Assembly (NCBI GenBank): GCA_030685215.1
Contig: JAUXQB010000261.1
Coordinates: 1-33,357 of the forward strand
DNA: 33,357 nucleotides
Direction: 5' to 3'
Source of the DNA: Actinomycetota bacterium
Lineage (GTDB): Bacteria; Actinomycetota; Acidimicrobiia; Acidimicrobiales; Ilumatobacteraceae
The notes below the pieces were generated by a model. That model saw nothing but the letters and a program-made list of their open reading frames with translations, had not been told where the DNA came from and ran no database searches. Positions 1-33,357 of the stretch are shown piece after piece; within the stretch, counting starts at the first letter, position 1; the number at the start of each line of letters is the position of its first letter. Position numbers and translations under genes: made by a program.

Positions 1-1
1 C

Positions 2-811
2 GACCGCGTCGGTGTGCTCGAGCCCGGCTACCCCTGCTATCGCAACGCGCTGCTCGCGCTGGGTGTCGAACCGGTGCCGATCCCGGTCGGTCACGAGAGT
101 CGGTGGGCGCCGACCGCTGAACTGCTCGACGCGGCGGGCCCGCTCGCTGGGCTGGTCATCGCGTCACCGTCGAATCCCACCGGCACTGTGCTCTCCGCAG
201 AGCGACTCTCGATGGTGGCTGCATGGTGCGCGGCGCACGGCGTGCAGCTGATCGCCGACGAGATCTATCACGGCATCACCTACGGCGCACCGGCCGCCAC
301 CGTGCTCGCGGCCACGCGCGACGCGGTGCTCGTCAACAGCTTCAGCAAGTACTTCAGCATGACCGGCTGGCGTCTCGGTTGGATGGTCGTGCCGCACCAC
401 CTGCGCGATGCGGTCGAGCGGCTGCAGCAGAACGTCTATATCTGTGCCCCGCACATCTCGCAGGTGGCGGGGCTGGCCGCGTTCGATGCCACCGACGAGC
501 TCGACGGGCACGTGCAGCGCTACGCCGAGAACCGCAGCCTGCTCACGGAAGGCCTGCGCGCGGCGGGGGTCACCGACGTCGCCGAGGCCGACGGCGCGTT
601 CTACGTCTACGCCCACGTCGCCGCACTCGCCGCGGCCGCCGGCGACTCGATGGCACTGTGCGGTCGATGGCTCGACGACCTGGGAGTGGCCGCCACGCCC
701 GGCCTCGACTTCGACCTGTCACGTGGGCACGAGTTCGTCCGGTTCAGCTACGCCGGCAACGCTGCCGACATCGCCGAAGCCTGCGATCGCCTTCAGCGGT
801 GGTCGCCGTGA
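2..811 (+). CDS. PLP-dependent aminotransferase, class I/II (5' end cut by window)
   Basis: C-terminal part (about 269 residues visible) of a fold-type I aminotransferase. Reading from base 14, it shows the Ser-Asn-Pro-Thr-Gly-Thr turn (residues 53-58), the PLP-hydroxyl-binding Asp in Ile-Ala-Asp-Glu-Ile-Tyr (about 80-85) and the Schiff-base lysine in Asn-Ser-Phe-Ser-Lys-Tyr-Phe (Lys112, bases 347-349), followed by Met-Thr-Gly-Trp-Arg-Leu-Gly. These are class I/II hallmarks (aspartate/alanine-type). The frame is open to the window edge, so the real start lies upstream. Its TGA overlaps the GTG of the CoA-transferase gene (GTGA, 808-811), which implies one transcript and translational coupling. 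The amino-acid substrate cannot be read from the sequence. The downstream CoA-transferase suggests that the oxo-acid product may feed an acyl-CoA route, but this is inference. Confidence 0.9.
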   Translation, partial: DRVGVLEPGYPCYRNALLALGVEPVPIPVGHESRWAPTAELLDAAGPLAGLVIASPSNPTGTVLSAERLSMVAAWCAAHGVQLIADEIYHGITYGAPAATVLAATRDAVLVNSFSKYFSMTGWRLGWMVVPHHLRDAVERLQQNVYICAPHISQVAGLAAFDATDELDGHVQRYAENRSLLTEGLRAAGVTDVAEADGAFYVYAHVAALAAAAGDSMALCGRWLDDLGVAATPGLDFDLSRGHEFVRFSYAGNAADIAEACDRLQRWSP

Positions 812-1935
812 ACACGGCCGACGGCCCGCTCGCCGACCTGCGCGTGATCGACCTGTCCACCGTGCTGGCCGGTCCGAACTGCGCGCGCTACCTCGCCGAC
901 TTCGGCGCGTCGGTGATCAAGGTCGAACGGCCCGACGGTGGCGACAGCCTGCGCAACATGGCGTGGCGCGATCCCCGCGACGGGGAGGGTCTGTGGTGGA
1001 AGCTCGTGAACCGGAACAAGCGCACCATCGCGCTCGACCTCAAGCACTCCGACGATCTCGCCGTGCTGCGCAGCCTCGTCGCCGAGGCCGACGTGCTGGT
1101 CGAGAACTTCCGGCCGGGCACGCTCGAGCGCCTGGGTCTCGGCCCGACCGAACTGCTGGCGTCGAACCCGCGTCTGGTCATCACCCGCGTCACCGGCTTC
1201 GGGCAGACCGGTCCATACGCGGGTCGTCCCGGGTTCGCCACCATCGCCGAAGTGATGAGCGGGCTCTCCGCGATCAGTGGCCTACCCGACGGGCAACCGC
1301 TGCTGCCGCCCATCGCGCTCACCGACGAGGTCACCGGAGTGGTGGCGGCGTTCGCCACCATGGTCGCGCTGCACAGCGGGCAGGGTCAGGTGGTCGACGT
1401 CAGCCTGCTGGAGAGCCTGTTCCAGCTGATGGGTCCGCTCATCGGGCTGTTCCGCCTCACCGGGCAGGAGCAGCCGCGCCTCGGCGCCGGCCTGCCCTAC
1501 AGCGTGCCGCGCGGCACCTACCGCTGCAGCGACGGCAAGTGGGTGGGTCTCAGCACGTCGAGCGATTCGGTCGCGGCGAGAGTGTTGAAGGTGCTGGGCG
1601 TCGATGGCGACGAACGCTTCACCACGTTCGCCGCGCGCATGGAGCACCGCGACGCGCTGGAGCAGGTGATGTCCGACTGGTGCGGTGGGCACCCACAGGC
1701 GGAGGTGCTGCGTGCGTTCACCGGCGCGGAAGCGGCCATCGGGCCGGTGATGACCATGGGCGACATCAGTACCGACCCGCACTACGCGGCGCGCGATGCC
1801 ATCGTGTCGCTCGAGGGCACGCCGATGCAGGGGCTGCTCGCCAAGCTCAGCGCCACGCCCGGTACGTTGCGCTGGCAGGGTCGCGGCCTCGACGCCGACG
1901 GCGACGACATCCGACAGAAGGGCTGGGAGACATGA
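808..1935 (+). CDS. CaiB/BaiF family (family III) CoA-transferase
   Basis: 375 residues, close to the family norm. Family III CoA-transferases move CoA between acyl-CoA and a free acid through an aspartyl-CoA thioester. The N-terminal Rossmann segment reads Leu-Arg-Val-Ile-Asp-Leu-Ser-Thr-Val-Leu-Ala-Gly-Pro (11-23). Also visible are Lys-Val-Glu-Arg-Pro (38-42), Glu-Asn-Phe-Arg-Pro-Gly (99-104) and Gly-Phe-Gly-Gln-Thr-Gly-Pro-Tyr (130-137). Asp173 in Leu-Thr-Asp-Glu-Val-Thr-Gly aligns by context with the catalytic Asp of formyl-CoA transferase. I chose the GTG at 808 because it overlaps the upstream stop by 4 bases; the GTG at 799 is also in frame. The gene ends in an ATGA overlap with the next one. 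The acyl substrate is unknown. A racemase of the AMACR branch is an alternative, but the catalytic His context is not obvious. Confidence 0.9.
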   Translation: MNTADGPLADLRVIDLSTVLAGPNCARYLADFGASVIKVERPDGGDSLRNMAWRDPRDGEGLWWKLVNRNKRTIALDLKHSDDLAVLRSLVAEADVLVENFRPGTLERLGLGPTELLASNPRLVITRVTGFGQTGPYAGRPGFATIAEVMSGLSAISGLPDGQPLLPPIALTDEVTGVVAAFATMVALHSGQGQVVDVSLLESLFQLMGPLIGLFRLTGQEQPRLGAGLPYSVPRGTYRCSDGKWVGLSTSSDSVAARVLKVLGVDGDERFTTFAARMEHRDALEQVMSDWCGGHPQAEVLRAFTGAEAAIGPVMTMGDISTDPHYAARDAIVSLEGTPMQGLLAKLSATPGTLRWQGRGLDADGDDIRQKGWET

Positions 1936-2325
1936 AGGCGTACGTGGCAGGGCCGTTGTTCGACGAGGGCGAGCGGTGGTGGATCGAAACGGTCGAGCGG
2001 TTGGTCGCGGCCGCCGGGTTCGAGACGTTCCTCCCGCACCGCGACAACCCGCCGAAGGACGAGTTCAACGTGCGCCAGATCTTCGAGAACGACAAGCGCG
2101 GCATCGACGAGTGCGATGTCGTCGTCGCCAACCTCAACGGCATCACCACCGACGACGGCACCGCGTGGGAGCTCGGCTATGCGTACGCCACCGGCAAGTA
2201 CCTCATCGGCATGCACACCGACTGGCGCGTGCGGTTCCCCGACGAAGTGGTGAACCTGATGATCGAGTGCTCGCTGAACCAGATGGTGCGCTCGCTCGAC
2301 GAGCTGCAGCTGGCGCTGGCGGAGT

Positions 2326-2342
<17 letters not shown>
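1932..2342 (+). CDS. Nucleoside 2-deoxyribosyltransferase family protein
   Basis: 136 residues. The start [10 protein letters not shown] and the motif [13 protein letters not shown] are typical of the nucleoside 2-deoxyribosyltransferase fold, where the Glu of the Trp-Glu-Leu-Gly segment is the nucleophile that holds the deoxyribosyl group. The preceding Asp-Val-Val-Val-Ala-Asn-Leu-Asn-Gly segment fits the family's beta strand before the active-site loop. Related enzymes exchange or hydrolyse N-glycosidic bonds of (deoxy)nucleosides in salvage; the exact substrate is not readable. ATG at 1932 overlaps the CoA-transferase stop (ATGA), so it is the third gene of a coupled operon whose members have no obvious shared pathway. 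Its 3' end overlaps the convergent msrA by 17 bases. Confidence 0.85.
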
Positions 2343-2979
<637 letters not shown>

Positions 2980-3070
2980 GGGTCCCAGGCTACGAGCGGA
3001 CTGCGAAACGTGCCAGAGCGAGCTGGTGAACGATCTCGAAACTGGGCCCCCGGCAGTAACGTCAGGGACC

Positions 3071-3586
3071 GTGTTGAATCCCGCTGTCTCCATCCGCAGG
3101 TTCGCGGCGCACGACGTCGAGCCGGTGCTGGCCCTCAACAACGCCAACGTGCCCGAGCTCAACGAGCTCGACGCGCCGGAGGTCGCCCGCCTCGCCGAGC
3201 TCGCCGAGTCGGCGTTGGTGGCCGAGGTCGACGGCTCGTTCGCAGGCTTCTGCTGGGTCATCGGGCCGGGTCAGCCGTACGGCAGCCTCAACTACGGCTG
3301 GTTCAGCCGGCAGTACACCGAGTTCCTCTACCTCGACCGCATCGCGGTGCACCCCGACTTCCGCCGCTACGGCATCGGCCGCGGGTTCTACGCACATCTC
3401 GTCGAGCAGTTCACCGGTGCCTGGCCGGTGTTGCTGTGCGAGGTCAACGTGCGCCCGCGCAACGATGCGTCGCTCCACTTCCATCACTCGATCGGCTTCC
3501 GCGAAGTCGGTCAGCAGGACACCGACGGCGGTGCCAAGACCGTCAGCCTCCTCGAGCTCCCACTCGTCCGCCGCTCGCTCGGCTGA
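3071..3586 (+). CDS. GNAT family N-acetyltransferase
   Basis: About 171 residues. It begins with the GNAT N-terminal strand-helix ([10 protein letters not shown]) and carries motif A, [14 protein letters not shown], whose Arg-x-x-Gly-x-Gly loop binds the acetyl-CoA pyrophosphate. Later segments (Leu-Leu-Cys-Glu-Val-Asn-Val-Arg-Pro-x-Asn and [11 protein letters not shown]) match motif B and the last strands. GTG 3071 is my start; TTG at 3074 lies at a better distance from AGGGA (3064-3068), and an ATG at 2921 would add 50 residues unlike the family. The acceptor is unknown: small amines, amino acids or protein N-termini are all possible. The 3' side runs into a nested inverted-repeat region. 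Confidence 0.88.
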
Positions 3587-3660
3587 ACTGGGTCGAAATC
3601 GTCCCGGCGGCCGGAACGATTCCTGTCCAGAACCCAGTGTGGGACGATTCCTGTCCAGAA
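3587..3660. terminator. Nested inverted repeat with duplicated 17-mer between convergent genes
   Basis: This lies between the GNAT stop (3586) and the TetR-type gene stop (3671). An inner hairpin pairs 3597-3607 with 3611-3621 (11 bp, one mismatch, 3-nt loop). It is enclosed by a 7-bp outer stem, ACTGGGT (3587-3593) with ACCCAGT (3632-3638). In addition ACGATTCCTGTCCAGAA occurs twice, at 3616-3632 and 3644-3660. There is no clear U-tract, but the place and symmetry suit a two-way transcription end. It might also be a copy of a genome-wide intergenic repeat. Confidence 0.55.
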
Positions 3661-3670
3661 TCCGGCGGGG

Positions 3671-4390
3671 TCACGCGCCGTCGGGCGGGGCGCCGGGGGC
3701 GAGGGCCGGCCAGACGGGTGCCGACTCGGTGTAGCCGGGGCGCGGGCGGCGCGACGGCTGGATGGGCCAGGTCGGGTCGGTCCACACGGGATCGTCGGAC
3801 GACGGGTAGCGCGAGTACAGCCACGCCGACAGCACGTACACCAGTTCCTGGCGCAGCATCGCCTTGCGACCACCGGCTCGCGTGTAGCCGTGCAGCATGC
3901 CGAGCGTGATGCCGACGGCCGTGCGCGAGACCAGCTCCACTTCGGCGTCGGGCACTCCGGGCACGCGGTCGCGAACGACCTGCGACACCATCTCCACCAA
4001 GCTGAGTTGCAGCGATTCGCCCTGGCCGTGCGCGCCACCGGTGAGCGCCAGCGCCACTGTTGCCGGGTTGCGATCGACATGGTCGCACAGCGCGCCGACC
4101 ACGCGCTGCACCATGATCGGCGTGGTCGCCTGCTGCTCGCCGGCGAGGGCGGTGGCGAAGACCTGCACCATGCGCTGCATGCTGCGCTCGACCAGCGCGG
4201 CCACGACGGCGGCGATGTCGGGGAACCAGTAGTAGACACGCCCGATCGACATGTCGGCGCCGTGCGCGAGCTCGGCGGCGGTGAAGCTGACCTGACCGTC
4301 GTGGTGGATGAGGCGTTCGGCAGCATCGAGGATGGCGTCGATCGACTGTCGACTACGTCGTTGACGAGGCTCCGTCCGTAGCTCCTGCAT
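3671..4390 (-). CDS. TetR/AcrR family transcriptional regulator
   Basis: 239 residues. The N-terminal region has the TetR DNA-binding fold: basic arm (Gln-Arg-Arg-Ser-Arg), helix 1 (Ile-Asp-Ala-Ile-Leu-Asp-Ala-Ala-Glu-Arg-Leu-Ile), then a helix-turn-helix at about residues 36-57 (Ala-Glu-Leu-Ala-x5-Ser-Ile-Gly-Arg-Val-Tyr-Tyr-Trp-Phe-Pro-Asp), the usual 'G-x-x-Y-x-[HW]-F' ending. The remaining about 170 residues are a helical ligand/dimer domain with no assignable ligand, and the last 35 are Pro/Arg-rich and probably disordered. ATG at 4390 precedes a 48-bp divergent gap shared with the omega-amidase gene. That gap contains the palindrome CCGTA-CCT-TACGG (4395-4407), so it may repress itself and the amidase gene (inference). 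Confidence 0.9.
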   Translation of the reverse strand: MQELRTEPRQRRSRQSIDAILDAAERLIHHDGQVSFTAAELAHGADMSIGRVYYWFPDIAAVVAALVERSMQRMVQVFATALAGEQQATTPIMVQRVVGALCDHVDRNPATVALALTGGAHGQGESLQLSLVEMVSQVVRDRVPGVPDAEVELVSRTAVGITLGMLHGYTRAGGRKAMLRQELVYVLSAWLYSRYPSSDDPVWTDPTWPIQPSRRPRPGYTESAPVWPALAPGAPPDGA

Positions 4391-4394
4391 CGGT

Positions 4395-4407
4395 CCGTAC
4401 CTTACGG
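4395..4407. promoter_or_regulatory. Candidate TetR operator in divergent promoter
   Basis: The palindrome CCGTA-CCT-TACGG lies in the 48-bp gap between the TetR-type gene (start 4390) and the omega-amidase gene (start 4439). TetR-family proteins commonly bind such short dyads in their own divergent promoters. The arms are only 5 bp, so chance occurrence is possible. Confidence 0.35.
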
Positions 4408-4438
4408 CACCTCGCGGGAAGGCTCTACGCTTGCGCCC

Positions 4439-5209
4439 ATGCGACTGGCCGCGGTGCAGCACGACATCATCTGGAGCGATCGGGCGGCGAACTTCGCGCG
4501 CCTGGCGCCGATGGTGGCGGCCGCTGCCGGCGGCGGTGCTCGACTGGTGCTCCTCACCGAGACGTTCTCCACCGGGTTCGCCGTCGACGACCCGTCGCTG
4601 GGCGAACCCGAGGGTGGCCCGTCGTCGCAGTTCCTGATGGAGCAGGCGGTGCAGCACGGCGTGTGGGTGTGCGGCAGCTGCCCGGAGGTGCCCGCCGACA
4701 GCGACCCTGCCGATACGCGTCCGGCCAACAGCTTCGTGCTCGCCGGCCCCGACGGCACGGTGCACCGCTACCGCAAGATCCACCCGTTCACGTTCGGCGG
4801 CGAGGACCGCCACTTCCGCGCAGGCAGCGAGCTGGTGCAGGTGGAGATCGAAGGCGTCAGGGTGAGCCCGTTCGTCTGCTACGACCTGCGCTTCGCCGAC
4901 GAGTTCTGGGGGCTGGCGCCCACCACCGATCTGTACCTGGTGCCGGCCAACTGGCCCGAGCCGCGCCGCCAGCACTGGATGGCGTTGCTGCAGGCGCGCG
5001 CCATCGAGAACCAGGCCTACGTGGTGGGCTGCAACCGGGTGGGCGAGGGCGGTGGGCTGAAGTACGTCGGCGACAGCCGCATCGTCGACCCGCTGGGCGA
5101 GCTGCTCGCCACCGGATCGCAGGGCGAGACCATCCTGTTCGCCGACATCGAGCCTGCCACCGTCGCCGCCGTGCGCGACCGATTCCGCTTCCTGCCCGAC
5201 CGCCGCTGA
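4439..5209 (+). CDS. Omega-amidase / carbon-nitrogen hydrolase (YafV/Nit2-like)
   Basis: 256 residues, the length of E. coli YafV. The nitrilase-fold triad is visible: Glu41 (Leu-Thr-Glu-Thr-Phe-Ser-Thr-Gly-Phe), Lys113 (Tyr-Arg-Lys-Ile-His-Pro-Phe) and Cys147 (Val-Cys-Tyr-Asp-Leu-Arg-Phe). The Thr-Phe-Ser-Thr-Gly-Phe and Cys-Tyr-Asp-Leu-Arg-Phe signatures are those of omega-amidases, which hydrolyse 2-oxoglutaramate or 2-oxosuccinamate to the oxo-acid plus ammonia. Such enzymes remove the product of glutamine transaminases and pull that reaction forward, for example in methionine salvage. The convergent neighbour at 5229-6413 is just such an aminotransferase, which supports the call. ATG 4439 is the first start after the divergent promoter. 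A generic nitrilase/amidase of other specificity remains possible. Confidence 0.88.
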   Translation: MRLAAVQHDIIWSDRAANFARLAPMVAAAAGGGARLVLLTETFSTGFAVDDPSLGEPEGGPSSQFLMEQAVQHGVWVCGSCPEVPADSDPADTRPANSFVLAGPDGTVHRYRKIHPFTFGGEDRHFRAGSELVQVEIEGVRVSPFVCYDLRFADEFWGLAPTTDLYLVPANWPEPRRQHWMALLQARAIENQAYVVGCNRVGEGGGLKYVGDSRIVDPLGELLATGSQGETILFADIEPATVAAVRDRFRFLPDRR

Positions 5210-5232
5210 CACACCCCCGGGGGGAGTGTCAG
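5206..5232. terminator. Bidirectional hairpin containing both stop codons
   Basis: CTGACAC (5206-5212) pairs with GTGTCAG (5226-5232), and inside these CCCCC pairs with GGGGG across one A-A mismatch, giving a 12-bp stem with a one-base tip (the hairpin probably opens a little at the top). The amidase TGA (5207-5209) and the aminotransferase TGA (complement of 5229-5231) are mirror images within the two arms. No T-run follows. It most likely ends transcription from both sides. Confidence 0.7.
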
Positions 5233-6413
5233 TGGGCGCGGTTGCCGAGGGTCTTCAGGCGCGCGACCGCTTCGTCGATGACGCTCAGCTGCTTGCAGAA
5301 CGCGAACCGAACCAGGTGCCGGCCTTCTGCCTTGTTCGCGTAGAGCACCTCGTTGGGAATGGCCACCACGCCGCAGTGGTGCGGCAGCGCGCGGCAGAAC
5401 GCCATGCCGTCGCCGTCGGGCTGCAGTGGCCGGATGTCGACCGTGACGAAGTACGTGCCGCCGGTGGGATACACGATGAACCCGGCGTCGAGGAGGCCGG
5501 GCAGCAGGCGGTCGCGCTTGGCCTGGAGGTTGGCGGCGACGTCGTGGAAGAACGAGTCGGGCAGGCCGAGGCCGAGGGCGATGGCCGGCTGGAACGGGCC
5601 GCCGTTCACATAGGTGAGGAACTGCTTGGCGGTGCGCGCCGCTTGCACCAGCGGCGCCGGCCCGCAGAGCCAGCCGATCTTCCAGCCGGTGGTGTTGAAC
5701 GTCTTGCCGCCGCTGGAGATGGTGAGCGTGCGGTCGCGCATGCCGGGCAGCGCCGCCATCGAGATGTGCGGTGCACCGTCGAACGCCAGGTGCTCGTACA
5801 CCTCGTCGGTGACGACGATGAGGTCGCGCTCGATGGCCAGGTCGGCGATGCACTGCATCTCGGCCATCGTGAACACTCGCCCGGTGGGATTGTGCGGTGT
5901 GTTGAGCAGGATCAGCTTGGTCTTCGACGTGACGGCCGCGCGTAGCTCGTCGGGATCGAACGCGTAGGTGGGGGGCCGCAGCAGTACGGTGCGTGCCACT
6001 GCGCCGGCCAGCGCGATGCACGGCGCGTAGCTGTCGAACATCGGGTCGAAGACCAGCACTTCGTCGCCCGTGTCGAGCATGCCCAGCAGCGCGCCGGCGA
6101 GCGCCTCGGTGGCGCCGGCCGTAACGAGCACCTCGTCGCCGGGTCGGTAGTCGACGCCGTAGAAGCGCGACTGGTGCGCGGCGATGGCTTCGCGCAGCAC
6201 CGCCATTCCCGGCCCCGGCGGGTACTGGTTGAGCCCACTGTTGATGGCGTCGATGGCCGCGTCGAGGATCTCGCGCGGTCCGTCGGTGTCGGGGAAGCCC
6301 TGACCGAGGTTGATGCTGTCGGTGGCGACGGCGAGCATCGACATCTCGGCGAAGATGGTGGTGCCGAAGCCCTGCAGCTTGGCGGTGAGGTAGGGCTCTC
6401 GCGTCGACGGCAC
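5229..6413 (-). CDS. Class I/II aminotransferase, glutamine transaminase / KAT-like
   Basis: 394 residues, fold-type I. Motifs: Ile-Asn-Leu-Gly-Gln-Gly-Phe-Pro-Asp (34-42), Gln-Tyr-Pro-Pro-Gly-Pro-Gly (63-69), Asn-Thr-Pro-His-Asn-Pro-Thr-Gly (171-178), Thr-Asp-Glu-Val-Tyr-Glu-His-Leu (202-209) and the PLP lysine Lys237 in Ser-Gly-Gly-Lys-Thr-Phe-Asn-x-Thr-Gly-Trp-Lys-Ile-Gly-Trp. This pattern is that of the kynurenine/glutamine/methionine aminotransferase branch (YbdL, mammalian GTK) and of actinobacterial enzymes annotated as N-succinyl-diaminopimelate aminotransferase. Because the facing gene encodes an omega-amidase, I favour a glutamine- or methionine-using transaminase, but DapC-type activity cannot be excluded. 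The start is GTG at 6413. The stop lies in a hairpin shared with the amidase gene. Confidence 0.9.
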   Translation of the reverse strand: MPSTREPYLTAKLQGFGTTIFAEMSMLAVATDSINLGQGFPDTDGPREILDAAIDAINSGLNQYPPGPGMAVLREAIAAHQSRFYGVDYRPGDEVLVTAGATEALAGALLGMLDTGDEVLVFDPMFDSYAPCIALAGAVARTVLLRPPTYAFDPDELRAAVTSKTKLILLNTPHNPTGRVFTMAEMQCIADLAIERDLIVVTDEVYEHLAFDGAPHISMAALPGMRDRTLTISSGGKTFNTTGWKIGWLCGPAPLVQAARTAKQFLTYVNGGPFQPAIALGLGLPDSFFHDVAANLQAKRDRLLPGLLDAGFIVYPTGGTYFVTVDIRPLQPDGDGMAFCRALPHHCGVVAIPNEVLYANKAEGRHLVRFAFCKQLSVIDEAVARLKTLGNRAH

Positions 6414-6443
6414 GCCGGCCAGGCTACGCGACCGTCTCGCCGC

Positions 6444-6818
6444 TCAGTTGACCGTGAGCGTGCCCGACATCGACGAGTGGATCTGGCAGACCACCTCGTA
6501 GGTGCCGGGTTCGTCGACGGTGAGCGTGACCTCCTGTCCTCCGCTGAGGGAGACGCTGAATGCACCGCCCACGTCGGTGAAGGTGTGCGAGGCCGGGTCG
6601 TCGTTGGTGATGGTGAAGGCTTCCCCGGCGGTGACACCGTCGCCGGTGTTGAAGCCGAAGCCGGCGATGGTGACGCCGCCGCTGGGAGCGGTGGGCGTCG
6701 ACTCCCCGGGCGCGGCCGTTGTGGGCGAGTCGGTGCTCGACGACTCCGAGTCGTCCGAGCACGCGGCCAGACCGAACAGCACCAATGGGATCAACGTTGC
6801 ACGAGCGGAAATGCGCAT
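6444..6818 (-). CDS. Cupredoxin (plastocyanin/amicyanin-like) lipoprotein
   Basis: 124 residues. Signal peptide with lipobox Leu-Ala-Ala-Cys (Cys20), then a Ser/Thr/Pro-rich linker (21-47) and a beta-sandwich of about 75 residues. The type-1 copper ligands can be read directly: His78 in Ala-Ser-His-Thr-Phe, then Cys111, His114 and Met117 in Val-Cys-Gln-Ile-His-Ser-Ser-Met. The C-x2-H-x2-M spacing is that of amicyanin rather than of plastocyanin (C-x2-H-x4-M). The protein is probably a membrane-anchored one-electron carrier on the outer face. ATG at 6818 is fixed by a perfect Shine-Dalgarno AAGGAGG (complement of 6824-6830) five bases upstream. It follows the cytidine deaminase gene by 52 bases and may share its transcript; no functional link is evident. 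Confidence 0.88.
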   Translation of the reverse strand: MRISARATLIPLVLFGLAACSDDSESSSTDSPTTAAPGESTPTAPSGGVTIAGFGFNTGDGVTAGEAFTITNDDPASHTFTDVGGAFSVSLSGGQEVTLTVDEPGTYEVVCQIHSSMSGTLTVN

Positions 6819-6870
6819 GACGACCTCCTTGTTCAGCAGTACGCCGTCGAGCGGCGAACGGTTCTGAGCA

Positions 6871-7296
6871 TCAGGGGAGGAGGTTCTCGGGGCCGAAACT
6901 GAACGGCAGCAGGCCCTCGAGGGTGAACGACGCGCGCAGCCCGTCCGGGCCGCACGAGTGGATGGGCGTGTCGAGCGCGGCGAACTCGCGGATCTTCTGG
7001 CGGCAGCCGCCGCAGCACGTGCCCATCGTGGTGCCGTCGCTGAGCGTGAGCACTTCCACGATGACTCGTTCGCCGGCGGTGACCATGGCGGCGATGGCGC
7101 TGGCTTCGGCGCACCACCCTTGCGGGTAGGCGGCGTTCTCCACGTTGCACCCGGCGTAGATGCGGCCGCCGGCAGTACGTACGGCGGCACCCACGGGGTA
7201 CTTGCTGTACGGCGCGTGCGCGTTGGCGAACGCGGCATGCGCGGCCTCGAACATCTCCTGCTGCGCCGGGGTCATCGGCAGCGTCTCGTAGGGCAT
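6871..7296 (-). CDS. cdd: Cytidine deaminase
   Basis: 141 residues, typical of the small tetrameric enzyme that converts (deoxy)cytidine to (deoxy)uridine in pyrimidine salvage. Zinc and catalytic residues: Cys62-Ala-Glu64 (Gly-Trp-Cys-Ala-Glu-Ala-Ser-Ala-Ile) and Cys95/Cys98 in Thr-Cys-Cys-Gly-Gly-Cys-Arg-Gln. Asn-Val-Glu-Asn-Ala-Ala-Tyr-Pro (51-58) binds the ribose. The usual Pro before the second Cys is replaced by Cys94, which puts an extra thiol beside the zinc site. ATG 7296 lies one base from the aqpZ stop (7298), so the two genes are cotranscribed; an internal Met at residue 8 is an alternative start. Confidence 0.94.
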   Translation of the reverse strand: MPYETLPMTPAQQEMFEAAHAAFANAHAPYSKYPVGAAVRTAGGRIYAGCNVENAAYPQGWCAEASAIAAMVTAGERVIVEVLTLSDGTTMGTCCGGCRQKIREFAALDTPIHSCGPDGLRASFTLEGLLPFSFGPENLLP

Positions 7297-7297
7297 C

Positions 7298-8089
7298 TCA
7301 GTCGACGGCGTCTTCCACGGCGTCGATCGCCTCGTCGGCCACCTTGTCGACCGTGTCGCGCACCTCGGTGAGGCCGGGCACCTCGACGAGCATCGTGTCT
7401 TCCAGGCGAGTGTCGTCGAGCATCAGGAACAGGATGACGCCGACCACGCCGCCGATGAGCGGGAACACGATGAACACCCACAGCTGCTGCAGCGCCTCGT
7501 AGGACGAGTCGGCGAACAGCGCAGTCGCGATGCTGCGTGCCGGGTTCACCGACGTGTTGTCGATGGGAATGGAGATGAGGTGGATGAGCGTGAGCGTGAG
7601 GCCGGCGACCATGCCACCGAAGCCGGGAGCGAACTTGCGAGTGGTGGTGAACAGCACCACCATCACCAGCAGCGCGGTGAGCACCACCTCGGTGACGATG
7701 GCGGCGCCGACGCCGAAGTACGGACCCGACCACAGGTTGGCGGCGAACTGACCGCGCTCCCAGTCGTCGCGCCCACTGGCAATGCCGTAGATGATGGCTG
7801 CGCCGCCGATGGCGCCGACGAGCTGACCGATGACGGCGAACACGGCGTGCGCGGCGTCGATCTTGCGCGAGAGGAAGAGGCCGAGGGTGACCGCCGGGTT
7901 GATGTGGCAGCCACTGATCGGGCCGATGACGTAGGCCATGATGAGCAGCGAGAAGCCGAAGCCGAGCGCGATGCCGAGCACGCCGACGGCCTCCGCCGAG
8001 AAGATGGCCACACCGGGGCCGCCCAGCATGAGGACGGCAGTGCCGACCAGCTCCGCAGCCAGGATTCGACCGTTGTTCTGAGTCTCCAT
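7298..8089 (-). CDS. aqpZ: Aquaporin Z (MIP family water channel)
   Basis: 263 residues with six hydrophobic spans and two half-helices bearing the NPA boxes at 64-66 (His-Ile-Asn-Pro-Ala-Val-Thr) and 182-184 (Ser-Val-Asn-Pro-Ala-Arg-Ser). The run from Leu-Ile-His-Leu-Ile-Ser-Ile-Pro to the second NPA closely resembles E. coli AqpZ. The aromatic/Arg filter would be Phe45, His170, a small residue near 179-180 and Arg185, the water-selective set (glycerol facilitators have Gly instead of His). A charged tail of about 38 residues rich in Asp/Glu (from 225) is unusual for AqpZ. ATG at 8089 opens the protein just before the first span; fdhD is divergent across 61 bases. Confidence 0.93.
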   Translation of the reverse strand: METQNNGRILAAELVGTAVLMLGGPGVAIFSAEAVGVLGIALGFGFSLLIMAYVIGPISGCHINPAVTLGLFLSRKIDAAHAVFAVIGQLVGAIGGAAIIYGIASGRDDWERGQFAANLWSGPYFGVGAAIVTEVVLTALLVMVVLFTTTRKFAPGFGGMVAGLTLTLIHLISIPIDNTSVNPARSIATALFADSSYEALQQLWVFIVFPLIGGVVGVILFLMLDDTRLEDTMLVEVPGLTEVRDTVDKVADEAIDAVEDAVD

Positions 8090-8150
8090 GCGCCGAACAC
8101 TATGTCGGCCGTGGTTCTCAATCGCGCAATCCACGGCTACCGTCGCAGCG

Positions 8151-8975
8151 ATGGCGCCGCGTAGCCGTAGCGAGACTCTGTTGGTCACCACTGTGCAGTC
8201 CGGCGTCGCCGCGCGGCACCCCGACGAGCTCATCGTCGAAGAGCCGATGACGGTGCAGCTCGACGGCACCGTGGTGAGCACCACCATGCGCACTCCCGGT
8301 CACGACTACGAACTGGCTGCAGGCTTCTGCCACACCGAAGGGTTGCTGGCGGGGTTCCCGGTCATCGGAGTCCGGTACTGCGCCGATGGCCCGGCGGCAG
8401 GCACCGAGTTCAACGTGGTCACGGTCGAGACGGGTGGCCGGGCGCCGGCGCCGCGCGCTCGCCTGGGCAACACCACCTCGAGCTGCGGCCTCTGCGGCAA
8501 CGACGCGATCGACGAGCTGTGCGCGCGGCTAGTGCCGCTGCCCGCGGCACCCGCCATTCCACTGTCGGTGCTGCAGGCTGTGCCCGACGCGGTGCGCCAG
8601 GTGCAGGGGCTGTTCCACTCCACGGGTGCGGTGCACGCGGCCGCGGCGTTCACGCCGGAGGGTGAGGTGCTGTTCACGCGAGAGGACGTCGGTCGCCACA
8701 ATGCGGTCGACAAGGTGATCGGCAGGCTGCTGCTCGACGGCGCGCTGCCCGCCACCGGGCTGGGTCTGTTCGTCAGCGGCCGCGCCAGCTTCGAGCTGGT
8801 GCAGAAGGCGTGGGCGGCGGGGTTCGGCACGCTGGTGGCGGTGAGCGCGCCCACCGCGCTGGCGGTGCACACGGCGCGTCGGGCCGGCCTCGTGCTCGCC
8901 GGGTTCGTGCGGGCCGACCGGCTCAACATCTACGCACCGGAGCGTCTGCTGGTCGAGCCCGGCCCCGTAGCCTGA
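8151..8975 (+). CDS. fdhD: Formate dehydrogenase accessory sulfurtransferase FdhD
   Basis: 274 residues (E. coli 277). FdhD carries sulfur from the IscS desulfurase to the molybdenum cofactor of formate dehydrogenases. Signatures: Pro-Asp-Glu-Leu-Ile-Val-Glu-Glu-Pro (24-32), the functional CxxC loop Ser-Ser-Cys112-Gly-Leu-Cys115-Gly, His-x-Thr-Gly-Ala-Val-His-Ala-Ala and Glu-Asp-Val-Gly-Arg-His-Asn-Ala-Val-Asp-Lys-Val-Ile-Gly. ATG 8151 matches family length; an in-frame ATG at 8088 would extend the protein into the region facing aqpZ. No formate dehydrogenase gene is in the window. The next gene, hemQ, begins 5 bases after the stop, so the two are cotranscribed. Confidence 0.95.
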   Translation: MAPRSRSETLLVTTVQSGVAARHPDELIVEEPMTVQLDGTVVSTTMRTPGHDYELAAGFCHTEGLLAGFPVIGVRYCADGPAAGTEFNVVTVETGGRAPAPRARLGNTTSSCGLCGNDAIDELCARLVPLPAAPAIPLSVLQAVPDAVRQVQGLFHSTGAVHAAAAFTPEGEVLFTREDVGRHNAVDKVIGRLLLDGALPATGLGLFVSGRASFELVQKAWAAGFGTLVAVSAPTALAVHTARRAGLVLAGFVRADRLNIYAPERLLVEPGPVA

Positions 8976-8980
8976 ACGGC

Positions 8981-9661
8981 ATGAGTGAACCCATCAAGCC
9001 CTCCATCGGCCGCGGCGTGTTGCACCTGTTCTGCAAGGCCACGCCCATGTTCGACGGTGAGGCGGTGGTGGCCGCGGTGAAGGCTGCCGAGGCACTCGAG
9101 GTGCAGGTGGTGGCCGTGTCGATCCTCGGTCACAAGTGCGATGCGGCGTTCATGGCCATGCACGACGACTGGCAGCAGCTGCGCGCGCTGCAGTCGGGTC
9201 TGCAGCGCGCCGGGCTGGAAGTGGTCGACAGCTACGTGAGCCTCACCGAGGTCAGCGAGTACGCGAAGGGCATGCCGGAGGAGATGCTGAAGGGCAGGCT
9301 CTACCCGGAGATCCCGCCGCGTCAGCACCACATGCCGTCGTGGTGCTTCTACCCTATGTCGAAGAAGCGCGAGGCGCACGCCAACTGGTTCACGCTGCCG
9401 TTCGAGGAGCGCAAGGAACTGATGCACGAGCACGGCACCAGCGGCCGCAAGTTCGCCGGTCGAGTGGTGCAGTACGTCACCGGGTCCGCGGGTCTCGACG
9501 ACTACGAGTGGGGTGTCACCCTGTTCGCCGTGCACCCCGACGACCTCAAGGAGGTCGTGTACACGATGCGCTTCGACCAGGCGTCGAGCGTGTACGCCGA
9601 GTTCGGCCCGTTCTACACCGGCATGGTCGTGCCCGTGGAAGAGCTCGTCGACACGCTCTGA
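8981..9661 (+). CDS. hemQ: Coproheme decarboxylase HemQ/ChdC
   Basis: 226 residues. HemQ performs the last step of the coproporphyrin-dependent haem route, turning Fe-coproporphyrin III into haem b with peroxide. Key residues follow the monoderm enzymes: catalytic Tyr124 in Phe-Tyr-Pro-Met-Ser-Lys-Lys-Arg, Lys128 four residues on, proximal haem ligand His151 (Glu-His-Gly) exactly 27 residues after the Tyr, and Gln164 thirteen further on. Gly-Leu-Asp-Asp-Tyr-Glu-Trp-Gly-Val-Thr-Leu-Phe-Ala and Tyr-x-Met-Arg-Phe-Asp-x-Ala-Ser are conserved. The Tyr-His distance and the Gln resemble the Firmicutes type more than the mycobacterial one. It sits 5 bases after fdhD; a strong hairpin lies downstream at 9706-9747. 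Confidence 0.93.
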   Translation: MSEPIKPSIGRGVLHLFCKATPMFDGEAVVAAVKAAEALEVQVVAVSILGHKCDAAFMAMHDDWQQLRALQSGLQRAGLEVVDSYVSLTEVSEYAKGMPEEMLKGRLYPEIPPRQHHMPSWCFYPMSKKREAHANWFTLPFEERKELMHEHGTSGRKFAGRVVQYVTGSAGLDDYEWGVTLFAVHPDDLKEVVYTMRFDQASSVYAEFGPFYTGMVVPVEELVDTL

Positions 9662-9705
9662 CGCGTGCGCCGCACCGAGGGTGCTCGACTACATCTCTCG
9701 GACCG

Positions 9706-9747
9706 GTGACAACTTTGGTTGCGCGCCGAGGCAACCACAGTTGTCAC
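9706..9747. terminator. 17-bp stem-loop downstream of hemQ
   Basis: GTGACAACTTTGGTTGC (9706-9722) pairs with 9731-9747 over 17 bp with a single mismatch and an 8-base loop. It lies 44 bases after the hemQ stop. It is AT-richer than its surroundings and has no following T-run. Likely a transcription end or an RNA-stabilising 3' structure. Confidence 0.6.
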
Positions 9748-9811
9748 TCTTCCAGCGCGTGTGGGTGGCAGCGAACGTTTGACCTGTCACAGCACCAACG
9801 ACGAAGCACGT

Positions 9812-9915
9812 CATCCGAGTGCCAGCCGACCATCCGAGTGTCAGCCGACCATCCGAGTGCCAGCCGACCATCCGAGTGGCTGACGCACCCCCGTCGGGAC
9901 GCTGCCACTCGGATG
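9812..9915. repeat. Composite intergenic element A: tandem 19-bp units plus inverted arm
   Basis: Three full units of CATCCGAGTGYCAGCCGAC (9812-9830, 9831-9849, 9850-9868) with no spacers, then a partial unit CATCCGAGTGGC (9869-9880), a core containing GCACCCCCGTCGGGACG, and the reverse complement of the partial unit, GCCACTCGGATG (9904-9915). The last unit and the inverted arm form a 12-bp stem with a 23-base loop. The element ends 2 bases before the stop codon of the minus-strand gene. A second copy lies at 22606-22694. Apart from this element and the hairpin at 9706-9747, I see nothing coding in 9662-9917. Confidence 0.85.
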
Positions 9916-9917
9916 CC

Positions 9918-11192
9918 TCAGCCGTTGCCCACGGCGATGACGCCGTCGCCGACGTCGCGGCCGCTCTGGTCGAACGTGAACCGCTCGAAGTCGACGGTGG
10001 CGACGTTGCCGCTGGCATCGATGGAGAGGTTGCCGCTGGGGCCGTTGTAGTTGATGTTGCGGCCTTCGGCGAGTGCTGTGCTGCAGGTGGTGAAGGTGGA
10101 GCAGCTGCGCCCGCTGGCGGTGACCGCGACCACGGAGCTGGCGATGTCGCGGGGTCGGCTGGAGGTGGCCGCCTGTGCTGCCAGGGCGATGATGGTGAGG
10201 CAGTCGTACGCGTTGTGCGCGTACAGCCCGCTGGCCTCCGGGTTCACCCTGCGCAACGCCTCGCCGAACTGGATGGAGTCGCTGTACGGGAGTGGGGCCA
10301 CGCCGACGATGCGCCTCGCGAGCGATGCACCGAACGGCTGCGCCGAGGCCGAGGGGCGGCGGATGGCATCGTTGACCACGAAGCTGATGGCCTCCTGGCC
10401 GGTGGCCGGGTCGGCGGCGTCGATGGCGTTGATCATGGCCGGTCCGGTGGTGGCATCGGCGATGACCGCAACCACGTCGGGCGCCGCGGCGAGCACTGCT
10501 TGCACGGCCTCGGCCATCGAGTCCTCGCTGGGCATGAACCCGATGGGGGCCGACACGTTGGTGCCGCGGCTGGTGATGGCGTTCTGGGTGGCCTGCGCGA
10601 ACGGGCGGCCGTACGCGTCGTCGAGGTACACGACCACGGCGGTGCGGCTGCCCGATGCCTCGACCGCGCTGGCGATGGCGCGGGCCTGCACGGTGTCGCT
10701 GGGGATGGTGCGGAAGAAGAGACCTTCGTCGGGGTACTCGTCGAGCGCGAGCGCCGATGCGGTGGGGCTGCACGTGAGGACGCCGGCCGCGACGGCCGTT
10801 CCCAGCGTGCCGAGCGTGTTGGTGGACGACGTGGGCCCGATGATGGCGTCGACGCCGAGCTGGACCAGCTCCTGCACGGCGAGCCCGGCGGTGGCGGGGT
10901 TGTCGCCCTCCTCGCGAGCGATGAGGCGCACGCGGCGCCCGTCGATGCCACCGCGAGCGTTGATCTCGTCGAGGGCCACCGTCAACGCATCGGACATCGA
11001 GGCGCCGAGCTCGGCGGCGCTGCCACCGCTGGGCAGCACCGTGCCGATCACGAGCACACCATCGTCGGCCCGCGACGTGGTGGTGGTCTCGATCACCGTC
11101 GCGGTGGTGGTGTCGGCCTGGTCGTCGCCGCTGCAGGCGGCGAGCCCGACGAGCGCGGCAACCAGCAGGTGGGCGACGGGACGGCGAGGCAC
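9918..11192 (-). CDS. ABC-type amino-acid substrate-binding lipoprotein (LivJ-like, type I fold)
   Basis: 424 residues. Lipoprotein signal with Gly-Leu-Ala-Ala-Cys (Cys20), a Thr-rich linker to about residue 44, then a type I periplasmic-binding fold: Val-Leu-Val-Ile-Gly-Thr-Val-Leu-Pro-Ser-Gly-Gly opens lobe 1, followed by Ala-Leu-Asp-Glu-Ile-Asn-Ala-Arg-Gly-Gly-Ile-Asp-Gly-Arg-Arg-Val, the hallmark of the Leu/Ile/Val-binding (Peripla_BP_6) family. Ile-Ile-Gly-Pro-Thr-Ser-Ser and Val-Val-Tyr-Leu-Asp-Asp-Ala-Tyr-Gly are further family segments. It would capture a branched-chain amino acid, amide or similar ligand outside the membrane. No permease or ATPase genes adjoin it, so it is an orphan receptor here or works with distant transporter genes. 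Start is GTG at 11192. Its 3' end touches repeat element A. Confidence 0.88.
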   Translation of the reverse strand: MPRRPVAHLLVAALVGLAACSGDDQADTTTATVIETTTTSRADDGVLVIGTVLPSGGSAAELGASMSDALTVALDEINARGGIDGRRVRLIAREEGDNPATAGLAVQELVQLGVDAIIGPTSSTNTLGTLGTAVAAGVLTCSPTASALALDEYPDEGLFFRTIPSDTVQARAIASAVEASGSRTAVVVYLDDAYGRPFAQATQNAITSRGTNVSAPIGFMPSEDSMAEAVQAVLAAAPDVVAVIADATTGPAMINAIDAADPATGQEAISFVVNDAIRRPSASAQPFGASLARRIVGVAPLPYSDSIQFGEALRRVNPEASGLYAHNAYDCLTIIALAAQAATSSRPRDIASSVVAVTASGRSCSTFTTCSTALAEGRNINYNGPSGNLSIDASGNVATVDFERFTFDQSGRDVGDGVIAVGNG

Positions 11193-11218
11193 ACGGCGAG
11201 TGTATGGGGGAAGGCGGC

Positions 11219-11251
11219 GAGCTGAGGATCGACGGGAGAGACCCTCAGCTC
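11219..11251 (-). terminator. 9-bp hairpin over the 3' end of the 11245-11919 gene
   Basis: GAGCTGAGG (11219-11227) and CCTCAGCTC (11243-11251) are perfect complements with a 15-base loop. The minus-strand stop (11245-11247) is inside one arm. It lies between two minus-strand genes 52 bases apart and may separate their transcripts. Confidence 0.5.
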
Positions 11252-11919
11252 ACCAAGCCGAGAAGGTGCGAGTCGACGTGCTCGGCCGACATGGCCAGCG
11301 GTTCGATCCACACCCGAACTGGCGCAGGCGACTGGCTGCCATGGCGCAGCGCCTCGCTCAGCTGCATCGTACGCCGACGCAGATCGTGGTCGCGCCGGAC
11401 CAGGATGAGCAGCTTGCCGGTCGGGGTGACCGCCATCGTCTCGCCGCTGCGGAAGGTCGCACGTGCGACGCGCGTCGCTTCCTCGAGGCGATCCGAGCTG
11501 CCGTCGGTCTCGACGACGACGAGGGCCAGCAGCTGACCGGGGCGGCTGCCGAAACTGCACGCCACCTGCACCTGCTGGTGCAGCCGGTGCCGCAGGACGT
11601 CGAGGGGTGCCACCGACTGCGTGCCGTACTCGTGTTGCATGATGCCGTCGGCCCACCCGTCGGCGAGCTGGTCGATGCCGCCGTGCTGCAACACCGCGCG
11701 GTAAGGGCGCGCTCGCCCCGCGAGCAGCTCGAACCAGCCCAGCAGCTCTTCCAGCGAGTGGCCGTCGGAGGCCAGTTGGCGGCCGACGACGCGCAGGTCG
11801 GCAACTCGGCCGGCGGCGACGAGAGGGGCGATCGCCCGGGCGGATCGGTAGGCGCGCTCGCCCCACTCGACCCTCAGGTCGTGGAGCCACGCGTCCAACA
11901 CTCTTCGGCGAACCTGCAC
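11245..11919 (-). CDS. Uncharacterised protein, possible degenerate GGDEF-like domain
   Basis: 224 residues, not recognised with certainty. The first about 110 residues are helical and Arg/Leu/Ala-rich. From about residue 128 the pattern is strand (Leu-Leu-Ala-Leu-Val-Val-Val-Glu-Thr-Asp-Gly), helix (Asp-Arg-Leu-Glu-Glu-Ala-Thr-Arg-Val-Ala), strands (Met-Ala-Val-Thr-Pro-Thr-Gly-Lys-Leu-Leu-Ile-Leu-Val), helix, strand (Val-Arg-Val-Trp-Ile-Glu-Pro). This order resembles a nucleotide-cyclase/GGDEF fold in which the GG(D/E)EF loop is replaced by Thr-Pro-Thr-Gly-Lys, so it would be catalytically dead if related. GTG at 11919 is the start. It is divergent from the sigma/anti-sigma fusion gene across 115 bases that hold a palindrome, which may mean shared control. 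The fold call is inference. Confidence 0.6.
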   Translation of the reverse strand: MQVRRRVLDAWLHDLRVEWGERAYRSARAIAPLVAAGRVADLRVVGRQLASDGHSLEELLGWFELLAGRARPYRAVLQHGGIDQLADGWADGIMQHEYGTQSVAPLDVLRHRLHQQVQVACSFGSRPGQLLALVVVETDGSSDRLEEATRVARATFRSGETMAVTPTGKLLILVRRDHDLRRRTMQLSEALRHGSQSPAPVRVWIEPLAMSAEHVDSHLLGLVS

Positions 11920-11927
11920 GAGAAGTT

Positions 11928-11955
11928 GACGTCATCATTCAGACTCGATGACGTC
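11928..11955. promoter_or_regulatory. Inverted repeat in promoter gap of the sigma-fusion gene
   Basis: GACGTCATC (11928-11936) and GATGACGTC (11947-11955) are perfect 9-bp inverted arms separated by 10 bases; each contains the self-complementary GACGTC. The gap also holds TCGGAAT twice (11972-11978 and 11989-11995), 17 bp apart start to start. It sits between the divergent genes starting at 11919 and 12035, so it is a plausible operator for either. No factor can be named. Confidence 0.5.
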
Positions 11956-12034
11956 GAACCGATGAAAACAATCGGAATGCGCTGGTTGTCGGAATTTTCG
12001 GCCGAGGCGCTGTTGCGTAGGGAGTAGATGTCAG

Positions 12035-14557
12035 TTGGTGACCACCACGACTGCGGTGCGAGAGCTCAGTGACGCCGAGCTCATCGCCGAGGCACGCAAG
12101 GGTGACTCCGACGCGTACGGCGAGCTGTACCGCCGCCACATCGACTCCGCTCTGGCCGCCGCTCGCGCGCTCACCCGATCGCGCTCCGACGCCGACGACG
12201 TGGCCTCGGAAGCGTTCGCCCGCGTGCTGCGCGCCTTGCAGAACGGGGGCGGCCCCGACGTCTCGTTCCGCCCGTACCTGGTCACCGCCGTGCGCAACGT
12301 GTTCTACGACCGGATCCGCCGCAACCGGGAGGAGCCGTCCGACGACATGAGCGACGAGGTCAACGTCGCGCTGCTCGAGGCGGCCAAGACACACGAGGAC
12401 GGCGCGTTCGCCTCTGCCGCGTTCGCGTCGCTGCCCGAGCGATGGCAGCTGGTGCTCTGGCACACCGAGGTGGAGGGTCGCAGCGTGTCGGAGGTGGCGC
12501 CGATGCTCGGCCTCGCCCCGAACGCGGTCGCGGCGCTGGCCTATCGGGCGCGTGAAGGTCTGCGGCAGGCCTACCTGCAGGCGCACCTGCGCGACCAGAC
12601 GGCCGAGGAGTGCCGCGAGTGTGCGTCGCAGCTCGGCGCGTACGTGCGCGACGGGTTGTCGGCACGCGACCGACGTCGTATCGACGCTCACCTCGACGGG
12701 TGTGCCTCCTGCTCCGCGCTGGTGGTCGAGCTCACCGACACCAACAACACGCTGCGAGCGGCCCTCATCCCCGCTCTGGTGGGCGTGTCGGCGTCGGCGT
12801 ACCTCTCCGGCATCGGCGGCAAGGGTGTGCTCGCCTGGTTGCTGCGCCTGCCGAAGAAGTCGCTGGTCGCAGCGAGCGGTGGCGCCACCGCCGGACTGGT
12901 CGCCACCGCCATCGTGGTCGTCAGCCTCGGCGGCGGCACCGCGCCCTCCACCGCGTCGGCCACCACCGTGGCGGTGGTCGCTCCTCCGGCCGGCGGCGAC
13001 GGGGAACCGTCGTGGGGTGCTCCGGACGACACCGAATCGCCGACGTCGAGCACGACCGAGACCACCACCGAGACCACGACGCCCGCCGAGACGACCGTGT
13101 CGCCGACGGTGCCCGTGATCGTGCCGCCCACGCGCCCGACCACCACCACGGTGCGCCCGCAGGTCACGACTCCTCGCACGGTGCCCGCGACGACGCCGGC
13201 CACCACCCCGTCGACGACGCCCGTCACCACCCCGGCCACCACCCCCACCACCACGCCGGTGACGACCTTCCCGCCAACGACCCCACCCACCACCGTGCCG
13301 GCCCCACCGGTGCTCACGGCCGTGGCGACACAGCGGTCCGTCGCACTCGCGAACGGTCAGGTGCGCATCGAGGTGGCGGTGGCCAACACCGGCACCGTCG
13401 CTGCGAACGGCCTGCGGCTCGACGTGCCGGCACCGGCGGGCACGTCGTTCCTCCGTGCCGAGGGCACGGGCTCGTCGCCGCTGTCGTTGGTGGAGGCGTT
13501 CGGCCCGGGCTGGACCTGTACCGGCGGCGTGTCGTGCACGCTCGCCGGGCTGCCGGCCGGTCAGTCGTCGGTGCTCACGCTCACGTTCGCGATCTCGCCC
13601 TCGGCGCCGTCGAGCGTCACCATCTCGCCGGTGGTCGCCGAGCCGATCGGTGCCGTTGTCACCATCACGCCGGTCACCGTGCAGATCGGCGAGGTGCCCG
13701 GGTTGCTCGCGGCCGAGACCGCTCGCGGTCGCGTGGTCGCCATCGGCAACACGGTCACCACGTGCAACGAACGGGCATCGTCGGAGTGCGAGGCCGCTCG
13801 TGACGGTCTCGGCGATGACCTCGACCACAACGACTACTCGATGGAGTACGTCAACACCGCGGGTGGCACCTTCAACTCCTCGTCGGCCGCGCTGTCGCTC
13901 ACCGGGTCGGTGTCGCGAGCGTTCCTCGTGTGGGGTGGCGACGTGCAGCAGAGTGGCTCGGCGCCCAACAGCGCCGCACGCAACACGGTCACCTTCATCA
14001 CGCCGTCGGGTTCCTCCACCGTCACCGCCGCACAGCTCAAGGACAACCCGGGCAGCACGTACTTCGCGGTCGCCGAGGTGACGTCGCTCGTCACCGGTGC
14101 AGGCACCTATGCCGTGGCCGACGTGCAGACCGCTCTCGGCGTGGCCAGCTTCGGCGGCTGGTCGCTGGTGGTCGTCGAGCACGACGCGTCGCTGCCCGAG
14201 CGGTTCATGGTGGTCACCGCTCCGCTGACGGTGGTCAGCAGCACCTCGGCCGACTACTCGTTCGCCGTCGACCTGCACACTCCGATGGTCGATGCCACCG
14301 CCGGTGTGATCGTGGCCGGCTTCGAGGGCGAGCGCTCACTCGACGGCGAGACGGTGACGGTGTCGGGCGCCACCTTCACCAACCCGTTCAGCGGGCGGGT
14401 GCCCGGCGTGCGCAACCCGTCGTACGAGAACACGCTGGGAACCGACCTGCTGGTGACGACGGCGACGGGGCTCGACGGCTCGCAGCTGACGTTCTCGCTC
14501 TCCAGTCCCGACGACCGTGTGATGCTCGGCGTGGTTGCGCTCTCGCTCGTGCTCTGA
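12035..14557 (+). CDS. ECF sigma factor fused to anti-sigma zinc finger, membrane anchor and extracellular beta domains
   Basis: 840 residues in one open frame. Sigma region 2 is at about 13-70 (Ala-Glu-Ala-Arg-Lys-Gly-Asp-x5-Glu-Leu-Tyr and Asp-Ala-Asp-Asp-Val-Ala-Ser-Glu-Ala-Phe); sigma region 4 at about 130-185 (Leu-Pro-Glu-Arg-Trp-Gln-Leu-Val-Leu-Trp, then a helix-turn-helix). A zinc-binding anti-sigma domain follows at about 193-235: Cys196, then His219-x3-Cys223-x2-Cys226. Hydrophobic stretches cover 243-270 and 283-299, the latter the best transmembrane helix. A Thr/Pro stalk spans about 333-425, a DUF11-like beta domain about 427-552, and a second beta-rich domain about 560-840 with Phe-Gly-Gly-Trp-Ser-Leu-Val-Val-Val-Glu. 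The sigma part would be cytoplasmic and the C-terminus outside. Start TTG 12035 or GTG 12038, with AGGGAG at 12019-12024. Related architectures (ECF52/53-type groups) are known in Actinobacteria; this outer domain is not one I can name. Confidence 0.92.
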   Translation: MVTTTTAVRELSDAELIAEARKGDSDAYGELYRRHIDSALAAARALTRSRSDADDVASEAFARVLRALQNGGGPDVSFRPYLVTAVRNVFYDRIRRNREEPSDDMSDEVNVALLEAAKTHEDGAFASAAFASLPERWQLVLWHTEVEGRSVSEVAPMLGLAPNAVAALAYRAREGLRQAYLQAHLRDQTAEECRECASQLGAYVRDGLSARDRRRIDAHLDGCASCSALVVELTDTNNTLRAALIPALVGVSASAYLSGIGGKGVLAWLLRLPKKSLVAASGGATAGLVATAIVVVSLGGGTAPSTASATTVAVVAPPAGGDGEPSWGAPDDTESPTSSTTETTTETTTPAETTVSPTVPVIVPPTRPTTTTVRPQVTTPRTVPATTPATTPSTTPVTTPATTPTTTPVTTFPPTTPPTTVPAPPVLTAVATQRSVALANGQVRIEVAVANTGTVAANGLRLDVPAPAGTSFLRAEGTGSSPLSLVEAFGPGWTCTGGVSCTLAGLPAGQSSVLTLTFAISPSAPSSVTISPVVAEPIGAVVTITPVTVQIGEVPGLLAAETARGRVVAIGNTVTTCNERASSECEAARDGLGDDLDHNDYSMEYVNTAGGTFNSSSAALSLTGSVSRAFLVWGGDVQQSGSAPNSAARNTVTFITPSGSSTVTAAQLKDNPGSTYFAVAEVTSLVTGAGTYAVADVQTALGVASFGGWSLVVVEHDASLPERFMVVTAPLTVVSSTSADYSFAVDLHTPMVDATAGVIVAGFEGERSLDGETVTVSGATFTNPFSGRVPGVRNPSYENTLGTDLLVTTATGLDGSQLTFSLSSPDDRVMLGVVALSLVL

Positions 14558-14604
14558 GCCTGCCGTCGCTGCGGATGCGTCACCCTGGATAGGGTCGCGT
14601 GCTG

Positions 14605-15306
14605 ATGAGCGATGCCGTCCCCACCGACTTCACGCGCGATCTGGTGCGATGGAGCGAGACGCTCGCCGGCATCGCTCGCACCGGGCTCGGGTTCACCACC
14701 AGCCTCTACGAACGTGAGCGGTTCGAGGAGGTGCTGCACGTGGCCGCCGACATCAAGGCAGCGGCCGACGACGCGCTCGAGATCCGCCGGGAGAGCGATC
14801 ACTTCATCCAGGAGTGGATGGAGAGCGTGGGGGAGGGCATCCCTGGTTACGTCACTCCAAAGGTGGCCATCGGCGCGGTGGTCGGCAACGACGCGGGCGA
14901 GATCCTGCTGGTGCAGCGCGGCGACAGCGGCGTGTGGTTGTACCCGACGGGGTGGGCCGACGTCGGCTACTCGCCGAGCGAGGTGGTGGTGAAGGAGGTC
15001 TTCGAGGAGACCGGCATCGAGTGCGAGCCGGTGCAACTGCTCTCGGTCATCGACGGCCAGCGGATGGGCTTCACCCGCTTCGGCATGTACCTGCTGCTGT
15101 TCCACTGCCGGGTCACCGGCGGCAGCCTGGTGCCGCACCCGTTGGAGACCAGCGATGTCGGCTGGTTCCCTCGCGACCAGTTGCCGTGGCCCACCGTGGG
15201 CGCCGAGTGGTGGGGGCCGATGGCGTTCGCCGCCATCGACGGCAGCAGCCTCACCACCACGTTCGAGGCGCCACGCGCGCCGGTGTGGCGCGGCGACCAC
15301 CACTGA
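14605..15306 (+). CDS. NUDIX hydrolase with Nudix_N helical domain
   Basis: 233 residues. The N-terminal helical part (Leu-Val-Arg-Trp-Ser-Glu-Thr-Leu-Ala-Gly-Ile-Ala-Arg-Thr-Gly-Leu-Gly-Phe) matches the domain found in front of Nudix enzymes acting on nucleoside diphosphates linked to another moiety. The catalytic domain starts near residue 85 (Thr-Pro-Lys-Val-Ala-Ile-Gly-Ala-Val-Val). The Nudix box runs from Gly-Trp-Ala-Asp-Val-Gly to Lys-Glu-Val-Phe-Glu-Glu-Thr-Gly-Ile and departs from GX5EX7REUXEEXGU at two places: Tyr instead of the first Glu, and Lys for Arg; the metal-binding Glu-Glu core is intact. ATG 14605 lies 9 bases after AGGGT; GTG 14599 is an alternative. It follows the sigma-fusion gene by 47 bases with no obvious terminator. 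Substrate unknown. Confidence 0.87.
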   Translation: MSDAVPTDFTRDLVRWSETLAGIARTGLGFTTSLYERERFEEVLHVAADIKAAADDALEIRRESDHFIQEWMESVGEGIPGYVTPKVAIGAVVGNDAGEILLVQRGDSGVWLYPTGWADVGYSPSEVVVKEVFEETGIECEPVQLLSVIDGQRMGFTRFGMYLLLFHCRVTGGSLVPHPLETSDVGWFPRDQLPWPTVGAEWWGPMAFAAIDGSSLTTTFEAPRAPVWRGDHH

Positions 15307-15316
15307 CGCAGCGCCG

Positions 15317-16249
15317 CTACTTGCCGCCCTCTTGGTCGCGCAGGAAACGCTCGACCTCGGCCATCAGGTCGTCGCTGTTCACCTCGTGCTCGGGGCCGAG
15401 CTCGCCACCCACCGAGTCGTCGTCGTCGTCATCGTCGTCGTCGTCGACCTCGTCGTAGTCGAAGTCGTCGTCGAGCTCGCCGCTGTCGGCCAGCGACTCG
15501 AGCCGCGACACGTAGCCGACGAGGTCGTTGTCGTCGCTGACGAACGCGGTGACGCGCGTGTCGTAGTCGTGCGACTCGGCCTGCAGGCGGGCGGTGGGCG
15601 CCGGTGTGCCGATGATCTCGCACGCACGTTCCACCAGAGCCAGCGAGGCCTTGGGCGACGGCACCTGCGACGCGTACGCGGGGACCGCCGCCCACAGCGA
15701 CGCGGAGGAGAGGTCGGCGCGGGTGCACGCGTCGTGCACGACGCCGACGATGCCGGTGGGACCTTCGTAGCGGCTGCGCTGCAGGTCGAAGCGGTCGATG
15801 ACATCCTGCTCGGTGGCGGTGCCGATGAGCTGCACGGGCCTGCTGTGCGGTACATCGGCGAGCAGCGCGCCGAGCGTGAGCACCATCGACACGTCGAACC
15901 GGCGAGCGATGCCGATGAGCTGGTCGGTGAACAGTCGCCACCGCAGCGCGGGCTCCGGGCCGAGAAGGAGGATGACATCGCCTCCCGGCGTGCTCGCGCT
16001 CCACACGCCGACCGTGGGCCACACGATCGTGCGGCGTTGCTCCGGAGTGAGGCGCACGTGCGGGCGCACGGTGGCGAAGTCGGTGAACTCCTCCGGATCG
16101 ATCTCGGCGAGCGGCTGTGCGTGCCACGCCTCCACGAGGTGCCGCACGCTGTTGCTGGCCGCGTCGGCCGCGTCGTTCCAGCCGGTGAAGGCCGCGACCA
16201 TCAGAGGGCGCTGCAACGTGGGTTGCGACAGCCAGCGCACGTGCTCCAT
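15317..16249 (-). CDS. PAC2 family protein with acidic tail
   Basis: 310 residues. The N-terminal about 250 residues match the PAC2 (proteasome-assembly-chaperone-2-like) family of Actinobacteria: Pro-Leu-Met-Val-Ala-Ala-Phe-Thr-Gly-Trp-Asn-Asp-Ala-Ala-Asp-Ala-Ala (15-31), Leu-Thr-Leu-Gly-Ala-Leu-Leu-Ala-Asp-Val-Pro-His-Ser-Arg-Pro (124-138) and Tyr-Val-Ser-Arg-Leu-Glu (246-251). The biochemical role of the bacterial members is not settled. Residues 260-280 are acidic with ten consecutive Asp (269-278), encoded by a GAC/GAT-rich run near 15413-15442, and the tail ends in a short helix and Glu-Gly-Gly-Lys. ATG at 16249 is chosen because family similarity begins immediately; the frame stays open to 16675 but that part looks non-coding. 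It is divergent from the AAC(3)-like gene. Confidence 0.85.
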   Translation of the reverse strand: MEHVRWLSQPTLQRPLMVAAFTGWNDAADAASNSVRHLVEAWHAQPLAEIDPEEFTDFATVRPHVRLTPEQRRTIVWPTVGVWSASTPGGDVILLLGPEPALRWRLFTDQLIGIARRFDVSMVLTLGALLADVPHSRPVQLIGTATEQDVIDRFDLQRSRYEGPTGIVGVVHDACTRADLSSASLWAAVPAYASQVPSPKASLALVERACEIIGTPAPTARLQAESHDYDTRVTAFVSDDNDLVGYVSRLESLADSGELDDDFDYDEVDDDDDDDDDDSVGGELGPEHEVNSDDLMAEVERFLRDQEGGK

Positions 16250-16331
16250 GGGTTTCCACGCTATCGCCGCTCGCGCATCGCGGCCCGCCAACTCGTTGGT
16301 GCGGCCACCGATCGCATGTGAGACTGCAGCG

Positions 16332-17168
16332 ATGTCAGCGACCGTCGTGCACTCGGTCATCGATCGCACGCCCGAGCCCGTCACACACGCAGCCATCTGC
16401 ACGGCGCTCGCCGCGGCGGGCGTCAGCTCTGGTGCGTCGGTCATCGTGCACTCGTCGCTGTCGCGCATCGGTTGGGTCGTGGGTGGTGCGCACACCGTCG
16501 TCGGCGCCGTCCTCGACGCGGTCGGTCCCGACGGCACCGTCACCATGCCCTCGATGTCGAGCGACCTCAGCGATCCGGCGCGTTGGGAAGCCCCACCGGT
16601 GCCCGAGTCGTGGTGGCAGACCATCCGCGAGCAGACGCCGGCCTTCGACGTGCACCTCACGCCCACCACGCACATGGGCGCGGTGGTGGAGTGCTTCCGC
16701 CACGTGCCGGGAGCGGTGCGCAGCGCTCATCCCGCCGACTCGTTCGTCTCGGTCGGTCCGCTCGCTCCGCACGTCGCGCAGCCGCATCCGCTCAGCCCCG
16801 CGTTCGGCGACGGGTCGCCGCTGTCGCGTCTGTACGAGCTCGACGCGCGCATCGTGCTGCTCGGCGTCGGGCACTCGAACAACACCTCGCTGCACCTGGC
16901 CGAGTGGCGCGCCGCGCAGGCCTCGATGCCGGCCACCATCATCACCTACGGGGCGCCGGTGATGCGCGATGGTGCGCGCCAGTGGGTGGAGTTCGAGGAT
17001 CTCGACTACGACGCCGACGACTTCGCTGCGCTCGGCGACGCGTTCGCGGCCGATGGCGGCGAGGTGCAAATCGTGCCGCTCGGGGTGGGTGACGTGACCA
17101 CCTGCTCGATGCGCGAGATCGTCGACTTCGGCGTCAGCTGGTTGTGCGCGAATCGTCCGCAGCGCTGA
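16332..17168 (+). CDS. AAC(3)-family (aminoglycoside 3-N-acetyltransferase-like) protein
   Basis: 278 residues, normal for the AAC(3)/YokD family, which uses acetyl-CoA. Val-His-Ser-Ser-Leu-Ser-Arg-Ile-Gly-Trp-Val-Val-Gly-Gly (39-52) and Val-Gly-Pro-Asp-Gly-Thr-Val-Thr-Met-Pro (64-73) are the opening family motifs. Leu-Leu-Gly-Val-Gly-His181-Ser-Asn-Asn-Thr185-Ser-Leu-His188-Leu-Ala-Glu191 contains the conserved active-site His and Glu. Environmental members often act on unknown amines, so the name does not prove drug resistance. ATG 16332 fits; the frame extends upstream without family likeness. The 82-bp gap to the divergent PAC2 gene contains the dyad CCAAC-TC-GTTGG (16288-16299). The stop is inside a small hairpin shared with the convergent selenoprotein gene. 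Confidence 0.87.
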   Translation: MSATVVHSVIDRTPEPVTHAAICTALAAAGVSSGASVIVHSSLSRIGWVVGGAHTVVGAVLDAVGPDGTVTMPSMSSDLSDPARWEAPPVPESWWQTIREQTPAFDVHLTPTTHMGAVVECFRHVPGAVRSAHPADSFVSVGPLAPHVAQPHPLSPAFGDGSPLSRLYELDARIVLLGVGHSNNTSLHLAEWRAAQASMPATIITYGAPVMRDGARQWVEFEDLDYDADDFAALGDAFAADGGEVQIVPLGVGDVTTCSMREIVDFGVSWLCANRPQR

Positions 17169-17178
17169 CCGGCGTCAG
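17165..17178. terminator. Small CTGAC-CGGC-GTCAG hairpin over both stop codons
   Basis: A 5-bp dyad with a 4-base loop spans the AAC(3)-like TGA (17166-17168) and the complement of the opposite TGA (17175-17177). It is weak on its own, but it repeats the arrangement seen at 5206-5232 and 30631-30647. Confidence 0.4.
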
Positions 17179-18275
17179 AGCTGCGGCAGCACCGTGTAGG
17201 CCTCGCCGCCGCCGGAGGCGATGACGTCGTCGAGCCAGTTGCCCTCGTACACGTCGTTGGGGCCTTGCATCAGGTCGTTCTCCGTGGCGTCGGCAGGGGT
17301 GGTGACGAGGGTCCAGGCCTGGCGCTTGTACGTCCAGTTCGCCGGGTACAGGCGATGCGCTTCCCGCCACCACGGCACCGCCGCGTCGGGGCCCACCGTG
17401 CGGCGCAGGTGCTCGCCGAGCTCGAAGCACGCGGCGGCGCGAGCTTCGTCGGTGCCACGCGGCTGCGAGCGGGCGATGACCTCCTCGGCGGGCAGCACGA
17501 ACCGCGACTCGGCGACGTGGTGTGCCCAGTCGACGATGGCGGCGCGGTAGTCGTCGGCCACGTCGGGGATCTTCTTCACCTCGGTGAGCATGCTCGTGAT
17601 GCGCTCCGGGAGGCCCTCGGGGATGTCCATGTCGCGGAGCGGGCTGCGTTCGATGGACGCGCCCTCGGCGGGACGCACGATGGTGCCGGTCTCGTCGATC
17701 CACACCGCCATCGGGATGTTGATGAACCCGAACAGCTCGTCGGTGAGGTGCTGCGTGTCGATCAGGTTCACCTGCGCGAGCGCGGGATCAGCGGGCAGCG
17801 ACGCGTCGATCCACTTGGTGGTGTGTGCCGGTTCCACGTCGAGTGCGACGGTGACGACCGTGAACCCGAGCGGTGCGAGTTCGGTGTGGAGCGCCTGCCA
17901 CCCGGGCAGGCTGGTGCGACAGCCTCAATAGCTCGCCCAGGCGACGAGCAGCACCTTTCGGCCGTGGAGCGACGACAGCCGGAACGGGCTGCCGCCGGTG
18001 GTGCGCAGTTCGGGGTCGGCGGCTGCGGCGGTGGTGAGTGCGCGTCCGCCGAGCGTGGCGGGGCCGATCGCCCACACCCCGTGCTCGGGGTCGTGGATCA
18101 CGGGCATGCCCAGGCGTTGTGCGGCGATCTCGATGTCGATGGTGCCGTCGGCGCGGAGGCTGCCCGGTGCGGGGACGCACACGTCGCCCTGGCACAGGCC
18201 CTGGGGCTTCGCGTGCCAGCCGGTGTGGTCGGCGAACGCGTCGGTGTCGACGGCGTCGAGCGTCTGGAGGATCAT
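17175..18275 (-). CDS. Predicted selenoprotein: thioredoxin-fold (AhpC/ResA-like) oxidoreductase with in-frame TGA
   Basis: 366 residues if the TGA at 17927-17925 (codon 117) is read as selenocysteine. Upstream is open from ATG 18275, downstream from codon 118 to the stop at 17175, all in one frame. Residues 96-116 form the strand and turn before a thioredoxin active site (Ser-Leu-His-Gly-Arg-Lys-Val-Leu-Leu-Val-Ala-Trp-Ala-Ser-Tyr), then Sec117-Gly-Cys119-Arg, then Leu-Pro-Gly-Trp-Gln-Ala-Leu-His and Gly-Phe-Thr-Val-Val-Thr-Val-Ala-Leu-Asp, the normal continuation of a redoxin; Ile-Asn-Ile-Pro holds the cis-Pro. The N-terminal about 90 residues include Cys28-x4-Cys33. The C-terminal about 130 residues are helical, TPR-like. 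A hairpin follows the TGA. The gene lies 12 bases after the SCO6745-type gene. Two split genes or a nonsense mutation are the alternatives. Confidence 0.85.
17893..17927 (-). promoter_or_regulatory. Candidate bacterial SECIS: TGA codon plus downstream hairpin
   Basis: On the minus strand, TGA (17927-17925) is followed by 13 bases and then GCCTGCC-CGGGT-GGCAGGC (17911-17893), a perfect 7-bp GC stem with a 5-base loop containing GGGU. Bacterial SECIS elements lie inside the reading frame directly after the UGA, with a short stem and a G near the start of the apical loop; the UGA-to-loop distance here is 20 bases, within the usual range. SelB would bind it. Confidence 0.7.
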
Positions 18276-18287
18276 GGCCGGACCGTA

Positions 18288-19172
18288 TCAGCGCTTCGCT
18301 GTCTGGCCCGCCAGGTCGTGCGGACCGGAGGCCGGATAGCCGAAACCGGCCCGGACGGTGGCACCCCACGGGTTCATGATGTCGAGCAGCTCGTCGAGCT
18401 GCGTGCCGAGGGCCTTCAGCGCCCCGGCCATCTGCTGATCGGTGTGCACCTCGATGCTCTCGCGCAGCTCGCGCCCGGCGTCGGTGAATCCGATCTCGTC
18501 GACGAGGCCCCGTGATCGCAGCCGCTGGTGCGCGGCTTCGAACTGCTCGTCGGTCCAGGCGCGGGTGCGGCTGTAGCTGCGCATCGGCAGGCCCCAGTAC
18601 AGCTCGCTGAGGAGACCGATCTCGGTGGCGTCGAGGCCGGCGCTGATCCAGGCGGCCGTGTGGCTGTCGCCGCGGTACTCGCGCAGCAGGTCGCCGTAAC
18701 GGAACACGGCGCCGAGGTCGGTGTCGGGGATGGGCTGCGAGCGAACACCGGCGTAGAGCGGGCGACCCTCCGGACGCAGCGGCTCGACCGCGAGGCCGAG
18801 CAGCTCGCGGGCGCGGGCGACGCCGGCGGGCTGGTCGCCGAGCAGGCGTCGCAGCTGCCCGATGGCGCCGTCGTCGCGCGCCTGGCAGATGGTGGCGGCG
18901 TCGGTGAGCGTCCATCCGTGTCGCACGGCGGGCACCACGGCGGAAGGGTTGAAGACCGAGAACGCGGCGGCCACCACCTCGCCGGGCACCTGCCCCATCA
19001 GCGACCCGCGGCTGGTGAAGTACGCCACGCCGTCGGGCATCGCGACCCCGTTCAACGTGGAGGGGCTCGACGCGAATCCGAGCGCGGCGTAGTTGGCGTG
19101 GCACTCGGGTGAGAAGTACACCTGACCGACGACAGGTTCGAGTGCAGCGGCGAGGGCACGGGCGGGTTCCAT
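18288..19172 (-). CDS. SCO6745-family (SalK-like) protein
   Basis: 294 residues. The pattern matches the actinobacterial SCO6745/SalK group: Tyr-Phe-Ser-Pro-Glu-Cys near residue 20; Gly-Arg-Pro-Leu-Tyr-Ala-Gly; Leu-Leu-Arg-Glu-Tyr-Arg-Gly-Asp-Ser-His-Thr-Ala-Ala-Trp; Gly-Leu-Asp-Ala-Thr-Glu; Arg-x-Trp-Thr-Asp-Glu-Gln-Phe; and a winged-helix-like C-terminal part (Leu-Arg-Ser-Arg-Gly-Leu-Val-Asp, Phe-Thr-Asp-Ala-Gly-Arg-Glu-Leu-Arg). The MarR-like C-terminus suggests nucleic-acid or ligand binding, but no role is established for the family. ATG at 19172; the gene is divergent from a GNAT gene over 52 bases and stands first in a two-gene operon with the predicted selenoprotein 12 bases downstream. 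The shared transcript is the only hint of joint function. Confidence 0.82.
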   Translation of the reverse strand: MEPARALAAALEPVVGQVYFSPECHANYAALGFASSPSTLNGVAMPDGVAYFTSRGSLMGQVPGEVVAAAFSVFNPSAVVPAVRHGWTLTDAATICQARDDGAIGQLRRLLGDQPAGVARARELLGLAVEPLRPEGRPLYAGVRSQPIPDTDLGAVFRYGDLLREYRGDSHTAAWISAGLDATEIGLLSELYWGLPMRSYSRTRAWTDEQFEAAHQRLRSRGLVDEIGFTDAGRELRESIEVHTDQQMAGALKALGTQLDELLDIMNPWGATVRAGFGYPASGPHDLAGQTAKR

Positions 19173-19224
19173 GGGTGGGCACCATATGCGCCGCACCTTC
19201 GCCGGTCGCAAGCGAGGGCGTATC

Positions 19225-19671
19225 GTGCTCGTCGTGACCGTCACCATCGAGATCGCCACCGAAGTCACCGACGAGTTGGTCGGCGCGTTCGCGCACCTCG
19301 TGCCGCAGTTGTCGAAGAGCTCGCCGCCGCCCACCGCCACCGAGCTCGACGAGATGGTGAGCGCGGCTGCGAGCGATGTGCTGATCGCGCGCCTCGACGG
19401 CGCGATCGTGGGAACACTCACGCTGGTGACGTTCCGCATCCCCACCGGCGTGCGTGCCTGGATCGAGGACGTCGTGGTCGACGGCTCGGCGCGGGGTCAC
19501 GGCGTGGGCGAAGCGCTCAACCAGTTCGCGCTGCGCCTCGCTGGCGAGAACGGTGCCAAGACCGTCGACCTCACCTCCCGCCCGTCACGCGAAGCGGCCA
19601 ACCGTCTCTATCAACGCATCGGCTTCGTCGCCCGCGACACCAACGTCTACCGGTTCTCACTCGACGACTGA
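19225..19671 (+). CDS. GNAT family N-acetyltransferase
   Basis: 148 residues from GTG 19225. Motif A reads Ile-Glu-Asp-Val-Val-Val-Asp-Gly-Ser-Ala-Arg-Gly-His-Gly-Val-Gly-Glu-Ala-Leu, with the Arg-Gly-x-Gly-x-Gly pyrophosphate loop. Later Val-Asp-Leu-Thr-Ser-Arg-Pro-Ser-Arg-Glu-Ala-Ala-Asn-Arg-Leu-Tyr-Gln-Arg-Ile-Gly-Phe is the standard motif B with the final Asn-x-x-Leu-Tyr. The compact form is like acetyltransferases for small molecules; the acceptor is unknown. GAGGG at 19214-19218 lies 6 bases before GTG 19225, which favours that start over GTG 19234; the frame opens at 19171 but the extra part overlaps the divergent gene's start. A long imperfect hairpin lies 45 bases after the stop. Confidence 0.85.
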   Translation: MLVVTVTIEIATEVTDELVGAFAHLVPQLSKSSPPPTATELDEMVSAAASDVLIARLDGAIVGTLTLVTFRIPTGVRAWIEDVVVDGSARGHGVGEALNQFALRLAGENGAKTVDLTSRPSREAANRLYQRIGFVARDTNVYRFSLDD

Positions 19672-19715
19672 GCCGCGGCCGGCGAGCGCGGTCGGTGCGA
19701 GGTCGTCCCGTCGAA

Positions 19716-19762
19716 CTCTGGTCATGTTTCGTCTCCATGCGCGAGACAGAACGTGACCAGAG
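19716..19762. terminator. 20-bp imperfect stem-loop downstream of GNAT gene
   Basis: CTCTGGTCATGTTTCGTCTC (19716-19735) pairs with 19743-19762; 17 of 20 positions are Watson-Crick and two of the other three would be G-U pairs in a plus-strand transcript. The loop is 7 bases. It lies between the GNAT stop (19671) and the cupin operon promoter and probably insulates them. Confidence 0.6.
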
Positions 19763-19782
19763 CCCTGCCGACGGTTCTCTGC

Positions 19783-19841
19783 AATGGTCAAGTTGCTTGA
19801 CGAGTACGTCAACCGCAGCGTATGTTGTCAAGCGACTTGAC
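19783..19841 (+). promoter_or_regulatory. Cupin-marR promoter with twin MarR-type operators
   Basis: Two copies of GTCAAGNNNCTTGAC lie at 19787-19801 and 19827-19841, 40 bp apart centre to centre, about four helical turns. They sit in larger 19-base arms (19783-19801 and 19827-19845) that are inverted copies with one mismatch. A sigma-70-like promoter can be drawn: TTGACG at 19797-19802, 18-base spacer, TATGTT at 19821-19826. The first operator covers the -35 and the second starts at the -10 edge, so binding would block polymerase. The encoded MarR protein is the obvious ligand. Confidence 0.8.
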
Positions 19842-19856
19842 CATTGAGGAGACATC

Positions 19857-20231
19857 ATGCCAGTCCTGACCGCACCCACCGCTCCCACCCACCGACTTCC
19901 CGGCACCGCGTTCACGCCGTTGGCTGCGCCGTCGCTCGGACCCACCGAGACGTCGGTGTGGAAGGTGTCGATCGAGGCCGGCACCGAATCCGTCCCTCAC
20001 TCGCTCACGAGAGGCGAGGTGTTCGTCGTGCTGCGTGGCACCGCTCGTGTCCGCATCGGCGACGCCACGCAGGCCGCAGGCGTCGGCGACGTCATCATCG
20101 TGCCGGCCGACACGCTGTTCGAGCTCACCAACTCGGGCGACGACGTGCTCGAGGCGATGTGCTGCATGCCGGTCGGTGGGCAGGCGAAGATGGGCGCGGC
20201 CGAGCCGTTCACACCGCCGTGGGCGCTGTGA
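19857..20231 (+). CDS. Small cupin-domain protein
   Basis: 124 residues, one cupin barrel. Motif 1 is Pro-His48-Ser-Leu-Thr-Arg-Gly-Glu54-x6-Gly61, lacking the second His of HxH (Leu50). Motif 2 is Gly77-Asp-x4-Pro83-Ala-Asp-x2-Phe88-x3-Asn92, with Phe in place of the metal His. With two of the usual ligands missing, a metal-dependent reaction is unlikely; binding or sensing of a small molecule fits better. Val-Leu-Arg-Gly-Thr-Ala-Arg-Val and Pro-Ala-Asp-Thr-Leu-Phe are typical cupin strands. ATG 19857 follows GAGGAG (19846-19851) by 5 bases. It is the first gene of a two-gene operon with a MarR regulator and is controlled by the twin operators, so it may bind or modify the compound that releases the regulator (inference). 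Confidence 0.88.
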   Translation: MPVLTAPTAPTHRLPGTAFTPLAAPSLGPTETSVWKVSIEAGTESVPHSLTRGEVFVVLRGTARVRIGDATQAAGVGDVIIVPADTLFELTNSGDDVLEAMCCMPVGGQAKMGAAEPFTPPWAL

Positions 20232-20695
20232 CCGCGGCGGTCCCGTCACCCCCGCTGGCCCGACTGTTCGCGATGGCGTTCCGTCAGATCGTGGATCAGC
20301 TCCACGACACCCTCGGCGAGCGAGGGTGGGACGACGTGCGGCCCGTCTACGGGTTCGTGCTGCTCGCCGCCCGCGACGCTCCGGTGACGCCTCGCCAGAT
20401 CGTCGACCTGCTCGGCTTCACCAAGCAGGCCGCGTCACAGTTGGTCGACGCCATGGCGGCCGACGGATACGTCCGCAAGGACCGCGACCCGGACGACGCT
20501 CGAGCGAGGCTCGTGTCGATCACACCGAAGGGTGTCGCGCTGCTCGCCGAGGTCGAGCAGATCTACGGCGAGATCGAGCGTGGCTGGGGCGACCACATCG
20601 GTCATCGCCGCGTCGCCGCCATGCGGTCGGCGCTGGTCGATGGCCTCGCCGCCATCTACGGCGACGAGCCACCGCCGGTGCGCCCGACCTGGTGA
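20228..20695 (+). CDS. MarR family transcriptional regulator
   Basis: 155 residues. The winged helix-turn-helix is clear: Thr-Pro-Arg-Gln-Ile-Val-Asp-Leu-Leu-Gly-Phe-Thr-Lys-Gln-Ala-Ala-Ser-Gln-Leu-Val (about residues 56-75) is the recognition unit, followed by the wing Gly-Tyr-Val-Arg-Lys-Asp-Arg-Asp-Pro-Asp-Asp-Ala-Arg-Ala-Arg-Leu-Val, the family-typical Asp-x-Arg wing. Flanking helices would form the dimer. GTG 20228 overlaps the cupin TGA (GTGA, 20228-20231), so translation is coupled. The twin GTCAAGNNNCTTGAC sites upstream of the cupin gene are classic MarR palindromes, so autorepression is very likely. Effector unknown. Confidence 0.92.
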   Translation: MTAAVPSPPLARLFAMAFRQIVDQLHDTLGERGWDDVRPVYGFVLLAARDAPVTPRQIVDLLGFTKQAASQLVDAMAADGYVRKDRDPDDARARLVSITPKGVALLAEVEQIYGEIERGWGDHIGHRRVAAMRSALVDGLAAIYGDEPPPVRPTW

Positions 20696-20718
20696 CTCCG
20701 GGTCCGAGTCGTTGTGAC

Positions 20719-21723
20719 TCAGGGCTTGGGATGGGCGAACAGGAAGTCGATGATGCCGGTCGACATGTCCTGCGTGCGGCCAGGCACGTGCACGCCCCCG
20801 TGGATGGTCCACAGCTCCACGCCGACGCCGTCCGGGCACTCGGAGTAGACGGTACGTGACGACTCGGCACCCTCGATCTCGGCCACCAGGTCGAGTGCGT
20901 TCTCCTCCACCGTGGTCTCGCTGCCGCACTCGTCGTACGTGGCCCACGTGTCCGCGGTGGTGGCGGCAGAGGGGAACACTCTGCCGAGGATGCTGCCGCC
21001 CTCGAACGCGATGGTGCTGTCGTCCGTGCCGTGGATCTGCAGCACGCTCACCGGCTCCTGCACGCCGCACTCGTCGGGGTCGGCGAACGTGGCGCCCGCG
21101 AGGCTGGCGACGGCCGCGACCATGCCGGAGTGGTCGCAGGCCATGCGGTACGACATGAAGCCGCCGTTGGAGTGACCGACGAAGAAGATGCGCTTCGGGT
21201 CGACGTTGTACTCGGTCTGCACCTGCTCGACCAGCAGTGCGAGGTAGGCCGAGTCGTCGACCGTGGAGATGAAGCCGCAACATGCATCGGTGGCGTTCCA
21301 GAACTGCTCGCCGAGCACGTCGGTGGTGCCGTCGGGGTGCACGTAGAGGAAACCGCGCTCCTCGGCGAGCGGCTGGAACTGGAAGTAGAGCTCCTGCAAC
21401 GACCCACTCGCCGTGTAGCCGTGCAGCAACACCACCAGTGGCATCGCAGTGGCTTCGTCGTAGCTCGACGGCACGAACACGTCGAACGGGCGAGCGACGA
21501 GCGGGTCGAGCGTGGTCGTCGGTCCGGTGGCCGGCGCAGTGCTGGCGGGTGAGGTCGCGTTCGGCAGTGTGGTGTCGGGGAGTGTCGTGTCGGGGAGGGT
21601 CGACATCGAGTCCGGCCGCGTGGTGGTCGCTCCGGGAGCGGACGTGTCGGTCGAGCCGCCGTTGCCGGCGCTGCATGCGGCCATCCCGATGGTCACGAGC
21701 AGGAGGACGACGGCGCGGCGCAT
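20719..21723 (-). CDS. PHB-depolymerase/feruloyl-esterase-like alpha/beta hydrolase lipoprotein
   Basis: 334 residues. Lipobox Gly-Met-Ala-Ala-Cys (Cys17), then a Thr/Pro/Ser linker (20-72) with short repeats of Leu-Pro-Asp-Thr-Thr. The hydrolase domain has the oxyanion segment Val-Val-Leu-Leu-His-Gly-Tyr (97-103), the nucleophile elbow Gly-His-Ser185-Asn-Gly-Gly, an acid residue near Asp234/235 (Ile-His-Gly-Thr-Asp-Asp) and His312 (Gly-Gly-Val-His-Val-Pro-Gly). This arrangement is that of the LpqC/PHB-depolymerase/carbohydrate-esterase 1 group, and five to six Cys in the domain suit disulfides outside the cell. It probably cleaves ester bonds in polymers or surface material. ATG 21723. Convergent with marR over 23 bases, divergent from the NAT gene over 83 bases. 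Confidence 0.88.
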   Translation of the reverse strand: MRRAVVLLLVTIGMAACSAGNGGSTDTSAPGATTTRPDSMSTLPDTTLPDTTLPNATSPASTAPATGPTTTLDPLVARPFDVFVPSSYDEATAMPLVVLLHGYTASGSLQELYFQFQPLAEERGFLYVHPDGTTDVLGEQFWNATDACCGFISTVDDSAYLALLVEQVQTEYNVDPKRIFFVGHSNGGFMSYRMACDHSGMVAAVASLAGATFADPDECGVQEPVSVLQIHGTDDSTIAFEGGSILGRVFPSAATTADTWATYDECGSETTVEENALDLVAEIEGAESSRTVYSECPDGVGVELWTIHGGVHVPGRTQDMSTGIIDFLFAHPKP

Positions 21724-21806
21724 CGCTGCAATGTACGAGACGATCCGTTCCACGCGCCTGGCGTGCGCCGTGACGCGCAGCACGCCCTGTCGCGTACGAT
21801 CGCTCC

Positions 21807-22604
21807 GTGTTCGCCGTCGAGCCCTACCTCGCTCGCCTCGGGGTGCCCGACGTTGCCGGCCCACCGACGTACGAGCTGCTGGCACGGCTGCAGTTGGCCC
21901 ACCTGATGCACGTGCCGTTCGAGAACCTGCACGCATTCCACCGTCGCGGCATTCGCACCGACCTCGCCTGGTCGTACCCGAAGGTGGTGCAGCAGCGACG
22001 TGGCGGATGGTGCTTCGAGCTCAACGGCTGCTTCGGCGAGCTGCTCCGTCGCCTGGGGTTCCAGGTCGATCTGGTGTCGTGTCAGGTGTGGGAGTTCGAG
22101 CAGCTGCGGTGGGGGCCACAGCACGACCACCTCGCGTTGGTCGTGCACCTCGACGGCGAGCGGTGGTTGGTGGATGTCGGCTTCGGCGACTGCTCCGTGC
22201 AGCCGCTGCTGATCGTCGACGGTGAGCGGGAGGCGACCCCTCGGCGAGCGCGCATCGAACTGCACGACGATGCAGCCGGCTTCGAGCTCACCGAGTTGGT
22301 GCCACTGGAGAGCGGTGCCATCGAGTGGGAGCCGCAGCTGCGCGTGTCGTTCGCGCCGCAGCAGCTCCCGGTGTTCGACGGGCGCAACACCTTCCTGCAG
22401 ACCGAGCCGGGACTCAGCTGGACCGAGAAGGCGTTCGCCACCCGTGCCCTCGGCGTCGACGGCTCCCGCATCACGCTGCGCATGAACGTGCTGCGTCGCC
22501 GCATCGGCATCGACCAGTACGACTCGGAGCCGATCGAGACCGCCGAGCAGTGGTCCGCGGCGCTGCTCGAACACTTCGGCATGGTCGACACCAACACCCA
22601 CTGA
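21807..22604 (+). CDS. nat: Arylamine N-acetyltransferase
   Basis: 265 residues. NAT enzymes pass an acetyl (or propionyl) group from CoA to arylamines or hydrazines through a Cys thioester. The triad is Cys69 (Arg-Arg-Gly-Gly-Trp-Cys-Phe-Glu-Leu-Asn), His108 (Asp-His-Leu-Ala-Leu) and Asp123 (Leu-Val-Asp-Val-Gly-Phe-Gly). Val-Pro-Phe-Glu-Asn-Leu (36-41) is also diagnostic. Length matches bacterial NATs (mycobacterial enzymes are a little over 270). GTG start at 21807. In mycobacteria NAT lies with sterol-degradation genes; nothing here shows that, so the physiological amine stays open. Repeat element B begins 1 base after its stop. Confidence 0.95.
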   Translation: MFAVEPYLARLGVPDVAGPPTYELLARLQLAHLMHVPFENLHAFHRRGIRTDLAWSYPKVVQQRRGGWCFELNGCFGELLRRLGFQVDLVSCQVWEFEQLRWGPQHDHLALVVHLDGERWLVDVGFGDCSVQPLLIVDGEREATPRRARIELHDDAAGFELTELVPLESGAIEWEPQLRVSFAPQQLPVFDGRNTFLQTEPGLSWTEKAFATRALGVDGSRITLRMNVLRRRIGIDQYDSEPIETAEQWSAALLEHFGMVDTNTH

Positions 22605-22605
22605 C

Positions 22606-22694
22606 CATCCGAGTGTCAGCCGACCATCCGAGTGTCAGCCGACCAACCGAGTGGCGCGTGCACCCCCGTCGGGACGGTGGCACTCGGATGGTCG
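22606..22694. repeat. Composite intergenic element B (second copy)
   Basis: Two full units of CATCCGAGTGTCAGCCGAC (22606-22624, 22625-22643), a diverged partial unit CAACCGAGTGGC (22644-22655), the core GCACCCCCGTCGGGACG (22660-22676) and the inverted arm TGGCACTCGGATGGTC (22679-22694). The order and the core match element A at 9812-9915. It abuts the nat stop. Nothing coding was seen in 22605-22789; the rest is the terminator at 22736-22763 and unremarkable sequence. Confidence 0.85.
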
Positions 22695-22735
22695 CGGGCG
22701 TCGCGTCCGTCGTGTGCGACGTGAGACGCGGCACT

Positions 22736-22763
22736 GCCCCGCCTCATGGGAGCGAGGCGGGGC
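22736..22763 (-). terminator. Terminator hairpin of the fasciclin gene
   Basis: GCCCCGCCTC (22736-22745) and GAGGCGGGGC (22754-22763) form a perfect 10-bp GC-rich stem with an 8-base loop, 26 bases beyond the minus-strand stop at 22790. No T-run follows, which is common for GC-rich Actinobacteria. Confidence 0.75.
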
Positions 22764-22789
22764 AGCGGCCCATGTGGTGACCGGATCGG

Positions 22790-23440
22790 TCAGGCGGTCA
22801 GCGAGCGGCGGCGGCTGATCAGCAGCGCAGCTGCGCCACCGGCCAGGAGCACGACGGCACCCAGCGTGAGGCTGTCGGACGCAGCGCCGGTGGCGGGCAT
22901 CTCACCGGGTGCCGACGGGGCGGCGGGCGGCAGCAGCACACCGTCGATGAGGTGGACGATGCCGTTGCAGGCGCGGATGTCGGTGGTCACGACCTTGACG
23001 GTGCCGTTGAGGATGACCTCACCGTTGACGACCTCGATGTCGATCGCTGCGCCGTTGAGGGTGGTGGCCTCGGTGAGCCCGACCACGGTGGCGGCATCGA
23101 CCTCACCGCTCACCACGTGGTAGGTGAGCACGCTGGTGAGCAGCTCGGTGTCGGCGAGCAGTTCCTCGGCGGTCATGCCGAGCGCGGTGAGCGCGGCGGC
23201 GAAGGCATCGTTGGTCGGCGCGAAGACGGTGGTCTTCGCGTCGTCGCACGAGTCGAACGGGCCGACGAGATCGGCAGCCGTGAGCGCGGCGACCAGCGTC
23301 GACAGCTCCGGCGTGGCGGTGGCCAGCTCGGCGATCGTCTGCGTGGGTGCGGTGCCGGCCGGAGCGGCAGACGCGGCGGCGGTGAGCGGCAGCACGCTGG
23401 CGGCAGCGGCGGCGGCGAACAGAGCGACTTTCTTCTTCAT
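22790..23440 (-). CDS. Fasciclin (FAS1) domain surface protein with MPATG sortase-like tail
   Basis: 216 residues. Signal peptide Met-Lys-Lys-Lys followed by an Ala-rich core, cleavage probably after Ala25. One FAS1 domain at about 33-172: Thr-Val-Phe-Ala-Pro-Thr-Asn-Asp-Ala-Phe (the H1 box), Leu-Thr-Tyr-His-Val-Val-Ser-Gly (the Tyr-His box) and Ile-Val-His-Leu-Ile-Asp-Gly-Val-Leu-Leu-Pro (H2). The C-terminus has Met-Pro-Ala-Thr-Gly, a hydrophobic stretch and Ser-Arg-Arg-Arg, the layout of a sortase signal with Met for Leu. FAS1 domains mediate adhesion. ATG 23440 is preceded by GGGGAG about 8 bases upstream. A strong terminator lies at 22736-22763. Confidence 0.92.
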   Translation of the reverse strand: MKKKVALFAAAAAASVLPLTAAASAAPAGTAPTQTIAELATATPELSTLVAALTAADLVGPFDSCDDAKTTVFAPTNDAFAAALTALGMTAEELLADTELLTSVLTYHVVSGEVDAATVVGLTEATTLNGAAIDIEVVNGEVILNGTVKVVTTDIRACNGIVHLIDGVLLPPAAPSAPGEMPATGAASDSLTLGAVVLLAGGAAALLISRRRSLTA

Positions 23441-23526
23441 TGGTGGGACTCCCCGGTGTGAGGTGTGGCAGGCGCGGGTGCCGGCCAGCGCATCTCGTTC
23501 GGAGTCCTCGATCGCTCGGATTGGTT

Positions 23527-23536
23527 TTAGTACTAA
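23527..23536. promoter_or_regulatory. AT-rich palindrome TTAGTACTAA upstream of the fasciclin gene
   Basis: A perfect 10-bp palindrome, unusually AT-rich here, flanked by GGATT (23519-23523) and AATCC (23538-23542) as an outer inverted pair. It lies 87 bases before the fasciclin start and includes the stop codon of the upstream HEAT gene. It may be an operator or part of the fasciclin promoter. Confidence 0.4.
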
Positions 23537-24156
23537 GAATCCTCGGGCTGGTCGTCCAGCGCCGGCGACATGTGCGGGAGCAGGTCTTCCGCGGCTTGGC
23601 GGACCTGCCAGTCGCGGTCGACGAGGGCGGCGGCGAGGGCGGCATCGACCTCCGCGCCCTCGAAGGGCGCGAGCGCGAGCACCGCCCTGCGGCGAACCGC
23701 CGGCTTGTCGACGCACCCGGCCAGGATGGTGGGGAGTCCACGCTCGTCGCCGATCGCACCGAGTGCGGCGACCGCCGACTCGCGCACCATCGGGTCGTCG
23801 GCGGAGGTACCCAGTGCGCAGAGCAGCTCGAGCACCGCGTCGTCGACCTCCTCCTGCTCGCCTGCGGCCCACGCGGCGGCTTCCACCACCGTCGAGTCGG
23901 AGTCGTGCAGCAGCGGCAGCAGCGAGACCTCCGGCCACTCGGCGGCCAGCAGCGCGGCTCGGTGGCGCACCGCCGGCGAGTCGTCGGCGAACGCCTCGAG
24001 CAGGTCGGTCTGGGTGAGCGCGTCCATCCGGTGCAGTGAGCCGAGCGCGAACTGGCGCGCCACCGGGTCGGTGTCGGTGAGCGCGGCACGGGCAGTCGAC
24101 TCGTCACCCTCGTGGCCGGCGATCGCCAGCCGGCGCCAGTGGTGCTGGTGTGTCAT
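23533..24156 (-). CDS. HEAT-repeat protein
   Basis: 207 residues built of about six helical pairs of 30 residues with the HEAT/PBS-lyase-like spacing: Asp-Pro-Val-Ala-Arg-Gln-Phe-Ala-Leu-Gly-Ser-Leu, Ser-Pro-Ala-Val-Arg-His-Arg-Ala-Ala-Leu-Leu-Ala, Ser-Thr-Val-Val-Glu-Ala-Ala-Ala-Trp-Ala-Ala-Gly-Glu, Pro-Met-Val-Arg-Glu-Ser-Ala-Val-Ala-Ala-Leu-Gly-Ala-Ile-Gly-Asp, Pro-Ala-Val-Arg-Arg-Arg-Ala-Val-Leu-Ala-Leu, and Trp-Gln-Val-Arg-Gln-Ala-Ala-Glu-Asp-Leu. Such solenoids bind other proteins; no catalytic residue is evident and no partner is known. ATG 24156 overlaps the upstream gene's stop by 4 bases, so it is coupled to the small membrane protein and may act at the membrane through it (inference). 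Confidence 0.88.
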   Translation of the reverse strand: MTHQHHWRRLAIAGHEGDESTARAALTDTDPVARQFALGSLHRMDALTQTDLLEAFADDSPAVRHRAALLAAEWPEVSLLPLLHDSDSTVVEAAAWAAGEQEEVDDAVLELLCALGTSADDPMVRESAVAALGAIGDERGLPTILAGCVDKPAVRRRAVLALAPFEGAEVDAALAAALVDRDWQVRQAAEDLLPHMSPALDDQPEDS

Positions 24157-24473
24157 TTCTTCAGCAGGTTCGTGAGCGTGATGACGATCCACGCGGTGCC
24201 GAAGCCGATGACGGTGGCGGTGATGGCGCCCACCCACACGGCGAGGACGGCACTCGCCACGACCGACCACAGCCGCCGCCACCAGCGCGACCGCTGGGCC
24301 ATGGGCGCCTTCACTTCGCGCATCTCGAGCCCGACCGGCGCCCGGGTGGTTCGCCAGGCGCGTGCCGGATCGGCCGTCGCTCTGGCAGGCTTTCGCCATC
24401 CGGTCGCGATCAAGGCCACAATGGCAAGACCGGCAATCCAGCCTGCAGCGGTGGTGACCTCAGTGACGCTCAT
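24153..24473 (-). CDS. Small membrane protein, two predicted helices
   Basis: 106 residues, not recognised. A hydrophobic segment at about 9-25 (Ala-Ala-Gly-Trp-Ile-Ala-Gly-Leu-Ala-Ile-Val-Ala-Leu-Ile-Ala) and a longer one at about 69-100 (Val-Val-Ala-Ser-Ala-Val-Leu-Ala-Val-Trp-Val, then Ile-Ala-Trp-Ile-Val-type residues) flank a basic loop rich in Arg/Lys/Trp (26-68, including Arg-Ser-Arg-Trp-Trp-Arg-Arg-Leu-Trp). By the positive-inside rule the loop would face the cytoplasm. The stop overlaps the HEAT gene's ATG (ATGA), so the two form an operon. Its ATG (24473) is only 10 bases from the divergent ATG of the PDZ/Lon gene. Confidence 0.75.
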   Translation of the reverse strand: MSVTEVTTAAGWIAGLAIVALIATGWRKPARATADPARAWRTTRAPVGLEMREVKAPMAQRSRWWRRLWSVVASAVLAVWVGAITATVIGFGTAWIVITLTNLLKK

Positions 24474-24483
24474 TCAGAACGAG

Positions 24484-25707
24484 ATGGTACCGGAGCCGGA
24501 TCCGCCGGTCAGGGCGCCCAACGGCGCGCACCGGTGGTGGGCGATGCCGCTGGCGCTGCTCGGCTTCGCGGTGGCTGCCACGCCGATGGTGTTCGCGTTC
24601 GTGCCCAGCACCGCGTTCGTCGACAAGGACCTTTGCCGCGAGTACGACACCGCCAGCCCGCCGCAGTGCGTGCAACCGGTCACCGAGCCGGTGGAGTTCG
24701 CGCTGGTGCCGGCCGACGCCGAGCCGGTGGGGCCGCGATTGTCGGTCACCGGCGTTCCCACGTACCCGTCCGACGGCGACGTCTACTTCGTCACCATCAC
24801 CGAACCCGACATCAGCATGCTCGACTGGTTCGTCACGCGGAACAACGATGCGGCCCGGTTCCGCACGCACCGTGAGAAGTTCGGCGATCGCACGCAACAG
24901 CAGCTCATCCAGGCCGGTCAGCAGCAGATGCGCTCCGCCAAGGACAACGCGGTGTACGTGGCGCTGAAGGCCGCCGGCTACCCGGTGGAGCTGGTGCCGG
25001 GCGACGTGATCGTCGACTTCCTGCTCTGCCTGGAAGCCAATGCCGAAGGCACGGAGTGCCTCGAGTTCAGCCCCGCCGACGAGCTGCTCGATCCGGGCGA
25101 CGTGTTGAAGAAGGTCGCCGGTCAGGAGGTCACCATCATCGACGACCTCGGGCCCATCCTCGCCGAGATCGAGCCGGGCGTGATGATCGACATCGAGTTC
25201 GAGCGCGGTGGCGAGGCGATGTCGGGCCAGATCGAGACCATCCTCGCCCCGGACGAAGACCCGCCGCGCACCATCGTCGGCTTCCGCCCGATCGACACCA
25301 CCACGGTCGAGCTGCCCGACGGCCTCGACGTCAACATCGACACCGAGCGCATCGGTGGTCCGTCCGCCGGTCTGGCATTCACGCTCACGCTCATCGACGA
25401 GCTCACCGAGGGCGACCTGATGGGTGGCCAGCGGGTGGCGGTCACCGGCACCATCGACGTGGAGGGCAACGTGGGCGCCATCGGCGGCCTCAACTCGAAG
25501 GCGTCGGCGGTGCAGCAGGTCGGTGTGAAGTACTTCCTCGTGCCGCTCAACCAGGGTGAGGATGGCGTCGACGGCATCGAGCGCGCTCGCCAGGTGGTGG
25601 GCGACGACGTCGAGATCATCCCGGTGGCCACGCTGGAGGAAGCGCTGGCGGCGCTCGAACGCATCGGTGGCGACCCCGTGCAACTGGTCGACGACAGCAC
25701 CGTCTGA
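24484..25707 (+). CDS. Membrane-anchored PDZ / Lon-like (S16) serine protease, YlbL type
   Basis: 407 residues. One N-terminal membrane anchor (about 20-42), an outer region with a PDZ-like domain (about 198-262, opened by Gly-Asp-Val-Leu-Lys-Lys-Val), and a C-terminal S16 domain. The Lon-type Ser/Lys dyad is visible: Ser294 in Gly-Gly-Pro-Ser-Ala-Gly-Leu-Ala and Lys339 in Leu-Asn-Ser-Lys-Ala. There is no AAA ATPase domain, so unlike Lon it should work without ATP on the outer face. Actinobacterial homologues sit beside UPF0182 genes (Rv3194c/Rv3193c order), as here, with one gene in between. ATG 24484 keeps the short hydrophilic N-terminus before the anchor; a second in-frame ATG at 24544 would leave almost none. 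Confidence 0.92.
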   Translation: MVPEPDPPVRAPNGAHRWWAMPLALLGFAVAATPMVFAFVPSTAFVDKDLCREYDTASPPQCVQPVTEPVEFALVPADAEPVGPRLSVTGVPTYPSDGDVYFVTITEPDISMLDWFVTRNNDAARFRTHREKFGDRTQQQLIQAGQQQMRSAKDNAVYVALKAAGYPVELVPGDVIVDFLLCLEANAEGTECLEFSPADELLDPGDVLKKVAGQEVTIIDDLGPILAEIEPGVMIDIEFERGGEAMSGQIETILAPDEDPPRTIVGFRPIDTTTVELPDGLDVNIDTERIGGPSAGLAFTLTLIDELTEGDLMGGQRVAVTGTIDVEGNVGAIGGLNSKASAVQQVGVKYFLVPLNQGEDGVDGIERARQVVGDDVEIIPVATLEEALAALERIGGDPVQLVDDSTV

Positions 25708-25776
25708 CCCCCGACGCAGAGCGCGAGCGGCGCATTGCCACCCTTTCCGGCTGCTGCGGACCTACTCTTTGACGCA

Positions 25777-27756
25777 ATGGCCATTTCGTTCTCACGTCCC
25801 GACCCCTCGTCGCCGACGGCTGTGTCGACGGCCAACTTCGCTCACGCGCGACGCGGTTACGAGCCCGAAGAAGTGCGCGAGTTCCTGCGCATGGTGGCGG
25901 CCGAGCTCGCACGCCTGCAGGAGCGCGAGAAGTTCCTCGAGCGCGAGTTGCGAGTCGCCCAGCGTCACGGTCCCACGTCGGCCGTCGCCCTCGACGAGGA
26001 AGTGGTCACGCGCATGCTCGGCGAGGAGGCAGCGCGCATCCTCTCCACCGCACGCGAGGCGGCATCGCAGATCAAGGTGCGCGCCGAGGAAGGTGCCTCG
26101 CGCGTGTTGCGTGAAGCCACCGACGAAGCACAGCGCTTGCGCGAAGAGGCCGAGATCGAGTCGGCCCGTCGCCGGCAGGATGCTGCCTCCGACGCCGAGA
26201 GCGAACTGCAGATGGCCAAGCAGCAGGGTCGCGAGATGGTCAACGAGGCTCGGGCGTATCGCGAGCGCGTGCTCGGCGAACTGGCCCGCCGGCGCGAACT
26301 CGCCCGCCAGCAGATCGAGCAACTCGTGCACGGCCGCGACCGTCTGCTGCAGGCGTTCGAACGTGCGCGCATCGCCGCGGTCGACGTGATGGCCGAGATG
26401 ACTCCGCTGGGCGAGCCCAGCGAGTACGTCAACCTGTCGCCCACCACCGGACCGGTGCCGCTGATGGTGCCCGCCACCGACGCGCGTCCGCAGCCGGAAG
26501 TCGCCGAAGCCGAGGTCGAATCCGAGGTCGAGGCCGAGAGCGACGAAGCACCGGCGGCCGAACTGGTCGACGATGCGGACCTGGAGCCGGCGCTCGAGGA
26601 GCTCGCGGCTATCGAAGCCGAGGAGGCGTTCGGCGACGAGGCTGACGAGGCAGACGAACCGCTCGCACCGGTGGTGGCGCTGTTCGCCGACGACCTCGAC
26701 GAGACCGACGACGAGACCGACGACGAGATCGACGAGACGGTCGACGTCGATGCAACCGTCGCGCTCGGCGACGAGTCCGACGGCGAGCCGTCGAAGGTCG
26801 ACGACCTGTTCGCCCGCCTGCGCGCCGCCCGCGCCGACACCGTGGTCGAACGCACCCTCGCCGACGATGCGACCGACATGGACGCCACCGACCTCGAAGC
26901 GACCGACACGGACACGACCGACACAGACGCGACCGACACGGATGCGACGGCGGACGAAGCCGTCGATCCCGACGCCACGGTCGCCTTGCACCTCGTGCCG
27001 CCTGCGGGCGAGATGGTCATCGGCGAGGAGCTCTCGGTGTTCGCCGCGTCGCCGGTCGCTCCCGAGGTGGAGGACGACACCGACGACTCGCCGTTCGGCC
27101 GTCGCGATGCCGAACTGACGCCGCTCATCGTCGCCGGTGCGCGCAAGCTGAAGCGAGTGCTGGCCGACGAGCAGAACGACGTGCTGCACATCCTGCGCCG
27201 CAACGAGTCGGTGCGTGGGCTCGACGTGCTGCTGCCCACGGAAGCCGAGCACACACTGCGCTACGCCGCCGCGGTCGAAGGTGAACTGCGCACTGCCGCA
27301 CTCGCCGGCGCCGCCAGCGTCGACTCTGGCGACAAGGGCGATCACCTCCACGAGATCAACCGTGGCCGTGCGCTGCAACCCGCCATCGACGCGTTGGCCG
27401 CCACCGTGGTGGCGCCGCTGCGCGATCGCATCCTGCGCGCGGTCGCCGATGCCGACGGCGACAACGGCGACCTGGCCGACGCGGTGCGAGCCATCTACCG
27501 CGAGTGGAAGACCCAGCGCATCGACGAGCATCTCGACGACGTGGCTCGCATGGCGTTCGGTCGCGGTGCGCTCGTGGCGCTCACGCCCGGCACCCCGGTG
27601 TGCTGGACCGTCGATCCCAACGGCCCGGCCTGCCCCGACGCCGAGGACAACGCGTTGGCAGGAGTGATCGGCGCCGGCGAGGCGTTCCCCACCGATCACA
27701 CGTGCGCTCCCGCGCACGACGGGTGCCGCTGCATGCTGCAGCGGGCCTCCCGGTAG
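25777..27756 (+). CDS. DivIVA-like coiled-coil protein with acidic repeats and Cys-rich C-terminal domain
   Basis: 659 residues. Residues 18-60 resemble the DivIVA N-domain (Asn-Phe-x5-Arg-Gly-Tyr-Glu-Pro-Glu-Glu-Val-Arg-Glu-Phe-Leu), which senses membrane curvature. A long coiled coil runs about 72-205. Residues 240-400 are acidic and low-complexity, with Glu-Thr-Asp-Asp and Asp-Ala-Thr-Asp-Thr-Asp repeats. From about 440 a helical domain follows, ending in a Cys/His cluster (Cys609, Cys619, His641, Cys643, His647, Cys650, Cys652) with His-Thr-Cys-Ala-Pro-Ala-His-Asp-Gly-Cys-Arg-Cys. That ending looks like the C-terminal metal-binding tail of MuF-type phage head proteins, though kinship is unproven. 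ATG 25777 opens directly before the DivIVA domain. It sits between the PDZ protease and UPF0182 genes and could act in polar growth or division (inference). Confidence 0.85.
   Translation: MAISFSRPDPSSPTAVSTANFAHARRGYEPEEVREFLRMVAAELARLQEREKFLERELRVAQRHGPTSAVALDEEVVTRMLGEEAARILSTAREAASQIKVRAEEGASRVLREATDEAQRLREEAEIESARRRQDAASDAESELQMAKQQGREMVNEARAYRERVLGELARRRELARQQIEQLVHGRDRLLQAFERARIAAVDVMAEMTPLGEPSEYVNLSPTTGPVPLMVPATDARPQPEVAEAEVESEVEAESDEAPAAELVDDADLEPALEELAAIEAEEAFGDEADEADEPLAPVVALFADDLDETDDETDDEIDETVDVDATVALGDESDGEPSKVDDLFARLRAARADTVVERTLADDATDMDATDLEATDTDTTDTDATDTDATADEAVDPDATVALHLVPPAGEMVIGEELSVFAASPVAPEVEDDTDDSPFGRRDAELTPLIVAGARKLKRVLADEQNDVLHILRRNESVRGLDVLLPTEAEHTLRYAAAVEGELRTAALAGAASVDSGDKGDHLHEINRGRALQPAIDALAATVVAPLRDRILRAVADADGDNGDLADAVRAIYREWKTQRIDEHLDDVARMAFGRGALVALTPGTPVCWTVDPNGPACPDAEDNALAGVIGAGEAFPTDHTCAPAHDGCRCMLQRASR
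26698..26955 (+). repeat. Low-complexity acidic repeats inside the DivIVA-like gene
   Basis: In-frame imperfect repeats: GAGACCGACGAC-type units near 26698-26740 (Glu-Thr-Asp-Asp) and GCGACCGACACGGAC-type units near 26859-26955 (Asp-Ala-Thr-Asp-Thr-Asp). They keep the frame and give a strongly acidic, presumably disordered linker. Such tracts change length easily between strains. Confidence 0.7.
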
Positions 27757-27766
27757 CCTTCGCCGC

Positions 27767-30634
27767 GTGCGGAACTCTGCCGACCTACCCCGTCCGAGCC
27801 GGAAGCCGAGTCGCTTCTCCGATCGGGGCCGTGCGCTCCTCATCATCGCCGCCGTGGTGGTCGTCGGGCTGCTGCTCTCGGCCCGGTTCATCTCCAGCTT
27901 CTACGTCGACTACCTGTGGCACGAGTCCGTCGGCCGCACCGATGTGTTCTGGGGCATGCTCGGCGCGAAGGCCACCATGTTCGGGCTGTTCGCGGGCACG
28001 TTCATCGTGCTGGCACTGCTGAACCTGGTCATCGCCGACCGCCTCGCCCCCACTTCGTTCGCCGCCAACACGCACCCCGTGGTCGAGCGCTTCCACGAGT
28101 TCTTCGGTCATCGCCTCCGCTCGCTGCGGTTCGCCGTCGCCACCGTGTTCGGTCTGCTGTTCGCGGCCCCGGCCATCAGCCGGTGGCAGGACTGGTTGAT
28201 GTTCCGCAACAGCAAGTCGTTCGGCATCAGCGATCCGCACTTCGGCAACGACGTCGGTTTCTACATGTTCAAGTTGCCGTTCATCACGTTCGTGCTCGAC
28301 TGGCTGTTCCTGGCCGTCGCGTTCATCACGGTGCTCGTCGTGGCCACGCACGTGCTGTCGGGCGGCATCGTCGTGCAGCCGCCGCGGCCGAAGGTGCGCA
28401 AGGCCACCAAGGCACACGTCGCGGCACTGCTCGGTCTGCTGGCCATCCTCAAGGCCGGCGACTACTGGGTCACCCGCTACGAGCTCACCACCGCCAACCG
28501 CGGTGCGGTGCGCGGCATCACCTACACGGTCGACAACGCGCAGCTGCCTGCGGTGGTGCTGCTGGCCCTCGTCGCGCTGCTCACTGCCGGCCTGTACCTG
28601 TCCACCATCAAGACCGATCGCTGGCGTCCGGCCGTGGTCGCCTCGGCGTTGTGGGCCGTGGTCGCGCTCATCGGTGGGGTCATCTACCCGAGTGCCGTGC
28701 AGTCGCTGGTGGTGAACCCGAACCAGAAGGACAAGGAAGCGAAGTACATCGCCTACAACATCGAGGCCACCCGCCACGCGCTCGGCATCGACGAGGTGGA
28801 GACCCGCGAAGTCTCCTTCGGCGACCTGAGCCGCAGCGACATCACCAACAACGTCGAGGCGTTGAAGGACGTGCGCTTGGTGAAGCCCGACGACCAGATG
28901 GTCACTCGGTTCCAGACCGACCGTGGCAGCACCGGGCAGACCATCAACGATCTCGACCCCGACCGCTACGTGGTCGACGGTGCCATCCGCCAGGTGATCG
29001 TCGGCGCCCGCGAGCTCGACCTCGACCAGGTGGGCAACAAGTCGTGGCAGGGCACGCACCTCATCAACACGCACGGCTGTGGTCTGGTCACGTCACCCGC
29101 CGGGCAGATCGAGTCCAGCGGCAACCCTGCGTACCGCGACGACATCGTCGATCTCGATCAGCCGCAGCTCTACTTCAGCCCCGCACTGTCCGGCTACTCC
29201 ATCGTCGGCACCACCGTGCGCGAGTCGCAGTGCCCCGGTGTCGAACCTCGCACGTACGACGGCGACAAGGGTGTCGTGCTCGATTCCACGCTCCGTCAGC
29301 TGGCGTTCGCGCTCGATCAGTGGGACTACAACCTGGTCGGCTCCAGTGCCATCGGCGACGACTCGCAGATGCTGATGATCCGCAACCCGCGAGAGCGCGT
29401 GCAGGAGCTGGCGCCGTTCCTCGCGTTCGACGGCGACCCGTACCCGGTGGCGCTCGACGGTCGGGTGGTGTGGGTCATCGACGGCTACACCACCAGCAGC
29501 CGCTACCCCTACGGGCAGAACGCCGACTCGTCGCAGCTCGACAACGGCGCCGGCCTCAAGTTCGGTCTGAACTACGTGCGCAACAGCGTGAAGGCGGTCG
29601 TCGACGCGTACGACGGCGGCGTCACGTTGTACGTGAACGACCCCTCCGACCCGGTGTTGCAGGTGTGGCGGTCGGCGTTCCCCGATCTGTTCACGGCGGG
29701 CGACGAGATGCCCGACGGGCTGGTCGACCACCTGCGCTATCCCGAGGAGCTGTTCCGGCTGCAGACCGCGGCGTTCTCGAAGTACCGGCTCGACTCGGCC
29801 GACTTCTTCGACCGTGAGGGTGCATGGTCGGTGGCGCTCGCCGCACCCGAGCAGCCGCCGGTGCGGGGCAACGTCACCACGGTCACCACCGCGCCGGTCG
29901 ACACGGTGGCGGTCGAGGTGGATGCCGGCGCGAGCAGCTTCCCCGTCGAGCAGAAGGCCGACCGTTTCGTCCCGTACTACGCGATGTTCCACCCCGACGG
30001 TGACGAAGTGGCCGAGTTCAGTCTCTACCGGCCGTTCCAACCGTTCAGCGTGAAGAACGACCGACGCGAGATGGTGGCCTACATGACCGCCGACAGCAGC
30101 GGTCGGCTCATCGCGTACACGGTCGGCGGCACCCTGCCCGAGGGGCCCAACGTGGTGGGCGCCAACATCTCCACCGATCAGGAGTTCTCGGCCACCATCA
30201 CCGTCATCGGACAGGTCGGCTCCGAGGTGGTCTACGGCGACCTGCAGATGATCCCTATCGGCGACTCGCTGCTGTGGACCCGGCCGGTCTACGTGAAGTC
30301 GCAGACCGTCGGTCAACCGCAGGTGCGCCTCGTCGTCGCGTATTACAACGGCGAGGTCGGCTTCGGTGAGTCGTTGGAGACCGCGCTCGCGCAGCTGTTC
30401 CCGGGCCTGTCGATCGACCTCGGTGACGTGGTCGGCCCGCCGGTCGGCCCTGAGGATCCGGACGACCCGAGCGAGCCCACCGACGCCACCGCGTCGGAGT
30501 TGCTGCAGCAGGCAGAGGAGCTGTTCAACGAGGCCGAGGACGCGTTGACGGCCGGCGACTTGGGCACGTACCAGACGAAGATCGACGAAGCGAGAGCGCT
30601 GGTGGCCGAGGCGCTCGACCTCATCGAGACCTGA
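27767..30634 (+). CDS. UPF0182 family membrane protein
   Basis: 955 residues. Seven predicted transmembrane helices in the first third (about 23-44, 66-90, 121-138, 170-197, 216-234, 259-281, 288-309), then a large outer domain typical of the UPF0182/COG1615 family (Tyr-Ile-Ala-Tyr-Asn-Ile-Glu-Ala-Thr-Arg-His-Ala-Leu near 330; Leu-Tyr-Phe-Ser-Pro; Asn-Tyr-Val-Arg-Asn-Ser-Val-Lys-Ala-Val-Val-Asp-Ala-Tyr; Pro-Glu-Glu-Leu-Phe-Arg-Leu-Gln). The C-terminus is acidic and ends in a helical pair (Glu-Leu-Leu-Gln-Gln-Ala-Glu-Glu-Leu-Phe). The function of the family is not known. GTG 27767 is 10 bases after the DivIVA-like stop, so the two genes are cotranscribed. It ends in the CTGACGC hairpin shared with the convergent gene. 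Confidence 0.93.
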   Translation: MRNSADLPRPSRKPSRFSDRGRALLIIAAVVVVGLLLSARFISSFYVDYLWHESVGRTDVFWGMLGAKATMFGLFAGTFIVLALLNLVIADRLAPTSFAANTHPVVERFHEFFGHRLRSLRFAVATVFGLLFAAPAISRWQDWLMFRNSKSFGISDPHFGNDVGFYMFKLPFITFVLDWLFLAVAFITVLVVATHVLSGGIVVQPPRPKVRKATKAHVAALLGLLAILKAGDYWVTRYELTTANRGAVRGITYTVDNAQLPAVVLLALVALLTAGLYLSTIKTDRWRPAVVASALWAVVALIGGVIYPSAVQSLVVNPNQKDKEAKYIAYNIEATRHALGIDEVETREVSFGDLSRSDITNNVEALKDVRLVKPDDQMVTRFQTDRGSTGQTINDLDPDRYVVDGAIRQVIVGARELDLDQVGNKSWQGTHLINTHGCGLVTSPAGQIESSGNPAYRDDIVDLDQPQLYFSPALSGYSIVGTTVRESQCPGVEPRTYDGDKGVVLDSTLRQLAFALDQWDYNLVGSSAIGDDSQMLMIRNPRERVQELAPFLAFDGDPYPVALDGRVVWVIDGYTTSSRYPYGQNADSSQLDNGAGLKFGLNYVRNSVKAVVDAYDGGVTLYVNDPSDPVLQVWRSAFPDLFTAGDEMPDGLVDHLRYPEELFRLQTAAFSKYRLDSADFFDREGAWSVALAAPEQPPVRGNVTTVTTAPVDTVAVEVDAGASSFPVEQKADRFVPYYAMFHPDGDEVAEFSLYRPFQPFSVKNDRREMVAYMTADSSGRLIAYTVGGTLPEGPNVVGANISTDQEFSATITVIGQVGSEVVYGDLQMIPIGDSLLWTRPVYVKSQTVGQPQVRLVVAYYNGEVGFGESLETALAQLFPGLSIDLGDVVGPPVGPEDPDDPSEPTDATASELLQQAEELFNEAEDALTAGDLGTYQTKIDEARALVAEALDLIET

Positions 30635-30647
30635 CGCGCAGCGTCAG
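30631..30647. terminator. Perfect 7-bp hairpin containing both stop codons
   Basis: CTGACGC-GCA-GCGTCAG: the UPF0182 TGA (30632-30634) and the complement of the coiled-coil gene TGA (30644-30646) lie in the two arms. The genes are only 9 bases apart, so this is the whole intergenic region. Same design as 5206-5232. Confidence 0.7.
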
Positions 30648-32014
30648 GCTCGCGGCCGGCGCACCTGCTCGGCGAGCGCAGCCAGGTCCTGTCGGAACGC
30701 GATCTCGTAGCGAGCCTGCTCGAAGGCCAGCTTCACCTGCGCGTTCTTGAGGTGCTCGATGACTTCTTCGCTGATGTTGCCCTGCTCGACGTCGTTGCGC
30801 TGCGCGGCGAGACCGTCGATGTCGCGGCCGAGTTCGCTGACCTGGTTGGCCAGCTCGGTGCCGACGGCGTTGAGCCGCTGCTCGACGGCTGCCACCTGTT
30901 CGGCCGTCTGACGGGTGGTGCCGTCGGTGGCCGCGACGCGCTCGGCGAGCTGTGCGATCTGCGCAGCGAGTCCGTCGGTGGTGGCCAGGCGGTCGGCGAT
31001 GGCGTTGACACGGTCGCGCAGGTCGGCGTCGCCGGTGGCGGCGACGGCGGCGGCGCGACGGTCTTCGGTCTCGTTGCTGAGCTCGGTGATGCGGTCGCGC
31101 AGGCTGCCCAGCTGAGCGCCGAACTCTGCCTGTGCGGTGACTCGCGCGTTGAGCTGTGACAACTGTGCTCCGAACGCGTCGATGGCGGTGACTCGCTCGG
31201 CCAGCTGATCGATGCGCTCGAGGGTGTCGGGATCGGGGCCGGCGGCCTCGACCGGCGCGGCGACGGCGGCGACCAGTTCCTGCACCTGCGCTTCCAGGCC
31301 GGCGATGCGCGCGAGGTCGGGGGCGTCGTCGAGCCGTGCACTGAGCTGGTCGAGCCGGGCGACGAGACCGGGATCGACCACGTTCACCTCGGTGGCGGGC
31401 AGGGCGCTCTGCGCTGCCTGCGCGGCTTGCGCCGCTTCGGTGGCCCGGACTGCGTCGGCCTTCGCGGTGGCAACGTCGGCGGCGAGCGCCTCGATGCGCG
31501 CGAGCAGCTCCGGGTCGGCGCCGGTGGGGGCGATCGGCTCGGCCGCTGCGCTGGCATTGCCGGCGACCGTGGCTGCTGCAGCCGCCTGTGCGGAGGCGGT
31601 CTCGGCGTTGGCGGCCGCGGCGGTGGCGGTCTCGGCGACCGACGCGAGCTGGCTCTGCAGTTCGGCGAGCCGCGCCTGCACGTCGTCGCCGCCGAGCGCC
31701 GGACGCTCGGACGCGATGGCGGTGGTGGTGGCATCGAGCGCGGCGAGACGGGTCTCGACGATGGCACGCGACTGCTCGCTGGCGTCGAGGCGAGCACGCA
31801 GGTCCATCATCTCGCTGCGCAGCGCGAGGAAGTCGACGGGGTCGACCGAGAACTTCTTCTTCGAGGGCTTGCTCGCCCGCGGCGGCGGATCCTGCTGAAC
31901 GGGCTGCTGCTGCGGCGGCGCCTCGAGCGGGGGGAACAGCGACCCGGACGGCGGTGGTGGTGCGGGGGGTGCTTCGGGCGGTGAGGCCTTCGGCTTCTTG
32001 CTGAACAGTCCCAT
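30644..32014 (-). CDS. Ala-rich coiled-coil protein, function unknown
   Basis: 456 residues. A basic N-terminus (Met-Gly-Leu-Phe-Ser-Lys-Lys-Pro-Lys) leads into a Pro/Gln-rich disordered stretch (10-50), then a short conserved-looking box (Lys-Lys-Lys-Phe-Ser-Val-Asp-Pro-Val-Asp-Phe-Leu-Ala-Leu-Arg), then about 380 residues of Ala/Glu/Gln/Leu heptads with repeats such as Leu-Ala-Glu-Arg-Val-Ala-Ala-Thr-Asp. No transmembrane segment or enzyme motif is seen. The shape suggests a structural or scaffold protein; KfrA- or SMC-like names would rest on coiled coil alone. ATG 32014 has GGAG six bases upstream. It is divergent from the amidohydrolase gene (84 bases). Confidence 0.8.
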   Translation of the reverse strand: MGLFSKKPKASPPEAPPAPPPPSGSLFPPLEAPPQQQPVQQDPPPRASKPSKKKFSVDPVDFLALRSEMMDLRARLDASEQSRAIVETRLAALDATTTAIASERPALGGDDVQARLAELQSQLASVAETATAAAANAETASAQAAAAATVAGNASAAAEPIAPTGADPELLARIEALAADVATAKADAVRATEAAQAAQAAQSALPATEVNVVDPGLVARLDQLSARLDDAPDLARIAGLEAQVQELVAAVAAPVEAAGPDPDTLERIDQLAERVTAIDAFGAQLSQLNARVTAQAEFGAQLGSLRDRITELSNETEDRRAAAVAATGDADLRDRVNAIADRLATTDGLAAQIAQLAERVAATDGTTRQTAEQVAAVEQRLNAVGTELANQVSELGRDIDGLAAQRNDVEQGNISEEVIEHLKNAQVKLAFEQARYEIAFRQDLAALAEQVRRPRA

Positions 32015-32098
32015 GAGCTTCTCCACACAGAAGGGGTTTACGATCTGGCGATCGCACCTACCGTACCCGGTGAGGTGCGCGCGAAGGAGGCTGCCCGG

Positions 32099-33331
32099 AT
32101 GATCGACGCACGCACCACCTACAACCGGCTCGACCGCGTCGTGCACGATGCCGATGCGCACATCATGGAGCCACCCACGTGGTTGCGCGACCACGCCGAT
32201 CCGGCCATTCGCGACCGCATTCGGCCGCTCGATCTGAGCGGCGGGAACGAGCTGAAGCAGACGGGTTCCGTCGACGAGCAGTTGGCGGATCTCCACGTGA
32301 CGTTTCAGAAGTTGACGGATCGCCACCGCAGCGCCGAGTACCTCGCGGCGGAGGCCGACGAGATCATGCTGCGCAAGAACTACGCCGCCACCGGCTCGTT
32401 CCTGCCCGACGATCGGCCACGCGCGCTCGATCTGCTCGGCTTCCAGAGTCAGTTGATGTTCAACACGTTCCACAACGGTCGCCTGTTCCAGTGGGAGCAC
32501 AGCGGCGATCTCGAGATGGCGTACGGCGCGGCACGCGCGCACAACCGTGGCATGGTCGACTTCTGCTCCGTCGATTCACGGCTGCTGCCCACCTGCTACG
32601 TGCCGCTGGCGTCGTTCGAGCAGTCGGCGGCCATGGCGAAGGAGGCGGTCGAGATGGGGGCCGCCGCCTTGCTGGTGGCGAGTGGGTGCCCTGCAGGGCA
32701 CTCGCCGTCGCACCGCTCGCTCGACCCGGTGTGGGCCACCGCGCAGGACGCCGACATCCCCATCGTGTTCCACGTGGGCGGCACGGGCGACCTCATCGAC
32801 CGCGACTACTTCAACAACGGCCTGCCCATCCCGCCCGACTTCCACGGCGGTGCCGAGAACTTCCGGTCGGTCGACTACATGGCCATCCCGTTCCCCCCGA
32901 TGCAGACACTGGCAACGATGGTCTTCGACGGCGTGTTCGACCGATTCCCGCGCCTCCGCGTCGGCGTCATCGAGCAAGGGGCCATCTGGGTACCGAGCTG
33001 GATGCGCCAGATGGAGAGTGCGTTCGAGGCGTTCAGCAAGCACGAGGAACGTGTGCGTTCGCTGGCGATGCGACCCAGCGACTACGTGCGCCGGTCGATG
33101 AAGTTCACGCCGTACCCCACCGAAGATGTCGGCTGGATCGTCGAGCAGGCCGGCGCCGAGACCGTGATGTTCAACAGCGACTACCCGCACGTGGAGGGCG
33201 GCCGACGGCCGATCGAACGTTTCGAGCGCAGCCTCGGCGATGCCCCGGAGTCGGTGCGCCAGGCGTTCTACTGCGACAACTTCCTGCAGCTGATGGGCGC
33301 CGCCGGCCGCCACCTCGCAGTCGCAGCCTGA
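32099..33331 (+). CDS. Amidohydrolase family 2 (metal-dependent TIM-barrel) protein
   Basis: 410 residues. The N-terminal metal site is Val-His-Asp-Ala-Asp-Ala-His-Ile-Met-Glu-Pro-Pro (23-34), the form seen in actinobacterial amidohydrolase-2 proteins. Val-Phe-His-Val-Gly-Gly-Thr-Gly (barrel strand 5 His) and Phe-Asn-Ser-Asp-Tyr-Pro-His-Val-Glu-Gly (terminal metal Asp with Ser-Asp-Tyr-Pro-His) complete the site. Family members are decarboxylases or hydrolases of aromatic and cyclic acids (ACMSD/resorcylate-type); the substrate cannot be told. ATG 32099 has a perfect AAGGAGG (32084-32090) eight bases upstream, so this start is firm although an in-frame GTG lies at 32075. It is the last gene; bases 33332-33357 hold nothing recognisable. 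Confidence 0.9.
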   Translation: MIDARTTYNRLDRVVHDADAHIMEPPTWLRDHADPAIRDRIRPLDLSGGNELKQTGSVDEQLADLHVTFQKLTDRHRSAEYLAAEADEIMLRKNYAATGSFLPDDRPRALDLLGFQSQLMFNTFHNGRLFQWEHSGDLEMAYGAARAHNRGMVDFCSVDSRLLPTCYVPLASFEQSAAMAKEAVEMGAAALLVASGCPAGHSPSHRSLDPVWATAQDADIPIVFHVGGTGDLIDRDYFNNGLPIPPDFHGGAENFRSVDYMAIPFPPMQTLATMVFDGVFDRFPRLRVGVIEQGAIWVPSWMRQMESAFEAFSKHEERVRSLAMRPSDYVRRSMKFTPYPTEDVGWIVEQAGAETVMFNSDYPHVEGGRRPIERFERSLGDAPESVRQAFYCDNFLQLMGAAGRHLAVAA

Positions 33332-33357
33332 CGGCGCCCCACCCCCGCTCGTGTCGC

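Follow-up and report, generated by a model that had tools for sequence, protein, structure and literature searches.

Introduction

CxxC is the active-site motif of the ResA/TlpA family of thiol-disulfide oxidoreductases, and ResA and TlpA are exported. Other members of the redoxin superfamily, the selenoprotein peroxiredoxins (TxxU) and thioredoxins (UxxC), hold selenocysteine (Sec) in the active-site motif, according to the accessible part of a later review (PMC13188914). Redoxin selenoproteins described as 'UGC-containing' have been in print since 2008. The available portion of the Global Ocean Sampling survey lists 'Prx-like (UGC-containing)' under pfam00578 with the motif UGC and row figures of 46, 15 and 855, and gives it as more abundant in non-marine samples (PMC2398784). 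A 'UGC-containing Prx-like protein' and a 'UGC-containing TlpA disulfide reductase family protein' appear in the accessible parts of later reviews (PMC9312934 and PMC13188914, respectively). As described in these partial texts, the published proteins combine a pfam00578 or cd02966 domain with U-G-C, and N- or C-terminal additions go unmentioned there (PMC2398784, PMC9312934, PMC13188914). Neither UGC nor TlpA was found in the available main text of PMC5029168. The literature searched, with most subscription journals outside its coverage, yielded no functional study of the UGC/WAxxUGC family.

Here, we analyze a gene in a stretch of 33,357 nucleotides from an uncultured actinobacterium; the whole stretch is referred to as the window. 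The gene appears to be broken by an in-frame TGA. An earlier reading made from the letters alone (the sequence-only reading) had proposed that the two frames form one selenoprotein gene, and had implied that its domain layout was new. We find that the two frames most likely make up one intact gene, whose product is a redox protein that contains selenium. Gene callers that take the TGA as a stop would split the gene, and the active site would be lost.

Results

Translation reproduced both the phase of the TGA and the flanking residues that the sequence-only reading had given. With the TGA read through, the minus-strand frame encodes a single 366-residue protein, in which the only internal TGA is codon 117 and the terminal stop is also TGA (Table 1). 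The residues around it are Trp-Ala-Ser-Tyr-Sec117-Gly-Cys119 (WASY-TGA-GCRTSLPGWQ). The joined protein matches the NCBIfam equivalog NF041054.1, 'ResA-like WAxxUGC motif-containing protein', well above the cut-off of 300 bits and over model positions 1-350 of 354, and it has the WAxxUGC motif with the in-frame TGA (WASY-TGA-GC). By this profile match it is a further member of a known selenoprotein family, and the implied novelty is not supported because the family is already catalogued, under NF041054 and as the 'UGC-containing' selenoproteins. We infer that the two are the same family from their descriptions, not from sequences; the published proteins and the window protein (PF00578 plus UGC) agree in domain and motif. 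Sec is preceded by Tyr in the window protein and in its nearest relatives, and by Trp in most distant ones; no other difference from NF041054 was found.

Table 1 Features of the predicted selenoprotein gene in the window
Feature	Position	Strand	Evidence
Predicted selenoprotein gene, 366 codons plus terminal TGA	17175..18275	-	NCBIfam NF041054 WAxxUGC_long, 478.3 bits, E 1.6e-143, protein residues 1-362
N-terminal domain, residues 1-78	18042..18275	-	No Pfam or convincing PDB match
Cys28-x4-Cys33 pair	18177..18194	-	Invariant in 50/50 alignment rows; also in 17 Cys forms
AhpC-TSA/Redoxin domain, ResA/TlpA fold, residues 84-199	17679..18026	-	Pfam AhpC-TSA (PF00578) match; structure model
In-frame TGA, putative Sec117	17925..17927	-	78/78 scorable genome_contigs loci have TGA (80 fetched); 17 further homologues have Cys
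Cys119, putative resolving residue of Sec-Gly-Cys motif	17919..17921	-	Invariant in 50/50 alignment rows; role inferred
SECIS-like hairpin GCCTGCC-CGGGT-GGCAGGC, 7 bp	17893..17911	-	Starts 16 bases after T of TGA; pair conservation and covariation
Helical TPR-like C-terminal region, residues 263-325	17301..17489	-	Helices in model; TPR_2 in 15/50 relatives

A structure model built from a 50-row alignment had a mean pLDDT of 93.7. Residues ~79-255 of the model align with ResA, TlpA and DsbE structures at Z scores of about 14-18; the match to 3gl3 reached Z 18.2 (2.1 A, 139 residues) and that of the redoxin part to ResA 1st9 reached Z 17.2 (rmsd 2.5 A, 136 residues). The TGA lies at the catalytic position of this ResA/TlpA-type fold, as the sequence-only reading had placed it. 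Although the protein has the fold of the ResA, TlpA and DsbE (CcmG) thiol-disulfide oxidoreductases, it has U-G-C where these have CxxC, and the family sequences read show U-G-C or C-G-C and no CxxC active site; it is filed under NF041054 and not under ResA. It also differs from them in an extra N-terminal Cys-pair domain, a helical C-terminus and the lack of a signal peptide apparent by eye. Compared with the selenoprotein peroxiredoxins and thioredoxins, both the motif and the domain layout are different. The proposed TPR-like C-terminal domain was borne out in part: TPR_2 matches occur in 15 of the 50 aligned relatives (E≤0.01), but no TPR profile matches the window protein.

To follow the Sec site across genomes, we used those listed matches that span the motif and score 115 bits or more, leaving out rows below 80 bits and C-terminal pieces (G031, G238, G212:C353 and the second piece of G164). 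Among the matches listed in 395 genomes of the class, 98 genomes have an internal TGA and 17 do not. The position of the TGA was read in fetched loci only, and the other TGA genomes have one internal TGA by program count. The NF041054 cut-off is passed in only 40 of the 395 genomes (38 of the 98 TGA and 2 of the 17 Cys genomes, among the matches listed), the remainder being shorter or more distant relatives below it. All 17 Cys homologues read WCGC, with TGC or TGT at the site. Thus, homologues with Cys at position 117, which the sequence-only reading had named as support for Sec, do exist, and the unrelated residues that would have spoken against it did not turn up, given that every relative with a readable codon has TGA or Cys.

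The exchange of Sec for Cys tracks the Sec machinery. Among the matches listed, selB is over the cut-off in 93 of the 98 TGA genomes versus 1 of the 17 Cys genomes, and tRNA-Sec at E≤1e-10, a threshold set in the present analysis, is found in 86 of 98 versus 0 of 17. Fisher values for this association should not be taken literally because the genomes are related and not phylogenetically independent. On the TGA side, the exceptions are five of the 98 listed genomes without selB over the cut-off, three of which have tRNA-Sec; on the Cys side, the exception is genome G162, which has selB over the cut-off. Both states occur within a single genus (g121): genomes G084 and G170 have TGA, selB and tRNA-Sec, and G111 and G203 have TGC and neither selB nor tRNA-Sec, although the latter two are 88% and 74% complete, respectively, and the missing selB could be a gap. 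A pair of loci from this genus (L113 and L114) is 77% identical. Such a natural Sec/Cys pair would lend itself to studies of why selenium is retained or lost.

A few loci stand apart from this pattern. The Cys form of G162 (L145) comes with selB but no strong tRNA-Sec match, perhaps through recent loss or through contamination (5%). Locus L120 (G221) has TGA-His-Cys in place of TGA-Gly-Cys. In three loci (L160, L161 and L162) the contigs end 3' of the Sec site, only a few codons away in two cases, and the residue is unreadable. Two loci in records titled Bifidobacterium breve (L055 and L067) carry this acidimicrobial-type gene and are probably mislabelled metagenome bins.

Of the four Sec genes that the sequence-only reading had named for a search of the same genome, selA, selB and selD were found, all over their cut-offs. 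selA (C151:8541-9674, 386.5 bits) adjoins selB (C151:9704-10777, 284.6 bits, covering profile positions 2-345 of 581), and selD lies on C333 (308.9 bits). The fourth, selC (tRNA-Sec), did not turn up in the draft of 340 contigs, which is 92% complete. Rfam RF01852 gave nine matches in it, the best at 38.8 bits against a gathering score of 47; the eight of these nine that were fetched are ordinary tRNAs. Nor was a tRNA-Sec found near selA-selB (16 kb searched) or near selD (12 kb searched), and a search of the window's genome with the tRNA-Sec of G051, from the same genus, returned 17 short matches, none of them longer than 32 bases. The sample includes three other species of the genus: G051 and G386 have tRNA-Sec and selB and no NF041054 match over the cut-off, and G019 has no match over the cut-off for any of the three. 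No evident gene is shared between the regions flanking tRNA-Sec in G051 and in G386, which hence give no pointer to a contig gap in the window's genome. Among the matches listed, 12 of the 98 TGA genomes, the window's included, miss tRNA-Sec at E≤1e-10, which makes a gap in the draft the likely, if unproven, reason for its absence here.

The missing tRNA-Sec, together with the existence of Cys homologues, would also fit a TGA that is read as cysteine by a Cys-charged, UGA-reading tRNA, of which the selC*-type tRNAs are an example. The presence of selA, selB and selD, and the strong tRNA-Sec matches in the 86 TGA genomes listed above, make this very unlikely. A pseudogene or sequencing error, in which a nonsense change, natural or introduced by the assembly, had replaced a Cys codon, would likewise be compatible with a draft genome in which tRNA-Sec is not seen. 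However, a genome_contigs scan with patterns outside the motif found 82 relatives, of which 80 loci were kept, and TGA is at the Sec site in all 78 that could be scored, across many assemblies, which speaks strongly against such an error. These relatives extend to records titled Chloroflexi, Deltaproteobacteria and Binataceae. Selection also continues 3' of the TGA, where dN (0.10-0.16) is below dS (0.45-0.79) in seven of the seven comparisons made. A nonsense change or error is therefore extremely unlikely, and the view of the sequence-only reading that the position of the TGA is not random is upheld by the same two results. One of the two unscorable loci (L088) is a C-terminal fragment. The other (L068) is without the motif region: at 432-1340 the stretch with the Sec codon is missing and the frame is open on both sides, either because the stretch was truly deleted or because of misassembly.

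Both open frames exist, and the TGA could in principle be a real stop between two separate proteins, an upstream product of 116 residues and a downstream product of 220 residues (GTG at 17837). Yet the motif is kept on both sides of the TGA, including the GCR that immediately follows it and precedes the downstream start, the Cys homologues are single chains and NF041054 spans both halves, so that we give separate products hardly any probability. General reassignment of TGA, to Trp for example, or its leaky readthrough found no supporting point and is just as improbable, given that TGA ends 22 of the 25 likely window genes (chosen by eye from the ORF list, selenoprotein gene included), which makes a general code change very unlikely, and that the exchange partner is Cys and not Trp.

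Decoding of the TGA as Sec would call on a SECIS element, and the hairpin directly 3' of the TGA looks like a putative bacterial one. Folding energy relative to synonymous recoding did not differ significantly between Sec and Cys forms (mean z -1.13 versus -0.63, P 0.086), and in the next folding window the Cys forms fold better (z 0.27 for Sec, -0.90 for Cys; P 0.0005); in this set, L015 was left out by the motif pattern and identical 120-base stretches were removed. As the folding energy was not significant, pair conservation was used as the SECIS test instead. The four inner pairs (19-31, 20-30, 21-29 and 22-28) are standard in all of 113 distinct Sec sequences, compared with 17, 11, 14 and 14 of the 17 Cys forms, respectively. 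Pair 18-32 in the Sec forms is C-G in 103, T-A in five (two synonymous changes) and T-G in three; the other two sequences have mismatches, C-A and G-G.

Covariation was tested on 30 sequences chosen from 79, in which 92.9% of the hairpin cells are paired. The covariation score was 0.149, where shuffles averaged 0.092, and six cells were changed on both sides, where shuffles averaged 1.4; neither value was reached in 500 shuffles. Three pairs had a two-sided change, a number reached by 14 of 500 shuffles. A control slid by +3 also had six two-sided cells, equal to the hairpin itself, yet only 35.7% of its cells were paired. In one locus (L073), a G-C pair is exchanged for C-G. In 13 of the 30 sequences, the outermost positions do not pair.

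The N-terminal domain carries the Cys28-x4-Cys33 pair that the sequence-only reading had pointed out. Searches with the domain gave no Pfam match and, among PDB sequences, a best E of 0.56. Modelled alone (residues 1-81), it had a mean pLDDT of 87.8; Foldseek returned nothing at E≤0.001 and VIA-align reached a Z of 2.3 at most among the 200 chains compared, a missing match that does not show a new fold. A search for the domain in 31 family genomes gave 27 matches, of which 15 coincide with family (redoxin) matches and the other 12 are in genomes outside the family search. Where this could be checked (15 of the 27 matches), the domain was seen only in fusion with this redoxin.

Discussion

TGA 17927-17925 very probably encodes Sec, and the product is probably a 366-residue WAxxUGC thiol/selenol oxidoreductase of the ResA/TlpA-like redoxin type. 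The sequence support consists of one selected frame through the TGA, a Sec/Cys exchange that tracks selB, a conserved hairpin, and selA, selB and selD in the genome. In the proposed mechanism, SelB and Sec-tRNA would translate the TGA as Sec, with the SECIS hairpin directing the insertion. Sec117, which stands where the thioredoxin fold has its attacking Cys, would then attack a disulfide or peroxide, and Cys119, the likely resolving residue by its invariance, would close a selenenylsulfide with it. A reductant, perhaps the Cys28/Cys33 pair and perhaps an external thiol, would reset Sec117-Cys119. The role is most likely that of a selenium-dependent thiol-disulfide oxidoreductase or peroxidase, as predicted from fold and motif.

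Given that no signal peptide is apparent, the window protein is probably cytosolic, unlike ResA or TlpA. Within one cytosolic chain, the Cys28/Cys33 domain could pass electrons to Sec117-Cys119 as a self-contained selenium relay, with no separate thioredoxin or reductase needed; we regard this as a tentative and rather unlikely proposal. The N-terminal Cys-pair domain is the less explained part of the protein and the one most worth following.

The gene neighbourhood looks like a matter of shared ancestry without a functional hint, given that the matches to window neighbours are mostly in closer relatives. By tblastn in the 80 loci, with flanks of 3 kb or less that make all counts lower bounds, NUDIX was found in at least 31, PAC2 and the AAC(3)-like gene each in at least 41, and SCO6745 and GNAT each in at least 37; the nearby cupin gene had a match in 0 of 80 loci within these flanks. 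Elsewhere in the window, a 311-residue ORF (2326-3261, minus strand) has an MsrA domain at residues 140-294, and the part that precedes it may be due only to the first start codon having been taken. The gene at 15798-17168 (plus strand), convergent with the selenoprotein gene, encodes the AAC(3)-like acetyltransferase; its score of 172 bits does not reach the NCBIfam cut-off of 270.
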